A DNA stretch of 64,000 nucleotides, taken from contig NZ_CP006271.1 in assembly GCF_000737595.1 (NCBI RefSeq), forward strand, positions 1 through 64,000, in the 5' to 3' direction. Origin of the DNA: Synechococcus sp. KORDI-52. GTDB taxonomy: Bacteria; Cyanobacteriota; Cyanobacteriia; PCC-6307; Cyanobiaceae. Shown here piece after piece: positions 1 to 64,000 of this stretch; position 1 is the first letter of the stretch; every line of letters begins with the position of its first letter. A program made the translations under genes and the position numbers. The notes under the pieces were generated by a model. It ran no database searches. It saw nothing but the letters and a program-made list of their open reading frames with translations, and was not told the origin of the DNA.

Positions 1-78
1 GATGAATGCAGATCTGCAGGGTTGCTTCCACTGGCGAAACCGACTGGCAGAACTACGTTTCAAATGGAGGTCACCGCG

Positions 79-1536
79 ATGCCGACGCGTTTCACCGAAC
101 AGAGCCAGCGTTTCCGTCCCAACTCGAACGAAGAGCAGGTGCTGCAAAAAGCACGGGAGCACTTCGAAGCAACACTGATTGGCGTGCAAGGAAAACTCGC
201 CGGCAGCATTGCAGCGATGGAACATCGCCGCACTGACGACGCCCTCAACTACGGCGAAATCTTCCTGCGGGACAACGTTCCGGTGATGATTTACCTGATG
301 CTGCAGGGCCGCTTCGCCATTGTGAAGCAGTTTCTAAGCGTCAGCCTTCACCTCCAGAGCACCAACGTTCAAACCCGCGGCGTCTTTCCCACCAGTTTTG
401 TGGAAGAAGAAGGGCAGCTGGTTGCGGACTACGGCCAACGCTCAATTGGTCGCATCACTTCGGTGGACGCCAGTCTCTGGTGGCCGATTCTCTGCTGGGT
501 CTACGTCAAACGCAGTGGGGACACTGACTTCGGTCGCTGCCCTGAGGTGCAGCGGGGGCTACAACTACTACTCGATCTGGTTCTGCACCCCAGTTTTGAA
601 GGCACGCCGGTGCTGTTCGTGCCTGACTGCGCCTTCATGATTGACCGCCCCATGGATGTCTGGGGCGCTCCATTGGAGGTGGAAGTGCTGCTCTTCGCAG
701 CTCTTCGCAGCTGCATTGGGCTGATGGAACTCTGCCAACGCCACGAGAACAGTGCTCTTCTCGGGGAACGGCTTCGTCTGAGCCGGCAGTGGACCCATGA
801 TTTACGGCAGTTTCTTTTGAAGCATTACTGGGTCACCAGCAAAACAATGCAAGTGCTTCGGCGACGGCCGACGGAGCAGTATGGCGACAACCAGCACCAA
901 AACGAGTTCAACGTTCAACCCCAGGTCATCCCGGACTGGTTGCAGGACTGGCTGGAGAACCGAGGCGGTTACATGATCGGGAACATGCGAACCGGACGAC
1001 CGGATTTTCGCTTCTACTCCTTGGGGAATTCCTTGGCATCCCTGTTCGGGTTGCTGACTGCGCCGCAGCAACGGGCCCTGTTCCGACTGGTGCTGCACAA
1101 CCGGGATCACCTGATGGCCCAGATGCCGATGCGCATCTGTCATCCCCCCATGGAGGGCGTGGAATGGGAGAACAAAACGGGCTCCGATCCCAAAAACTGG
1201 CCCTGGAGCTATCACAACGGTGGCCACTGGCCGAGCCTGCTCTGGTTTTTTGGAGCGTCCATCCTTCTGCACGAAAGGCTGAATCCCCAGGCCGACGTGT
1301 TGCTGATGGGACAAATGAAAACGCTGTTGGACGAGTGCTACTGGAGCCATCTCAACCAACTGCCCCGTCAGCAATGGGCTGAATATTTCGATGGCCCCAC
1401 AGGAACCTGGGTCGGACAGCAATCACGCACGTATCAGACCTGGACCATCGTTGGATTTCTGCTGATGCACCACTTTCTCCACGTCAACCCGGACGACGTG
1501 CTGATGCTCAACCTCGACGAATCGATGGGTCACTGA
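79..1536 (+). CDS. Neutral/alkaline invertase, glycoside hydrolase family 100
   Basis: Likely cytosolic neutral/alkaline invertase that hydrolyses sucrose to glucose and fructose. The 485-residue protein has the all-alpha GH100 character, with family-like blocks such as NYGEIFLRDNVPV near the N-terminus and SVDASLWWPILCWVY further on, and no signal peptide. The frame is open further upstream, but I choose the ATG at 79 because GGAGG lies at 66-70 with 8-base spacing. It is convergent with petBD. The family call is from motif memory; substrate specificity is inferred from family members in cyanobacteria. Confidence 0.85.
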   Translation: MPTRFTEQSQRFRPNSNEEQVLQKAREHFEATLIGVQGKLAGSIAAMEHRRTDDALNYGEIFLRDNVPVMIYLMLQGRFAIVKQFLSVSLHLQSTNVQTRGVFPTSFVEEEGQLVADYGQRSIGRITSVDASLWWPILCWVYVKRSGDTDFGRCPEVQRGLQLLLDLVLHPSFEGTPVLFVPDCAFMIDRPMDVWGAPLEVEVLLFAALRSCIGLMELCQRHENSALLGERLRLSRQWTHDLRQFLLKHYWVTSKTMQVLRRRPTEQYGDNQHQNEFNVQPQVIPDWLQDWLENRGGYMIGNMRTGRPDFRFYSLGNSLASLFGLLTAPQQRALFRLVLHNRDHLMAQMPMRICHPPMEGVEWENKTGSDPKNWPWSYHNGGHWPSLLWFFGASILLHERLNPQADVLLMGQMKTLLDECYWSHLNQLPRQQWAEYFDGPTGTWVGQQSRTYQTWTIVGFLLMHHFLHVNPDDVLMLNLDESMGH

Positions 1537-1560
1537 AGAACCATCTCAGCCAATGGCATA

Positions 1561-1587
1561 AAAAAACCCCGACTCGACGAGTCGGGG
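1561..1587 (-). terminator. Rho-independent terminator of petBD
   Basis: Perfect 9-bp stem CCCCGACTC/GAGTCGGGG (1567-1587) with a 3-base loop. Read on the minus strand it is followed by six T (1561-1566), so it terminates the petB-petD transcript. Confidence 0.9.
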
Positions 1588-1613
1588 TCCATGCACTGCA
1601 CTCAGGCGAATGA

Positions 1614-2096
1614 TCAGAACAGTCCAAGGGTGAGGGACTTGTCGATCGGAAGTGCTGCACCAATACCGAGGTAGATGGTCACCAGAGTTCCAGTCAGAAA
1701 CACAGTCATCGCCACGGGACGGCGGAAAGGGTTCTGGAACTTGTTGAAGCTTTCGATGAAAGGAACAAGCATCAGGCCCAGGGGAACCAGGGTTTGCAGA
1801 GCAATGCCCAGAAGCTTGTTGGGAACAACCCGCAGAATCTGGAACACTGGGTAGAGGTACCACTCAGGAAGAATTTCCAGAGGGGTGGCGAAGGGATCAG
1901 CCTTGTCGGCGAGCATCGCTGGATCAAGGACGGCCAGACCAACCACACAGGCAATGGTGCCGAGGATCACCACCGGGAAGATGTAGAGGAGATCGTTGGG
2001 CCAGGCAGGCTCGCCGTAATAGTTGTGGCCCATGCCCTTGGCGAGCTTGGCCCGCATCTTGGGATCGGAGAGATCAGGCTTCTTGAGAATGTGCAT
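1614..2096 (-). CDS. petD: Cytochrome b6f complex subunit IV
   Basis: Subunit IV of the thylakoid cytochrome b6f complex, which oxidises plastoquinol and passes electrons to plastocyanin or cytochrome c6. Its 160 residues are the usual length. The quinol-site motif PEWY is at residues 77-80, and three hydrophobic segments follow the N-terminal MHILKKPDL block typical of PetD. It follows petB by about 40 bases in one operon and ends just before a strong terminator. Confidence 0.98.
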
Positions 2097-2135
2097 CGTT
2101 TAGTCCAAGTGTTGAGGGAACAGTAGGAACGCAGA

Positions 2136-2792
2136 TCACAAGGGACCAGAAATGCCCTGCTTCCGAATCATCAGGAAGTGCATGAGCATGAACACCGCCA
2201 GCAGCCAGGGCATCACGAAGGTGTGAAGGCTGTAGAAGCGCGTGAGAGTGGCCTGGCCAACGCTTTCGCCACCGCGAAGCAGTTCGACCATGAAATCTCC
2301 AACAACAGGAATGGCCGCAGGGACACCGGAAACGATCTTCACGGCCCAGTAACCAACCTGGTCCCAGGGCAGGGAGTAACCAGTCACACCGAAGGACACG
2401 GTGATCACGGCCATAGTCACACCGGTGACCCAGGTGAGCTCACGGGGACGTTTGAAGCCGCCTGTGAGGTAAACGCGGAACACGTGAAGGATGAGCATCA
2501 ACACCATCATTGATGCGCTCCAGCGGTGCACCGAGCGGATCAGCCAACCAAAGCTGACGTCGGTCATCAGATATTCGACCGACTTGTAGGCCTCGGCAAC
2601 TGTGGGCTTGTAATAGAAGGTCATCGCGAACCCAGTCGCGAACTGGATCAGGAAGCACACCAACGTGATGCCCCCCAGGCAATAGAAGATGTTGACGTGG
2701 GGGGGCACGTACTTGGACCCGATGTCGTCAGCAATGTCCTGGATTTCCAGACGTTCTTGGAACCAGTCGTAAACCGGTGATGAGTTCGCCAT
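2136..2792 (-). CDS. petB: Cytochrome b6
   Basis: Cytochrome b6 of the b6f complex, carrying two b hemes and the covalently linked heme c-n. The 218-residue protein has four membrane segments. The histidines in SVHRWSA and LILHVFR are consistent with b-heme ligands, and Cys38 (IFYCLGG) corresponds to the c-n heme cysteine. I start at [10 protein letters not shown], as in cyanobacterial PetB, two codons inside the longest frame. It is first gene of petBD; the 67-base gap to the divergent protease gene must hold both promoters. Confidence 0.97.
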
Positions 2793-2859
2793 GCACAAGC
2801 GGGCTCGAGTTGCGAAAGTCTACTGAGCACGCTTCTGCCACTGAGGCGAACCCACCGCG

Positions 2860-4137
2860 ATGTATCCAACTGTTAACGATCTTTCAGACTGGCTGCGGCG
2901 CAAAGGGTTTCGAGCGCTGCGCCAACTGATCGCAGCTGCTCTTTGCTGCTTTCTAGTGCTGGGCAGCGCCTGCACAGCCGTTGCACTTAGCGACACACAA
3001 CAGCTCGTGGTGGACAGCTGGCGGCTTGTGAACCAGGGCTTTTGGAATCCCGAGCAACTCGATGCGGTGCGTTGGAAGCGTCAACGGCAGAAGGCCATGG
3101 AACGCAACATCGAGAGCAGCAACGATGCCTATGCAGCCATCGAATCGATGCTGGCTCAGCTGGGCGACCCCTACACCCGGCTACTCCGTCCAGAGGACTA
3201 CAAGGCGCTGAAGAACAGCACCAACGGCAGCCTCAGCGGTGTGGGCTTGCAACTCGGTCCGGATGAAAGCAGCAATGGCGTTGTGGTGATTTCTGCCCTC
3301 GAGGGTTCTCCCGCCGGCGAAGCGGAGATCACCAGTGGAACACGGTTGCTGTCTGTTGATGGCCGGGCCGTGGTGGATCTAGGTCTCGAAGGAACCGTGG
3401 CAGCGCTGCGGGGAGACGTGGGCTCGCAGGTGGTGCTGACGCTGGACAACGGCAGCGGAGAAACAAATGAGCTGACGCTTGAACGCCGCAGTGTGGACCT
3501 ACGGCCGGTACGCACAAGGCGCTTGCGCAGCGGCACTCACACCCTTGGCTATCTGCGGATCACCCAGTTCAGCGAAGGCGTTCCCGAACAGGTGAAAGAG
3601 GCCCTCACGGAACTGCAGAACAAGGACATCGAAGGATTGGTGCTCGACCTCCGCAACAACTCAGGCGGTTTGGTGAGCGCTGGATTAGCGGTCGCCGACG
3701 ACTTCCTTTCCGGTGGCGCCATCGTTGAGACCCGCAACCGTGAGGGGATCAATGACACCATCCAGGCCAGCCTCCAGACGGTGTACGACGGACCGATGGT
3801 CATCCTCGTGAATGGAGGAACGGCCAGCGCGAGTGAAATCCTGGCTGGCGCCCTCCAGGACAACGAACGCGCCACCCTTCTCGGAGGACAGACGTTTGGC
3901 AAAGGGCTGATTCAAACGCTGACCAACCTCAGTGACGGCAGCGGCCTCGCCGTGACCGTCGCCGGCTACGTAACACCGAGTGGACGGGACATCCAAGGAG
4001 AAGGCATCGCACCCGATCGTGGGTTGTCAGATCCGGAACCCCTGAACCCCGGCGGTGATGGTGATCGCTGGCTCTCGGAAGCCGAGCAATGGATGGAGGC
4101 CTTGCTGGAACAGCCCGCTAACGACACCGAGGCATGA
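2860..4137 (+). CDS. ctpZ: Carboxyl-terminal processing protease, S41 family
   Basis: Secreted serine protease of the C-terminal processing family; relatives mature the D1 protein on the lumenal side of the thylakoid. Of 425 residues, about 20-43 form a signal peptide, a PDZ-like region covers roughly 100-190, and the catalytic dyad appears as Ser323 (in TASASE) with Lys348 (FGKG), the 25-residue separation seen in the family. It is divergent from petBD, a placement I associate with ctpZ rather than the D1-processing ctpA; the paralogue assignment is the uncertain part. The last codons overlap the next gene by 4 bases. Confidence 0.85.
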   Translation: MYPTVNDLSDWLRRKGFRALRQLIAAALCCFLVLGSACTAVALSDTQQLVVDSWRLVNQGFWNPEQLDAVRWKRQRQKAMERNIESSNDAYAAIESMLAQLGDPYTRLLRPEDYKALKNSTNGSLSGVGLQLGPDESSNGVVVISALEGSPAGEAEITSGTRLLSVDGRAVVDLGLEGTVAALRGDVGSQVVLTLDNGSGETNELTLERRSVDLRPVRTRRLRSGTHTLGYLRITQFSEGVPEQVKEALTELQNKDIEGLVLDLRNNSGGLVSAGLAVADDFLSGGAIVETRNREGINDTIQASLQTVYDGPMVILVNGGTASASEILAGALQDNERATLLGGQTFGKGLIQTLTNLSDGSGLAVTVAGYVTPSGRDIQGEGIAPDRGLSDPEPLNPGGDGDRWLSEAEQWMEALLEQPANDTEA

Positions 4138-5399
4138 ACCAGCGGACCTATCACGACCCTCTGCATCGCGGCATTGGTCTTGACCGCCAAGCCCCAGCCG
4201 AGGGGATGGTGATGGATCTGGTGGACACGGCGCCGTTCCAGCGCCTGCGACGCATCCGCCAGCTGGGTCCGGCCTACCTCACCTTTCACAGCGCTGAATC
4301 CAGTCGATTCACCCACTCGCTGGGGGTCTTTCATCTGGCACGCCGTGCGTTTGAGCGGATGCTGCCATTGGCACCCGAGTTGGAGAAGTACCGGGGTCTG
4401 CTCTACGGGGCTGCTTTGCTCCATGACATCGGCCATGGCCCCCTCAGCCACACCGGCGAAGAGATGTTTGGCCTGCGCCATGAAGCGTGGTCAGCGCGGG
4501 TGATCCGGCATCACCCAGAGATCCGTGACTGTCTGGAGAGCCATGCATCCGGCACGGCTGAGGCGGTGGCGAACCTGCTGGAGCATGGACGCAGCCCTCA
4601 CCCCCTGATCAAACACCTGATCAGCAGTCAACTGGATTGCGACCGGCTGGATTACCTCCTGCGCGACAGCTACAGCACCGGAACGCGCTACGGGCAGCTG
4701 GATCTCGACCGCATCCTGGGAGCCCTGACCCTGGCCCCCGATGGGGACATGGCCATTCATCCCAAGGGTCTGATGGCTGTGGAGCACTACCTGGTGGTGA
4801 GGAACCTCATGTACAGGAGCGTCTACAACCACCGGCTGAATGTGGTGTGCAACTGGCTTCTGGAAAAACTGATCCTGACCGCACGACAACTGGGCCCTGA
4901 GCAGGTGTGGGCTGATGAGGTGATGGCCAGCTGGCTCTGGCAACCGGACCAGATCCGCTTGGAGAACTTCCTCGCCAACGACGACCAACGCACCGGCTAC
5001 CACCTCCAGCGCTGGCAAGCCGAAGCACCAGCAGCCCTGGCTGAACTGAGTGGGCGTTTTCTGGATCGACGCCTGCTTAAAGCAACGGCCGTCGAGCATC
5101 TGTCTCCGGCTGAGCAACTGCAGTTGCTCGCAACAGCCAGGCGACTGGCCGATCGTCATGGCCACGACCCTGAACTCTGCTGCGGATTGCGTCATCAACA
5201 GCTGCGTGGATACCACCCCTATCGAGGCGGCTTGCGCCTCTGGGACGGGCAGCAGCTCCAGGCCCTGGAGAAAGCCTCTCCCCTGGTCGCCAGTCTCGCG
5301 ACCCCGGCGGCAACCTCCTGGTTGATTCACCCCCGTGACATCAGTGCCGAGCTCAGGCAGGAAATGGACGTTGAATGGCCCCGAGCAGCAGCAGCGTGA
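4134..5399 (+). CDS. HD-domain phosphohydrolase, dGTPase-like
   Basis: A 421-residue metal-dependent phosphohydrolase of the HD superfamily, resembling the dNTP triphosphohydrolase/SAMHD1-like branch. The diagnostic histidines are visible in RFTHSLGVFHLARRAF (about residues 60-75) and in LLHDIGHGPLSH (about 95-110), and DRLDYLLRDS follows further on. It starts at an ATGA overlap with the protease stop, so the two are translationally coupled. The physiological substrate cannot be read from the sequence. Confidence 0.85.
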   Translation: MNQRTYHDPLHRGIGLDRQAPAEGMVMDLVDTAPFQRLRRIRQLGPAYLTFHSAESSRFTHSLGVFHLARRAFERMLPLAPELEKYRGLLYGAALLHDIGHGPLSHTGEEMFGLRHEAWSARVIRHHPEIRDCLESHASGTAEAVANLLEHGRSPHPLIKHLISSQLDCDRLDYLLRDSYSTGTRYGQLDLDRILGALTLAPDGDMAIHPKGLMAVEHYLVVRNLMYRSVYNHRLNVVCNWLLEKLILTARQLGPEQVWADEVMASWLWQPDQIRLENFLANDDQRTGYHLQRWQAEAPAALAELSGRFLDRRLLKATAVEHLSPAEQLQLLATARRLADRHGHDPELCCGLRHQQLRGYHPYRGGLRLWDGQQLQALEKASPLVASLATPAATSWLIHPRDISAELRQEMDVEWPRAAAA

Positions 5400-5406
5400 A
5401 GCAGCC

Positions 5407-6045
5407 ATGACATTGAGGCTTCCCGACCAGCGCCTTGATCACTGGAGGGATCGTTTGCCTGATCTGCTGAGCAGGTGTTCCCAACCGATGGTTGATCTCG
5501 ATTGCGGAGACTGGATCCTGAACTGCAGCGACCTCGCTGATTTGTGCGCCGCCGTCACCGAGGCAGGTCATCAACTCGGACGAATCACCGGCCGGGTGCC
5601 CGAGACAATTGTGGCTGCTTCAGCCTTGGGACTGGATGCAAGCCGATCCAACACGCCTTCTAACCGTGAACTCCGGCCCAATCCTGTGACGACGGCCGCT
5701 TCCGACCTCTTGTTTCACCACGGCACCCTGCGCTCCGGCAACCATCTCCAAAGTGAGCGCACCATCCTTCTCTACGGCGATGTGAACCCCGGAGCACAGA
5801 TCAGTTCAACCGCTGATGTTTTGGTGTGGGGTCGCCTGCGGGGCGTGGCCCATGCCGGATGCGAGGGGTCAACGACAGCGAAAATCGTTGCCCTGCAGTT
5901 GCGGCCACTGCAACTGAGGATTGCTGACGTTGTCGCCCGAGGCCCCGAGGATCTGCCCCAAGCGGGTTTGGCCGAGCAAGCCGAACTCAAGGATGGCGTG
6001 ATCGCCATTGAACCCGCCGTCATCCAGAACTTTCAAAAACGCTGA
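5407..6045 (+). CDS. minC: Septum site-determining protein MinC
   Basis: Inhibitor of FtsZ ring assembly, which with MinD and MinE places the division septum. The 212-residue protein carries the C-terminal beta-helix MinC domain in its second half (TILLYGDVNPGAQI, then VLVWGRLRGVAHAG), which dimerises and binds MinD. The N-terminal part is poorly conserved, as usual in cyanobacteria. I take ATG 5407, eight bases after the HD gene stop, rather than the upstream in-frame start at 5335 that would overlap that gene. First gene of a minCDE operon. Confidence 0.93.
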   Translation: MTLRLPDQRLDHWRDRLPDLLSRCSQPMVDLDCGDWILNCSDLADLCAAVTEAGHQLGRITGRVPETIVAASALGLDASRSNTPSNRELRPNPVTTAASDLLFHHGTLRSGNHLQSERTILLYGDVNPGAQISSTADVLVWGRLRGVAHAGCEGSTTAKIVALQLRPLQLRIADVVARGPEDLPQAGLAEQAELKDGVIAIEPAVIQNFQKR

Positions 6046-6101
6046 CGTCGTTGTCAGGCCCAAAAGCCAGATTATTCTTGCCGCACCAAAGCAGAACCCT
6101 G

Positions 6102-6914
6102 GTGTCGACGACCCGAACCATCCTCATCTGTTCTGGCAAGGGCGGTGTCGGAAAAACAACGACAACGGCGAACCTTGGTATCGCCCTTGCCCGTCAAGGC
6201 GCCAAGACCGTGGTTCTTGACGCGGACTTCGGTCTGAGGAACCTTGACCTGCTCCTGGGCCTGGAGAACCGCATCGTCTACACCGCCCAGGAGGTGCTGG
6301 CGGAGAGCTGCCGGCTTGAGCAAGCCCTGGTGAAACACAAGCAGGAGCCCAATCTGGCCCTGCTCCCTGCGGGCAACCCTCGGATGCTCGAGTGGCTCAA
6401 GCCCAAGGACATGCAAGCGATCGTTGCGCTGCTGGAACGCCAGTTCGATTACGTTTTGATCGATTGCCCTGCAGGCATCGAAGACGGATTCAAAAATGCC
6501 GCTGCCGCAGCCCGAGAAGCTGTGGTGATCACCACCCCGGAAGTGGCCGCCGTGAGGGACGCTGATCGGGTGATCGGGCTTCTGAACACCAAGGGTGTGC
6601 AGCCTGTGCAGCTTGTGCTCAACAGGGTGCGACCGAAGATGATGTCGAACCAGGAAATGCTCTCGGTGGATGACGTCACCGACATCCTGGCGCTGCCTCT
6701 TCTGGGGCTTGTTTTTGAAGACGAACAGGTGATTGTGAGCACTAACCGCGGTGAACCCTTGACCCTGAGTGATTCATCGTCCCCAGCAGCCCAGGCCTAC
6801 GGCAACATCGCGCAACGGCTTCAAGGTGAAGACATACCGCTGATGGATCCCTCACAGGCCCGCCTCGGCCTCCGCGCCAGGATGCGCAAGCTGATGCAAA
6901 CCCGAATTTTCTGA
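6102..6914 (+). CDS. minD: Septum site-determining ATPase MinD
   Basis: Membrane-cycling ATPase that recruits MinC and is released by MinE. From the GTG at 6102 it is 270 residues, the family length, and carries the deviant Walker A motif [10 protein letters not shown] (residues 11-20, with the signature Lys13 and Lys18), the switch region [10 protein letters not shown], and DCPAGIE. The C-terminal [14 protein letters not shown] is the amphipathic membrane-targeting helix. A TTG at 6051 in the same frame would add 17 residues without support. It lies between minC and minE. Confidence 0.96.
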
Positions 6915-6918
6915 GGCG

Positions 6919-7206
6919 ATGACACTCAAGGAATTCATCGACAAACTCCTGCGCCGTCAGCCAGCCAGTGCAGAAACAGCCAAAGAGCGGCTCCAGCTGG
7001 TTTTAGCCCATGACCGCAGTGACCTCAATCCTGAGCTGCTCGAACAGATGCGGCGAGAAATCCTCGAAGTGGTGGCCCGCTACGTGGAAATCGACCTCGA
7101 AGAAGGTGACGTGAGCCTGGAGACGGAAGACCGCGTCACCGCCCTGGTGGCCAACCTTCCCATCCGTCGTCCGGTCGTTAAACCGGCGAATGGTGGAACG
7201 CTCTGA
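6919..7206 (+). CDS. minE: Cell division topological specificity factor MinE
   Basis: Small 95-residue protein that stimulates the MinD ATPase and drives MinCD off the membrane. The MinD-binding helix region [21 protein letters not shown] is typical, with the topological-specificity domain ([23 protein letters not shown]) at the C-terminus. It starts four bases after minD and closes the minCDE operon. Confidence 0.96.
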
Positions 7207-7224
7207 GCAGCAACCTGCTCAAGC

Positions 7225-7482
7225 TTGAAACCTCAGATCCTGACTCTCATCACCCCCGCTGAACAGCGGGTGGTGATGCTCTTGCTTCAAGGCCTCAACA
7301 ACAGAGCCATTGCCCAGCGGTTGGTGATCAGTCACCGGACGGTCGAATGCCACATCAGCAGAGCACTCCAAAAAAGCGGCTGCTGCAACCGACTCGAGCT
7401 GGCGCTCTGGCTCATCGGTGAAGGTGACACTGCTTTGAATTGCCAGGCAAGCGCCGTTACGATGAAACACATGCCGGCTTAG
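7225..7482 (+). CDS. LuxR/GerE-type helix-turn-helix mini-regulator
   Basis: An 85-residue protein that is little more than a GerE-type DNA-binding domain: LTPAEQRVVMLLLQGLNNRAIAQRL followed by the recognition helix in SHRTVECHISRALQK (about residues 8-55). There is no receiver or sensor domain. The start codon is TTG 7225, just after minE. The coding frame runs into the following tRNA-Thr gene and stops on a TAG formed inside its 5' end, sharing 10 bases with it. Target genes are unknown. Confidence 0.75.
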   Translation: MKPQILTLITPAEQRVVMLLLQGLNNRAIAQRLVISHRTVECHISRALQKSGCCNRLELALWLIGEGDTALNCQASAVTMKHMPA

Positions 7483-7544
7483 CTCAGCGGTAGAGCAGCG
7501 CTTTTGTAAAGCGAAGGCCATCGGTTCAAATCCGTTAGCCGGCT
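7473..7544 (+). tRNA. tRNA-Thr (anticodon UGU)
   Basis: 72-base cloverleaf: acceptor GCCGGCT/AGCCGGC with discriminator T, D-arm GCTC/GAGC, anticodon loop TTTGTAA giving UGU (Thr, ACA codons), and T-arm loop TTCAAAT. The anticodon stem has one unpaired base at its outer end. Its first 10 bases are also the end of the upstream regulator gene. Confidence 0.95.
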
Positions 7545-7553
7545 TGAACTGGA

Positions 7554-7727
7554 TCAGGATGATGGCGTGCTGTCGGTTGCGCCCGCAAACAGCCAGACCA
7601 GAACAAGTCCTAAAAGCCAGGGAAGAAGATTCAGCTGAAGCGTCCAGGTGAAAAGGCCTTCAAGGGGCTCAAGCACCCAATGAAGGATCGCCATCACCAG
7701 TAGGCAGAGCCCAAGAAGTGGGATCAC
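7554..7727 (-). CDS. Small hydrophobic membrane protein, coupled to sua5
   Basis: A 57-residue frame starting with GTG at 7727 that overlaps the sua5 stop in a GTGA arrangement, so it is probably translated by re-initiation. The protein is mostly hydrophobic: one segment at the N-terminus (IPLLGLCLLVMAIL) and a second around residues 33-49 (LLPWLLGLVLVWLFAG), consistent with two membrane passes. I recognise no family. Tight coupling and clean hydrophobic periodicity are the reasons to call it a gene. Confidence 0.55.
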   Translation of the reverse strand: MIPLLGLCLLVMAILHWVLEPLEGLFTWTLQLNLLPWLLGLVLVWLFAGATDSTPSS

Positions 7728-8338
7728 TCGAACACCTCAACCCCTGCAGGAATCACAGCACCCCGTCGCACGATGCGCCACCGTCCATCCCCAACCCAGA
7801 CCAATACCGTGCTGGCCTGACCAGAGGCTTGACACCAGGGCTGAGGCCCCAGCTGAGCAACATCTGGGAAACTCAGCGCCGCCTCTGCCGCGGTCATACT
7901 GGCCGGCTCTCCGGAGAGATTGGCGCTGGTGGTGGCCAATGGTCCGCTGATCTGTAGCAATCCACGGGTCTGCTCACAGGCTGGAATGCGGCAGCCCAGC
8001 GTCGTACCGCCTGGGTTGAGATACCGCCCAGCTCCGCCATCACGGGCAGGCAGCACCAGGGTGAGCGCTCCAGGCCAGTAGCGCTCAGCCAAGGCTTCAA
8101 GCTCCCGATGGCACGGAACCGCAACTTCGTGAAGCAAGTCGTTCACTGATGCCCCCATCAAGATGAGGGGCTTATCAGCCGGTCGGCATTTCAGACGCCA
8201 GAGGGTCTGGGCTTGATCGGGAAGCACCGCCAGTCCCGGCAGGGTGTCGGTGGGAATGATGGCGGCTTCGCCGGCACGAAGCCGCAGCGCCAAATCGGTG
8301 GCGGCCAGAACCGGAGCAGGCACGAATCCTTCCTTCAT
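7724..8338 (-). CDS. tsaC: L-threonylcarbamoyladenylate synthase (YrdC/Sua5/TsaC family)
   Basis: Makes threonylcarbamoyl-AMP from threonine, bicarbonate and ATP, the first step of t6A37 modification of tRNAs reading ANN codons. The 204-residue protein carries the YrdC core: the PTDTLPGLA block near the N-terminus, the KCRPADKPLIL block, and SANLSGEPA for nucleotide binding. I choose ATG 8338, 13 bases after prmC; the longer frame would run into prmC. It lacks the extra C-terminal Sua5 domain. Part of prmC-tsaC-small membrane gene. Confidence 0.9.
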   Translation of the reverse strand: MKEGFVPAPVLAATDLALRLRAGEAAIIPTDTLPGLAVLPDQAQTLWRLKCRPADKPLILMGASVNDLLHEVAVPCHRELEALAERYWPGALTLVLPARDGGAGRYLNPGGTTLGCRIPACEQTRGLLQISGPLATTSANLSGEPASMTAAEAALSFPDVAQLGPQPWCQASGQASTVLVWVGDGRWRIVRRGAVIPAGVEVFE

Positions 8339-8351
8339 CAGAGGCGTCACA

Positions 8352-9239
8352 TCAAGTGGTCGCAGAACGGTTGCGAGCAAGAGCAAAGCGGCGTGTCCCT
8401 TCAAGATCAGCGGCCGCGCTGACCTCCACCAAACCCGCATCCCTCATCAGCTGCATGACCAGGCCGCTCTGATCGTGGTGGTGTTCGAGCAGAAGCCAGC
8501 CCCCAGGCGACAGCCCCGTTGGTGCTCCATCCACCACGGTGCGGATGGCATCCAGCCCGTCCTCTCCCCCACTCAAGGCCAAATGGGGCTCATGGTCACG
8601 AACCACAGCGTCGAGACCGTGAACCACAGACCGTGGAATGTAGGGAGGATTACTGATCACAAGATCCAGGGTTCCCCACCAGCGCCTGAGCGGCGTCCAC
8701 CATGAGCCAAGGTGAAGCGAACAGTTGTTGTGCGGAGCGCAACGCTGGAGATTGCGTTCCGCCAAACGCAAAGCATCTGCACTGAGGTCGACGCCATGCC
8801 CGAGTGCCGTCGGCCAGGCACGGACCAAACTCACCGCGATGGCCCCTGAGCCAGTGCCTAGATCAGCCCAGCGCCGGGGTGGGGCAGACTGGAAGTGGTT
8901 CAGGGCAAGATCCACCAGCAGTTCGGTTTCCTGACGAGGAATCAGCGCAGCGGGGGAGGATTCGAGCAGCAGATCTCGCCATGGACAAAGGCCAGCCAAA
9001 TGCTGCAGGGGGACGTTCTCCTCAAGATGGCGCTGCCACAGTTCAGAGAGCACCTCGAGTGACTGCTGGAGTGCAACGGTTCGTGCTGGATCCAGCAGCA
9101 ACCGCTGCAGGCTTGTCCAGCGAACGCCACCGGCCAGATCGATCAACCAATCGAGATCGGCCGCAGCTCCACCGCGGGCGAGTTGTTGGCGTCTCCACGT
9201 CAAAAGATCCGTGCCGGCAAGGGTTGTGGAATTTGTCAA
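8352..9239 (-). CDS. prmC: Peptide chain release factor N5-glutamine methyltransferase
   Basis: SAM-dependent methyltransferase that modifies the GGQ glutamine of release factors. 295 residues: an N-terminal helical domain that binds the release factor, then the Rossmann fold with motif I DLGTGSGAIAVSL and the catalytic NPPYIP motif. Length and motif order are standard. It overlaps the end of dprA by 4 bases, in a minus-strand run dprA-prmC-tsaC. Confidence 0.95.
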   Translation of the reverse strand: MTNSTTLAGTDLLTWRRQQLARGGAAADLDWLIDLAGGVRWTSLQRLLLDPARTVALQQSLEVLSELWQRHLEENVPLQHLAGLCPWRDLLLESSPAALIPRQETELLVDLALNHFQSAPPRRWADLGTGSGAIAVSLVRAWPTALGHGVDLSADALRLAERNLQRCAPHNNCSLHLGSWWTPLRRWWGTLDLVISNPPYIPRSVVHGLDAVVRDHEPHLALSGGEDGLDAIRTVVDGAPTGLSPGGWLLLEHHHDQSGLVMQLMRDAGLVEVSAAADLEGTRRFALARNRSATT

Positions 9240-10306
9240 GGCCGACGCTTGCGCCAGTGAAGTCCAGACTCACACAGCAGTTCACCCTTGCACTCGAGAG
9301 CCAGAAGCTCGGAGGCCAGCTCAGCAGGGGAACACTGCAAACGAAGCACCAGCTGATCAACAGAAGCCCCGGCCCCAATGGCGCCCATCAGCTGCTGGTT
9401 CATGCCATGTGAGTCGTCCGGCTTCAAGGGGCCGTCACCAAGACAACGAACCAGATCCTCGGAATGAATCAAGGCTGTCGCACGATCCCGAAGCAGGGCA
9501 TTGCTGCCCCGACATGACCAACGGCGGGCATCACCAGGAACAACCCACACCGGGCAATGCATGCGGCTCGCCCAGCGGGCCGAAATCAGTGCTCCGCTGC
9601 GTTGCGGACACTCCACCACCACGAGTGCTTTCGCAAACGTGACAAGCCAACGATTCCGGGTTGCGAAGTGGCCTGGATAAACGCGAGAGCCCGACCGGGT
9701 TGTGCTCACCAGCAACCCTTGCTCTGCGACCTGCTGCTGCAGTGATCGGTGGTGGGCTGGATAAACGCGATCCAAAGGTGTCCCCAAAATCGCAATGGGT
9801 GAACCATTGCTGATCAAACAGCCGTGATGGGCTGCAGCGTCAATCCCTTCAGCAAGCCCACTGAGCACAGGCCAACCCGCTTCAGCAAGAGCGCGACCCA
9901 GGTCTTCAGCCATCGCAAGGCCATGGTCCGAGGCAGAGCGTGTGCCCACCACCGCAATGGCTTCTCGGGCATTCAAACGGCGAAGCAGCAATCGATCCCC
10001 CTCGACGTACAGCCCGGAAGGAGATGAATCCACGCCATCCAAACAGCTCGGCCAGGCGGGGTCACCCGGCAAAAGAGCACAAGCAGGAACATCAAGATTC
10101 GGCTCGATTCCTTGCTCACACCTGTAACGATCGACGGCACGCAAACAGCGGGCCGGCCAACCCAGAGCCTTGCCAAGGCGCTCGATTGGCCAGGCCCAGA
10201 GCTGATCTGGCCCGATGGCTTGATCGCGGCAGAACCTGCGCAAATCGGCCATGCGTGCGTTGCCCAAGCCCGGGCAACAGGCCCAGCACCACCACCAACC
10301 CCGCAA
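9236..10306 (-). CDS. dprA: DNA-processing protein DprA
   Basis: Single-stranded DNA-binding protein that loads RecA on incoming DNA during transformation. The 356-residue protein has the SAM-like N-terminal region, the Rossmann-like core (AIAVVGTRSASDHG, GLAEGIDAAAHHG, GTPLDRVYPAHH) and a C-terminal winged-helix tail. No ATG fits, so the TTG at 10306 is taken; it places CPGLGNAR at the expected N-terminal position. With comF in the same window it suggests retained competence genes. Confidence 0.92.
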   Translation of the reverse strand: MRGWWWCWACCPGLGNARMADLRRFCRDQAIGPDQLWAWPIERLGKALGWPARCLRAVDRYRCEQGIEPNLDVPACALLPGDPAWPSCLDGVDSSPSGLYVEGDRLLLRRLNAREAIAVVGTRSASDHGLAMAEDLGRALAEAGWPVLSGLAEGIDAAAHHGCLISNGSPIAILGTPLDRVYPAHHRSLQQQVAEQGLLVSTTRSGSRVYPGHFATRNRWLVTFAKALVVVECPQRSGALISARWASRMHCPVWVVPGDARRWSCRGSNALLRDRATALIHSEDLVRCLGDGPLKPDDSHGMNQQLMGAIGAGASVDQLVLRLQCSPAELASELLALECKGELLCESGLHWRKRRP

Positions 10307-10355
10307 AAGCCCCCTTGCAAGTACATCTGTACTATCACAGTGCTAGGTGTCTGAT

Positions 10356-10760
10356 TCAAAGGCGTTGGTTCACCAGCAGATCCATCACCTCCTGCAGCTC
10401 GAGAGGCACGCTCCTGAGCACGCGCCCCTCACGGACCATCACCAGATTCACTGTTGCCTCCGCGACCACGGTGCCTCTGCAAACAAAGCGAGAGAACCAT
10501 GGCCAACGCACACCCTGCCGACCCGAGCAATGGCTATCAAGACACACCTCATCACCGTGTCGAAGTGGGCTGATGTACTTCAGCCGCAGAGAAACCACCG
10601 GCATATCGACGCCCATCGCGGTCATGGCGGCATAACCAAGGCCCGCAGCCTGAAGGGCCTCAACCCTGGCTTCCTCAAGCCACTGCACATAGGCCCCATG
10701 CCACATCACACCGGCGTAATCGGTGTGCTGCGGGAGCACACGCTTGGTCAGGGTGTACAT
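10356..10760 (-). CDS. Hotdog-fold acyl-CoA thioesterase, possibly DHNA-CoA hydrolase
   Basis: A 134-residue protein of the 4-hydroxybenzoyl-CoA thioesterase family. The catalytic region reads HTDYAGVMWHGAYVQWLEEAR, with Asp in the D-x2-G-x2-x-H pattern near residue 14. In cyanobacteria a member of this family hydrolyses 1,4-dihydroxy-2-naphthoyl-CoA for phylloquinone synthesis, which is a plausible but unproven role here. It lies 50 bases upstream of dprA on the same strand and diverges from the stress-protein gene. Confidence 0.8.
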   Translation of the reverse strand: MYTLTKRVLPQHTDYAGVMWHGAYVQWLEEARVEALQAAGLGYAAMTAMGVDMPVVSLRLKYISPLRHGDEVCLDSHCSGRQGVRWPWFSRFVCRGTVVAEATVNLVMVREGRVLRSVPLELQEVMDLLVNQRL

Positions 10761-10842
10761 GATCCGCGTAACGCTGTGACATCAGCTTCTCTCCACGGAG
10801 GCAACCACCCATAGGCTTCCGCAAAGGCTGCTTCATCTCCCT

Positions 10843-11691
10843 GTGTTCAGGAACCTTCTGATTGCCGACTCGGGCAAGGGTCACGTCGAGGAAATGATCC
10901 GGATGCTCCAGGACATTCCCAGCCTGAAGGCCGCAAAAATCAATTTGCTGCATGTGGTCTCGGAGCAAAGCAAGTCGCAATCCGACGGCCATCGCGACGA
11001 AGCAGTAAACCTCTTGAACAGTGCAATCACGCGCATGGGCCTCAGCCCATCAAGCGTGAGCACCTTGATTCGCGAGGGCGACACGAAGCAGACCGTGCTC
11101 AAGGTTGCTGATGAGGTTCAGGCCGACCTGATCGTGATGGGATCACGCGGCCTGGGACGCCTTCAATCGATCCTGGCCAACAGCACCAGCCAATACGTCT
11201 TTCAACTGTCCACTCGGCCGATGCTGCTGGTGCGGGACGACCTCTACGTCAAGCATGTCAATCGCGTGATGGTGACGATCGACGGAACAGGCGTTGGTGA
11301 CGACGCGCTGCGCACAGCCTGCGAACTGGTGCGTGAAATTCCCGGCGGAACCCTCACCGGAGTTCATGTCGTTCGCCAGGAATCAGCACCCTCCCGGGGA
11401 GGCCGCACCAAAGCGGACGAGGTTCTCGATGCCGCTGTTCAGCGGGCCAGGGGCTTCGGTATAGACATGAAAGCCATACACACCGAAGGGAAGGACATCG
11501 GTCGGAGCGTTTGCCTCGCTGCATCGGAGTGCAACGCCGACTTGGTGGTCATCGCCTCACAGGACCGACGTCCTCTTGTCGCCAGAGGACTGGTGGATTT
11601 GGACAAGCTTCTGGGCGGATCAGTCAGCGACTACATCCGAGTGCACGCACCAGCCCCTGTGCTGCTGGTGCGTGAGCCTGAACGGGGCTGA
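10843..11691 (+). CDS. Tandem universal stress protein (two UspA domains)
   Basis: A 282-residue cytosolic protein made of two UspA folds. The first contains the nucleotide-binding block MGSRGLGRLQSIL-N-S-TS (about residues 100-115) and ends in the strand PMLLVRDD. The second domain (about 140-282) ends in PAPVLLVREP, with a less canonical ATP loop. The start codon is GTG at 10843, directly in front of a family-like N-terminus (FRNLLIADSG). It ends one base from the convergent psbM gene. Confidence 0.88.
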   Translation: MFRNLLIADSGKGHVEEMIRMLQDIPSLKAAKINLLHVVSEQSKSQSDGHRDEAVNLLNSAITRMGLSPSSVSTLIREGDTKQTVLKVADEVQADLIVMGSRGLGRLQSILANSTSQYVFQLSTRPMLLVRDDLYVKHVNRVMVTIDGTGVGDDALRTACELVREIPGGTLTGVHVVRQESAPSRGGRTKADEVLDAAVQRARGFGIDMKAIHTEGKDIGRSVCLAASECNADLVVIASQDRRPLVARGLVDLDKLLGGSVSDYIRVHAPAPVLLVREPERG

Positions 11692-11692
11692 A

Positions 11693-11797
11693 TCAGGCCT
11701 CGTTGTTCTGCGTGCCGATGTAGAGCACGATCAGGAAGATCGCCGGAACCAGGATGAACAGGAGGCTGGCGACGAATCCGAGATCGTTGGTTTCCAT
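11693..11797 (-). CDS. psbM: Photosystem II reaction centre protein M
   Basis: A 34-residue single-span thylakoid protein at the photosystem II dimer interface. The N-terminus METNDLGFVASLLFILVP matches PsbM closely and is followed by a hydrophobic span and a short polar tail GTQNNEA. It lies between the convergent stress-protein gene and the ferredoxin gene, close to psbB. Confidence 0.93.
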   Translation of the reverse strand: METNDLGFVASLLFILVPAIFLIVLYIGTQNNEA

Positions 11798-11856
11798 GGC
11801 CGTTGGAGGGATCCAGGCGAAGGTATCACCGACAAGAGGCCTGGGGAGCGTCTGCC

Positions 11857-12333
11857 CTAGGCCTCGTCACCGGCGGTAGCAGCCTTGGCATCTCGGCCGT
11901 CGACATCAACCCCATCCTGGTCCTCTTCATCGAGCTCACTGGCTGGAGGCGCTGGCCATGCCGTGGGACCCGCCGGCAGCGGGGCCTGCCTGGCCGCAGC
12001 CAATCTCGAATCAGCATTGGCGAGCCTCACCTGAGGCCGGGTTAGAACCATGAGGGACTTCTCCACCAAGGCCTGGCATGCCAGGCGCCACTCCTGGGGC
12101 CTGCGGCGCAACTTGCTGTCTTCGACGGCAGTGCGCGCCGTCAGCGCATCGGCGTTGTCTTCATCGACCACGGAAACGAAGCAGGTGATGCACTGACCAC
12201 ACCCTCCGCAATTGCCCAGCTGGCCCTTCAAGCCGTAGAGCTCGATGCCCTCGCGCCGGGCCACCTCACGCAGATTCTCGCCGGGGTAACACTCAACATC
12301 ACGACCTTCACGAATAAACCTAATAACGGGCAT
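11857..12333 (-). CDS. 2Fe-2S ferredoxin-like protein with long acidic tail
   Basis: A 158-residue protein with a 2Fe-2S ferredoxin fold. Cysteines are clustered in NCGGCGQCITC (residues 42-51), with another at Cys86, so the cluster ligands are present. The fold covers about residues 1-95; the rest is a Pro/Ala-rich, then acidic, probably disordered tail. I choose MPVIRFIREG at 12333; six codons upstream are open. It is divergent from psbB, a placement common in marine picocyanobacteria. The redox partner is unknown. Confidence 0.85.
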   Translation of the reverse strand: MPVIRFIREGRDVECYPGENLREVARREGIELYGLKGQLGNCGGCGQCITCFVSVVDEDNADALTARTAVEDSKLRRRPQEWRLACQALVEKSLMVLTRPQVRLANADSRLAAARQAPLPAGPTAWPAPPASELDEEDQDGVDVDGRDAKAATAGDEA

Positions 12334-12515
12334 GAGCTCACAAGCAACCAACCCCCATCATGGGCTGAAGCATTGCGTTTTGTGAACAGCAGGGTCACGA
12401 CTTTCATGTCACTGACCGTTGCGGGCAGGTCACTTTTCTCCCGCCCCATGGACTGAAGCCCTTACGATCGCTCATGTCTGACTGCATAAGCAGTCTTGTC
12501 CCCCGAACCTGACCC

Positions 12516-14075
12516 ATGGGATTGCCCTGGTATCGGGTGCACACCGTTGTCATTAATGACCCGGGCCGCCTCCTGGCTGTGCACCTCATGCATACAGCGC
12601 TTGTAGCCGGCTGGGCCGGCTCCATGGCGCTCTACGAGCTGGCCATTTTCGATCCGTCTGATCCTGTCCTGAACCCGATGTGGCGTCAGGGCATGTTCGT
12701 GATGCCCTTCATGTCCCGCCTTGGCGTGACCGGCAGCTGGGGTGGATGGAGCATCACCGGCGAAACGGGTGTTGATCCCGGTTTCTGGAGTTTTGAGGGC
12801 GTCGCTGCCGCTCACATCATTTTCTCCGGCCTGATGATGCTGGCCGCCATCTGGCACTGGACCTACTGGGATCTCGAGATCTGGCAGGACCCACGCACCG
12901 GCGAACCCGCTCTCGACCTGCCGAAGATCTTCGGAATTCACCTGCTGCTTGCAGGTCTGGGCTGCTTCGGTTTCGGCGCCTTTCACCTCACTGGGGTCTT
13001 CGGCCCGGGCATGTGGATCTCAGACCCCTACGGCCTGACGGGACACCTCGAAGCGGTTCAACCGTCATGGGGACCAGAAGGTTTCAACCCTTTCAATCCC
13101 GGCGGAATCGTTGCCCACCACATCGCTGCTGGGATTGTCGGCATCATTGCTGGCATCTTCCACATCACAACCCGACCACCCGAGCGCCTTTACAAGGCTC
13201 TCCGTATGGGCAACATCGAGACTGTGCTGGCAAGCGCTATCGCAGCAGTTTTCTTTGCCGCTTTCATCGTGGCCGGAACCATGTGGTACGGCTCCGCAGC
13301 CACCCCGGTCGAATTGTTCGGGCCGACCCGTTATCAGTGGGACCAGAGCTACTTCAAGACTGAGATCAACCGTCGCGTTCAAACCGCGATGGATGATGGC
13401 GCCACCAGGGAGCAAGCCTTTGAGGCCATCCCTGAGAAGCTGGCCTTCTACGACTACGTCGGCAACAGTCCTGCAAAGGGTGGTCTCTTCCGCGTTGGAC
13501 CGATGGTGAACGGAGATGGCTTACCAACTTCCTGGCTTGGTCATGTTGTCTTCACCGACAAAAACGGTGATGAACTTCAAGTTCGTCGTCTCCCCAACTT
13601 CTTTGAGAACTTCCCTGTAGTCCTCGAAGATGAGCAAGGAATTGTTCGCGCTGACATTCCCTTCCGACGGGCAGAAGCCAAATACTCCTTCGAACAGCAA
13701 GGCGTAACCGCCCAGGTGTTCGGTGGTGCACTGGATGGTCAAACCTTCACTGACCCTGCCGACGTGAAGCGCCTTGCCCGCAAGGCCCAGCTGGGTGAAG
13801 CGTTCGACTTCAACCGCGAGGTCTACAACTCCGACGGTGTGTTCCGAAGTTCACCCCGTGGCTGGTTCACATTTGGCCACGCAACCTTCGCTCTGTTGTT
13901 CTTCTTCGGCCACATCTGGCACGGTGCCCGCACCCTGTATCGCGACGTGTTCGCTGGTATTGATCCTGACCTCGGTGATCAGGTGGAGTTTGGTCTCTTC
14001 GCCAAGCTTGGTGACAAAACCAGCCGTCGCCTACCCGAGGGCTACGTTCCTCCAGCTGGAACTCCCCTCAACTGA
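12516..14075 (+). CDS. psbB: Photosystem II CP47 chlorophyll apoprotein
   Basis: Core antenna protein of photosystem II that binds chlorophyll a and passes excitation to the reaction centre. 519 residues with six membrane segments, many histidines for chlorophyll ([15 protein letters not shown] near residue 25), and a long lumenal loop between segments V and VI (about 260-450). Start [12 protein letters not shown] is invariant in the family. The 180-base gap to the divergent ferredoxin gene holds its promoter. psbT follows by 21 bases. Confidence 0.98.
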
Positions 14076-14096
14076 TCGCCCCTTAGGAACAACACG

Positions 14097-14192
14097 ATGG
14101 AAAGCTTCGCTTACGTCCTCATCCTTACCCTCGCGATTGCCACGCTCTTCTTCGCGATAGCATTCCGCGATCCGCCGAAAATAGGTAAGTGA
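14097..14192 (+). CDS. psbT: Photosystem II reaction centre protein T
   Basis: A 31-residue single-span thylakoid protein beginning [20 protein letters not shown] and ending in a short basic tail, as in PsbT, which sits at the PSII monomer interface. It is co-transcribed with psbB and directly followed by a strong terminator. Confidence 0.95.
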
Positions 14193-14203
14193 TTTGAATC
14201 CTC

Positions 14204-14229
14204 AAAACCCCGCTTCGGCGGGGTTTTTT
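14204..14229 (+). terminator. Rho-independent terminator of psbB-psbT
   Basis: Stem CCCCGC/GCGGGG (14208-14223) around a TTCG tetraloop, preceded by A4 and followed by T6 (14224-14229). Confidence 0.95.
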
Positions 14230-14403
14230 ATTTTTCTTTCACCGATCGTCGCAAGATGGTCTCGTCCGCCAGAGCCGACCACAGCAGTCTCAAGTCACTG
14301 ACAGAGCTCGACGGAATCCTCAAATGAGACTGATGTCCTGCAGGCCCTTCTCAAGTCTCAAATCACTGTCTACAGTTGGTGGAACTTATTGATTCCTTCG
14401 GGG

Positions 14404-14886
14404 ATGCAGTGCCCCTCCTGCCAAAACACAGATAGTCGCGTTCTTGAATCCAGGGCAGCGGATGGTGGACGTAGCGTGAGACGACGGCGTGAATGCCTCA
14501 ATTGTGAATTCCGCTTCACGACCTATGAACGCGTGGAAACCGTTCCAATCACGGTGGTCAAACGCAACGGCAACAGGGAAATCTTCAGTCGCAGCAAGTT
14601 GCTGCATGGCTTAAACCGAGCTTGCGAGAAAACGGGCCTCGACGCAACACGTCTGGAATCGCTCGTTGAAGAACTCGAACTCAAACTCCAGCAACGCTCC
14701 GGCAAGGAAGTCAGCAGCGCTGAGATCGGCGAATTTGTGCTCCGGGATCTCAAGCAGATCAGCGAAGTGGCCTACATCCGTTTCGCATCCGTTTACCGCC
14801 AGTTCCGTGGCATTGATGACTTCGTGTCAACCCTTGAAACACTCAACACTGATCAGGAGCAGAACCATCTCGCCACTGTTCGTTGA
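14404..14886 (+). CDS. nrdR: Transcriptional repressor NrdR
   Basis: Zinc-ribbon and ATP-cone repressor of ribonucleotide reductase genes. The 160-residue protein has the N-terminal ribbon C3-x2-C6 and C31-x2-C34, followed by the ATP-cone ([17 protein letters not shown] onward) and [19 protein letters not shown]. Start ATG 14404 gives the invariant MQCPSCQ; an in-frame TTG 15 bases earlier is ignored. I saw no clear NrdR box in the 174 bases upstream. Confidence 0.96.
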
Positions 14887-15017
14887 ACCAGTGCATTGAA
14901 CCGATGGGTTCTAAGTGTCGGTTCGATCTGTAAACTCATTGATTCTCCGTGAAACGTCGGCGGGCGTTTGACGCGATTTTTTCGAACTACCCACCTGAGG
15001 TAGACCGCCAGCCCCCC

Positions 15018-16109
15018 ATGTCTGCGACTCCGACAGAAGAACAGATCCAGGATCAGGTTCAGGACGCGAACGCCACAGAAGGCTCTGCAGAAACCCCCGC
15101 CGCCGAACAGGCGTTTGAAGATGAGGATCTGAGCATTCCTGAAGACGTCCCCACCGCGGATGATCCAAGCAGCCGAGCCGCCAGCCGCAGCCTGGACGAC
15201 GCCGGATTCACCCTGGATGAGTTCGCGGCTCTCCTCAGCAAGTACGACTACAACTTCAAGCCTGGCGACATCGTCAACGGTACGGTCTTCGCCCTGGAAT
15301 CGAAGGGCGCGATGATCGATATCGGCGCCAAGACTGCTGCCTTCATGCCTCTTCAAGAGGTGTCGATCAACCGGGTCGAGGGTCTGAGCGACGTGCTTCA
15401 GCCCGGCGAGATCCGTGAGTTCTTCATCATGAGTGAGGAGAACGAAGATGGTCAGCTGGCGCTCTCGATCCGTCGGATCGAATACCAGCGGGCATGGGAG
15501 CGGGTCCGCCAGCTCCAGAAGGAAGACGCCACGATCTACTCCGAGGTGTTTGCCACCAACCGTGGTGGTGCCCTGGTGCGCGTGGAGGGTCTGCGGGGCT
15601 TCATCCCCGGATCCCACATCAGCACCCGCAAGCCGAAGGAGGAACTGGTTGCCGACTTCCTGCCTCTGAAATTCCTCGAGGTGGACGAAGAGCGCAACCG
15701 CCTGGTGCTCAGTCACCGCCGCGCCCTGGTGGAGCGGAAGATGAATCGCCTGGAAGTGGGCGAAGTTGTGGTGGGTACAGTCCGGGGCATCAAGCCCTAC
15801 GGCGCCTTCATCGACATCGGTGGCGTCAGCGGTCTGCTGCACATTTCCGAGATCAGCCACGAGCACATCGAGACCCCCCACTCGGTGCTGAACGTGAATG
15901 ATCAGATGAAAGTGATGATCATCGATCTGGATGCCGAGCGCGGCCGGATTTCGTTGTCCACGAAGGCTCTCGAGCCCGAACCCGGCGACATGCTCACCGA
16001 CCCCCAGAAGGTGTTCGAAAAGGCCGAGGAAATGGCCGCTCGCTACAAGCAGATGCTGATGGAGCAGGCCGAAGAGGGCGAAGATCCGATCAGCTCCATG
16101 ATGATCTGA
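15018..16109 (+). CDS. rpsA: 30S ribosomal protein S1
   Basis: RNA-binding ribosomal protein that helps load mRNA. The 363-residue protein has an acidic N-terminal leader (about 1-75) and three S1 domains at roughly 80-155, 165-235 and 250-320; the third is a textbook S1 repeat (GEVVVGTVRGIKPYGAFIDI). Three domains is usual for cyanobacteria. Start MSATPTEEQ at 15018 is preferred over an in-frame GTG at 14949. S1 may matter for the phycoerythrin mRNAs in this window that lack a Shine-Dalgarno sequence. Confidence 0.92.
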   Translation: MSATPTEEQIQDQVQDANATEGSAETPAAEQAFEDEDLSIPEDVPTADDPSSRAASRSLDDAGFTLDEFAALLSKYDYNFKPGDIVNGTVFALESKGAMIDIGAKTAAFMPLQEVSINRVEGLSDVLQPGEIREFFIMSEENEDGQLALSIRRIEYQRAWERVRQLQKEDATIYSEVFATNRGGALVRVEGLRGFIPGSHISTRKPKEELVADFLPLKFLEVDEERNRLVLSHRRALVERKMNRLEVGEVVVGTVRGIKPYGAFIDIGGVSGLLHISEISHEHIETPHSVLNVNDQMKVMIIDLDAERGRISLSTKALEPEPGDMLTDPQKVFEKAEEMAARYKQMLMEQAEEGEDPISSMMI

Positions 16110-16114
16110 GCCTG

Positions 16115-16888
16115 ATGGCCCAACTGCTGCTGAAGGGACATCCCATCGGCAATGTCCAAGGGGTGCTGTTCGATAAGGACGGCACCCTTTCCCATAGCGA
16201 GCCACATCTGCTGGCCTTGGCAGACGCACGTATCAACAAAGCCATCAAGGTTGCTCAGGAACAAGCCCCTGGGCTGAAACTTTCTGAGCTGAACCACACC
16301 CTGTACAGAGCATTCGGTGTTGATCACGGCATGCTCGATCCCGGCGGAACCCTGGCGGTTGCCTCCAGGCAGGACAACATCGCCTCGACTGCAACGGTGT
16401 TCTGCCTGTTGGGCTGCTCATGGCCCCAGGCTCTGGCCATGGCCCATACCTGCTTCAACGCGGTAGACCAAGACGGCCGGATCGACACCACCCCAAGCCC
16501 GCTGATCAACGGTGCTGGACAACTGCTTCAGGACCTGCACCAGCAGGGTATAACCGCTGCTGTAATCAGCAACGACACCCAATCCGGGGTTGAAGGCTTC
16601 CTGGCTCACCACCAGCTAAGCGCAGGCGTTGCCGGCATCTGGAGTGCTGACGACCATCCGCGTAAACCCGATCCACAGGCCGTCCTGGAACTGTGCGGCA
16701 GGCTTGGCCTGCCACCCCAACGATGTGCCTTGGTTGGGGATGCGGAGACCGACCTTCAAATGGCCATTGAGGCCGGCATCGGCGGCGTGATCGGCTTCAC
16801 CGGTGGCTGGAGTCGAGCTCCGGAACTGCCATCAGCACAGCATCTGCTCCACTGCTGGACCGATCTCACCCTCAGCACAACCGCGTAA
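16115..16888 (+). CDS. HAD-superfamily hydrolase, phosphoglycolate phosphatase-like
   Basis: A 257-residue HAD phosphatase. Motif I is [12 protein letters not shown] (nucleophile Asp near residue 20), motif [11 protein letters not shown] (about 150) and motif [14 protein letters not shown] (about 208). The helical cap lies between motifs I and II. It is five bases from rpsA and 23 bases before metK. The substrate cannot be deduced; phosphoglycolate or a related sugar phosphate is a family-based guess. Confidence 0.8.
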
Positions 16889-16911
16889 AGTCGCGCGATC
16901 TGGAGGCCCGA

Positions 16912-18171
16912 ATGAGCCGCTACGTCTTTACGTCCGAATCCGTCACGGAAGGGCATCCCGACAAGATCTGCGACCAGGTGAGCGACGCCGTTCTCGATGC
17001 TCTGCTGGCTCAGGATCCCGCCAGCCGCGTCGCCTGCGAGACCGTGGTGAACACCGGCCTCTGCATGATCACCGGTGAAGTGACCTCCAAGGCGCAGGTG
17101 GATTTCATCCACCTGGTGCGCAACGTGATCAAGGAGATCGGTTACAGCGGGGCCCGGGCCGGTGGCTTCGATGCCAACAGCTGTGCGGTGCTGGTGGCTC
17201 TCGATCAGCAGTCCCCCGACATCGCCCAGGGCGTTAACGAGGCCGACGACCACGCCGGTGATCCCCTGGATCTGGTGGGCGCCGGTGACCAGGGAATCAT
17301 GTTCGGCTACGCCTGCAACGAGACGCCTGAGCTGATGCCGTTGCCGATCAGCCTGGCCCACCGGCTGTCGCGCCGCCTGGCCGAAGTGCGCCACAACGGA
17401 ACCCTGGGTTACCTGCTTCCCGATGGCAAAACCCAGGTGAGCGTCGTTTATGAAAACGACAAGCCCGTCTCGATCGACACGATCCTGATCTCCACCCAGC
17501 ACACCACTGAAGTGGATGGGATCAGTGATGAGCAGGGCATCCGCGAGCGCATCACCGAAGACCTCTGGACCCATGTGGTGGAGCCGGCGACCGCCGATCT
17601 GGCGCTCAAGCCCTCCCGCGAGGCCACCAAGTATCTGGTGAACCCAACCGGCAAGTTCGTGGTGGGCGGCCCTCAGGGCGATGCCGGCCTCACCGGCCGC
17701 AAGATCATCGTGGACACCTATGGCGGCTATGCCCGCCACGGCGGTGGTGCTTTCTCCGGCAAGGACCCCACCAAAGTGGACCGCTCGGCCGCCTATGCAG
17801 CGCGCTACGTGGCCAAGTGCCTTGTGGCAGCAGGGCTCGCCGAACGGGCCGAAGTGCAGCTGAGCTACGCCATCGGCGTGGCCAGACCCGTATCGATTCT
17901 GGTGGAATCCTTCGGCACCAGCGCATTGGCCAACGATGCCCTCACCGCCCTGGTGCAGGAGCATTTCGATCTGCGCCCCGGCGCCATCATCGAGACCTTC
18001 GGTCTGCGCAACCTGCCCCAGCAACGGGGCGGCCGTTTCTATCAGAACACTGCTGCTTACGGCCATTTCGGACGCAACGACCTCAACGCCCCCTGGGAAG
18101 ACGTAACCGCGAAAAGCCAGGAGCTTCGCCAGGCAGAAGCCAGACGGGTCGAACAGGTGGCCACGGCCTGA
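16912..18171 (+). CDS. metK: S-adenosylmethionine synthase
   Basis: Makes S-adenosylmethionine from methionine and ATP. 419 residues, near the family length. Visible motifs are [18 protein letters not shown] at the N-terminus, [12 protein letters not shown] near residue 123, and the phosphate loop [19 protein letters not shown] near 280. GGAGG precedes the ATG by six bases. The product feeds PrmC and other methyltransferases. Confidence 0.98.
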
Positions 18172-18175
18172 CGCT

Positions 18176-19414
18176 ATGACGGATTCGCCGCTGGTGCTCG
18201 GAATCGACCTGGGCACCAGCGGAATTCGCACAGCCGTCATAGCAGCTAACGGCGAACTGCTCGACAGCAGATCCCAGGCCTACGGCGGAGACTTCGCCAA
18301 CCCCCATAGCTGGCGCGAAGGCTGTATTGACCTCATCAGAGCGATCCCGACCCAGCTGCGATCCCAGCTGAAAGCGCTCGCCGTTGATGGCACCTCAGGC
18401 ACGTTGCTGGCCTGCGATCGCGAAGGTTCCCCACTGGGGAAAGCACTGGCCTACTCCCAGAGCTGCCCTGAGCTGCAGTCAGCGCTGCAGCCTTTGGTGG
18501 ATTCCAGCAGTCCGGCCGCCAGCTGCAGCGGCAGCCTGGCCCGGGCCTTGCGACTCATCAACTGCCATGGTGAGGCGATCCTGCTGCGGCATCAGGCCGA
18601 CTGGATCAGCGGATGGCTGCTAAACGATTGGCGCTGGGGAGAAGAAGGCAACAACCTGCGTCTGGGTTGGGATCTGATCACCCACAGCTGGCCAGCCCGT
18701 TTTGCCGAACATCCCTGGCGGCAGGCCCTGCCTGAGATCCGACCCAGCGGCAGCATTCTCGGGACGATCGCAGTGGAGCAGGCCAAGGCCTTGGGCCTGG
18801 CGAACGATCTGATCATCGTTGCCGGAACAACGGATTCCAATGCCGCTGTACTCGCCGCCGATCCGGGTCCCGGAGATGGGATCACCGTGCTGGGGACCAC
18901 GCTGGTGATGAAGTGCTTCACCGAAACGCCCCTGCACGCCCCGGGGGTGACCAGCCATCGCGTGGGTGGACGCTGGCTCAGTGGTGGCGCCTCCAATGCA
19001 GGGGCCGGTGTACTGCGGCGTTTTTACAGCGACGACCAACTCAGCGAACTGAGCCGCCAGATCAACCCAGACACCGACAGCGGACTGCGCCTGCGGCCAC
19101 TCCCCGCTCCAGGGGAACGCTTCCCTGTGGATGATCCAGAGCGGCTACCGGTGCTTGAACCACGGCCGGTAAGTGATGCCCTCTATCTGCATGGACTACT
19201 CGAAGGGCTCGCCGAGATCGAAGCGCAGGGTTGGCACCGCCTGAACGAGCTGGGTGCTGACGCACCCCGACGGATCATCAGCATCGGCGGTGGAGCGCGC
19301 AATCCCCAATGGCGACGGCTGCGGGAACGCCGCCTGGGCTGCGCTGTAACGAGTTGCCATACACCCCCCGCTGCAGGGGTGGCGCGACTGGCCCAACAGG
19401 CCCTGGTCGGGTGA
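18176..19414 (+). CDS. FGGY-family carbohydrate kinase
   Basis: A 412-residue sugar kinase of the FGGY family. The N-terminal phosphate-binding block LVLGIDLGTSGIRTAV and the second domain block IVVAGTTDSNAAVLAADPG with ISIGGGARNPQWRRLRE near the C-terminus are characteristic. It is shorter than xylulokinase (about 480-500), matching the compact cyanobacterial/plant group reported to phosphorylate D-ribulose or xylulose. Which pentulose is used here is inferred, not shown. It starts four bases after metK. Confidence 0.82.
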   Translation: MTDSPLVLGIDLGTSGIRTAVIAANGELLDSRSQAYGGDFANPHSWREGCIDLIRAIPTQLRSQLKALAVDGTSGTLLACDREGSPLGKALAYSQSCPELQSALQPLVDSSSPAASCSGSLARALRLINCHGEAILLRHQADWISGWLLNDWRWGEEGNNLRLGWDLITHSWPARFAEHPWRQALPEIRPSGSILGTIAVEQAKALGLANDLIIVAGTTDSNAAVLAADPGPGDGITVLGTTLVMKCFTETPLHAPGVTSHRVGGRWLSGGASNAGAGVLRRFYSDDQLSELSRQINPDTDSGLRLRPLPAPGERFPVDDPERLPVLEPRPVSDALYLHGLLEGLAEIEAQGWHRLNELGADAPRRIISIGGGARNPQWRRLRERRLGCAVTSCHTPPAAGVARLAQQALVG

Positions 19415-19440
19415 GAATTCCCGCATCACGCCCAACCCCC

Positions 19441-19554
19441 ATGCCCACCAAGCTCCGCGATGGTCTGGCCATCGGCCTTTTCGTCGTGCTGGCCGGATAT
19501 GTGGGCTTCAGTGGCATTCGCCTCGGTCTTTTGTTGATCGAACGCTTCGCTTGA
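19441..19554 (+). CDS. 37-residue single-span membrane protein
   Basis: Small frame beginning ATG 19441: a charged start (MPTKLRDG), a hydrophobic span of about 20 residues and a basic tail ending IERFA. It lies 26 bases after the sugar kinase. The architecture resembles the many small thylakoid proteins of cyanobacteria, but I do not recognise the family. Confidence 0.55.
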   Translation: MPTKLRDGLAIGLFVVLAGYVGFSGIRLGLLLIERFA

Positions 19555-19594
19555 GCCGATCACTGCAAAAATTGCATTCACCTGTTTGATCCCA

Positions 19595-19870
19595 ATGCCT
19601 GCAGACCCCCTTACTGATGCCGTCAGCACACGGATCTGCAAACACATGAACGACGACCATTCCGAAGCGGTGCTCGCCTACGCCAAGCACTACGGCGGCG
19701 TCAGCAATCCCGCTGCAGCACGCATGGTGTCTGTGAAAGCAGAAACCATGGAACTGGAGGTAGATGGCGCCAGCGTCAGCATTGCCTTCGATCACACCCT
19801 CACCGACAGCGAAGACGCCCACCGCACCTTGGTGGCGATGCTGAGGGCAATGCCCAAAGAAAGCGCCTGA
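19595..19870 (+). CDS. DUF2470 protein, heme-utilisation-like
   Basis: A 91-residue stand-alone domain related to the C-terminal part of HugZ-type and pyridoxamine-oxidase-like heme proteins (DUF2470). The signature is ICKHMNDDHSEAVLAYAKHYGG near the N-terminus, with acidic and histidine residues. Relatives bind heme or act in tetrapyrrole metabolism, which would suit a cell making much bilin, but that is inference. ATG 19595 is preferred over the TTG three codons upstream. Confidence 0.75.
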   Translation: MPADPLTDAVSTRICKHMNDDHSEAVLAYAKHYGGVSNPAAARMVSVKAETMELEVDGASVSIAFDHTLTDSEDAHRTLVAMLRAMPKESA

Positions 19871-19924
19871 TCTCGGACCGATTCGGCCCAGCAGTGGAAG
19901 GCTCGTTGCAGTGACCGACCTGCT

Positions 19925-20569
19925 GTGCATCGCGCGCTCCTGACCTTTGCCCAAGCCCTGCTGATCGAGCCCCGCTGCCCGATCTGTTATGGACCCTGGG
20001 ACAGCCCACTGCCTCCGACGGCTACCTGCACCACGTGCATGGACGCACTTGCTCTCCCTTCACAGGGACTCAAGGGCTTGCTGCCATTGCCTTGGTGCGC
20101 CCTGGGGACTTACGCAGGCCCGCTGCGGCAGCTGCTGCTGAAGCTGCGTGAACGGCGCCAAGGCAAAGCTCTTGCGGCCTTGGTGCAGCTGCTGTCGGAC
20201 CGCTTCACCCTGCCTGCAACAGCAGTGCTGGTGCCGATTCCAAGCTGGAAGCGGCGACGATCCAACCCCCTGCCACAGCGCATTGCCCTGGGATTGGGCC
20301 GGCCAACGGAAGAGCTGCTGCACCGCACCCGTGCCGGGTTAAGCCAACACCATCTGAACAAACGCCAACGCCAAACCAACCTGATGGGTGTGTTCCAGAC
20401 CTGCCCCCTCCCCCATCATCAGGCGCTCAGCTCGGTCTGGCTCGTGGACGACATCCTCACGACCGGGTCCACCGCATTGGCAGCCCGTCAGGCCCTTGAA
20501 GCTGCTGGACACCGCGTGGCTGGATTGATCTGCCTGGGACGAACCCCCTCAAAAGAGCGCAGGCGGTGA
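19925..20569 (+). CDS. comF: ComF-family phosphoribosyltransferase-like protein
   Basis: A 214-residue competence-associated protein. The N-terminal zinc ribbon has CPICYG and CTTCMD (residues about 18-43), and the C-terminal PRTase fold ends in the PRPP-binding loop VWLVDDILTTGSTALAA. ComF is needed for DNA uptake in transformable bacteria including cyanobacteria, probably at single-strand entry. The start is GTG 19925. Confidence 0.88.
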   Translation: MHRALLTFAQALLIEPRCPICYGPWDSPLPPTATCTTCMDALALPSQGLKGLLPLPWCALGTYAGPLRQLLLKLRERRQGKALAALVQLLSDRFTLPATAVLVPIPSWKRRRSNPLPQRIALGLGRPTEELLHRTRAGLSQHHLNKRQRQTNLMGVFQTCPLPHHQALSSVWLVDDILTTGSTALAARQALEAAGHRVAGLICLGRTPSKERRR

Positions 20570-20599
20570 TTTAAGATTCGCGAGTCGCTTCGGCGGCGC

Positions 20600-20672
20600 G
20601 CCGGGATAGCTCAGTTGGTAGAGCAGGCGACTGAAAATCGCCGTGTCCCCAGTTCAAATCTGGGTCCTGGCA
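20600..20672 (+). tRNA. tRNA-Phe (anticodon GAA)
   Basis: 73-base cloverleaf: acceptor GCCGGGA/TCCTGGC with one G-T pair and discriminator A, D-arm GCTC/GAGC, anticodon loop CTGAAAA giving GAA, T-arm CCCAG/CTGGG with TTCAAAT. It marks the edge of the housekeeping block, about 1.6 kb before the phycobilisome region. Confidence 0.97.
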
Positions 20673-20756
20673 TCAATAGATGCCAAAACTGCCGTGTCAT
20701 TCATCTCACCGGATGCAGGCACAGATCGTGTTTTCGACAACGCCGACAGTTTCGCC

Positions 20757-20933
20757 ATGGTGTTTGACCGCACTTGGAAGCAACTGCGAAGCAGCAGCAA
20801 GGCTGAACTCAGCCAAGAGGAACATCTCGAAGCGGTGCTCGAGGCGATGGCCGATCACCCCTTCCTGATCAGTTCACCCGAAATGGCACGCCAGGTGGCC
20901 GCCTTCCGGATCAGGCTGCTGGAGCTGGCCTGA
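20757..20933 (+). CDS. Small conserved-looking hypothetical protein
   Basis: A 58-residue soluble, mostly helical protein starting MVFDRTWKQLRSS at ATG 20757. The frame continues upstream into tRNA-Phe, so the longer reading cannot be right; a GTG at 20694 is the only other reasonable start. It ends one base before a convergent gene. No family recognised. Confidence 0.5.
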   Translation: MVFDRTWKQLRSSSKAELSQEEHLEAVLEAMADHPFLISSPEMARQVAAFRIRLLELA

Positions 20934-21434
20934 TCAGGCGGAGAGCAGATCGATCTGGGGATCATCCACATATTCCGTGTCATCGCTGAGGGTCTCATCA
21001 CTGAAGGCCTCGTCCTCGACTCGGTCGTCGTCCATCTCAGATGTTTCTGAGATCTCGTCATCGTGCGCTGCTGAAGCCTCCTCGGCGTGGGAATCAGCAT
21101 GGAGCGTCACGACCTCGCCTGGGATTAGACGATCACGAAGCATCCGCACCTTCTCTTCGCTGGCCAGGAGCAGTTCGCCGGCGTCATCACTGACCGCTGA
21201 GATTTCCGCATCCGCCAGCTGCTGGCCCTCAATGTCGGCCAACCGCGTTTCCAGTTCCATCAAACGATCCGCCAGCGTTTCCACCACTTCACTGAGACTG
21301 AGCAGATGGGTGCACAGCTGTTGCTCGAACGCGGTGCGCGGGGGGGTGGTGGTCACCGAGCTGGCCTCGTGTTGAGAAATTTCGCTGATGGTATCGATGC
21401 TGAGCTTCGTGTCCACGGCCCTGGGAAAAACCAC
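20934..21434 (-). CDS. Acidic coiled-coil hypothetical protein
   Basis: A 166-residue soluble protein with two parts: residues about 35-75 form a heptad-rich helix (LLSLSEVVETLADRLMELETRLADIE), and the C-terminal third is strongly acidic and low in complexity (Asp/Glu/Ser runs). Such a layout suggests a self-associating or adaptor protein. No family recognised. It diverges from the membrane protein gene at 21476. Confidence 0.65.
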   Translation of the reverse strand: MVFPRAVDTKLSIDTISEISQHEASSVTTTPPRTAFEQQLCTHLLSLSEVVETLADRLMELETRLADIEGQQLADAEISAVSDDAGELLLASEEKVRMLRDRLIPGEVVTLHADSHAEEASAAHDDEISETSEMDDDRVEDEAFSDETLSDDTEYVDDPQIDLLSA

Positions 21435-21475
21435 GACTCGCCTAAATTTCCCAGGGCTTTCGAGCGATTGAAGAG

Positions 21476-22132
21476 ATGTCCAGGCTGAAGACAGGGCTGA
21501 AGGTCACCGCCTGGGTTGCCGTCTTCATTGTTGCTGTGATTTATCTGCATCGTTACGGCATCGCACCGCTGCAAAGCGCCGTGAATGACATGGGCATCTG
21601 GGCCCCACTCGGCCTGTTCCTGCTGCGGGGGGTGAGCATCATCCTGCCGGCGTTACCGAGTTCGGTGTATTCCCTGCTGGCCGGCTCGCTGCTGGGCTTC
21701 AAAGCGGGCTACCTCACGATCGTCTTCTCAGATCTGGTGTTCTGCAGCGCGGCCTTTTTCATCGCCCGCCGGTGGGGACGCGGCCCGGTGAGCCGTCTGG
21801 TGGGAGCCAGCGCAATGAAACGCATCGATGGGTTCAGCAAGAACCAGCTGGAAGGCAACTTCTTTTTGATGACAGGCCTGCTGATGACCGGGCTCTTTGA
21901 TTTCCTGAGCTATGCCATCGGGATCAGCCGCACCCACTGGCGTCTCTTTGCACCAGCCCTGCTGATCAGCGTGCTGATCAGCGATTCCATCATCGTGGCC
22001 GTCGGCTCGGGTGTGGCTCAGGGAGCAAGCCTCACCCTGGGTTTGGCTCTGCTTGCGATGTTTGCCCTCGCCACCATCACAGGCCTTGTGAAAAGGAAAT
22101 CCTCAGCGATCCCCTCGGACAACGCCTCATGA
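21476..22132 (+). CDS. TVP38/TMEM64 (VTT-domain) membrane protein
   Basis: A 218-residue inner-membrane protein with about five to six hydrophobic segments. The central VTT-domain signature is visible: LLRGVSIILPALPSSVYSLLAGSLLGF, then ARRWGRGPVSRLVG and NFFLMTGLLMTGLFDFLSYAIG. Relatives (DedA/TMEM64) act in lipid scrambling or membrane homeostasis. The transported molecule is unknown. Last gene before the phycobilisome block. Confidence 0.85.
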   Translation: MSRLKTGLKVTAWVAVFIVAVIYLHRYGIAPLQSAVNDMGIWAPLGLFLLRGVSIILPALPSSVYSLLAGSLLGFKAGYLTIVFSDLVFCSAAFFIARRWGRGPVSRLVGASAMKRIDGFSKNQLEGNFFLMTGLLMTGLFDFLSYAIGISRTHWRLFAPALLISVLISDSIIVAVGSGVAQGASLTLGLALLAMFALATITGLVKRKSSAIPSDNAS

Positions 22133-22241
22133 AACGAAGCGCAAGGGATGACTGCAGATGCATGTCGATTCCCACGAACCGCTGACTGGGTCGAGGAAAT
22201 TCCTGGACACTGGTTACATTCGAGTTGATCGGCGTTTCTCG

Positions 22242-22667
22242 ATGAGCGCACTGGCAGATCCGAGAATTGCCGTCCTGCAGAACCAGGCCGGCAGCAGCGG
22301 TGAGCTGGATCTACCAGTGGGAGACGGTTGTTTTCGGATCAACCTCCGTGATGAAAACATCGCGCTCTGGCAGGAGACATTTGATCAACACACCACGGCA
22401 GCCAACCTTCTGCTGGCTTGCGAAGAGAGCAATGGGGATCTCAAGGACACGCGCCTGACCTGGGTGGTGGGATCTGCCATCCGTACAGCGACAGCCTCAA
22501 GCCCAGACGCCGTCGGCTGGCTGTTGGCGCAGTTGGGGGTACCAACTGAACTCACGGAAGCAGCCATCAGCCGTTGCCCTGGGTTGGGGGATGACCTGGT
22601 CTGGGCCTTTTACCTGGAACGCCACGGCTGGCTGATCGCCACGCCGGTGGCCAGCGTCAACCCTTGA
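22242..22667 (+). CDS. Unknown protein at the start of the phycobilisome region, coupled to aplA
   Basis: A 141-residue soluble protein (MSALADPRIAVLQ start; an in-frame ATG at 22158 would give 169). It has an N-terminal beta-rich half and a helical half, with no recognised domain. Its stop overlaps the next gene's TTG start (TTGA), so it is translated together with the allophycocyanin-like gene aplA. That coupling and its place at the region border suggest a role in phycobilisome assembly, but nothing in the sequence defines it. Confidence 0.6.
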   Translation: MSALADPRIAVLQNQAGSSGELDLPVGDGCFRINLRDENIALWQETFDQHTTAANLLLACEESNGDLKDTRLTWVVGSAIRTATASSPDAVGWLLAQLGVPTELTEAAISRCPGLGDDLVWAFYLERHGWLIATPVASVNP

Positions 22668-23239
22668 ACCTTCAAAACACCGACTTCAAGACCCTGGTGC
22701 AAACCGCACAGGTTCAAGGGCTGAGCCTCAACCAAGATTTGCCGCAGACCACGCTCCGCATTCTTGAGCGTGCTGATCAAGCCCAACGCCAACTCACGAA
22801 CGATGAGCTCGCAACGATCTGCCAGGCCTCCGGCATGGATGTCTCGCTCCCTGACAGCCTGATCCAACGATCAGATCAGCTGGTGAACCAGGCGCGGGGT
22901 CATCTGCTTGCAACCCAGCCGCATCTGGTGCAACCGGGCGGGGCTCTCTACCCGCAGGACAGAGCAGATGCCTGCTGGCGCGACTGCTGGAACTTTCTAC
23001 GAGTGATCACCTACGCGGTGGCCTGCAACCAGAGCTGCTTTACCAACCCGAGCGGCATGGCCGCCATTAGGGAGCTGTACAGACGAATGAACGTGCCCAT
23101 CGAGGGGATGAACATCGCCCTCGGTCAGCTCAGAGAGAAGACCCTGGAAGGGGTCTCGCGATCGAACAACCGTCAGTTGATCCGCGACTGCTTCCAGCAC
23201 CTACACGCCGAGCTCAACAAATCTGCAGTTAAGAGCTGA
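22664..23239 (+). CDS. aplA: Allophycocyanin-like protein AplA
   Basis: A 191-residue phycobiliprotein-fold protein, diverged from the antenna subunits. The region that normally holds the bilin cysteine reads DACWRDCWNFLRVITYAV (Cys104 and Cys108), followed by more cysteines at 121 and 125, so a covalent bilin is possible. AplA-type proteins occur at the edge of marine Synechococcus phycobilisome loci; their function (photosensor or minor core subunit) is not settled. Start TTG 22664 overlaps the previous stop. Confidence 0.7.
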   Translation: MNLQNTDFKTLVQTAQVQGLSLNQDLPQTTLRILERADQAQRQLTNDELATICQASGMDVSLPDSLIQRSDQLVNQARGHLLATQPHLVQPGGALYPQDRADACWRDCWNFLRVITYAVACNQSCFTNPSGMAAIRELYRRMNVPIEGMNIALGQLREKTLEGVSRSNNRQLIRDCFQHLHAELNKSAVKS

Positions 23240-23310
23240 TAAGCGCCACCACCAAAATTTTTTGTTCAAGAGAGGATTACACCCAAGTATTTCTACTCAC
23301 GGAGCACCCC

Positions 23311-24069
23311 ATGGCCATCCCGCTTCTTGGGTACCCGCTCAACACCCAAAACGGTCGCGTTAGCAACCTGGCCGGCGACAACAGCACCATCAAGCCCCAA
23401 ACGTATGCCTCCTCTGCAGCGGGCGATGACAGCGCCAGAACAGAGATGGACAGCTTGATTGAACAGGCCTATCGCCAAGTCTTCTTTCATGCGATGCGCA
23501 GTGATCGCGAACCGTTCCTGGAATCACAGCTCCGGAGCGGCAACATCACGGTTCGGGATTTCATCCGAGGTCTGCTGCTGTCGGAACGCTTCCAGCAGGG
23601 CTACTACCAGTGCAACTCGAACTACCGGATGGTGGATCAGGTGGTGGGACGTGTGCTCGGGCGCCCGACCCATGGCGACGCCGAACGCCGGGCCTGGTCG
23701 ATCGTGATCGGAGAGAAGGGCTTTACCGCCTTCATCGACGCCCTACTCGACAGCCCGGAATATATGAACTGCTTCGGGTACGACTTGGTACCGCAGCAGC
23801 GCTCGCGCGTGCTGCCCGGGCGGCCCCTTGGGGAAATCCCGATCTACCAACAATTCCCGCGCTACGGAACCGACTGGCGCGACGCCCTTCAAGATCGGGC
23901 GCCTATCCATCAAGGTGCGCTGTCAGAGCGACTGGAGGTTGCTGCCACTTGGGTCAACGAGGAACCCCCTGCTTTCGCTCTCAAGCTCTGGCTCGGCCTG
24001 TTTGCCGTCGGTGGATTCGAAATCGCGCGGGTGCTCCTTACCATCGTTGTCGCGATGCTGCGCAACTGA
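23311..24069 (+). CDS. cpcG2: Rod-core/membrane linker CpcG2 (CpcL-like)
   Basis: A 252-residue linker with one PBS-linker domain at about residues 45-175 (EQAYRQVFFHAMRSD, QLRSGNITVRDFIRGLL, FGYDLVPQ). The C-terminal 35 residues are strongly hydrophobic (ALKLWLGLFAVGGFEIARV, then LLTIVVAML), long enough to cross the membrane. This resembles CpcL (CpcG2 of Synechocystis), which anchors core-less rods to photosystem I, rather than CpcG1, which docks rods to the core. Function as a PSI-linked antenna anchor is inference from that tail. Confidence 0.85.
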   Translation: MAIPLLGYPLNTQNGRVSNLAGDNSTIKPQTYASSAAGDDSARTEMDSLIEQAYRQVFFHAMRSDREPFLESQLRSGNITVRDFIRGLLLSERFQQGYYQCNSNYRMVDQVVGRVLGRPTHGDAERRAWSIVIGEKGFTAFIDALLDSPEYMNCFGYDLVPQQRSRVLPGRPLGEIPIYQQFPRYGTDWRDALQDRAPIHQGALSERLEVAATWVNEEPPAFALKLWLGLFAVGGFEIARVLLTIVVAMLRN

Positions 24070-24070
24070 G

Positions 24071-24790
24071 ATGTCGATGCCCAAATCAGGGGCTCTGAAT
24101 CTGCGTGAGTGGACGGCACCCGAAACGTGCGGAGCAACAAGCTCAGTCACAAATCCAGTCGATGCTCGAGGGGCTGACTGGAGCGGTCAGGACTTGGGAG
24201 AACTCGACCTAAGAGACGCCAAGCTCTGTCGCTGTGATCTGCGCGGAACAAACCTCAGCCAGTGCCAACTCGAAGGCGCTGATTTACGCCTGGCGCGTTA
24301 CGACCAAACCACCCTGGTGCCTGAGGGCTTTGCACTGAACACAAGCGGTGCCGTTGGCCCCGGGGCCAAGCTGAATGGGGCTTTTCTCAACAGCACAGAT
24401 CTGCGCGGGATGGACCTCAGGGGAAGCGTGTTGATGGGTGCCTATCTGAGTGGTTCAGATCTGAGTGGAGCTTTGCTCGATGGCGTTTCCTTAGCAGGCG
24501 CTGACCTGCGATCAGCCACGTTTCGCGGAGCCATGTGCCGGGGAACCCGTTTCGGAACCTGCGAGATGGACATGGCCGATCTTCGCGGCGCCAACCTTGA
24601 GGGGGCAGCCCTCGAAACCGTTACATCAATTCGCGGGGCGGACTTTTCTCTCTGCACCGGGCTGGAGGATCAAATTGGTGCTCTGCTCAGTCGATCCGTC
24701 CAGGAACTCGACTGCTGGAATCCGATGACCCGCTCCACGACAAGGGCAAGCCTTGAGTCCCTGATCAAGGGGCAAGGGACAGACGCCTAA
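24071..24790 (+). CDS. Pentapeptide-repeat protein
   Basis: A 239-residue protein whose middle (about residues 30-210) consists of A(D/N)LxX repeats, for example LDLRDAKLCRCDLRGTNLSQC and LRGMDLRGSVLMGAYL, which fold as a right-handed quadrilateral beta-helix. The start ATG 24071 follows the CpcG2 stop by one base, so it is co-transcribed and likely coupled. Pentapeptide proteins often serve as scaffolds; here the context points to the phycobilisome, but no activity can be read. Confidence 0.8.
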   Translation: MSMPKSGALNLREWTAPETCGATSSVTNPVDARGADWSGQDLGELDLRDAKLCRCDLRGTNLSQCQLEGADLRLARYDQTTLVPEGFALNTSGAVGPGAKLNGAFLNSTDLRGMDLRGSVLMGAYLSGSDLSGALLDGVSLAGADLRSATFRGAMCRGTRFGTCEMDMADLRGANLEGAALETVTSIRGADFSLCTGLEDQIGALLSRSVQELDCWNPMTRSTTRASLESLIKGQGTDA

Positions 24791-24962
24791 AGCGAGTCAT
24801 TGGTATCCGAACTTCTCCGACAGAACCCGCCGAGATCGCGGTCACGGCGGAGGAATCAGTGCGTGACGCAACAGTCGGACACAATTGATTGAGGTTTATA
24901 AAGAATGCTCTTCGGGCATGACCTTGTGAAGGACTATTAGTCGAACCACTGCGTGTGAATTC

Positions 24963-25847
24963 ATGCCTTTCGGTCCAGCCTCGCTTCTGGGGGTCGAACG
25001 CTTCTCTGAGGAGAGTGAAGCCCCTCTCGAGCTGATCCCAGGCGATGAGGACGCCAGGAAAGAACAGATCATCCGTGCTGTGTACAAGCAAGTGCTTGGC
25101 AACGCTTACGTGATGGACAGCGAACGGCAGATCGTCGAAGAGTCGCAGTTCAAGCTCGGTGAAATCAGCGTCCGTGAGCTGGTTGGCCGCATTGCCAAAA
25201 GCGATCTGTATCGCAGCCGCTTCTTTGATAACTGTGCGCGGTACCGCTACATCGAGCTGGCCTTCCGCCATCTTCTCGGTCGCGCACCTGCTGACTACGC
25301 GGAAATGCGTGAACACGCCGATCGCCTGGACAGCCAAGGGTATGAGGCTGATATCGACAGCTTCTTGAACAGCGCGGAATACCAAAACACCTTTGGCGAA
25401 TGGACGGTCCCTTATCAGCGGGGCTGGAAGACCGAAAGCTGTGCCACCTTGCAGGAATTCACCTGGAGCTTCCAGTTGCTGCGCGGCAACAGCAGCAGCA
25501 GCCTCAAAGGTGATCTTGCAGGCAACAGGAGCAAGCTGGGTGGTTCGGCTTATTTGAACCGAGCCATCGCAGTGGTTCCCCCCTCCTCCAAAGAGACCGC
25601 TGGCTGGAGTTTCCGTCCCTCGACCAACCTTCAGGACGCACCCACACGTCTCGGGGTTGGCGCAGGCGATCAAGGCATCACGTATCGGGTCGAAGTCACG
25701 GCTTACAAAGCCAACAATCTCCGGCGGATTTCCCGCTACACCCGCAGCAACCGCATCTTCTACGTGCCGTTCGACAAGCTCTCAGAGCAGTTCAAACGCA
25801 TCCATAACGAAGGCGGCAAAATCGCCAGCATTACGCCGGTGACTTAA
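24963..25847 (+). CDS. cpeC: Phycoerythrin I rod linker CpeC
   Basis: A 294-residue linker that connects phycoerythrin I hexamers in the rod. The PBS-linker domain lies at about 30-165 (IIRAVYKQVLGNAYVMDSE, ELAFRHLLGRAPADY) and a CpcD-type domain at about 235-294 (YRVEVTAYKANNLRRISR onward). The N-terminus MPFGPASLLGVERFSEESEAP is typical of CpeC in marine strains. First of three consecutive linker genes; 172 bases of non-coding DNA precede it. Confidence 0.88.
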   Translation: MPFGPASLLGVERFSEESEAPLELIPGDEDARKEQIIRAVYKQVLGNAYVMDSERQIVEESQFKLGEISVRELVGRIAKSDLYRSRFFDNCARYRYIELAFRHLLGRAPADYAEMREHADRLDSQGYEADIDSFLNSAEYQNTFGEWTVPYQRGWKTESCATLQEFTWSFQLLRGNSSSSLKGDLAGNRSKLGGSAYLNRAIAVVPPSSKETAGWSFRPSTNLQDAPTRLGVGAGDQGITYRVEVTAYKANNLRRISRYTRSNRIFYVPFDKLSEQFKRIHNEGGKIASITPVT

Positions 25848-25901
25848 GCCACATCCGAATTCCTCTCGACGCTCACGACCACCTATCCCCTCACCAAAAC
25901 A

Positions 25902-27551
25902 ATGGCCAGCACCCAATCTTCCCTTGGTTTCGGCGCAACCAGCAAGTGGAATGATCCCGTCCGCTTCCAGCGCAAGGGAGGAGCAGAACAAAGCGCTGCC
26001 CTCACCAATGGTGAGTTTCTGAAGCAGTCATGTGACCAAATGGCGATTGGGGTAGGTCCCCGCAGTCACGCTGACTGCCCCCATCGCGTCACAAGCGAGT
26101 GCTATTCGCCAGAGGATGACGCGTCTCTGGAAACCGTGGTCAATGCGTCGTATCGACAGGTCTTTGGCAACGCCCACGTGATGGATTTCGAGCGTTGCTC
26201 GGAATTGGAAGCTCAGCTGCGGGACGGTCGTTTGACCGTGCGTGAATTCGTTCGTGGCCTGGCCAAGTCCAGTTTTTACAAGGACCGTTTCTTTAGAAGC
26301 GTTGCCCCACAGCGGGGTGTCGAGCTGACCTTCAAGCACCTGTTGGGCCGAGCGCCTGAAACACAGGCCGAGATCTCAGCGAAAATTGCCCTTCTGGCAG
26401 AACACGGTCACGACGGCTTGGTCGACAGCATCGTCGACTCTGCGGAGTACCTCGAAGTCTTCGGCAGTGACGTGGTGCCCTATGCGCGTTCATGGAGTTC
26501 GCCCGCTGACCTGTCAACAGCAGCCTTCCCCATGCTGGCCGCTCTTCAAAGGAGTTTTGCCGGCAGTGATAGTGCCCGCGGCGCAGGTCCGGCGCTAACC
26601 CGCAGCCTCGCCAATGGTGTGGCTCCTCGCATCAGCCTGCCAAGTCAGCCCATTGGTCTGCGTCCCTCCTCTGGAAGTTTCACGGGCAAGCAGTTCAGCA
26701 GCAAAGCACCTGGGATCACCTCAGGAAAAGATTCCGGACCCATGCGCGGCGACGTGTATGTCACCTTCGGTCTTGGCCAGCGGGAGCAAGAGACTTACCA
26801 ACGTTGCCCAGGTGACGGCCCCGATCAACTCGCTGCACTGATTCGTTCCACCTACAAACAGGTGATGGGCAATCCCCATCTGATGGAATTCGAACGGGTT
26901 GTCTCCGCGGAAAGTAAATTCATCGATGGCTACCTGAGCACACGTGAATTCGTTCGTGCCGTTGGCCTCTCAGCTGAATACAAGCGCCGTTTCTTCGAAA
27001 CCAGTGCCCCGTATCGCTTCATCGAGCTGAACTTCAAGCATTTCCTGGGAAGAGCTCCGCAGTCCCAGGCCGAAATCAGCGAGCACACCAAGATCCTCGC
27101 CGAAGGTGGCTATGAGGCTGAAATCTCCAGCTATGTCGATAGCGCTGAATACCAGAACACCTTTGGTGAAGACACAGTTCCGTTCGCTCGAATCCTCACC
27201 GAAAGCGGCCGCTCTCAAGTTGACTTCAACCGTCAACTGAGCCTGGCAGAAGGGTATGCCGCAAGCGATACGGTGCTCGGAAGTTCCGCCTTGGTGAGTT
27301 CGGTTGCGACAGGCCTAGCGCCCAGTGGCTGGAGCAAAACCACCAGCCGGGCAAACCGCACTGGTACTCAATCTGGCGCACCTGATCCCACCAAGAAGCG
27401 TTTCCGCATTGTTGTTGCTTCTCAGGCTGCTCGTTCGCGTCAACGCACGGCTGGTAACAGTTACGTCGTGTCTGGGAAAGACATGAGCAGCCAAATGAAG
27501 TACATCCATGCACGCGGGGGCAAGATCGTTTCCATCACTGAGGTGATGTAA
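25902..27551 (+). CDS. mpeD: Double phycoerythrin linker MpeD
   Basis: A 549-residue fused linker: an MpeC-like half (PBS-linker domain at about 75-210, preceded by a chromophore-carrying extension) followed by a CpeD-like half (second PBS-linker domain at about 305-440 and a CpcD-type domain at about 500-549). The size and order match the MpeC-CpeD fusion described as MpeD in strain WH8102, a phycourobilin-bearing linker of phycoerythrin II. Cys44 (LKQSCDQMAIG) sits where MpeC has its bilin cysteine. It probably joins the PEI and PEII parts of the rod. Confidence 0.9.
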   Translation: MASTQSSLGFGATSKWNDPVRFQRKGGAEQSAALTNGEFLKQSCDQMAIGVGPRSHADCPHRVTSECYSPEDDASLETVVNASYRQVFGNAHVMDFERCSELEAQLRDGRLTVREFVRGLAKSSFYKDRFFRSVAPQRGVELTFKHLLGRAPETQAEISAKIALLAEHGHDGLVDSIVDSAEYLEVFGSDVVPYARSWSSPADLSTAAFPMLAALQRSFAGSDSARGAGPALTRSLANGVAPRISLPSQPIGLRPSSGSFTGKQFSSKAPGITSGKDSGPMRGDVYVTFGLGQREQETYQRCPGDGPDQLAALIRSTYKQVMGNPHLMEFERVVSAESKFIDGYLSTREFVRAVGLSAEYKRRFFETSAPYRFIELNFKHFLGRAPQSQAEISEHTKILAEGGYEAEISSYVDSAEYQNTFGEDTVPFARILTESGRSQVDFNRQLSLAEGYAASDTVLGSSALVSSVATGLAPSGWSKTTSRANRTGTQSGAPDPTKKRFRIVVASQAARSRQRTAGNSYVVSGKDMSSQMKYIHARGGKIVSITEVM

Positions 27552-27574
27552 GAGCATTCGATTGCTGCACTAGG

Positions 27575-27599
27575 GAGCCACTTTATGAAGGGGTGGCTC
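27575..27599 (+). other. Intercistronic stem-loop between mpeD and cpeE
   Basis: Perfect 7-bp stem GAGCCAC (27575-27581) / GTGGCTC (27593-27599) with an 11-base loop and no T-run after it, so it is not a classical terminator. It lies 24 bases after the mpeD stop and 28 before the cpeE start and could act as a processing or stability element. Confidence 0.55.
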
Positions 27600-27627
27600 A
27601 CTCACATCACCTTCTAATCAGAACAAA

Positions 27628-28371
27628 ATGACTGAGCCTACAACTCTTTCCTCAGAAGCCAACGTCGATACGTCACATGCTGCAGATGTGATTCGCCAAG
27701 CGTACCGCCAGGTGTTTGGTAATCGACATCTGATGGAACTCGATGTGAACCCCTCCATTGAGGCATTGTTCATCAATGGTGATCTGACAGTTCAAGGATT
27801 GGTAACAGCTCTCGCCCAGTCGGAAACCTATAAAAAGCTTTTTCTTGAAAGCAACAGCCCATACCGCTTTGTTGAGCTCAACTTCAAACATCTACTAGGC
27901 CGTCCTCCGCGTGACCAAGCTGAGTTGATGAGCCATGTTCGACTGCTGCAGGAAGAGGGATACGAAACAGAAATCGCGAGTTACACCTATAGCGATGAAT
28001 ACCTTTCGGCTTTTGGCATCGACCAAGTTCCATACAATCGTGCAACCCAGTCCGTGGTGGGAGGAAGCACGCTCTACTTCACACGGGCGAAAGCCTTGGA
28101 TGCCGGATATGCCGGATACGACAACGCAGAAACAAATTCGAAACTCTTGAATAGTCTCTGCACTGATAGTTCACCAGAAGCACATGATCGCAGAAGCGTT
28201 GGCAACGCCAAGGCATTGACCATCAACTGGACATCTCGTCGTCAGGTGGGTGCCAACCGCCGAGCAGTTCAAAAGTCGGTGGTGACTCAAACCAGCATGT
28301 CAGCCACCATCAAATCAATTCTGTCGCAGGGCGGCCAGATCCTTTCTATTGCGAAGGCTAACTCCTTTTGA
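27628..28371 (+). CDS. cpeE: Phycoerythrin rod linker CpeE
   Basis: A 247-residue linker with one PBS-linker domain at about residues 20-150 (VIRQAYRQVFGNRHLMELD, VELNFKHLLGRPPRDQ) and a shortened CpcD-like tail ending MSATIKSILSQGGQILSIAK. It closely resembles the second half of MpeD, from which or with which it shares descent. Third gene of the cpeC-mpeD-cpeE run. The symbol follows the order seen in other marine strains. Confidence 0.82.
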   Translation: MTEPTTLSSEANVDTSHAADVIRQAYRQVFGNRHLMELDVNPSIEALFINGDLTVQGLVTALAQSETYKKLFLESNSPYRFVELNFKHLLGRPPRDQAELMSHVRLLQEEGYETEIASYTYSDEYLSAFGIDQVPYNRATQSVVGGSTLYFTRAKALDAGYAGYDNAETNSKLLNSLCTDSSPEAHDRRSVGNAKALTINWTSRRQVGANRRAVQKSVVTQTSMSATIKSILSQGGQILSIAKANSF

Positions 28372-28382
28372 TCATTCTGAAA

Positions 28383-28595
28383 TTATCGATGGCTCATCAG
28401 TGATGATGGGGAGACAATCGAAATCTCAGTCTTGGTGGCCATTCGGCCACCAAGGGCACGTCGAACAAACTCTCTAAACATGCCTATCTTGCGCCCACCC
28501 TCCAGCGAGCACCCAAACAGGAACACCACATTCCTCCAGTCAGTTGCATCAACGCCCATGGCAATGTCCATGATGGTCGACTCGATGGTTAACAT
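28383..28595 (-). CDS. Possible small gene antisense in the cpeE-cpeU gap
   Basis: A 70-residue frame from ATG 28595 that reads like protein (ATDWRNVVFLFGCSLEGGRKI). It fills the otherwise empty 283-base gap between cpeE and cpeU on the opposite strand. There is no ribosome-binding site I can defend and no recognised family. It may be spurious. Confidence 0.3.
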   Translation of the reverse strand: MLTIESTIMDIAMGVDATDWRNVVFLFGCSLEGGRKIGMFREFVRRALGGRMATKTEISIVSPSSLMSHR

Positions 28596-28654
28596 GATGC
28601 AGATCAACCGTCCTTCACTGGATGAGCTCAACGCAGGAAACAGCACAAGTTCGC

Positions 28655-29197
28655 ATGACGATTGAGCAATTTGTTGCTCAAAGTTCAGGCAAGTGGCGCT
28701 CAATGCGATCGGGGCATTCTCTAGCCTTCCAACAGTTTGAAGAAGTTCTTAGCGAAGTTGTCATTAAAGAACTCAGCAAAGAGGATCCAGGAGTTAAAAA
28801 ATTGCTAGAATCATCCTTAGCAAAAGAACAGGATAAATGCACAATTTCATCACCTTTCAAAATGGAATGGTGCGCCGAAAGTGACTGGGAACCCGACGAT
28901 CCTTCAGAAGTATCATCAGGATCTTGCATTATTGTTCCACTAACCAAAGATAAATCTTCGGGAACATTGATCAGAAGCGTCGGTTATGCAGAATCTGAGG
29001 CCGCAATCTCTGAATACCATTTTCTAGATGATGGCACGTTTACCCTCACAACGCAGTACGAACAATCAATTGCGGAAGAAAGAATTTGGTTTGTCTCAGA
29101 GAATGTGCGCTGCAGATCATCAGTCTTGAGAACGTCAGCAGGATCAGGAATACTCCAAACTTCATTTGCCTCAGAAGTCCGGCGCATTAATGCATAG
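28655..29197 (+). CDS. cpeU: S/U-type phycobilin lyase CpeU
   Basis: A 180-residue lyase of the CpcS/CpeS-CpcU family (lipocalin-like beta-barrel), which attaches bilins to phycobiliprotein cysteines, mostly the beta-82 site. The N-terminal block MTIEQFVAQSSGKWRSMRSGHSLAFQQFE is the U-type variant, unlike the S-type gene at 44948. The frame starts at ATG 28622, but MTIEQF at 28655 is the family-like start. First gene of cpeU-cpeT-cpeR. The U versus S label is from sequence impression. Confidence 0.72.
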   Translation: MTIEQFVAQSSGKWRSMRSGHSLAFQQFEEVLSEVVIKELSKEDPGVKKLLESSLAKEQDKCTISSPFKMEWCAESDWEPDDPSEVSSGSCIIVPLTKDKSSGTLIRSVGYAESEAAISEYHFLDDGTFTLTTQYEQSIAEERIWFVSENVRCRSSVLRTSAGSGILQTSFASEVRRINA

Positions 29198-29206
29198 ATC
29201 CAAGAG

Positions 29207-29821
29207 ATGAGCAAGAAATCAGCCTTTGCCGAGTTCGCCAATACTCTCGCTGGCGTCTACGACAACATCGAACAGTCGCAAAAAAATCCCAAGGATTTTG
29301 CACGCATCAATATCTTCTTCCGACCATTACCTTGGCATATTTTCAAAGGGCCTGGATTTTATTCTGAACAATGCTACGACTATGCCCCCTGGGATCCTTA
29401 TCGACAGGGAATTCATCGTTTAACTGCAAATGGAGATACATTTATAGTAGAGAACTATGGTTTCACAAACCCCAGAAGATTAGCGGGAGCTGGTCGGGAT
29501 CCCGAAATCATGAATGCAATCAATGCAGCAACCCTAAAAGAGCGATGTGGATGTGCGATGCACTTTCACAGCAAAGGAGAAGGAAAGTACATAGGCAAAG
29601 TGGAACCTGGGAAAAAATGCCTGGTTCCACGGGATGGAAAACTCACATATCTTGTCAGCGAAGTTGAAGTCGATCAAAACAATTGGATTAGTCGGGATCG
29701 AGGGTATGATCCCAAGACAGACGAACAGGTTTGGGGCTCTGAGCATGGGCTCCTAAAATTCAAAAGAATTAAAAGCTTCTCCGAAGAAATCAATGATAAG
29801 TGGCTAGATTCGAAAGCCTGA
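29207..29821 (+). CDS. cpeT: T-type phycobilin lyase CpeT
   Basis: A 204-residue member of the CpcT/CpeT chromophore lyase family, which loads the beta-153/155-type cysteine (Cys165 of CpeB, Cys159 of MpeB here). Family blocks are FFRPLPWHIFKGPGFYSEQ, IVENYGFTNP, ERCGCAMHF and SRDRGYDPKTDEQVWGSEHG, the last very like the cognate region in the phycocyanin paralogue at 48340. It lies nine bases after cpeU and one base before cpeR. Confidence 0.85.
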   Translation: MSKKSAFAEFANTLAGVYDNIEQSQKNPKDFARINIFFRPLPWHIFKGPGFYSEQCYDYAPWDPYRQGIHRLTANGDTFIVENYGFTNPRRLAGAGRDPEIMNAINAATLKERCGCAMHFHSKGEGKYIGKVEPGKKCLVPRDGKLTYLVSEVEVDQNNWISRDRGYDPKTDEQVWGSEHGLLKFKRIKSFSEEINDKWLDSKA

Positions 29822-29822
29822 A

Positions 29823-30128
29823 ATGGAAAATATTAAAAAACAAATGAAGGCCTGGATACGTTCACAGCATCTTATATGCGTTGGTACAGACTTTATCTTC
29901 GAAACAGTTGATCAAACTCAACTCGATAAATTTGAGGCTTCTATACAAGCAATTGGGGGGAGGATAAGAACAGTCAAAGCAATTGGGAATTGGCCGATGG
30001 GACCAAGACGATCGTTCAAAATATTGCAAGCCACAGCAAGCGTACCCAGACCTGGCGGAGAAGATCTAGTTACCTATTGGGCTAAAAAAGGAAGCAAATC
30101 AACAAGATATTCGGAAATCAATTCCTGA
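29823..30128 (+). CDS. cpeR: Phycoerythrin expression regulator CpeR
   Basis: A 101-residue protein of the CpeR family, known in Fremyella as an activator required for phycoerythrin-related genes including pebAB. The diagnostic block KQMKAWIRSQHLIC near the N-terminus is followed by AIGNWPMGPRRS. It has no recognised DNA-binding domain. The ATG follows the cpeT stop by one base, so it is made with the lyases. It is convergent with the Nif11 operon, 9 bases apart. Confidence 0.85.
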   Translation: MENIKKQMKAWIRSQHLICVGTDFIFETVDQTQLDKFEASIQAIGGRIRTVKAIGNWPMGPRRSFKILQATASVPRPGGEDLVTYWAKKGSKSTRYSEINS

Positions 30129-30137
30129 GAAGAATCC

Positions 30138-30371
30138 CTACTCTTCAAACCAGCCCATCCAGGTGTCTTGGCTGAAATCGGTATGCTTGCTCCATTTTCT
30201 CAAAATAGCGGCGGAATCGATATCGAAACCATTGGCAGCTGCGATCTCAATGACTTGATCCTGATTGAGAGCAGCCTTAATTTGGGCTTTTAGATCTGGC
30301 TTTTCACGAACTAAAGTAATAAAAGCCTCTAAGACTTGATCTTGATTTGCGCTAAGAGCAGAACCGGTCAT
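30138..30371 (-). CDS. Nif11-domain small protein
   Basis: A 77-residue protein matching the Nif11 pattern: an N-terminal helix pair (VLEAFITLVREKPDLKAQIKA) followed by NQDQVIEIAAANGFDIDSAAIL. In peptide natural-product leaders the Nif11 part ends in a Gly-Gly cleavage site; here there is none and the tail is HTDFSQDTWMGWFEE, so this is unlikely to be a bacteriocin precursor. ATG 30371 is preferred over a TTG one codon upstream. Last gene of a three-gene minus-strand operon. Confidence 0.7.
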   Translation of the reverse strand: MTGSALSANQDQVLEAFITLVREKPDLKAQIKAALNQDQVIEIAAANGFDIDSAAILRKWSKHTDFSQDTWMGWFEE

Positions 30372-30432
30372 CAAAAGCCATCGAGATCACAGGATCAATT
30401 CTAAACGAAACTTCCATCAGCAGACCGTCAAA

Positions 30433-30714
30433 CTAGGCACCATCCATCAACATGGCTCTCCATGGGGCGATCTTACGGAATGCCCATGACCAATGATCAT
30501 TTGCGATGGCCTGAATCGCCAAAGCTTCAGATTCAGTTAAACAAGCTGAATCTGATTCAACATACTGAAGCCAAGCTGTGATTGAAAAAAAATAATTACG
30601 GGAAGCTGCAAAATCAACTATATCTTGATCTGTCTTGCAAGATTTCAATCCAGTTGCAATAGAGTGATCATAAATGACCATCTGCACGAAATGATCAATA
30701 ACAGAATCAGACAT
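30433..30714 (-). CDS. Nif11-like small protein
   Basis: A 93-residue protein with a diverged Nif11 pattern (VIDHFVQMVIYDHSIATGL, then DQDIVDFAASRNYFFS), followed by a second helical stretch (LTESEALAIQAIANDHWSWAF). It starts two bases after the stop of the upstream gene at 30717. No export or cleavage signal. Its location between cpeR and mpeQ suggests a phycobilisome-linked function; none is known to me. Confidence 0.6.
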   Translation of the reverse strand: MSDSVIDHFVQMVIYDHSIATGLKSCKTDQDIVDFAASRNYFFSITAWLQYVESDSACLTESEALAIQAIANDHWSWAFRKIAPWRAMLMDGA

Positions 30715-30716
30715 CG

Positions 30717-31037
30717 TCAGCAGCTTTCAATCCAAAGCGCAAAATTCACCTTCTCACATATCATCTGCAGCACCAAAGGCCCACCGGGGCAACGTAACAA
30801 CCGCCATGGAATATTTTTTTCTAGAATGCCTGAATCGATGGTAATTTTTGGAGGGCTCGTCGCCTGTTCATAGGGAATCAATGCCGAGCCAGTCAATGAA
30901 GGTTCAACATCGTTAACGATTGCTTTTAAATGCTCCAAATCAGCAACCAGGTTCAATTGATCTTGGACATCTGCTGACTTCTGGACAGCTTCAACAAACC
31001 TAGGAAGAGCCTGTTCGAGCTCGGGAGAGACTGGCAT
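30717..31037 (-). CDS. Weakly Nif11-like protein, first gene of the operon
   Basis: A 106-residue protein. The first 45 residues resemble a Nif11 helix pair (LEQALPRFVEAVQKSADVQDQL, then LEHLKAIVNDVEPS). The second half is different (KNIPWRLLRCPGGPLVL) and not recognised. It is the promoter-proximal gene of the operon, separated by 249 non-coding bases from the divergent lyase gene at 31287. Confidence 0.55.
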   Translation of the reverse strand: MPVSPELEQALPRFVEAVQKSADVQDQLNLVADLEHLKAIVNDVEPSLTGSALIPYEQATSPPKITIDSGILEKNIPWRLLRCPGGPLVLQMICEKVNFALWIESC

Positions 31038-31283
31038 GATACAAACAACCTTCTTCTTATGATAACAGATGGCGAGAACGTATTCATAAAAAGACAGCGC
31101 AAATTAAAGAAGACAATCAGCCAGTCGTAAATCATCACTAATATTCAGACGTGGATGCTATGGTCAAAGACATAAAGGAATTTCAACGTCACTGCAGGTT
31201 CAACAGAATCAGGTCAGCTGCTCTAAAACTGCAGCTCAACACCAGCTGACAGAAAATCCTAGTTTTTCATTGATGACTCTTGA

Positions 31284-32483
<1,200 letters not shown>

Positions 32484-32543
32484 AAAGACGAGCGGTAAAT
32501 AAGTTGAACTATCGGACATTGGTTGACGACATGGCCTTACTGA

Positions 32544-33200
<657 letters not shown>

Positions 33201-33228
33201 GCCAGGTATCGATTTTCTGCACACCTGA

Positions 33229-33744
<516 letters not shown>

Positions 33745-33779
33745 TCATCAGTCAAGCTGAGTGATTGTTTGATCTAACC

Positions 33780-33809
33780 AAGGGGTGGGCCAAAAGCCCA
33801 CCCCTTTTT
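33780..33809 (+). terminator. Rho-independent terminator of mpeBA
   Basis: Stem GGGGTGGGC/GCCCACCCC (33782-33804) with a five-base loop, followed by T5. It ends the mpeBA transcript; the remaining 270 bases up to mpeC hold no other gene I can see and should contain the mpeC promoter. Confidence 0.93.
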
Positions 33810-34080
33810 GTTTTCAAAGTCAAAAACGCAAATTGTTGACCATCAAGGGTGAACAGTTCTGGAACAACCCCGAATACCTGCGGCGTACTAACAAGCAATA
33901 TGGACACACTTATCGACGCAATGCTTACTCTCGGTGACAATTGGCGGATTACGAGTATCGATTAGCATCAATACTCAATTTCACCAGATTAATCTCGACA
34001 AAGCTTAATGACACTAAAAAAACATTTGTGTCAAAGCATGTTTGGAGTAGTCACCACAAATCACCTCCCCTCACTTACCA

Positions 34081-34947
34081 ATGCTAAGTACACAAACCAG
34101 CCCGGCAGGGATGGCTGCGGCCAGCCGCACCAAACCGGCATCGTATTCCATGCCAAGCAAAGCTGGCAAAAATACAGTCCATCGGACTGTTGCTGGAGCC
34201 ATCGCTGAATTCAAGCGCAACACCTGTTCCAAGATGGGACTTGGTATTGGCCCAAGGCTTCACAGCGAATGTCCTTTTGCAGTGACGTTCGATGAGTATC
34301 ACCCAAGCAGCAACGAAGCCCTGGAACGCACAATCATTGCCGCATACAAGCAGGTCTACGGCAACCTACCTCCCACTGAAAACGAGCGTTGCACCTCCCT
34401 TGAGGCACGTTTGATGAATGGAGAAATTACAGTCCGCGACTTTGTAAACGGCCTGGCTAAATCTCCGTTCTACAAGGAAAATTATTTCCACAGTGTTGCC
34501 CCCCAGCGTGGAATCGAACTCAATTACAAACACCTACTAGGACGGGCACCCCTCAATCAAGAGGAAGTTCAAAACAGCATCAAACTTCAGGCAGAAGAGG
34601 GTTTTGATGCTCTGATCGACAGCCTCACGGATTGCGCAGAATATGCAGAGGTTTTTGGATCAGACATCGTTCCTTACATGCGGGCGGGCGATTCCTACGC
34701 AGGAATGATGACCAGCTCCTTCAATATGATGAGAGAGCTTGCTGGTACAAAGGTTGCCGTCAGCGACAACGCACAAGGAAAACGCAGTCGCACCAACACA
34801 CAGCTGGCTGCGGCATCGATCAGCATGATGAAGCCAATCTTTAAGGGCGCACCAACTCTGCCCCAACAAAAGTACGGCGGACATCAGCCTCCCAAGAGGA
34901 CAGGTCCTGCTCCGTTCCGTCCATTCGGCGTTAAGCCTTTTGGCTGA
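34081..34947 (+). CDS. mpeC: Phycoerythrin II linker MpeC with phycourobilin site
   Basis: A 288-residue chromophorylated linker of the outer (PEII) part of the rod. The N-terminal extension (about 1-70) holds Cys49 (FKRNTCSKMG), the reported phycourobilin site, and the PBS-linker domain covers about 80-215 (AAYKQVYGNLPP, ELNYKHLLGRAPL). The Pro-rich tail lacks a CpcD domain. Counting from the ATG at 34081 places the cysteine exactly at 49, which supports this start. It has its own terminator and precedes mpeU. Confidence 0.92.
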   Translation: MLSTQTSPAGMAAASRTKPASYSMPSKAGKNTVHRTVAGAIAEFKRNTCSKMGLGIGPRLHSECPFAVTFDEYHPSSNEALERTIIAAYKQVYGNLPPTENERCTSLEARLMNGEITVRDFVNGLAKSPFYKENYFHSVAPQRGIELNYKHLLGRAPLNQEEVQNSIKLQAEEGFDALIDSLTDCAEYAEVFGSDIVPYMRAGDSYAGMMTSSFNMMRELAGTKVAVSDNAQGKRSRTNTQLAAASISMMKPIFKGAPTLPQQKYGGHQPPKRTGPAPFRPFGVKPFG

Positions 34948-34978
34948 AGTGGGTTAGGCCCTTCATGCCATCATGCTG

Positions 34979-35009
34979 GCCCCCTTTTCAGGAAGGGGGC
35001 ATTTTTTTT
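34979..35009 (+). terminator. Rho-independent terminator of mpeC
   Basis: Stem GCCCCCTT/AAGGGGGC (34979-35000) with a six-base loop, followed by eight T. It lies 31 bases after mpeC and 66 before mpeU, so mpeU is either read-through or separately promoted. Confidence 0.92.
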
Positions 35010-35074
35010 CAATGCAGCACAACACTGAACATTAGGCTGCTGATCAGAGTCGCCTAGATTGCACTCAACGAAGA

Positions 35075-36004
35075 TTGAAGCGCACTGTGCTCCAAGATTT
35101 CACCGATGTCTCATCCATCAGCGAAAGCCAGCTCACGGAAGAAGAAGCACTCCAGCTCGCTGATGAGCTCAGTGCAAAATTAAGCGAAGGTGAGATCCCA
35201 AGATCTGATGCCGAGTCACTCAAGCGTATGGTCGCCGGACTTGGGGATGCGAGAGGCGCTTTACGACTCACCTTTGCAAAAAGTCTTGGGGCGGTTGGGG
35301 ACGAAGCTCTACCCATTCTTTGTAAAGCACTTCGCCAACACCAAAATGTGATCGTAAGACGAGCATCAGCCAAAACACTAAATTTGATTGGCAACAAGGA
35401 AGCGCTGCCTTATCTGCTTGAAGCCTTTTTAGAAGATGATGACCCAGTTGTTCTCGGTTCATCAGCTGGAGCGATGGCCACCATTGGACCGGATGCCATG
35501 GATTCACTGCTTGGAATCCTAAAAAATCCATACTGCACACCATTTCAGGTTGGATTAATCAATCTCGCACTAAGCTTCATCGGGTCTAAGGCACCAGAAG
35601 CTTTGCTGGAAGCTGCAGATTCAGACGTGGCTGAAGTTCGCGTAGCCGCAATTTCAGCATTGGGAGATCAAATACAAAAGAGTGATGATTTAAGAGCACA
35701 AAATAGAGTATTTCAGGCACTCGACGACATCTCAGCAGACGTCAGGGCAGAAGCGGTAACCCTTATCGGAAAATCATGTGATGCCGAAGATGTTGAAAAT
35801 TTGCTGAGCAGAAAGCTGGTCGATCAAGACACTCAAGTACGTAAAAATACAGCAATGGCGCTAATGAAACTCGAAGCATATAATGCCATAGAAAAAATAG
35901 AAGCTGCAAAGTTAACAGAAAAAGATGAGTCGGTTCAAGCAGTATTCAATGCTGCCATTAACATACTAAGTAGAGATTTGCAGGAGAAACAGGAAAGCGA
36001 ATAG
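35075..36004 (+). CDS. mpeU: Phycobilin lyase-isomerase MpeU
   Basis: A 309-residue HEAT-repeat protein of the E/F lyase clan (repeat units such as VIVRRASAKTLNLIGNKEAL and VRKNTAMALMKLEAY). The position directly after mpeC matches mpeU, reported as needed for full phycourobilin content in blue light. The start is TTG 35075 or GTG 35087; I cannot decide. Its far C-terminus is Lys/Glu-rich. The base composition is lower in GC than mpeC before it. Confidence 0.8.
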   Translation: MKRTVLQDFTDVSSISESQLTEEEALQLADELSAKLSEGEIPRSDAESLKRMVAGLGDARGALRLTFAKSLGAVGDEALPILCKALRQHQNVIVRRASAKTLNLIGNKEALPYLLEAFLEDDDPVVLGSSAGAMATIGPDAMDSLLGILKNPYCTPFQVGLINLALSFIGSKAPEALLEAADSDVAEVRVAAISALGDQIQKSDDLRAQNRVFQALDDISADVRAEAVTLIGKSCDAEDVENLLSRKLVDQDTQVRKNTAMALMKLEAYNAIEKIEAAKLTEKDESVQAVFNAAINILSRDLQEKQESE

Positions 36005-36090
36005 AGCATTCAGGAAAATAGCATTGGAAGAATGCTCAGACGAGCAAATCACACCTCCGCATAACACAAAGACAAGAAAGACCAGGCAAT

Positions 36091-36108
36091 TTGATAGGAA
36101 GTGGACAC
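36091..36108 (+). promoter_or_regulatory. Candidate Fci operator upstream of fciB
   Basis: TTGATAGGAAGTGGACAC, one of four copies of the pattern TGATAR-N5-GGACAY found in this island. It lies 87 bases after mpeU and 140 before the preferred fciB start. Protein binding is inferred. Confidence 0.5.
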
Positions 36109-36248
36109 TAAAAAGACAAAAGGCAATCATTCAGAAAAACATTAAGCTTCTTGCGCGCAACCAAGGAAAACCAATAGAGTATGAAAAATGCTCAAGAAGT
36201 TTGCGAAAAAAACGATCGCGCAATTATATTTTTTCCGACACGCTCGAG

Positions 36249-37232
36249 ATGGAAGAGTTTTGCAAGGCACATTTTGAAGAATATCACTCAACATCCAGCT
36301 TCGGATGCAATGTAACTCAGTTAAGCACCGGCCTTCTCGAAACGAAGACCACTTGCTCACCAATTCAAGATGTGCATCTTGAAATATTTAAATCAAACCA
36401 AACTCTGCTCTACGAGGAAGAAGCCAACACAAAATCAGTATCATTCTGCTGGCTAGACACATTACCGTCAAACGATGCGGAGGCACAGACCATCATTAGC
36501 GGCCACCAAATGACAAGAAATAGTATTGCTGGCTTCAATCGCATCAACAAAACAGGAGGAAATATCTGGGACATTGTGGGAGCAAACGAAGAGCTTTGCT
36601 GCATGAGCCTGAAATGGAATAAATTACAAGAAAGAATCAACAAATTGAATGCATTTAATGCCTATGCGAGGCTTGAGGAATGCATTGGAATTGACTCGCA
36701 TGATCATGCAAGTACTCAGCTCAAAAAAATAGTTAACCGACATTTTAATGGCCATCCATCAACGAAACCAAATTCATTTTACGATCTAGCAATCATATTC
36801 CTAGACAACGAAAACAATGAATCAAGCTACGATGCACATCGATGCGAATCAACGGATCTAATAGAAGATATGGTTAAACTGATTCACGAAGATAGGGCTG
36901 GCATGCCACCAATAACGCTTGACGAAATTACTGAATACTTGAATTCAAAAACAGAGTCTCTCAATACTATATGCCGAAAAATCTTTAATATGGATGTAAT
37001 TGAGCTTGTAAGAAGAGTTCGCCTAGAACAGACCCGCAAGGCTTTTTTAACTCCACATTCCTCAATAGGTCTCAAAGAGTTTACAAAAAAGAGAATAGCA
37101 CTTTACTACGGTTTTAAGAACTGGAAAAAATTTGAAGCCTCCTACTCCACATATTTTGGGGAATCACCCAGTCAAACAATAGATCGATCCAATAAGAATT
37201 TATATTCATTTAGTGCATGGCAGGGAGAGTAA
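36249..37232 (+). CDS. fciB: AraC-family regulator of chromatic acclimation, FciB-like
   Basis: A 327-residue regulator. The C-terminal 100 residues form an AraC/XylS double helix-turn-helix (LNTICRKIFNMDVIELVRRVRLEQ, then YYGFKNWKKFEASYSTYFGESPSQTI). The N-terminal half matches the next gene in blocks such as TLLYE and MTRNSIAGF, so they are paralogues. The frame is open upstream to a TTG at 36024, adding 75 very basic residues; alignment with the partner and the operator-like element at 36091 favour ATG 36249. The fciA/fciB naming is by neighbour order and could be reversed. Confidence 0.72.
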   Translation: MEEFCKAHFEEYHSTSSFGCNVTQLSTGLLETKTTCSPIQDVHLEIFKSNQTLLYEEEANTKSVSFCWLDTLPSNDAEAQTIISGHQMTRNSIAGFNRINKTGGNIWDIVGANEELCCMSLKWNKLQERINKLNAFNAYARLEECIGIDSHDHASTQLKKIVNRHFNGHPSTKPNSFYDLAIIFLDNENNESSYDAHRCESTDLIEDMVKLIHEDRAGMPPITLDEITEYLNSKTESLNTICRKIFNMDVIELVRRVRLEQTRKAFLTPHSSIGLKEFTKKRIALYYGFKNWKKFEASYSTYFGESPSQTIDRSNKNLYSFSAWQGE

Positions 37233-37235
37233 CAC

Positions 37236-38201
37236 ATGAAAACATCTATTGAATATCGTGATCCACTGGAGCTCTCTGAAGAGCTTGCGAAACTCGGTCA
37301 GCTTACAAAAATAACGCAACTGGAAGGTGGCAGTGGTTTCTATACTATGCAAGCAGAAAGTACTAATAAAGTCGCACTTGCAGAAATATCTGCCAACAAA
37401 ACATTATTGTACGAGGGGTGGGGCAATGGTGTAACTATAGATTTTAATTGGATTACGCCAAAAGCGAATACTCAAGGAGCCTTTGGCTATTGTGATGGAT
37501 TTAAGATGACAAAAAATAGCCTGGCTGGATTTGGCACGATTAATTCATTACCAGGAAATGCATGGGGAAAATATAACAACGAATGCTCTAGTACTGGTTG
37601 CATGCTTGAAAAGCAGCTCCTATTTGAATTACTCGAAAATTGCAAAGCATATGATGGACTTGAACGACTCACGGGTGAGCAGGGGATTTGTTGCAATAAT
37701 AAAGCTCTAAACCAACTTAAGAGATTAGCTGCCAGAGAAGTATCTACTGGAATTCAGAACCCAGAAAAATATTTCGATCTTGTAATCGCATGTCTAGAAG
37801 AGCCAATGACTGAGCAGAGCAGTGAAGATCCAAAACATATCGATCAATTAAGAGAAATCATTAATCTTGCACATAGTGAGAAGAGCATGGAATCCCCTCT
37901 GTCATTGCTTGAAGTATGCAAGTATATAAATACAAGCCAAGCATCATTATATCGCATATGTCAGGAGTACTTTGGAATGGGAATCATTGAATTGATGACA
38001 CAAATTAGACTTGAGGAATCCAGAAGAATTTTGCTTAACCAAGATGCTCGTCGGAAATTAAATCTATATTCCATACGAGATATTGCAATTAAATATGGGT
38101 TTAAACATCAAGGGAGATATGCACGGCGCTATTACACTGCATTCGGAGAACTTCCAAGTCAGACCATAGAACAGTCGAGAAGATATAGATTGCCAATATA
38201 G
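37236..38201 (+). CDS. fciA: AraC-family regulator of chromatic acclimation, FciA-like
   Basis: A 321-residue AraC-family protein starting three bases after fciB, with GGGAGAG six bases before its ATG. The N-terminal sensor-like half contains TLLYEGWGNG and MTKNSLAGFGTIN; the C-terminal DNA-binding domain contains SLYRICQEYFGMGIIELMTQIRLEE and IAIKYGFKHQGRYARRYYTAFGELPSQTI. Such tandem regulators control the type IV acclimation switch. It is convergent with the lyase gene (25 bases apart); a short TAGAAA/TTTCTA stem at 38214-38229 lies between them. Confidence 0.75.
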   Translation: MKTSIEYRDPLELSEELAKLGQLTKITQLEGGSGFYTMQAESTNKVALAEISANKTLLYEGWGNGVTIDFNWITPKANTQGAFGYCDGFKMTKNSLAGFGTINSLPGNAWGKYNNECSSTGCMLEKQLLFELLENCKAYDGLERLTGEQGICCNNKALNQLKRLAAREVSTGIQNPEKYFDLVIACLEEPMTEQSSEDPKHIDQLREIINLAHSEKSMESPLSLLEVCKYINTSQASLYRICQEYFGMGIIELMTQIRLEESRRILLNQDARRKLNLYSIRDIAIKYGFKHQGRYARRYYTAFGELPSQTIEQSRRYRLPI

Positions 38202-38226
38202 GTGCATTGCATCTAGAAATAATTTT

Positions 38227-39420
38227 CTATAGTTCACGCAAGACTTCCGCGCATGTCCATCGAAGTGGCTCCCAAGTGGATTTTAAAAGTAGAATTTCAA
38301 TATCACTACGACATTCCATTAAACCTAAAGTTAAACATCCCCAAGTCGCGGCTATTTTTGATTTTGCATACTGCGGAGCTGACTCCAATAATGATTCCTT
38401 TATTATATAAGATAATTCTGTTAGGCCGAGTTGAGACACCAAGCAATTTACTTGATAGTGAACACCATAATCAGAGCCATGATTGTCCCAAATGGACTTA
38501 ATTGCGTCAGTTACAGTTGAAGCTGGCCAACTCAATAAGGTCTTTGCACCAAAGTACTGGCGCTCTTCGTCTCTATGCCTAAGGAAATCGCAAACTTTTT
38601 CTAGATCATTTGGTGCATCAAATTTCTGCGTAAAATACAGATTTCGAGAATCATCCTTCAACATTTGATTGATTAATGCTCTTTGCGATTTAGTTTTAAT
38701 TTTAGGAGTCATCTTGAACGCACTTTTAGCTCTCAACGGCATTGACACCGCTGCTTTCGAAATACTTGACAAAAGAGAAGGGTCTCCAGCGTCACCAATA
38801 TCAATGACGGATGAACGTCTATGTATGACATTCAAATCATTGAGATGATTTTCAAGAATATGCAACTTACGCTTGTCATCTTCAACCCTTATTGAATAAG
38901 CGATTGATGCGCCATTAACCAATATATTTGGATTACTCTCTTGCTCGTGAATAATGCCATTACACTCATGCATCTCCAAACGAGTGAAGCATTGAATGGC
39001 AACACGCTTGAGTACATCGGAGCCATTTTGAATAATCTTCAAAAGAGATGATTTAAACTGAGCGTCAAGAGGTATACCAAAATTAATTAGCGTATCTACT
39101 GAATTCACAATCGTCTGCTCATCACTACTATGCATAGCTTCATAAATGGTTGGCAGAGTACTAAGGTCGCGACGACGCCCTAGCGCTTCAATGGACTTAC
39201 GACGCGTAATGGAATCGAAGATATTATCTCTATCCCCGGTAGCCGCTACGACTAATGCATCCAGAGAATCTCGTGAAGAACAAGCTCCCAACCGTGTTGC
39301 AGCTATATATTTGATGCCAGGATTATCAAGAGTACAAACATTTTGCGAAAGCAACTCAATTGCTTGCTGTTCACCCATCCATGAAAAGAGATTATCAAAT
39401 CGCTGTGAACTTGGCACCAT
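38227..39420 (-). CDS. mpeW: E/F-clan phycobilin lyase MpeW of the acclimation island
   Basis: A 397-residue HEAT-repeat lyase, paralogue of the gene at 31287 with conserved blocks in the same order (SITRRKSIEALGRR, VIDIGDAGD, HRDEERQYFGAKTLL, PQYAKSKIAATWGCLTLGL). In CA4-B strains the island lyase MpeW attaches phycoerythrobilin to Cys83 of MpeA in green light. The island position between mpeU and cpeZ supports MpeW over MpeZ, which belongs to the CA4-A configuration. The gene is AT-rich and convergent with the Fci regulators. Confidence 0.75.
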   Translation of the reverse strand: MVPSSQRFDNLFSWMGEQQAIELLSQNVCTLDNPGIKYIAATRLGACSSRDSLDALVVAATGDRDNIFDSITRRKSIEALGRRRDLSTLPTIYEAMHSSDEQTIVNSVDTLINFGIPLDAQFKSSLLKIIQNGSDVLKRVAIQCFTRLEMHECNGIIHEQESNPNILVNGASIAYSIRVEDDKRKLHILENHLNDLNVIHRRSSVIDIGDAGDPSLLSSISKAAVSMPLRAKSAFKMTPKIKTKSQRALINQMLKDDSRNLYFTQKFDAPNDLEKVCDFLRHRDEERQYFGAKTLLSWPASTVTDAIKSIWDNHGSDYGVHYQVNCLVSQLGLTELSYIIKESLLESAPQYAKSKIAATWGCLTLGLMECRSDIEILLLKSTWEPLRWTCAEVLREL

Positions 39421-39502
39421 GCAACATGCGTATATTCAATTTTTACAGAAAAAATGATCGGTAAATCCGATTTGGTAAGAAGTGACCCGAGCGGCAGAGG
39501 GA

Positions 39503-39520
39503 TTGATAATTAGTGGACAT
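39503..39520 (+). promoter_or_regulatory. Candidate Fci operator near mpeW
   Basis: TTGATAATTAGTGGACAT, 83 bases upstream of the mpeW start codon. It matches the copy upstream of fciB at 14 of its first 17 positions. Confidence 0.5.
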
Positions 39521-39721
39521 GTACTTTAAGAAGAATGAACCAACAAATTCAACGGTAGTACCAAGAACAATTTACTTCTAAATTCGAATCAATGAGTAAC
39601 TCTAATTGCCTTATAGGATCCAACCAAAACTTTCTATTGAGCCAGGGACCTTTTAGAAAAAAGATTCACTGGCATCAATGCTGTGTAACAGGACGCCGAG
39701 CCGTCAATAAGCAAAACAACC

Positions 39722-39760
39722 CTGATAAGAACCGGACACTTGCTGATAAGATCTGGACAT
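39722..39760 (+). promoter_or_regulatory. Tandem candidate Fci operator, 21-bp period
   Basis: Two direct repeats, CTGATAAGAACCGGACAC (39722-39739) and CTGATAAGATCTGGACAT (39743-39760), identical at 15 of 18 positions and spaced 21 bp start to start, two helical turns. This geometry is classical for AraC-family dimers. The second copy ends 14 bases before the Nif11 gene start. Confidence 0.6.
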
Positions 39761-39774
39761 TCCACTAATGCATC

Positions 39775-40119
39775 ATGTCTCGTGCTGAGTTTATCCGCTT
39801 TCTTCAGGTTCTAGAAGAAGACTCGTCGTTCAGATCCCTTTTCAAAGAAGCTGAGCCCGAGGAGATCCTCAAGCTCGCTGATCAACATGGATTTATCTTT
39901 TCTGATGAAATAAAAGGGCGTTTTCTTAATCGATGGGCAGGTGTATACTTCTGCCCTTTTGCCAATGATGTTGGGAGGTTGTGCCCCAAGATGGTGCCAG
40001 AAGGATTCAGTACTCTCCTTCACTATTCGCAGACAACATGCGCAAAAGATGACAAAGTAGAACGTTTTAATTTTCGCGCTGGAGGCTATTACAAAGGAGT
40101 CGAAACTGTACCTCGATAA
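39775..40119 (+). CDS. Nif11-domain protein of the acclimation island
   Basis: A 114-residue protein: an N-terminal Nif11 domain (EFIRFLQVLEEDSSFRSLFKEA, EEILKLADQHGFIFSDEI) followed by about 65 residues not seen in typical Nif11 leaders (NRWAGVYFCPFANDVGRLCP). CA4 islands are known to contain a small gene of unknown function next to the lyase and regulators, and this is probably it. The tandem operator-like repeat directly before the ATG suggests direct control by the Fci proteins. Convergent with cpeZ. Confidence 0.7.
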   Translation: MSRAEFIRFLQVLEEDSSFRSLFKEAEPEEILKLADQHGFIFSDEIKGRFLNRWAGVYFCPFANDVGRLCPKMVPEGFSTLLHYSQTTCAKDDKVERFNFRAGGYYKGVETVPR

Positions 40120-40128
40120 AAATATAAT

Positions 40129-40767
40129 CTAACGCTTTGAATTGAGCAGATTCTGAAGTCGTGCCAATGCGGACTGTGCAGCCTCCTGAATCAAGGGATC
40201 AGCATTGTTGTTCTGCAGTGACCTTAATGCATCCTCTGCCATAGGATTTGGAATATCGGCAAGAGCCTGAGATGCACTGAAAATCAGAGCAACATTTTGG
40301 CTGCAGAGAGACTTGGCCAAAATCTTGATTGCCTCTTCAGACTTGAATTGTTGCTTACCGATCTGACCAAGACACATCAACGCACCCTGCACGACAACCA
40401 TATCGGAATCATCAATCCCTTGTTCCAGCATTTGTATGACGGAATCAGGAAATGGCTGATCAGGAAAATTTTTGAACACTTGCACGAACGCTTTGGGGCA
40501 ACAACGCCTTGCAGTTTGATTGGCTGTTGTTGCATAAAGTTCGATCAAAGGATCGAATGCATCACTTCCAAAGAAACCAATGCCTTTAACAGCAGCTCTG
40601 TAAACTTTAGGATCATGATGACAAAACAGATCTAACAATCTTGGCAATGCTTCTTCCCGGTAATTCTCAGAAAGAACCAAACATGCTTCTTCTTGAATCC
40701 TAGGATTAGGATGCATTAGGTCTTCAAACAGTGCATCAACTGAAGGAATGCTGGAATCGCCGCTCAC
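40129..40767 (-). CDS. cpeZ: Phycoerythrin lyase or chaperone subunit CpeZ
   Basis: A 212-residue HEAT-repeat protein of the E/F lyase clan, built of about five units (EEACLVLSENYREEALPRLL, YRAAVKGIGFFGSDAFDPLI and so on). CpeZ assists CpeY in attaching phycoerythrobilin to Cys82 of CpeA and has been described as chaperone-like. It begins with GTG 40767, 72 bases after cpeY, in the usual cpeY-cpeZ order. Confidence 0.82.
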   Translation of the reverse strand: MSGDSSIPSVDALFEDLMHPNPRIQEEACLVLSENYREEALPRLLDLFCHHDPKVYRAAVKGIGFFGSDAFDPLIELYATTANQTARRCCPKAFVQVFKNFPDQPFPDSVIQMLEQGIDDSDMVVVQGALMCLGQIGKQQFKSEEAIKILAKSLCSQNVALIFSASQALADIPNPMAEDALRSLQNNNADPLIQEAAQSALARLQNLLNSKR

Positions 40768-40839
40768 TTAAAACTAAATCGTTTATTCATCAATATTAGC
40801 ATTGCATGCCTAGGCTCATGAGAGCATCCTACTTGATTC

Positions 40840-42165
40840 TCAACCATGATCTAGAAGGCTCTGTGCTTTTAGTTGCAGCAAACTATCAACATCAGATTCG
40901 ACAAGCTGTTGCAGCTGCAGTTGATATCGAAGTTGCAGATCATCGCTGTGATCAGATTGGATCAACAGAAGGCCTGCATAACGCATATCCCAACTAAGGC
41001 TATTTTCTAGAGACAAGCAATTTTCCAGAAAACAATTACATTGACTAGGGAATAGCTTTGCGAATGACAACAATGCAGCTGAAGGTGATTTTCTAAATTG
41101 TGGTCGCTTATCTACAATTGCATCAGAGAGAATTTTATGAATCTGAAGCAGAGCTTCTTCAGTCCAACCTTCCACAAGTCCAAACAACCGCATTAAAAAA
41201 TAATGTGCGCCGTAGTCATTGTGAGCTTTTTCTTGCCAGCAACTCTCAACAGAACTCCAAATTTCTCGATTATCACGCTTTAACAGCTCCTGCATTGCAA
41301 GATAGCAACGACTAAAATCTGGATGAAATAGTCCCTCTATCAAAAGCTGTGTGGGCATAGATTCACCGTAATGATGAAGCACCGTTATCAACCGAGGGTC
41401 ATCATACAAAAGTTGATCAACTGCTGATATTGCTTCATCATCTGAGAGTTTGTTTGATGGATGATCAAACAGAGCTCTCACAGCCCGCATCCGAAATGCA
41501 GGGGAAATTGGCGCTTGGAGCAATTCAGATAAAAGCTGAACAGCATTCGCATCGATCACATCCTGTACAGCTGACTGTCGATCCATTTGATTGGAATCGT
41601 ACAAATGATCTGAAAGATCAGTCAGATGGGATTGATCTCCAGATAGATGAATCATGGCAGCGATGGCGGCACCGCGGACTGAAGTCTTCTCATGGGCTGT
41701 ATAAACAGAAATAGGCGCAATTGCTGATTTAACAGAAAGCTTTGAAAGACTTTGAATTAAGACTCTTTGATTCTGGCTAGAGTCATACAACAAATCAATC
41801 ATACGTTGATGCACTTCAGGGTCTTGACAATTCAGACAAGACAAAGCCCAAGCAGCATTCTCAACCATATAAACATCAGAGCTGCCTAAAAAGGTAGCAA
41901 TTTTGGACGTAGCCTCTACAACCCCTAATCGTGCAAGAACTTCTACAGCTTTTCGTTGTGCAAGACCTACCGGTACATCCACAGAACACTTGTCTAAAAA
42001 CGCCAATAATGCTTGGCTTGTTATGGGGCCAGGAAAATTAATCAGATGAGAAACAGCCATATAATAATCACTCTCACTCTCAAGAACTCCAACATCTTTA
42101 GACAAGATATCAACTGCCCCTTGTTGATCCAAGCCATCATGAATATTATCGAAAAGACCAGGCAT
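40840..42165 (-). CDS. cpeY: Phycoerythrobilin lyase CpeY
   Basis: A 441-residue HEAT-repeat lyase that attaches phycoerythrobilin to alpha-82 of phycoerythrin I (Cys82 of CpeA). The start MPGLFDNIHDGLDQQGAVDIL and the length fit CpeY; repeat helices are visible throughout, and YYMAVSHL near residue 37 matches the YxAAxRL block of related lyases. I use ATG 42165 rather than the in-frame TTG two codons upstream. Transcribed with cpeZ, downstream of the cpeBA terminator on the same strand. Confidence 0.85.
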   Translation of the reverse strand: MPGLFDNIHDGLDQQGAVDILSKDVGVLESESDYYMAVSHLINFPGPITSQALLAFLDKCSVDVPVGLAQRKAVEVLARLGVVEATSKIATFLGSSDVYMVENAAWALSCLNCQDPEVHQRMIDLLYDSSQNQRVLIQSLSKLSVKSAIAPISVYTAHEKTSVRGAAIAAMIHLSGDQSHLTDLSDHLYDSNQMDRQSAVQDVIDANAVQLLSELLQAPISPAFRMRAVRALFDHPSNKLSDDEAISAVDQLLYDDPRLITVLHHYGESMPTQLLIEGLFHPDFSRCYLAMQELLKRDNREIWSSVESCWQEKAHNDYGAHYFLMRLFGLVEGWTEEALLQIHKILSDAIVDKRPQFRKSPSAALLSFAKLFPSQCNCFLENCLSLENSLSWDMRYAGLLLIQSDHSDDLQLRYQLQLQQLVESDVDSLLQLKAQSLLDHG

Positions 42166-42298
42166 TAGCAATGGTTAACATATGACAATTATACTTGAGG
42201 CGCATCAATCAATGGGGCCCATCGGAATAAGAAAGTAATAGCAAGCTTGCCATCAGACGACACCGGAGGCAAAATTCTTCTGAGCCACTACAAAAAAT

Positions 42299-42655
42299 AT
42301 GGGACCTTTCCCAGGGCGATTGATCCACGTTTCCACTGGTGTGATGGACGGCTGCAGACCCTCAACTGCCCACACAGTTTGCATTGACACCCGGTTCATG
42401 GCGCAATGGATGAAATCTTTTAAAAGTTGCAATACACCGATAACATCTGTTGGCTGGAGCGCAGCGGATCAACCTTTGATACCAGCACCTAAAAAGCAAC
42501 CGTCTGAATCTAAGGTGCTGAAGCTAGTCGAGAAATTAACTCCTCAAAAAGAATCTTCTTCCAACAAGAAAGAAAACGCAGATTCAGGCAAAGCAGAGGC
42601 CAAGAAAGGTAAAAGTACCTCTAGCCGCCGTAGGAATCGCCGGAAACAAGCCTGA
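42299..42655 (+). CDS. Hypothetical protein with highly basic tail
   Basis: A 118-residue frame with a Ser/Lys/Arg-rich, disordered-looking C-terminus ending SRRRNRRKQA. The first half is unremarkable, and the true start may be ATG 42398 (MAQWMKSFKS, 85 residues). It points against its neighbours and ends seven bases from the convergent gene at 42663. A basic tail could bind nucleic acid or an acidic antenna protein; nothing more can be said. Confidence 0.5.
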   Translation: MGPFPGRLIHVSTGVMDGCRPSTAHTVCIDTRFMAQWMKSFKSCNTPITSVGWSAADQPLIPAPKKQPSESKVLKLVEKLTPQKESSSNKKENADSGKAEAKKGKSTSSRRRNRRKQA

Positions 42656-42662
42656 TTGAAAT

Positions 42663-43097
42663 TTATAAAGCTTTTGAAGAGACTTCAAAGATCGCGTCTT
42701 CAGATCGGCCAGCTTTAAGAGCCTCCCAGTTGATCGCTTGAAGAAAAGCGATTTCATCAGGCGTTTCAACCAAATCAACACCCCAATACCCCTCCTGGAG
42801 TGGAGCTCCAGGAGAAGCTTGGGAGTCTTTTCTTCCACCAAGTGCCAGAACAACGTGGTTCGTTTCATGCCCGAGTTGACGACGGTATTGCAACCAAGTC
42901 TGCACTAGATCAGCAGCCATATCTTGCGGCAATAAATCAGATGATATTGAGAGTTTCCAATGAGGGTGATTAAGAACTGCTGTTGAAGAAATATTTTTCG
43001 AAAGAGATTTGAGCTCTTGAGCAAGCAGTTCAAAATCCAATGCAGGCACTTGATCTGATTGAACCTGTAAGTTATGGGATAGAACAAATGTCGTCAT
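42663..43097 (-). CDS. Unknown protein between cpeA and cpeY
   Basis: A 144-residue soluble protein, mixed alpha/beta, with no recognised domain (features: LLAQELKSLSKNI, TWLQYRRQLGHETNHVVLALGG, LVETPDEIAFLQAINWEALK). It lies downstream of the cpeBA terminator and upstream of cpeY on the same strand, a position where marine phycobilisome loci carry genes of unknown function. A role in phycoerythrin assembly is only suggested by place. Confidence 0.6.
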   Translation of the reverse strand: MTTFVLSHNLQVQSDQVPALDFELLAQELKSLSKNISSTAVLNHPHWKLSISSDLLPQDMAADLVQTWLQYRRQLGHETNHVVLALGGRKDSQASPGAPLQEGYWGVDLVETPDEIAFLQAINWEALKAGRSEDAIFEVSSKAL

Positions 43098-43181
43098 CGA
43101 AAAATTGCACCTCTAAGGAATCTAATGGAATTTCAGCGTGTCCGTGATGGGTGGATCAGTGGTCTTCCATCTGGTTTACAC

Positions 43182-43210
43182 AAAAAAAGGGGGAGCAACT
43201 GCTCCCCCTT
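43182..43210 (-). terminator. Rho-independent terminator of cpeBA
   Basis: Stem GGGGGAGC/GCTCCCCC (43189-43208) with a four-base loop; read on the minus strand it is followed by seven T (43182-43188). It lies 22 bases after the cpeA stop. Confidence 0.94.
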
Positions 43211-43230
43211 TCCCTAAAATCTTGAAAAGA

Positions 43231-43734
<504 letters not shown>

Positions 43735-43786
43735 TTAGGTAAAAGGTGCTGAAAAGGTAAGGAGAGAAGACTTGATCGTCCGCAGA

Positions 43787-44650
<864 letters not shown>

Positions 44651-44884
44651 ATGGACAACGCAGCGTCCGATTTACCAAGCCTCGAAGAGTTGCAAGAGTC
44701 CATCGATGAATTAGCAGCATACAGGGAAAGACTGTTTCAAGATGTAGTTGGTTTGGGCAAAAAACTGCGCTTATCACAGAAGAAGATTGACGCCACTGTT
44801 GCAGCACATCCAGAGCTCCAAAGACTCGATGAGGTGATGTCACAGCTGGTTGCACAAAGAAATGCACAACAGAGTCAGCCTTGA
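44651..44884 (+). CDS. Small coiled-coil protein upstream of cpeS
   Basis: A 77-residue, almost entirely helical protein (SLEELQESIDELAAYRERLFQ, LRLSQKKIDATVAAHPELQRL). It begins at ATG 44651 and precedes cpeS by 63 bases, probably in the same transcript as cpeS-pebA-pebB. The family is not recognised. Size and context fit one of the unknown genes of marine phycobilisome loci. Confidence 0.65.
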   Translation: MDNAASDLPSLEELQESIDELAAYRERLFQDVVGLGKKLRLSQKKIDATVAAHPELQRLDEVMSQLVAQRNAQQSQP

Positions 44885-44947
44885 AGCGCCGAAACATTAC
44901 TTTACCGGTTCGCCTGTATTAATTAACTTTCTTCAAAGCGCAAACCA

Positions 44948-47084
<2,137 letters not shown>

Positions 47085-47220
47085 GCATTATGAACAGCTT
47101 TCGGGAGGCTCCGGAGCTGTTGGCCAGAATCGCATGCGACGGGATGGAGGCAATAGCCTTCAACCATCCCTTTCAAGTCTGAGATTCCCGCTCCAGACGT
47201 AGTTCACAGGAACAACAACC

Positions 47221-47739
47221 ATGTTCGACGCCTTCACCAAGGTTGTCGCCCAGGCCGATGCCCGGGGACAATTCATCAGCACCAGCGAGATCGACGCCCT
47301 CGCTGCCATGGTTTCCGACAGCAACAAGCGTCTGGATGCCGTTAACCGCATCTCCAGCAACGCCTCCAGCATCGTTGCTTCGGCCGCTCGTCAGCTGTTT
47401 GCACAACAGCCTTCTCTGATTTCCCCTGGCGGTAACGCTTACACCTCCCGTCGTATGGCTGCTTGCCTGCGCGACATGGAGATCATCCTGCGTTACGTCA
47501 CCTACTCCGCTTTCACAGGTGATTCTTCCGTGATGGAGGACCGCTGCCTGAATGGCCTGCGCGAGACCTACCTGGCCCTCGGCACTCCCGGTGCTTCAGT
47601 TGCAGCTGGAGTCAACCTGATGAAGGAAGCCGCTCTGGCACTCGTCAACGACAAAGCTGGCATCTCAGCTGGTGACTGCGCCTCCCTGAGCAGCGAAATC
47701 GGCACCTACTTCGACAAAGCCGCAGCTTCCGTCGCCTGA
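47221..47739 (+). CDS. rpcB: R-phycocyanin beta subunit
   Basis: Beta subunit of the rod-base phycocyanin, 172 residues. Bilin cysteines are Cys82 ([11 protein letters not shown]) and Cys153 (SAGDCASL). The start [18 protein letters not shown] is invariant; AGGA precedes it. In phycoerythrin-rich marine strains this is R-phycocyanin, here named by context. 37 bases before rpcA. Confidence 0.95.
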
Positions 47740-47776
47740 TCGACGCGTTGATTCGACGTCTTACTTCTCCTAACCA

Positions 47777-48265
47777 ATGAAAACCCCTCTCACCGAAGCT
47801 GTTGCAGCCGCTGATTCTCAGGGACGTTTCCTGAGCAACACCGAAGTGCAAGCTGCCTCCGGTCGTTTCAATCGCGCCAAGGCCAGCCTCGAAGCTGCCA
47901 AGGCTCTCACCAGCAAGGCTGATTCCCTGGTGAACGGCGCTGCCCAGGCCGTGTACACCAAGTTCCCCTACACGACCCAGATGGCTGGGCCGAACTACTC
48001 AGCCAGCCCCGAGGGCAAAGCCAAGTGCTCCCGTGACGTGGGCTACTACCTGCGCATGATTACCTACTGCCTGGTCGCTGGCGGTACCGGCCCCATGGAC
48101 GACTACCTGATCGCCGGTCTGGACGAAATCAACCGCACTTTCGAGCTCTCCCCCTCCTGGTACGTGGAAGCTCTGAAGCACATCAAGGCCAACCACGGCC
48201 TCAGCGGCGACGCTGCTACCGAAGCCAACAGCTACATCGACTACGCCATCAACGCCCTGATCTGA
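47777..48265 (+). CDS. rpcA: R-phycocyanin alpha subunit
   Basis: Alpha subunit of the phycocyanin disc next to the core, 162 residues, with the single bilin cysteine at 84 ([15 protein letters not shown]). Start [20 protein letters not shown] is typical. Which bilin is attached depends on the RpcE/RpcF pair downstream. The gene is followed by a strong terminator, so rpcT onward may have separate expression. Confidence 0.95.
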
Positions 48266-48284
48266 TCAGTTGACGTTGTGTTCC

Positions 48285-48309
48285 AAGCCCCCCTCGGGGG
48301 GCTTTTTTT
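48285..48309 (+). terminator. Rho-independent terminator of rpcBA
   Basis: Stem AAGCCCCC/GGGGGCTT around a CTCG loop, followed by T7 (48303-48309). It lies 20 bases after the rpcA stop and would reduce transcription into the lyase genes. Confidence 0.93.
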
Positions 48310-48339
48310 ATTGTTCTTTTTCGGCCCCATCAGAGCGCT

Positions 48340-48933
48340 GTGATCACCCCCAACGTTCGGCGTTTTCTCAACCTGCTCTGTGGCGAATACAGCAACCAGC
48401 AGCAAGCCTTCGACAACCCTCCCCTGTATGCCCACATCTTTTTGAGGTATCGCCCACTCATACAGCTCCATCCAGGGTCGATCCTGCTCGAACAGACCTA
48501 TGCCGTTGATCCCAAGCATCCCTACCGGTTGCGCATGATCCGCGCTGAAGAGCAGGCCTCCGGCGCCATCAAGCTTTGGAATCACATCTTCCGTGACCCG
48601 GAACGCTTCGCCAGAGCCATGTTTGATCCGCAACTACGCCTCGCCATTCAGGACAGTGACCTGATCAGCCTGGATCAGTGCCACTACCAAGTGCTGGAAC
48701 AGCCAGACGGCTACCACGGCGCCATGGAACCAGGCTGCAAATGCATCGTGCAACGGAATGGCAAAGACACCGTTCTGGTGAGCAGCTTTCACTTGCAGGG
48801 GGACTCACTAGCGACCCTCGATCGCGGTCATGACCCGGACACAAATGAGCGTTGCTGGGGCTCGGTGGCAGGCCCGTTCCGGTTCAAACGAACTGAAAGC
48901 TGGACGACCGACATGGCATCGGCCTGGGTGTGA
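48340..48933 (+). CDS. rpcT: T-type phycobilin lyase for phycocyanin (RpcT/CpcT)
   Basis: A 197-residue CpcT-family lyase, which attaches the bilin at Cys153 of the phycocyanin beta subunit. Family blocks: FLNLLCGEYSNQQQAFDNPPLYAHIF, CHYQVLEQPDGYHGAMEPGC and TLDRGHDPDTNERCWGSVAGPF. The start is GTG 48340. Its stop overlaps the rpcE start in a TGATG arrangement. Confidence 0.88.
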   Translation: MITPNVRRFLNLLCGEYSNQQQAFDNPPLYAHIFLRYRPLIQLHPGSILLEQTYAVDPKHPYRLRMIRAEEQASGAIKLWNHIFRDPERFARAMFDPQLRLAIQDSDLISLDQCHYQVLEQPDGYHGAMEPGCKCIVQRNGKDTVLVSSFHLQGDSLATLDRGHDPDTNERCWGSVAGPFRFKRTESWTTDMASAWV

Positions 48934-49706
48934 TGGAACCGCTGAGTGAAACGCAGGTGATCAAAAACCTCCGCCAGAGGGAGGACTCTTCGGCGCAGTA
49001 CTACGCCGCCTGGTGGCTCGGAAAAATGCGCAGCCAGCATCCTGATGCCATCCCTCTGCTGCTCAGAGCTCTTGAAGCACTGGATGCCACGCCGATTGAT
49101 CCAGAGCAGCGCGGTGTCGCTCTCAACGCGATCCGTGCTCTAGGTCAGCTCAGGGATGTGAGAGCGGAACAACCTCTTCTGGCGCTGCTGCACTCCAACG
49201 ATTACACCGTCCGGGAGGAAGTGGTCCGCACGCTTGGTGCCATGGGCAGCTGTGGGGCTGTTGAGGGCATCCGCACCTTGCTGGCCAGTGGATTGGAGGG
49301 AGCAGGAGCTGAGCAACCCTCATCCCCCTTGCTCAGGGAACCCTGCGAAGCGTTGCTGGAAGCCCTCGGTGACATTGGTGATGGCAGCAGCAGCACTCTC
49401 GACGTGATTCAGCCGTTCACGGAGCACCCGCGGCCATTGATCCGTTCAGCGGCCTGCCGAGCATTGCTGCAGCTGACCGGTCTTGATCAGTGGGGTATGG
49501 AACTGAAAAAGCTGCTGAACCATCCAGAACCCCTGGTGCGCCGTGGCGCGCTGCTCGACCTCGGCGCCACCGGCTGGCTCGCCGCCGTGCCCTCGATCCG
49601 CTCGGCTGCGGTGGAACCCAGCCTCAAGCTGGTTGCACTCCGAGAGGTGGCGGAACGCAACGACGACCCCGATCACGTCCTCGACGCCATGGACGGACTG
49701 CTCTGA
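48933..49706 (+). CDS. rpcE: Phycocyanin alpha-84 lyase subunit E
   Basis: A 257-residue HEAT-repeat protein, E subunit of the heterodimeric lyase for Cys84 of RpcA. Typical blocks: SSAQYYAAWWLGKMR, ALNAIRALGQLRDVRAEQPLLALL and VREEVVRTLGAMGS. It starts at the ATG inside TGATG shared with the rpcT stop and ends in the same way with rpcF, so the three lyase genes are translationally coupled. Confidence 0.88.
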   Translation: MEPLSETQVIKNLRQREDSSAQYYAAWWLGKMRSQHPDAIPLLLRALEALDATPIDPEQRGVALNAIRALGQLRDVRAEQPLLALLHSNDYTVREEVVRTLGAMGSCGAVEGIRTLLASGLEGAGAEQPSSPLLREPCEALLEALGDIGDGSSSTLDVIQPFTEHPRPLIRSAACRALLQLTGLDQWGMELKKLLNHPEPLVRRGALLDLGATGWLAAVPSIRSAAVEPSLKLVALREVAERNDDPDHVLDAMDGLL

Positions 49707-50338
49707 TGACCAGCAAAGCATTGGACCAGGCGCTTCAGACGCTCGAGCGGGCCACCAGCACTCCTGAGCTGGTCAAAGCCACGCAAGCCCTTTGTGCACT
49801 GAACGACCTTGAGGCCGCCAAACCGCTCGTGAGGGTGCTGGGGTTCAACAATCCAGCGGTGGCAGCCGTCGCAACACAGGGGCTGATTCAACTGGGTCGG
49901 GACATCGTTCCCATCCTTCTGGTGAGCCTGGATGCCCGCAATTACGGCGCACGAGCCTGGGTGGTGAAGGTGATTGCCGCCTTGCGGGATCCACGGGGGC
50001 TTGACCTGCTGGAGCATGCCCTTCAGGCCGATATCGCTCCGAGCGTGCGGCGCTCCGCAACCCGCGGCCTGGCGGACTTGGAGCTCAGTGAAGACGCAGC
50101 GCACGATCAGCTTGAGCGCTGTTTCGAGGGACTGCTCAAAGCCATGCGAGACGACGAGTGGGTGGTGCGTTACGCAGCGGCCTACGGCCTCGAGCAACGC
50201 TTGAACAGCGCAGCTTTGTCCGCGCAACTTGCCGAACAGGGCCGGACCGCACTGAACCAGCTCGCATCCGATACGGAGGGTGTCAGGGTGGTGCAGCTGC
50301 GGGCCCAGAAAGCCCTCCAACGCCTCAACGCCGGATGA
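49706..50338 (+). CDS. rpcF: Phycocyanin alpha-84 lyase subunit F
   Basis: F subunit of the E/F lyase, 210 residues from ATG 49706 (TGATG overlap with rpcE). HEAT-like helices include NNPAVAAVATQGLIQLG and YGARAWVVKVIAALRDPRGL. The NHCQGN motif reported for the isomerising PecF subunit is absent, and E and F are separate genes rather than the fused RpcG lyase-isomerase; both point to attachment without isomerisation, that is phycoerythrobilin at Cys84 (R-PC-II type). Confidence 0.87.
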   Translation: MTSKALDQALQTLERATSTPELVKATQALCALNDLEAAKPLVRVLGFNNPAVAAVATQGLIQLGRDIVPILLVSLDARNYGARAWVVKVIAALRDPRGLDLLEHALQADIAPSVRRSATRGLADLELSEDAAHDQLERCFEGLLKAMRDDEWVVRYAAAYGLEQRLNSAALSAQLAEQGRTALNQLASDTEGVRVVQLRAQKALQRLNAG

Positions 50339-50814
50339 CCCAGAAACTGTTGTTCGTCTGCCTTGGCAACATCTGCCGCTCACCAGCAGCCGAAGGCGTC
50401 TTCCTGCATCTGCTCGAAGAGCGCGGCCTCATTGACCAGTTCGTGGTGGATTCCGCCGGAACGGGCGGATGGCATGTGGGCAATCCGGCAGACCGACGCA
50501 TGCAGGCTGCCGCCAACCGCCGCGGCATCAACCTCCCCAGCCGCGCACGACAGATCAGCCTCGACGATTTCTCGAGTTTCGATCTGGTGCTGACCATGGA
50601 CGACGACAATCTCGCGGCCGTCCAGGGACTGGCTCGCGAAGCCGGGCCAAGAGCAACGGCCAACATCAAGCCCATGCTTAGCTACACCCGGGGGTTCTCG
50701 GAAACGGAGGTGCCGGATCCCTATTACGGGGGCGAGGCGGGCTTCGAGCATGTGCTCGACCTGCTCGAGGATGCCTGCGCCAACCTGCTCGACGAGCTCA
50801 GCCCGCAGGCGTAG
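50335..50814 (+). CDS. Low-molecular-weight protein tyrosine phosphatase
   Basis: A 159-residue LMW-PTP. The N-terminal catalytic loop is CLGNICRSP (nucleophile Cys near residue 9) and the general acid is in VPDPYYGG near 125. The ATG overlaps the rpcF stop by 4 bases, so it is translated with the phycocyanin lyases. A phosphatase of this type is a constant end gene of marine phycobilisome regions; its substrates are unknown. Its 3' end overlaps the convergent panC-cmk gene by 17 bases. Confidence 0.9.
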   Translation: MTQKLLFVCLGNICRSPAAEGVFLHLLEERGLIDQFVVDSAGTGGWHVGNPADRRMQAAANRRGINLPSRARQISLDDFSSFDLVLTMDDDNLAAVQGLAREAGPRATANIKPMLSYTRGFSETEVPDPYYGGEAGFEHVLDLLEDACANLLDELSPQA

Positions 50815-52315
50815 ACCAGGCTTCTTCGGCCACCCGAGAACGAAACTGCCCCACCAGGGCATCGATCACAGCCTCAATGCTCATGCCATCGGTCACGAGC
50901 TCCACGGCATCGTCCGCCTGCACCAGAGGAGCCTCCTCACGGGTGCTGTCGAGGTGATCCCGTTCGGCGATCTGCGCTTCGAGCTCAGATCGCTCAGGCA
51001 CCGGGAAGCCCCGCTGCTCCAGATCCAGAGCCCGGCGCCGGGCCCGTTCGCCCACCGTGGCCGTGAGGAACACCTTCAGATCAGCATCCGGGAAAACAGC
51101 GGTGCCGATGTCGCGGCCTTCTGCCACCAAGCCACCCTTGGCACCCATCGCTTTCTGTTGAGCGGTCAGCGCTTGCCTGACGCAACGGTGGGCGGCCACA
51201 GCCGAAACCGACGCTGTGACATCCGGCGAGCGAATCGCGTCGCTCACGTCCTGCCCATTCACCAACACCTGCTGGCCGCCACCAGGCAACGACCGCAGCT
51301 GAAGGTCGAGGTCGTTCAATAGCGGTGCAATCGACACCGCATCCTGGGGGTCCACACCGTTCTGTTGCACCAACCAGGTCACCGACCGGTACATCGCGCC
51401 GGTATCGAGGTAAACCAGCCCCATCCGCTCAGCAAAGGCCCGGGTGACGGTGCTTTTGCCAGCACCGGCAGGGCCATCGATGGCAACGAGAGGCTGGCGG
51501 GTCATCAGAAACACATGATCAATCAAACGGGTCGTCCCGCAACGAGCCGCCGCGGCCAACAGTGAGATGGCCGTTTCAGAGCCACAGGGCTGAAGCGTGA
51601 AGGGGTCGACCCTCTCTACATAGTCCACCGCCAGCCCTGCTTCACCGAGACTCCTGCGCACCGAGGCCTCGGGATCGTTTGAATCGACATGGCGCAGTGC
51701 CGCCGGCAGAGCAGCGGCTCGAGCCCGATCAGCAGAAGAGAGGTATTGGTTGCGGGAACTCAGGGCCAGACCGTCGGGTTCACGAACGGTGGCAACGCCC
51801 CGCACCGCCACGTCCAGATCAAGGTCGGCCACCAAGCGGCGCAGGATCACCAGCTGCTGCCAGTCCTTTTCACCCAGCCAGAGGCAGGACGGTTCCACCA
51901 GCTGCAGCAGTCGGGCCACGACCGTGACCACACCATCAAAGTGACCGGGACGGGAAGCTCCGCAAAGGTGCGCCTGCAGCTCTGCCGATGCTGAGTGCGA
52001 CACAGCTGACAGGAGTCCACTTGGATAGATGGCGTCGACACTTGGGGCCCAAAGGGCATGGGCGCCAGAGCGTTTGGCTAAATCCCGATCTGCTTCGAGC
52101 GTTCGCGGGTAGCGATCAAAGTCTTCAGCTGGCCCGAATTGGAGTGGGTTCACGAACACACTCACCAACACAGGCCCCTGTTCTGAGGCCCGGCGAATCA
52201 ATTCACCGTGGCCCCGATGCAGCCCACCCATGGTGGGCACGAATTGCAGCGGCCCAAGGAGGTTGGCCCGGAAGCTGTCCAGCTCGGCCTGGGTGGAGAG
52301 AACGACGCAGCTCAG
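50798..52315 (-). CDS. panC/cmk: Bifunctional pantothenate synthetase/cytidylate kinase
   Basis: Cyanobacterial fusion of PanC (pantoate + beta-alanine + ATP to pantothenate) and CMP kinase. PanC motifs: VPTMGGLHRGH, PLQFGPAEDFDRYPR, LSSRNQYL. The Cmk part begins near residue 270 with IDGPAGAGKSTV and includes GRDIGTAVFPDA. No ATG, GTG or TTG exists in frame far enough upstream to supply the first strand and helix; a CTG at 52315, overlapping the rlpA stop as CTGA, gives 505 residues and places 25 residues before VPTMGG, near the 26 of E. coli PanC. Confidence 0.88.
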   Translation of the reverse strand: MSCVVLSTQAELDSFRANLLGPLQFVPTMGGLHRGHGELIRRASEQGPVLVSVFVNPLQFGPAEDFDRYPRTLEADRDLAKRSGAHALWAPSVDAIYPSGLLSAVSHSASAELQAHLCGASRPGHFDGVVTVVARLLQLVEPSCLWLGEKDWQQLVILRRLVADLDLDVAVRGVATVREPDGLALSSRNQYLSSADRARAAALPAALRHVDSNDPEASVRRSLGEAGLAVDYVERVDPFTLQPCGSETAISLLAAAARCGTTRLIDHVFLMTRQPLVAIDGPAGAGKSTVTRAFAERMGLVYLDTGAMYRSVTWLVQQNGVDPQDAVSIAPLLNDLDLQLRSLPGGGQQVLVNGQDVSDAIRSPDVTASVSAVAAHRCVRQALTAQQKAMGAKGGLVAEGRDIGTAVFPDADLKVFLTATVGERARRRALDLEQRGFPVPERSELEAQIAERDHLDSTREEAPLVQADDAVELVTDGMSIEAVIDALVGQFRSRVAEEAWSTPAG

Positions 52316-52851
52316 CGCAGCACCTCAAGCTTCACTTGGGCGATGCCAGAGGCAGTCAAACCAAGGTCAGCGGCGGCGCCATGGCCGAGGTCGATGACCC
52401 GATGATCAATGAACGGCCCGCGATCGTTGATGCGGATCACGGCCGTACGCCCGTTCCAGAGATTGGTGACGCGAACCTTTGTTCCAAACGGAAGTGTGCG
52501 GTGGGCCGCCGTCATGGTGCCGCGTCTGTAAACCTCACCATTGGCTGTGCGGTTGCCATAGAAACCGGGGCCGTACCAACTGGCCTCTCCGGTGATGACC
52601 TTCACCACCTCAGGCACGACCTTGAGCTTCGGCTTGGGGAGTTCAGCAGCAGGAGGAGCAACAACGGGCTTGACCTGAGCAGGAGAAAGGGTTGCTTGAA
52701 GCTCGGAAACTTGGGGCTCAAGGACCAGATCGAGGGGATCAAGCGCTTCGGCACCATCAACAGACAGAAAATCGCTGGCCACGACAGGCAGGAGAGCCGC
52801 TGCCCCTGAAATCGCTGCTGAGAGCGTGGCCAGCCCAAGAAGAACTCGCAT
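52312..52851 (-). CDS. rlpA: RlpA-like double-psi beta-barrel septal protein
   Basis: A 179-residue secreted protein. Residues about 1-25 form a signal peptide, about 26-85 a Pro-rich linker, and about 85-179 the double-psi beta-barrel (GEASWYGPGFYGNRTANGE, RINDRGPFIDHRVIDLG). RlpA relatives are lytic transglycosylases that act on septal peptidoglycan. There is no SPOR domain. It overlaps panC-cmk. Confidence 0.85.
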   Translation of the reverse strand: MRVLLGLATLSAAISGAAALLPVVASDFLSVDGAEALDPLDLVLEPQVSELQATLSPAQVKPVVAPPAAELPKPKLKVVPEVVKVITGEASWYGPGFYGNRTANGEVYRRGTMTAAHRTLPFGTKVRVTNLWNGRTAVIRINDRGPFIDHRVIDLGHGAAADLGLTASGIAQVKLEVLR

Positions 52852-53169
52852 GCAGAGCGGCTTGCCAAGGGAGAGAGCTGCTGTCGCAGACTCCGATCAG
52901 TGGCAGACCTACATAGAAAATTTCCTCAAGAACCTAAAAAAAGAGCCAACGAAAGAAAACAGGGCCTTTTCGCCATACGCCATACACGGCCACAAGCCCT
53001 CCAGCGCCGCCAATCCCCTGACGCACTGGCAGATCAACGACAGAAAACAAGTACCAATCCATAAGCCACACGCCTTAATCCGATAAGCGCAGCCAATCAG
53101 TTGCCGTGCCGGTCGATCAATCTGCACAGGCTCCTCGGCATTGCAGGATCAATGCATCGGAGCCGATCC
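52852..53169. other. 318-base intergenic region between rlpA and purM
   Basis: No convincing gene or structured RNA seen on either strand. The middle is AT-rich with A-tracts and should hold the divergent promoters of rlpA and purM. Confidence 0.5.
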
Positions 53170-54207
53170 ATGGATTACAAAAGCGCTGGAGTGGATGTTG
53201 CCGCCGGACGCGCGTTCGTGCAGCGCATTAAGGCGTCGGTAGAAGCCACCCACCGAGCGGAGGTGATCGGTGGCCTTGGTGGTTTTGGAGGGCTGATGCG
53301 TCTTCCAGCAGGCCTACGCAAGCCCCTGCTGGTGTCTGGCACCGATGGGGTCGGAACCAAACTGGAGCTGGCCCAGGAACATGGCAGCCACCACAGCGTG
53401 GGCATCGACCTGGTGGCGATGTGTGTGAACGACGTGATCACCTCAGGAGCCGCGCCGCTGTTTTTTCTGGATTACATGGCCACCGGGGCACTGGCGCCAT
53501 CGGCAATGGCCGAAGTTGTTGAAGGAATCGCCGATGGCTGCAGGCAGAGCGGCTGCGCCCTGCTGGGCGGCGAAACGGCCGAGATGCCTGGGTTCTACCC
53601 CCAGGGGCGCTACGACCTCGCCGGCTTTTGCGTGGCCGTTGTCGAAGAAGACGAACTCATTGACGGCCAGCGCATTCAGCCTGGCGACAGCGTGATTGGT
53701 GTGGCCAGCAGTGGCGTGCACAGCAATGGCTTCAGCCTTGTGCGCAAGGTGCTCGAACGAGCCAAGGCTGATGCGAACACCATGTATGGCAACGACCAGC
53801 GCCCCCTGATCAACGACCTGTTGGCACCAACGACCCTGTACGCCGATCTCGTACAGCACCTGTTGCAGAGCGGACTTGAGCTTCACGGCATGGCCCACAT
53901 CACAGGTGGGGGGCTGCCAGAGAACCTGCCGCGCTGCCTGCCAAACGGCTGCTCTGCTCACATCGACGCCACCAGCTGGGCAAGGCCGCCCCTGTTCAGC
54001 TGGCTGCAGGAGGCAGGCGAGATTCCCGAGCGGGATCTTTGGCACACGTTCAACCTCGGCATCGGTTTTTGCCTGGTGGTGCCGCCGGGGAGCGAAGACG
54101 CCATCATTGAGCTCTGCCGTGGAAAGCACCACCAGGCCTGGGTGATTGGCAACGTGACATCCAATGCCCCGGACAACGTCCCGGCTCTTGAAGGAGTGCC
54201 TGTCTGA
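53170..54207 (+). CDS. purM: Phosphoribosylformylglycinamidine cyclo-ligase
   Basis: AIR synthetase of purine synthesis, closing the imidazole ring with ATP. 345 residues. Family blocks: [13 protein letters not shown] at the start, [28 protein letters not shown] and [12 protein letters not shown] use ATG 53170; the frame is open 23 codons further, but the family begins here. Confidence 0.97.
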
Positions 54208-54322
54208 TTGCGTCAGTTTCAGACGGCTTCGAGACTGCTGACCACTGACCCAAGAGACATCGAATAAACTCTGTTCAACCACGTCGGTTTTTCCGATAGC
54301 GGCGTCTATACATCCCCTTTCA

Positions 54323-54964
54323 ATGCCTTTTGATAAGCCAACGCGCGTGACGCGTCGTCGATCGTCTGCAGGTCCGGTCCCCCCGAAGCGTCCGGTCTCG
54401 TCGGTACAAGACAGGCAGCAGGGGTACCGACAAGGACCGAGGCCAACTTTTCTCACCCTCCGGGATCACGGCAAGGTTTTTGTTGCCGATATGCCGTACC
54501 TCTCGGATGGGCAACTGGCTCACATCGGCAAAGAAGCCCATGAAGTGCTGGACAGCCTTGAGCGGCGGATTCAGGTGATGGAGCAGGAGCTCAGTCATGG
54601 GCCCCAAGAACGCGACACCCTGATCAAGGCGTCCACCAAACGAGACGTCACCCGGAGATTCATCCGAGCCATTCAGGACGAGCAGGAGCACCGCCGGAAC
54701 AACCCGGCCCTGAGGAGCGCAGCCAGCGAATCACTGCCGCGCACTTTCTTGGAGGTTGCACGGCATCGACTGCCTGGGGCGACGTTCGACTCATTGCTTC
54801 AAGAAGCGCTGACCGCCTGCGCACAACAGCAGGATGCTCAGGCTGCCCCTTCCCCCGCTCCTCGGGACACATCCCAAGAGGACAAAGTCATTCCCATTCG
54901 AAACGATGGCGACAGTCTCCCCGTCGTGGTGAGTCCGGCACCTGAGTCCGCCACTGAGGCCTGA
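54323..54964 (+). CDS. Conserved-looking hypothetical protein with disordered ends
   Basis: A 213-residue soluble protein: a basic, Pro-rich N-terminus (about 1-40), a helical middle (HIGKEAHEVLDSLERRIQVMEQEL, about 65-110) and an acidic, Pro/Ala-rich tail. The middle may form a coiled coil. No family recognised. It is convergent with the aldo/keto reductase. Confidence 0.6.
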   Translation: MPFDKPTRVTRRRSSAGPVPPKRPVSSVQDRQQGYRQGPRPTFLTLRDHGKVFVADMPYLSDGQLAHIGKEAHEVLDSLERRIQVMEQELSHGPQERDTLIKASTKRDVTRRFIRAIQDEQEHRRNNPALRSAASESLPRTFLEVARHRLPGATFDSLLQEALTACAQQQDAQAAPSPAPRDTSQEDKVIPIRNDGDSLPVVVSPAPESATEA

Positions 54965-54973
54965 CAACGTCTC

Positions 54974-55960
54974 TCAGCGACTCTGGAAAGGATTCGTGGG
55001 CATGCGTTCGCTGCAGTTGCGGCGGACTGCATCCAGACGCTGGCGCTCCGTCATCGACATCGACCACTGCAGGGCAGCAGCAACATCTCTGGCCTGGGCG
55101 GGAGTTCGCAGCCCTGGGATCGGCGTCGCTCCAAGCGCCCTGCACCAGTTCAACGCGACTTGCACCATCGATGCCCCGCGCTCGCTGGCGATGGCCTGCA
55201 TCTCACGGCGCAACTCAAGGCTTGCCGGAAGCAGGCGCCGAAACAGGCGACGCCGCAACCAGGTCGCAGGGAGCGCCTGCTCGCCCCCTGGCGGACAAGC
55301 AAGGACGCCGAAGGCAAGAGGGCTGTAGGCCAACACCTCCACATTCATGTCCCTGCTGACGGAAATCAACTCGAGCAGCTGATCATCCGCAGGCGCCAGA
55401 AGCGAACACTGCACCTGGACACTGCGCAGGGGAACGCCGCGCTCCAGCAGGCGGCGATGGATCAACGCCAAGCGTTGAGGGCCCAGGTTGGACAGCCCCA
55501 GCTCGTCCACCCGGGAAGACAGCACGAGATCAGCCAAGCCATCGAGAAGCCCTGTCTCCTGCCAGGGCGCATAACGCGCCGTGCTCCAGTGCAACTGCAC
55601 ACGCTGGAGCTGCCCCTTGAGGCGCTTTCGACTGGCCTCAAAGGCGGCATCAAATCCTCGACGGCCCCATCGCCAAGGGAATGGGGCCAACTTCGTCGCC
55701 ACCGTCAAGCGGGATCGACGCAGGGCGGGCAACTCGGCGATGAAGTCGCCGAGCAGCGTTTCACTGCGTCCATTCAGCCGTCCTGTTCCATAGGAGTCCG
55801 CTGTATCCACCAGGTTGAGCCCAGAACTGAGGGCTTGTCGAAACGTGGCACGCAGTTGAAAATCATCCCTGTGGGCGTCGTATCCCCATACCGCCTTGTT
55901 GCCCCAAGCCCAGGTGCCAAAACCGATGCCGTTCAACGGGGCAATGCTGCTGGAAGCCAT
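54974..55960 (-). CDS. Aldo/keto reductase
   Basis: A 328-residue NADPH-dependent oxidoreductase of the AKR superfamily (TIM barrel). Visible: GFGTWAWGNKAVWGYD at the start, LVDTADSYGTGRLNGRSE with the catalytic Asp and Tyr, VATKLAPFPWR with Lys, and the second-half VLAYSPLAFGVLA. GGAGG five bases before ATG 55960 decides the start over the ATG at 55990. The substrate is unknown; a similar protein is widespread in cyanobacteria and plant plastids. Confidence 0.87.
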   Translation of the reverse strand: MASSSIAPLNGIGFGTWAWGNKAVWGYDAHRDDFQLRATFRQALSSGLNLVDTADSYGTGRLNGRSETLLGDFIAELPALRRSRLTVATKLAPFPWRWGRRGFDAAFEASRKRLKGQLQRVQLHWSTARYAPWQETGLLDGLADLVLSSRVDELGLSNLGPQRLALIHRRLLERGVPLRSVQVQCSLLAPADDQLLELISVSRDMNVEVLAYSPLAFGVLACPPGGEQALPATWLRRRLFRRLLPASLELRREMQAIASERGASMVQVALNWCRALGATPIPGLRTPAQARDVAAALQWSMSMTERQRLDAVRRNCSERMPTNPFQSR

Positions 55961-55988
55961 GATCGCCTCCACACCGTCCCGCTGCGTC

Positions 55989-56147
55989 ATGACTGCACCT
56001 CTCGCACAGAAACCGGCGACATCGCCCGATCAGGCCCTGGAGGATTCGACGGCAAAGGACGAGCGCATCCTCTGCAACCACTGCCGAAGAACTGCCAGCA
56101 ATGGCATTCGCTGCCTGGGCATGTGCGTCGCCGACAGCGATTACTGA
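55989..56147 (+). CDS. Small cysteine-rich protein, possible zinc ribbon
   Basis: A 52-residue protein whose C-terminus holds four cysteines (LCNHCRRTASNGIRCLGMC), a C-x2-C-x10-C-x3-C arrangement that could bind zinc. The ATG lies within the promoter space of the divergent reductase. Its stop overlaps the next start (TGATG), so the two are co-translated. No family recognised. Confidence 0.55.
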   Translation: MTAPLAQKPATSPDQALEDSTAKDERILCNHCRRTASNGIRCLGMCVADSDY

Positions 56148-56620
56148 TGATTCGCCTCTGGATGGCAACCCTGCTGCTCGCCGTCCCGGCAGCGGGTGCT
56201 CCAACGCTGGCCTTTGGTCGCTTGGAGCACACACCTTCGCGCTGCCAGATCGTTGCCAATGGGCGTCCCTTGGATTGCCAACGCCTCCAGATCACTGCAA
56301 ACGGGAGCAGTGGACTGCGACTTCGGTTCATCGGAGACGATGAGGAAACCGGCGGCAGCTATCAGCTGAGCTTCATCAGCCTTGAAGGAGATCAGGGCAG
56401 CCCTCTGAGCTGCGATCGTTCCGGCTGCCGCTTGGAGCAAAGCCGGTGGAGCGCAAGCCTGCTCAGCACAGCATGGGTTCGTTTTGACGCCAGAGGACTT
56501 CCCACGGGCCTGCCAATAGCGCGCACAGCCTCAGGACGTTGTTGGATTGATGCCGAAACCGTCAGCTGCGAGAGTCACTCACGTAACGCTCACGCCATGA
56601 GCGCGGAGGCTCAGCTGTGA
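56147..56620 (+). CDS. Secreted hypothetical protein
   Basis: A 157-residue protein with a signal peptide (MIRLWMATLLLAVPAAGAP) and a beta-rich body containing paired cysteines (SRCQIVANGRPLDCQRL, LSCDRSGCRL, RCWIDAETVSCES) that could form disulfides in the periplasm. It starts in a TGATG overlap with the small cysteine-rich gene. Not recognised. Confidence 0.6.
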   Translation: MIRLWMATLLLAVPAAGAPTLAFGRLEHTPSRCQIVANGRPLDCQRLQITANGSSGLRLRFIGDDEETGGSYQLSFISLEGDQGSPLSCDRSGCRLEQSRWSASLLSTAWVRFDARGLPTGLPIARTASGRCWIDAETVSCESHSRNAHAMSAEAQL

Positions 56621-56631
56621 CGATGATTCAA

Positions 56632-56702
56632 AGGCGGCACCCAGATTCGAACTGGGGATAAAGGATTTGCAATCCTCTGCCTTACCACTTGGCCATGCCG
56701 CC
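56632..56702 (-). tRNA. tRNA-Cys (anticodon GCA)
   Basis: 71-base cloverleaf on the minus strand: acceptor GGCGGCA/TGCCGCC with discriminator T, anticodon loop TTGCAAA giving GCA, T-arm CCCAG/CTGGG with TTCGAAT. The upstream secreted-protein gene ends 11 bases away. Confidence 0.97.
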
Positions 56703-56756
56703 GCAGGGGAACAGCCGCTCCCATCAGGCGATCGTATCAGCCATGCCCCTGGCTCC

Positions 56757-57977
56757 CTGCTGTTTCTCTGCAACGGCCACGGCGAAGACCTGATCACCCT
56801 GCGGATCATCCAGGCCGTCCATCGGCGCGCACCGAGACGCCCCCTCAACGTGCTTCCTCTGGTGGGCGCTGGCCATGTGTTTGATGCTGCGGTTCAGCAG
56901 GGATGGTTGACACGCCTGGGGCCGAAAGCGGCCCTGCCAAGCGGTGGCTTCAGCAATCAAAGTCTGAGGGGTCTGCTGGCAGACATCAGGGCTGGACTCC
57001 CGAGCCTGAGTTGGAGTCAATGGCAGTTGGTGCACCGCCTCGGTCATCAACAGCGACCCATCGTTGCCGTCGGCGATCTGCTGCCACTGCTGATGGCCTG
57101 GGGCAGTGGTGCCCCCTTCGGCTTCATCGGCACTCCCAAAAGCGACTACACCTGGCGCAGTGGCCCCGGAAGGGCCAGAAGCGACTGCTACCACAGGCTC
57201 AAAGGCAGTGAGTGGGATCCCTGGGAATGGCGCTTGCTGCGCTCAAGGCGCTGTCGACTGGTGGCCATGCGTGATCGCCTCACAGCCCGTGGTCTGCGGC
57301 GCAAAGGAGTGGACGCTCTGGCGCCGGGAAATCCGATGATGGATGGCCTGAGCATCCAACCGCTGCCATCGGCCCTGGAACGCTGCCGCCGGGTGCTTCT
57401 GCTCTGCGGCAGTCGCATGCCGGAGGCCCAACGCAACATGAAGCGATTGGTGCGCAGTGCCATGGCCCTGCCCGGCCGTGTGCCCATGGCCCTGCTTGTG
57501 GCCGTGGGCGCCCAGCCCGATGCCTCAGCGCTGAGCAACAGCCTTGACCAACTGGGCTTTCGGCAAAGCCTTCCCCCTTCGGACCACCTGGGTGCCGAGG
57601 CATGCTGGGTGAAAGGAGCCTGTCTGGTGCTGATCGGGCGAGGTTGCTTCGACCAATGGGCCGGCTGGGCAGAAGCCGGCATCGCCACCGCCGGAACGGC
57701 GACGGAACAACTTGTGGGGCTGGGCATTCCAGCCCTGTCCCTCCCTGGTCTAGGACCGCAGTTCAAGCCAGGCTTCGCCCGACGTCAGAGCCGCCTGTTG
57801 GGGGGTGCGGTTCGCCCCTGCTCTGACGAATCCGAGCTCACCACACGGCTCGAAATCCTTCTGGCTGACCCGGCACTCCGCTCCCACCTCGGACGGATCG
57901 GGTCGCAGCGAATGGGGCCAGCAGGGGGAAGCGATCAACTGGCACGCCTGATCCTGGATCGCTTCAACGGATACTGA
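56757..57977 (+). CDS. LpxB-like glycosyltransferase (lipid-A-disaccharide synthase related)
   Basis: About 406 residues of the cyanobacterial LpxB-like family. The N-terminus LLFLCNGHGEDLITLRI is the conserved nucleotide-sugar fold entry, and FGFIGTPKSDYTWRSGPG and IGRGCFDQWAGWAEAGIATAGTATEQLVGLGIPA are later family blocks. No ATG, GTG or TTG lies in frame between tRNA-Cys and the conserved start; the nearest is a TTG inside the tRNA (56667). CTG 56757 or 56760 is therefore the likely start. It probably acts on an outer-membrane or glycolipid sugar, but the true acceptor is not known. Confidence 0.72.
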   Translation: MLFLCNGHGEDLITLRIIQAVHRRAPRRPLNVLPLVGAGHVFDAAVQQGWLTRLGPKAALPSGGFSNQSLRGLLADIRAGLPSLSWSQWQLVHRLGHQQRPIVAVGDLLPLLMAWGSGAPFGFIGTPKSDYTWRSGPGRARSDCYHRLKGSEWDPWEWRLLRSRRCRLVAMRDRLTARGLRRKGVDALAPGNPMMDGLSIQPLPSALERCRRVLLLCGSRMPEAQRNMKRLVRSAMALPGRVPMALLVAVGAQPDASALSNSLDQLGFRQSLPPSDHLGAEACWVKGACLVLIGRGCFDQWAGWAEAGIATAGTATEQLVGLGIPALSLPGLGPQFKPGFARRQSRLLGGAVRPCSDESELTTRLEILLADPALRSHLGRIGSQRMGPAGGSDQLARLILDRFNGY

Positions 57978-57996
57978 AGATCCACGGTTGGTTGCC

Positions 57997-58254
57997 ATGG
58001 CCGCGATTCAGGACCCCACCCTCGTCAAACTTTGTGCTCAATTGGCGAGTCGACTAAGCATCAGCCTGGCCAGCGCCCGGCGCCAGGTGGAACAGGCCGC
58101 GGCCCGCGAAGGGCACCGCGATGTAACAGGACGGAGAGCCATGGCTGAAGCCATGCTGGCCGCCCTCGACAACGACAACGGTGACCATGCCCGTCAGCTG
58201 GACGCGTTGCTCGAGAACAGCGAAGGGGATGGCAACTTCATGCTGGAGGACTGA
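57997..58254 (+). CDS. Small hypothetical protein
   Basis: An 85-residue, mostly helical protein (LVKLCAQLASRLSISLASARRQVEQAAAREG, then a RRAMAEAMLAAL helix and an acidic tail). ATG 57997 follows the LpxB-like stop by 19 bases. No family recognised, but the composition and spacing look like a real gene. Confidence 0.6.
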   Translation: MAAIQDPTLVKLCAQLASRLSISLASARRQVEQAAAREGHRDVTGRRAMAEAMLAALDNDNGDHARQLDALLENSEGDGNFMLED

Positions 58255-58263
58255 GCCTCTGCC

Positions 58264-58908
58264 TCAGTGCTCAAAGATCTGGTGAAAACGCATCCGATCC
58301 AGCTCGGCAACCACCGGAACACATTGAAAGCAGCGCTGTGCCAGATCCCAGCGCCCTTCGCGACGCAGCATCTGTTCCAAGCGCTCCCGGGCGGGCAAGA
58401 GATAGCGAACGTCATTCGCGGCATAGGCCAGCTGAGCATCTGTGAGTTCGTCCACCCGGCCCCAATCACTGCTCTGGGCGCCCTTATCCAGCTCAACGCC
58501 GACCAACTCCATAACTAGATCCTTGAGGCCATGGCGGGGGGTGTACGTCCGGCCGAGCCGACTGCCGACTTTGGTGCAGAACACAGGATTCACTGCAATC
58601 CCTAGACCGGCGGCAAGTGCAGCCAGATCGAACCGGGCGAAGTGGAACACCTTCTCCACTGAAGCGGCCTCAAACAGGCGCTTGAGGTTGGGAGCCTCGG
58701 TCTGGCCCAAGCCAATGCGGACGCAGGAAACACGATCTTCTGCATCCGCTATCTGAACCAGACAAAGGCGATCACGCCCATGAATCAACCCCATCGCTTC
58801 GGTGTCAACCGCAAGCCGCGCAGACAGCAGATAGCGGTCTGTCCACGCGTCATCGAGATCGCGATCAAAGACAGCGAATTCCGCTGGGGACGACGACTGC
58901 TCAGCCAT
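58264..58908 (-). CDS. Ribonuclease D-like 3'-5' exonuclease
   Basis: A 214-residue DEDD exonuclease core without the HRDC domain of E. coli RNase D. Motifs: LAVDTEAMGL (Exo I, Asp and Glu), VFHFARFDLAALA (Exo II) and AQLAYAANDVRYLLPARERL (Exo III, Tyr and Asp). Such short forms are common in cyanobacteria and act in tRNA or small RNA maturation. ATG 58908 gives MAEQSSSPAEF. Confidence 0.85.
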   Translation of the reverse strand: MAEQSSSPAEFAVFDRDLDDAWTDRYLLSARLAVDTEAMGLIHGRDRLCLVQIADAEDRVSCVRIGLGQTEAPNLKRLFEAASVEKVFHFARFDLAALAAGLGIAVNPVFCTKVGSRLGRTYTPRHGLKDLVMELVGVELDKGAQSSDWGRVDELTDAQLAYAANDVRYLLPARERLEQMLRREGRWDLAQRCFQCVPVVAELDRMRFHQIFEH

Positions 58909-59023
58909 GGCTTGTGAAATGGATGAAGCCAGTGTGGCCAACCACCTTCGCGGCGCGTCTCAAAACCCTCCTCTTGAATCTCGAAATAAGATCGTTTTTG
59001 ATTGGGGGAGTTGTCCCGCGCCT

Positions 59024-59407
59024 GTGTTCTCTCGCAGAAAGCCTTCGCGCACCTGTCTGGCAGACATCGAGCAGTACTTCCATCAGCCGCCGCCGCAATT
59101 CCTCGATCTCGAGCTGGCTGTCTGCTGGATCCTCGAGTGCTTGCTTAAAGACGACAACTACCCCTCCGGACTCCTGCAGAAACTGATCCGGGAGGAGCCA
59201 CAACTGCGGCTTTCTGAAACCGTGCTGCAACAGGCCCTGGAGTTCCTTGAGCAACAGGGCTCGATCAGCAGTTACACCCAACGCTGTCCGAGTCGCGGAC
59301 GGCCACGGCGCATGCTGCACCTTGAATCCAATGCACGTGGCGAAGCCGAGCGACTGATGCAGCCCTGGCGCAGCTGGCTGGACTCCCACCGGTTCGCCTT
59401 GAACTAA
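59024..59407 (+). CDS. Winged-helix-like hypothetical protein
   Basis: A 127-residue protein with a pattern like a PadR/BlaI-type winged helix: AVCWILECLLKDDNYPSGLLQKLIREE, then LSETVLQQALEFLEQQGSI, then the basic wing SRGRPRRMLHL. The frame is open back to an ATG at 58907 overlapping the divergent exonuclease start; GTG 59024 (FSRRKPSRTC) avoids that and begins at the compact domain. Regulatory function is inferred. Confidence 0.55.
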   Translation: MFSRRKPSRTCLADIEQYFHQPPPQFLDLELAVCWILECLLKDDNYPSGLLQKLIREEPQLRLSETVLQQALEFLEQQGSISSYTQRCPSRGRPRRMLHLESNARGEAERLMQPWRSWLDSHRFALN

Positions 59408-59457
59408 GCGATTCAGCCGGCGCAAGGCTTAAAAAGGTTGAACACCACCGGGATGCC

Positions 59458-60012
59458 ATGCCTGCAGGATTCCAATCCACCCTCCTGCTGACTGTTCTGC
59501 TGGCGATTGGTCTGGTCTTCTTTCTGCGTGCAGCCAGCAAAGACCGAACCACAGTGGTGGACGTGATGTCCCCCCAACCCCCCATCACCGTTCTTGACGG
59601 GATCAGCACTTGGCTGGAAGACCGCGGCTGGAGCCGAGATGGCGGAGATGCTGAGCGCCAGGTGCTCCGCTTCAAGGGGAAAGTGGCCTCCAGCCAACCC
59701 CTTGCCGTGTTGCTGTCCGTGCTGGCGGCCATTGGCTCCGCCTGCTTCGGTCTGGTCCTGCGTCAGCTGGCACCCCAACTGCACTGGTGGCCTCTGCTGC
59801 TGATCGGCCTCGGTCCTCTGGCGGGAGCTGTTTACACCCGGCGGGCCGCTCGCACAGAAGCCCTTGAACTGCAACTCCTTCCTGCTCCCGAGGGAGAGGG
59901 CAGCGCCATTCGCCTGCGGGCTCATCGGGACGAATTGATCGCCATCGAACTGGAACTGGCTGAGACCCTGCAACTCGCCAGTGATGGATCCCTGCTCTCC
60001 TCCCCCATCTGA
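59458..60012 (+). CDS. CCB2/CCB4-like cofactor assembly protein
   Basis: A 184-residue membrane protein with an N-terminal hydrophobic helix (about 7-24) and a central pair (about 85-130). The order and blocks (PPITVLDGISTWLEDRGW, LRFKGKVASSQPL) resemble the cyanobacterial version of 'cofactor assembly of complex C' proteins, which help attach heme c-n to cytochrome b6. That would tie it to petB in this window, but the call is from general resemblance only. Confidence 0.55.
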   Translation: MPAGFQSTLLLTVLLAIGLVFFLRAASKDRTTVVDVMSPQPPITVLDGISTWLEDRGWSRDGGDAERQVLRFKGKVASSQPLAVLLSVLAAIGSACFGLVLRQLAPQLHWWPLLLIGLGPLAGAVYTRRAARTEALELQLLPAPEGEGSAIRLRAHRDELIAIELELAETLQLASDGSLLSSPI

Positions 60013-60015
60013 ACC

Positions 60016-60861
60016 ATGCGTCTGCCGGCCTGGATGCGACGGCGTCGCGTTGCCTCAGGGCTTGCCATCACAGGCCTGTCACTGGCAACCCTGGCGATGA
60101 CCAAAGCTGCGGAACAGCACAACTGGCTTGGTACAGCCAAGCCCAGCAACGAACCGGCAGAGCAACCTGCACCGGAACCGCCGGAGCCCTGTCCTGAGCC
60201 AGCCACACCAGATCCCCTGCTAGGCCCACGCACAAAGAAACCCGGGAGCTGGGTCGGGCGAAGCCCTGTGCAGAGCAACCTGCCAATCGTCGTCATGGCA
60301 GGACATGCCGACTCCCAGGGCACCGCCAGTCCAGGAACCCCTGGATATGCCGTGGATCAGCAGAAGCGAGCGCCGATGCAACCGGGCATTCGCGATGAGC
60401 TGTTCTGGAACCGCCAGGTTCAGGCCGCAGTGGTGAGCCAAGGTCAAGCCCGTGGCTTGAACATCCGCGCCTACACCCCGCCGTCAATCAGCATCTCGAA
60501 CGACGACGACCCTGCCACCAACTGGTCGAAGGCCAAGGTCTTTTCGGAGCGTGGTGAATATGTGCTGGAGATCCATTTCGATGCCTACCGGCCCCATGGC
60601 TTCGGCTCCGGCCTGATTCCGGTGCTCGCCAATGTGCGTGAACTGAATGTCGTCGATGAAAGCCTGGCCCAGGCATTTGGGCGATACCCACGCCTGTTCC
60701 GCGGAGGCCTTGGCGGTCCGCGTCGCGGCATCGGAATTCTCGAAATCGCCATGCTTGAACCCCCTCTCGAAACGAAACTGAGGGATCCGAGCTCAAGGGA
60801 GCACACGGTGAACTGCCTGGCCGAGCGCGTGGTGAACGCGCTCGTTCAAGGCGTCAGTTAG
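60016..60861 (+). CDS. N-acetylmuramoyl-L-alanine amidase-like secreted protein
   Basis: A 281-residue protein with a membrane anchor or signal (about 10-30), a Pro-rich linker (about 38-75), and a domain resembling Amidase_3: IVVMAGH with a putative zinc His (about 96), an aligned Glu region, and [10 protein letters not shown] where amidases place a second zinc His. Such enzymes cleave the peptide from muramic acid. The fold assignment is moderate. It starts three bases after the CCB-like gene and overlaps hemF convergently by 4 bases. Confidence 0.6.
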
Positions 60862-61946
60862 TTGATCGCTCCATGGGGGCGGCAGCGCTCATCCAGCGAG
60901 GCATCACCCAGCCAGTCCTGAGGCTTGGTGAACAGTTCGGTCAGCAGGGCCTCCCGTGATCCGGCCTCTGCGGTGTAGCCGTACTCCCAACGCACCAGGG
61001 GAGGCAGAGACATCAGGATCGATTCCGTGCGTCCATTGGTCTGCAACCCGAAGATCGTGCCGCGGTCCCAAACCAGGTTGAATTCCACATAACGGCCCCG
61101 GCGATAGAGCTGAAAATCCCTCTCGCGATCGCCGTAGGCCATCGGATGACGCTTCTCCACGATGGGCTCATAGGCGGGAAGGAAGGCTCTGCCGTTGGCC
61201 TGCCCGAGAGAGAACAGCTGCTCCCAACTCAACGGCCGAGCTCCCAAACGGGCTGACACCTGAGCCGCAGGACCGGAAGGGTCTTGCCCCTTGTACAACG
61301 TGCCGTTGGCATCCTGGTAGTCGTAAAAGATGCCTCCGACGCCGCGGGTCTCGCTGCGGTGCTTCAAAAAGAAGTACTCATCGCACCAGGGCTTGAAGAC
61401 CTTGTGGAGATCCGGATGCACCGAATCACAGGCTGCCTGATGGGTGCGATGAAAGTGACGTGCATCATCTAGGAATGGGTAGTAAGGGGTCAGATCGGCA
61501 CCCCCTCCGAACCACCACACCGGCCCCGCCTCGAAATAGCGGTAATTGAGATGCACCGTGGGGATGTAGGGGTTGCGGGGATGCAGCACCATCGAGGTTC
61601 CCGTGGCGAACCACGGGTGCCCCTTCGCTTCAGGACGCTGCTTGAGAATCGAAGGGGGCAACTCTTCCCCTTGAACCTCGGAGAAGTTCACTCCGCCTTG
61701 CTCAAAGACACGGCCCTCACGCATCACCCGGGAGCGCCCCCCGCCCCCTTCAGGCCTCACCCAACTTTCTTCCTCAAAACGACCCTCACCATCGAGCGCT
61801 TCCAGCCCCGCACAGATTTCATCCTGAAGCCCCATCACCATCGTCCGGGCCCGCTCTCTGGAATCGCTGGGGGGCAGCTCAAGGGGAGCGTTGCTGACGC
61901 CCACGTCCTGGCGTCCGAGGACGCGGCGAATCAGGGAGCGGACCAT
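60858..61946 (-). CDS. hemF: Oxygen-dependent coproporphyrinogen III oxidase
   Basis: Converts coproporphyrinogen III to protoporphyrinogen IX with O2, a shared step of chlorophyll, heme and bilin synthesis. 362 residues. Family blocks: [44 protein letters not shown] and [21 protein letters not shown]. The frame is open far upstream over the Mrp gene, but MVRSLIRRV at 61946 is the reasonable start. Divergent from mrp. Confidence 0.96.
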
Positions 61947-62061
61947 GGGCCAGAGACTGAAGACATCGAAACCTAACCAGGTGACCCCAGGCCTAGACAA
62001 GCATCCGTCAGGGACTGTCACGGGCGGCGCCCCTAGGATCCGGCTTGCCTTGATGAAACGG

Positions 62062-63138
62062 ATGACCCCGGTCGAGCAGGCCAACAAAGCCCTCCAGCAA
62101 GTCAAAGATGCCGGCAGTGGCAAAACGGCCCTGGAGCTCGGCTGGATCGAACAGATCCGCATCACCCCGCCGCGGGCTGTGTTTCGCCTCAGCCTTCCTG
62201 GCTTCGCCCAAGGCCAGAGAGATCGCATCGTGGCTGAGGCCCGTGGAGCGCTGATGGCCCTCGATGGCATTGACGACGTGCAGATCGAGATCGGCCAACC
62301 GCCAAGCCAGGGGGGGATTGGCCAAGCCGGCCATGGTCAGCCGGCCGAACGCCAGTCGATCCCCGGCGTCCGCCAGGTGATAGCGGTAAGCAGCGGCAAG
62401 GGCGGCGTCGGCAAAAGCACCGTCGCCGTCAATCTGGCCTGCGCCCTCGCCCAGACTGGCCTGCGGGTGGGGCTCCTGGACGCCGATATCTACGGGCCGA
62501 ACGCACCCACCATGCTGGGGGTCGCTGACCAAACACCAGAGGTGCAGGGCAGCGGAGATCAGCAGCGGATCGTGCCGATCGAAACCTGCGGGATCGCCAT
62601 GGTGTCGATGGGTCTGCTGATCGACGATCACCAACCTGTGATCTGGCGCGGCCCGATGCTCAACGGCATCATTCGTCAGTTCCTGTATCAGGCCGAATGG
62701 GGTGAGCGGGACGTTCTCATCGTTGACCTGCCGCCAGGCACCGGTGATGCGCAACTCTCCCTGGCCCAGGCGGTGCCGATGGCCGGCGTTGTGATCGTGA
62801 CCACCCCCCAACAGGTGTCGCTGCAGGATGCGCGACGGGGTCTCGCCATGTTCCGGCAGATGGGCATTCCCGTGCTCGGCGTCGTGGAGAACATGAGCGC
62901 CTTCATCCCTCCGGACCGTCCCGACTGCCGCTACGCCCTCTTCGGCAGTGGCGGGGGCGCTCAACTCGCCGCGGACTACGACGTTCCCCTGCTGGCTCAA
63001 ATCCCTATGGAAATGCCTGTTCAGGAAGGAGGTGACACGGGACGACCGATCGTGATCAACCGCAGCGACTCCGCCAGCGCCACCGAGTTCAAGGGCCTCG
63101 CTGACGCCGTGCTTAAGGCCGTCAGCCAGCCCGTCTGA
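62062..63138 (+). CDS. mrp: Mrp/ApbC-type iron-sulfur carrier ATPase
   Basis: A 358-residue ParA-like ATPase with an N-terminal DUF59 domain (about 1-85) and the deviant Walker [12 protein letters not shown] (about 107-117), followed by [14 protein letters not shown] and [12 protein letters not shown]. In Fe-S carriers of this family a C-x2-C pair near residue 275 holds the cluster; here that stretch is [14 protein letters not shown] with one cysteine. Start MTPVEQANK at 62062 or the ATG three codons upstream. Confidence 0.9.
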
Positions 63139-63140
63139 CG

Positions 63141-64000
63141 ATGTTCAGCCGACGTGACCACCGCAGATTGCACCGGGAGTGGGTGCTCTGGGGTGTTCCG
63201 ATCGGGATGATCGCCGTGGCTGGGGTGCTGATCGCCAGCACCCAACGCCAGGCGGACTATGCCGACTGGTATCACCACTGGATCACCGCAGCCTTCGGAG
63301 TGCTGCTGGCGCTGGGGTTGGAACGGTTGCCGCTGCAGCGGCTCCGACCGCTGCTCGTTCCCGTCTACGCCCTCACCGTGATCAGCCTGGTGGCGGTGCG
63401 CGTCGTTGGAACCACAGCCCTGGGAGCCCAACGCTGGATCAGCATCGGCGGGGTTCATGTCCAACCCTCGGAATTCGCCAAGATCGCCGCGATCCTGCTT
63501 GTGGCAGCAGTGTTGTCGCGGCACCCGGTGGAACGACCGATTGATCTGATGCGCCCGCTCGGGGTGATTGCGGTGCCTTGGTTCCTGGTGTTCATCCAGC
63601 CTGATCTGGGCACCTCACTCGTGTTCGGCGCCCTGATGCTCACGATGCTCTATTGGTCGGGAATGCCGATCGAGTGGGTGATTCTGTTGCTGTCACCGCT
63701 GGTGACAGCCCTGCTCTCAGGCCTTCTCCCCTGGGCCATGGCGGTCTGGATTCCTCTGATGGTGGTTCTCGCCTATCGCTCCCTCCCTTGGAAACGGCTG
63801 GCGGCGACAGCCACCCTGGCCATCCACGGCACCATGGCTGCCGTCACGCCCTGGCTCTGGTTGCATGGACTGAAGGATTATCAACGGGACCGCCTGGTGC
63901 TGTTCCTCGATCCCAGTCAGGATCCATTGGGTGGGGGTTATCACCTGCTTCAGAGCACCGTGGGCATCGGCTCAGGTGGCGTCTTGGGCACAGGCCTCCT
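63141..64000 (+). CDS. rodA: Rod shape-determining SEDS protein RodA (5' part)
   Basis: Peptidoglycan glycosyltransferase of the SEDS family, cut off by the window end after about 286 codons. Many membrane segments; blocks ALGAQRWISIGGVHVQPSEFAKI, FIQPDLGTSLVF and GGGYHLLQSTVGIGSGGVLG are diagnostic of RodA/FtsW, and the proximity to mrp and absence of a division cluster favour RodA. It starts two bases after the mrp stop. Confidence 0.93.
   Translation, partial: MFSRRDHRRLHREWVLWGVPIGMIAVAGVLIASTQRQADYADWYHHWITAAFGVLLALGLERLPLQRLRPLLVPVYALTVISLVAVRVVGTTALGAQRWISIGGVHVQPSEFAKIAAILLVAAVLSRHPVERPIDLMRPLGVIAVPWFLVFIQPDLGTSLVFGALMLTMLYWSGMPIEWVILLLSPLVTALLSGLLPWAMAVWIPLMVVLAYRSLPWKRLAATATLAIHGTMAAVTPWLWLHGLKDYQRDRLVLFLDPSQDPLGGGYHLLQSTVGIGSGGVLGTGL

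Follow-up and report, generated by a model that had tools for sequence, protein, structure and literature searches.

How do the Fci proteins act on DNA to control type IV chromatic acclimation, and why do the two types of CA4 island respond to light color in opposite ways? Neither point is explained in the parts of the literature covered here. According to the sections of Humily 2013 (PMC3877281) used in this study, mpeW rises 36-1150-fold in green light and mpeZ rises 6.7-333-fold in blue light. PMC9705338 states that an activator and a repressor are both encoded in each CA4 island. The 64-kb stretch of Synechococcus sp. KORDI-52 DNA analyzed here (64,000 nucleotides, hereafter the window) contains an island between mpeU and cpeZ. 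It carries fciA-fciB and, downstream, unk10; mpeW is encoded on the opposite strand, and fciC is absent. Its gene content, order, and place are those of an island described in Humily 2013 (PMC3877281), which identifies it as CA4-B; the sections used describe no DNA site for the Fci proteins, unlike the present analysis. A search of the literature found no published Fci DNA site in the passages it covered; one may nevertheless be in print.

A 16-bp element confined to the island

The coordinates of the island genes and of the element are collected in Table 1. The sequence-only reading had described four copies of TGATAR-N5-GGACAY; all four are present on the + strand with 0 mismatches, one base higher than first reported. 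The 21-bp period of the tandem pair and the 83 bases between site 2 and mpeW were confirmed. Site 1 had been placed upstream of fciB; the gene behind it is instead fciA (343 aa), and fciB (321 aa) comes second. The RS9916 proteins are 342 aa (FciA) and 316 aa (FciB) in the sections of Humily 2013 (PMC3877281) consulted. A longer fciA reading frame from 36024 would overlap site 1; CA4-A orthologues of fciA have an ATG at the position aligned with the TTG at 36201. Both FciA (just below the cut-off) and FciB match HTH_18, in agreement with the earlier view that the island encodes two AraC-type regulators.

Table 1. Genes of the CA4-B island and copies of the element, in window positions.
Feature	Position	Strand	Remarks
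mpeU, left border of CA4-B island	35075..36004	+	named from place
site 1, TGATAGGAAGTGGACA	36092..36107	+	93 bases from site end to fciA TTG start
fciA, AraC-type regulator	36201..37232	+	TTG start; 343 aa; HTH_18 32.8 bits, below Pfam cut-off of 33.6
fciB, AraC/XylS-type regulator	37236..38201	+	321 aa; HTH_18 55.4 bits; BLASTP to XylS 3e-14
mpeW, E/F-type bilin lyase of CA4-B islands	38227..39420	-	named by place and orientation in Humily 2013
weaker fifth copy, TGGTAAGAAGTGACCC	39473..39488	+	precedes site 2 by 31 bp (three helical turns); orientation opposite to mpeW
site 2, TGATAATTAGTGGACA	39504..39519	+	inverted relative to mpeW; 83 bases to mpeW start codon
site 3, TGATAAGAACCGGACA	39723..39738	+	first half of 21-bp tandem pair before unk10
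site 4, TGATAAGATCTGGACA	39744..39759	+	second half of tandem pair; 15 bases to unk10 start codon
unk10, Nif11-domain protein, function not known	39775..40119	+	
cpeZ, right border of CA4-B island	40129..40767	-	named from place

Confinement to the island, also proposed earlier, holds for the strict pattern: 4/4 matches in the genome (2,572,069 bp, one contig) lie inside the CA4-B island, and the genome scan revealed no equally good matches scattered outside them. Across the whole 2,572,069 bp, the opposite strand gave 0 matches to the strict pattern, and its reversed control gave 0 as well. When up to 2 mismatches are allowed, the 64-kb window contains 5 matches, as compared to 10.6 ± 3.75 in shuffles; this count falls below the shuffles, so near matches do not crowd around the four copies. 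The four score 20.7-22.0 with a weight matrix whose training set of island sites contained them. The next best score in the 64 kb is 10.3, and the maxima of 20 simulated windows range from 10.2 to 19.4.

The strict pattern stands as a description of the four copies. As a consensus, however, GGACAY was rejected as too narrow after alignment of other islands, in which GGATA outnumbers GGACA; the 3' box is GGAYA, and the cross-island consensus of the conserved site is YTGATAAGAANYGGAYA. TGATAR and GGAYA start 11 bp, or one helical turn, apart in each 16-bp site. Relaxing the pattern to TGRTAR-N5-GGAYA yields 5 perfect matches genome-wide, of which 4 are the island sites; the reversed control yields as many as 4. 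The striking feature is thus the clustering of relaxed matches, not their number. Within the window, there is no relaxed match at ≤1 mismatch beyond these sites and the weaker fifth copy, which fits the earlier statement that no copy precedes mpeBA, mpeC, cpeC, cpeBA, or rpcBA (gene names as in that reading). In 34 genomes of the genus, 83 relaxed matches compare with 109 for the reversed control: the number is not over-represented, and only the placement is unusual. Conserved island positions account for 31/37 matches in the 8 CA4-B genomes and 5/12 in the 5 CA4-A genomes. Of the 34 matches in the 21 genomes that lack fciB, 2 are at unk10. The strict pattern occurs in at least 131 of 400 genomes of the family, many from genera in which the search for FciB gave nothing. 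The element, which in this genome occurs only in the island, is very probably the site of the island's own regulator.

Conservation and loss of the element in other islands

The comparison set comprised 9 other CA4-B and 19 CA4-A islands, which with the window's own island makes 29 in all. Conservation in other CA4-B islands was borne out, with all four positions kept in 9/9 close islands and 34/36 sites perfect. Site 1 and the tandem pair, with its 21-bp spacing, are perfect in all nine, whereas site 2 is perfect in 7 and carries one mismatch in 2 (L115 and L037). In the distant CA4-B island L122, no equivalent of site 1 was found before fciA, and its unk10 pair has a spacing of 20 bp and one mismatch; this pair was excluded from the matrix and from the 36-site count. 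The block containing the fifth copy is conserved in 9/9 close islands, and a leave-one-class-out matrix peaks at offset -31 from site 2 (z 3.7); taken alone, the fifth copy scores 8.1 in the window, no better than chance places. Repeats are spaced by 21 bp at unk10 and 31 bp at mpeW, while the fciA sites and the CA4-A fciC sites are single by matrix. A further candidate, the TTAAGAAG block that follows site 2 by 20 bp, finds no support from the matrix (z 1.9). The block search in 7/10 CA4-B and 8/19 CA4-A islands gave 0 mismatches in L119, 3 in L123 and L133, and 4-5 in the other 12.

In 19/19 CA4-A islands, the stretch from unk10 to the end of mpeZ holds one and only one perfect copy, which is inverted and precedes fciC-mpeZ. 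This count includes L121 and L129, whose fetched stretches have the fciB-fciC part and lack mpeZ, so that mpeZ is present in 17/19; L137, with remnants of fciA and fciB, was not counted as an island, and L145-L147, with CA4-A-type unk10 and no fci genes, lay outside the analyzed set. A matrix built from CA4-B sites alone gives the CA4-A sites scores of 18.1-25.6; FciA and FciB share just 49-56% identity between island types. The element thus precedes the pigment genes of both types (mpeW in CA4-B, fciC-mpeZ in CA4-A), which have opposite light-color responses. Information in the CA4-A site is 1.93 bits in the core versus 0.54 and 0.34 in the flanks. In CA4-B, fair conservation extends into the flanks as well (1.0-1.5 bits versus 1.8-1.9 in the core), so the contrast between boxes and flanks rests mainly on CA4-A. 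No site was found before unk10 or fciA in the 19 CA4-A islands (best matrix score 9.1). The autoregulation proposed earlier is consequently possible in CA4-B but not general, since 0/19 CA4-A islands have a site between unk10 and fciA. Next to the CA4-A site lies a TTAAGCTT-like block that was considered as a degraded copy with 21/32-bp phasing; it was dropped as an Fci site because the matrix does not support it and a similar block persists in five genomes without fciAB.

In those five genomes, which retain unk10-fciC-mpeZ, the copy before fciC carries 2-4 mismatches in 5/5. All have lost the G of TGATAR, and the neighboring GCTTTGTAAACTGA-like block is retained. The distant fciC-like matches L172-L175 are not among the five. 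Because the five genomes look related, they probably represent one loss event and count once. The link between unk10 copies and fciAB is looser in 7 genomes that have unk10 between mpeU and cpeZ and no fciAB. Before unk10, the near-identical L139 and L140 each retain two copies, one perfect and one with a single mismatch, and L142 (68% complete) keeps one copy with one mismatch. Only box A is left in L143 and L144, and no copy or box remains before unk10 in L138 and L141. A Fisher comparison requiring both unk10 copies at a matrix score of ≥14, which leaves out the single L142 copy, stands at 10/10 versus 2/7. Covariation of the element with fciAB is clear for the fciC copy and partial for unk10; the element also covaries with FciB residues.

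FciB as the likely reader

The island's AraC/XylS-type regulators probably bind the element, and its direct reader is most probably FciB; we assign this reading a probability of about 0.76. A regulator of this family is encoded alongside the element. In BLASTP searches against XylS, FciB (3e-14) outperforms FciA (8e-8). The FciB residues at XylS positions 242, 246, 296, and 299 are A, R, R, and R in 29/29 islands, whereas FciA is variable at these XylS-contact-equivalent positions, both within an island type and between types, against an unchanged element. Because only FciB keeps them invariant, FciB is favored over FciA and is the likely reader. The earlier proposal of an Fci operator is strongly supported at its core, because the element is conserved in both island types, is confined to the island, and has decayed before fciC where fciAB is missing; in its assignment to both Fci proteins, it gives way to protein evidence that favors FciB.

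The closest parallel is the XylS operator at the Pm promoter of TOL plasmid pWW0, which consists of tandem TGCA-N6-GGNTA repeats bound by two HTHs. Its boxes, TGCAAGAAGCGGATA and TGCAAAAAATGGCTA, are 21 bp apart, like the unk10 pair, and the commonest CA4-B site shares an identical AAGAAGCGGATA stretch with the distal box of Pm. Both systems have two boxes per site, and XylS is a two-HTH protein related to FciB. However, the element does not match the XylS box sensu stricto (TGCA-N6-GGNTA): box A is TGAT rather than TGCA, with one base more between the boxes (TGAT-N7-GGAYA). In further contrast to XylS, the island sites beyond the unk10 pair are single or 31 bp apart, the CA4-A site is single, and the sites at the lyase genes have the orientation opposite to the gene. 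AraC half-sites are direct repeats about 21 bp apart, with two HTH contacts per site; the unk10 pair resembles them in spacing and in its predicted contacts and differs in sequence.

A competing and partly overlapping account, which we consider less probable but still credible, is that the element is a shared binding target for which FciA and FciB compete, with their ratio setting the blue/green switch. Both proteins are of the AraC type, their divergence between island types is about equal, their genes adjoin in 29/29 islands, and the tandem copies leave space for mixed occupancy; Sanfilippo 2016 reportedly stresses the FciA:FciB ratio. Against this account, the FciA contact-equivalent residues vary though the element is constant, with the caveat that the weaker FciA-XylS alignment makes these positions less certain, and the HTH_18 match of FciA is just under the Pfam cut-off. 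It is unlikely that the element belongs to a third, non-island regulator or is an alternative promoter element serving the island genes by chance. The full or one-mismatch unk10 copies in 3/7 fci-less genomes (L139, L140, and L142) would fit an outside regulator, but the strict element occurs nowhere else in the genome and the fciC copy is broken where fciAB has been lost. A core promoter element is further disfavored by occurrence in both orientations and at varied distances from genes.

Action of the element in RNA, as a leader structure or anti-terminator, is improbable. The unk10 pair lies directly before the start codon and the mpeW leader contains a terminator-like hairpin, as such a role might predict; yet the element is in the sense strand for unk10 and fciA and in the opposite strand for mpeW and fciC-mpeZ, and because of this difference a single RNA element cannot account for all sites. 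We give least credence to functionless remnants of a mobile element or local duplication. Two copies do form a tandem repeat in a genomic island, but the copies have the boxes in common and not the flanks, and conservation in CA4-A is concentrated in the boxes (1.93 bits versus 0.34-0.54).

A possible role of operator position in the opposite light responses

Direct reading by FciB suggests how one operator could serve both island types. FciB, with two helix-turn-helix motifs, would contact TGATAR and GGAYA in adjacent major grooves, and copies 21 and 31 bp apart would set further monomers on one face of the DNA. In the most likely mechanism, FciB would be the green-light factor in both types. 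In CA4-B, FciB bound at the 31-bp pair upstream of the predicted mpeW promoter would turn mpeW on in green light, and the site upstream of fciA would let it tune fciAB. In CA4-A, FciB bound at the single site on the predicted fciC-mpeZ promoter would block mpeZ in green light. FciA would counteract FciB through competition or inactive mixed dimers. The opposite outcomes would then arise because the sites would lie upstream of the promoter in CA4-B and on it in CA4-A.

A promoter-consensus scan found no excess over shuffles (14 versus 11.2 ± 3.7). A TARAAT 7 bp from the CA4-A site may be a -10 box, a guess made by eye. The hairpin in the mpeW leader lies at 39457-39471. An activator position of the XylS/Pm type, at or just upstream of -35, is plausible for fciA and mpeW but not for unk10. 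At only 15 bp from the start codon, the unk10 pair misfits a classical upstream activator, and its place suggests a repressor-like position.

We tentatively propose that both island types may share one ancestral FciB operator, and that the place of this operator relative to the promoter, not a different sensor or fciC, may set the opposite response; the island would then be a closed circuit, with essentially no sites for its regulator elsewhere in the genome. PMC10904595 addresses the same puzzle and suggests fciC as the cause; operator placement is an alternative that needs no fciC. If the proposal is true, a small transferred island could carry its whole regulation along. A defined 16-bp candidate operator opens Fci control at the DNA level and the opposite responses to tests that use short DNA probes or single mutations in a promoter. 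In Sanfilippo 2016, three island genes are said to be co-regulated by FciA and FciB; if so, the site-less CA4-A unk10 needs another explanation.

The predicted structure of FciB is poor (mean pLDDT 48) and was not used. That of FciA is moderate (pLDDT 74); Foldseek ranks AraC-family proteins at the top for this model, with low whole-chain TM-scores (0.22-0.28) that support the fold only. The element may also indicate whether an island remains under the control of the Fci proteins, as in natural strains that do not acclimate. According to PMC9705338, BIOS-E4-1 has also lost mpeY, which may alone account for its blue state.

A repeated element confined to the acclimation island

The element TGATAR-N5-GGACAY is conserved, is confined to the acclimation island, and covaries with fciAB (clearly for the fciC copy, partly for unk10) and with FciB residues. 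Its four plus-strand copies were confirmed where the sequence-only reading had placed them (sites 1–4), and a scan of the genome (2,572,069 bp, one contig) with this strict pattern gave no further match on either strand. The reversed control has zero matches in those 2,572,069 bp. With up to two mismatches, the strict pattern has 5 matches in the window versus 10.6 ± 3.75 in shuffles. A weight matrix trained on island sites, sites 1–4 among them, scores these four at 20.7–22.0; no other position in the 64 kb exceeds 10.3, and the top scores of 20 simulated windows span 10.2–19.4. A relaxed pattern, TGRTAR-N5-GGAYA, matches perfectly at five places in the genome: sites 1–4 and one other. Because the reversed relaxed pattern also affords four perfect genome matches, this count is ordinary; the clustering is not. 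With one mismatch, the relaxed pattern occurs 83 times in the genome and never inside the window.

Across the 34 genomes of the genus, the relaxed pattern totals 83 matches versus 109 for its reversed control. Eight CA4-B genomes contribute 37 (31 at the island's conserved positions, one within mpeW, and five at other places), five CA4-A genomes contribute 12 (five being the fciC site), and 21 genomes without fciB contribute 34 (two at unk10, the Nif11 gene). Among the matches in these 34 genomes, with part of the outside matches inspected, no further target common to CA4 genomes was seen.

The window's gene order is mpeU, two AraC-type genes, mpeW (a lyase gene in the opposite orientation), unk10, and cpeZ, the same genes in the same order as the CA4-B island in the available text of Humily 2013. 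The first AraC gene is the FciA counterpart (343 aa, with a TTG start to which the ATG of CA4-A orthologues aligns), and the second is the FciB counterpart (321 aa). Because the first corresponds to FciA, site 1 precedes fciA and not, as had been claimed, fciB, with 93 bases from the site's end to the start codon. The fciA frame is open upstream across site 1, and automatic annotation may set the fciA start too early, burying the site within the gene. In the mpeW leader, a hairpin with a T run after it resembles a terminator; the scan puts it at chance level.

Coordinates of the element and of neighboring features (the window and comparison loci)
Feature	Locus	Position	Strand or orientation
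Site 1, before fciA	window	36092	+
Site 2, before mpeW	window	39504	+
Site 3, tandem pair before unk10	window	39723	+
Site 4, tandem pair before unk10	window	39744	+
fciA start codon	window	36201	
Open upstream extension of fciA frame	window	36024-36200	
Terminator-like hairpin and T run, mpeW leader	window	39457-39471	-
unk10	window	39775-40119	
Extra copy TGGTAAGATTTGGATA	L122 (distant CA4-B island)	232-247	gene orientation
Weakly lyase-like coding stretch	L143 (without fciAB)	4367-4960	
Weakly lyase-like coding stretch	L144 (without fciAB)	4332-4925	
Weakly lyase-like coding stretch	L122	9045-9713	
TTAAGCTTCGTAAAGC-like block	L119 (CA4-A island)	7932-7947	fciA-forward
fciA and fciB remnants with an fciC-like gene	L137 (g34 genome)	5136-6156	

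Conservation in CA4-B and CA4-A islands

Islands were drawn from 34 genomes of the genus, 400 of the family, and one named contig (L037). The predicted conservation in other CA4-B islands holds: all nine close ones (that of the window, L110–L116, and L037) carry the element at all four positions, and 34 of the 36 sites are perfect for the relaxed pattern, the remaining two being mpeW-proximal sites with one mismatch. The class-weighted consensus is YTGATAAGAANYGGAYA. In CA4-B islands, the core holds 1.8–1.9 bits versus 1.0–1.5 in the flanks, which are thus fairly conserved too. A weaker copy, which reads TGGTAAGAAGTGACCC in the window, lies 31 bp before site 2 in a block kept in 9/9 close islands, and site 1 is followed by a TTAAGCTTCTT block.

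The tenth CA4-B island, L122, comes from another genus (FciB 58%). It keeps the tandem pair before unk10, with a spacing of 20 and a mismatch in one copy, 75–95 bp from mpeW; upstream of its fciA there is no recognizable site. An extra good copy (score 19.1) stands upstream of a lyase gene resembling mpeY/mpeQ, 86 bases from its first ATG, and this competing lyase may be an additional target in the L122 lineage. A coding stretch with weak likeness to lyases (24–26%) lies between unk10 and cpeZ in L122, L143, and L144; none is reported there in the window.

CA4-A islands, which the available text of Humily 2013 places at other genome locations than CA4-B, have the order unk10 (reversed), fciA, fciB, fciC, mpeZ. 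From unk10 to the end of mpeZ (or to 1.5 kb past fciB in two islands lacking mpeZ), all 19 fetched islands contain exactly one perfect copy, on the strand opposite to fciAB and beginning 79–93 bases upstream of the fciC start codon. These sites score 19.9–25.9, versus at most 11.5 for the next best place in the fciB–mpeZ gap, and 18.1–25.6 with a matrix built from CA4-B sites alone. The surrounding sequence has diverged (1.93 bits per position in the core versus 0.54 and 0.34 in the flanks), and FciA and FciB share 49–56% identity between island types (13 sequences of each aligned). Next to the CA4-A element is a TTAAGCTTCGTAAAGC-like block whose distance from it takes one of two values, differing by about 11 bp, according to subgroup.

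Fate of the element in genomes without fciAB

Five genomes (L160, L166–L169) carry unk10, fciC, and mpeZ consecutively, with fciAB missing between them; the FciB search at 1e-30, positive in 29 of 400 genomes, matched none of the five. In each of them, the fciC-proximal element departs from the pattern at 2 to 4 positions; the G of TGATAR is gone in 5/5 and the last A of GGAYA in 4/5, and a neighboring block similar to the TTAAGCTTCGTAAAGC-like one is retained. Because the five look related, they probably represent a single loss event. With relatedness ignored, the fciC copy gives a Fisher p of 2.4e-5 (19/19 vs 0/5).

Seven genomes with a CA4-B-type context and unk10 also lack fciAB, and here the fate of the element before unk10 is mixed. 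Upstream of unk10, L138 and L141 retain no trace and L143 and L144 only box A (TGATAR); L142, a 68%-complete genome, has a single one-mismatch copy where site 4 would be, and the near-identical L139 and L140 have one perfect and one one-mismatch copy. The full pair is present in 10/10 islands versus 2/7 of these genomes (Fisher p 0.003, relatedness ignored). The pair thus decays or vanishes in most fci-less genomes, though not cleanly, and this unevenness is the main result against strict Fci dependence. The copies in L139, L140, and L142 may be relics or may be read by another factor. In L137, no perfect element precedes an fciC-like frame, which accompanies degraded remnants of fciA and fciB.

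FciB as the candidate reader

The starts of boxes A and B (GGAYA) are separated by 11 bp, or one helical turn, a spacing that suits a two-HTH protein. XylS places two recognition helices on tandem TGCA-N6-GGNTA repeats, and the site nearest the promoter overlaps its -35 box (available text of PMC5481539, PMC4225500, and PMC1360089). On pWW0, the Pm boxes TGCAAGAAGCGGATA and TGCAAAAAATGGCTA have a 21-bp spacing, and the first of them has AAGAAGCGGATA in common with the frequent CA4-B site TGATAAGAAGCGGATA. By sequence, FciB is more closely related to XylS than FciA is (3e-14 by BLASTP, across the DNA-binding domain, versus 8e-8). At the equivalents of the XylS DNA-contact residues 242, 246, 296, and 299, FciB has A, R, R, and R in 29/29 islands; FciA varies within and between island types. 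The invariant DNA element therefore pairs with an invariant FciB surface. Compared with XylS, the HTH1 residues of FciB differ, as does box A, whereas HTH2 retains the arginine at 296 and box B retains GGATA. The literature surveyed, in its available portions and with Sanfilippo 2016 outside it, contains no description of an Fci DNA site.

We infer binding by FciB, its occurrence in green light, the promoter positions, and the role of FciA. In the available text, mpeW rises in green light and mpeZ in blue (Humily 2013), and each CA4 island is said to encode one activator and one repressor (PMC9705338). FciB would be the green-light factor in both island types, activating mpeW from the upstream site in CA4-B and repressing mpeZ from a site covering the fciC promoter in CA4-A. 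Most CA4-A islands have a TARAAT-like sequence about 7 bp after the site; were this the -10 box, the site would span roughly -35 to -20, where binding would be expected to repress. Strain BIOS-E4-1, which has unk10-fciC-mpeZ but no fciAB, is described in the available text as locked in the blue-light phenotype, although mpeY is missing from it too; a promoter that works without an Fci activator would fit a blue-locked state in the absence of fciAB. The autoregulation proposed earlier is conceivable through site 1, in CA4-B only; in the unk10–fciA gap of CA4-A islands, matrix scores reach 9.1 at most. The unk10 pair ends 15 bp ahead of the unk10 start codon, and it may likewise occupy a repressing place or act on mpeW from a distance.
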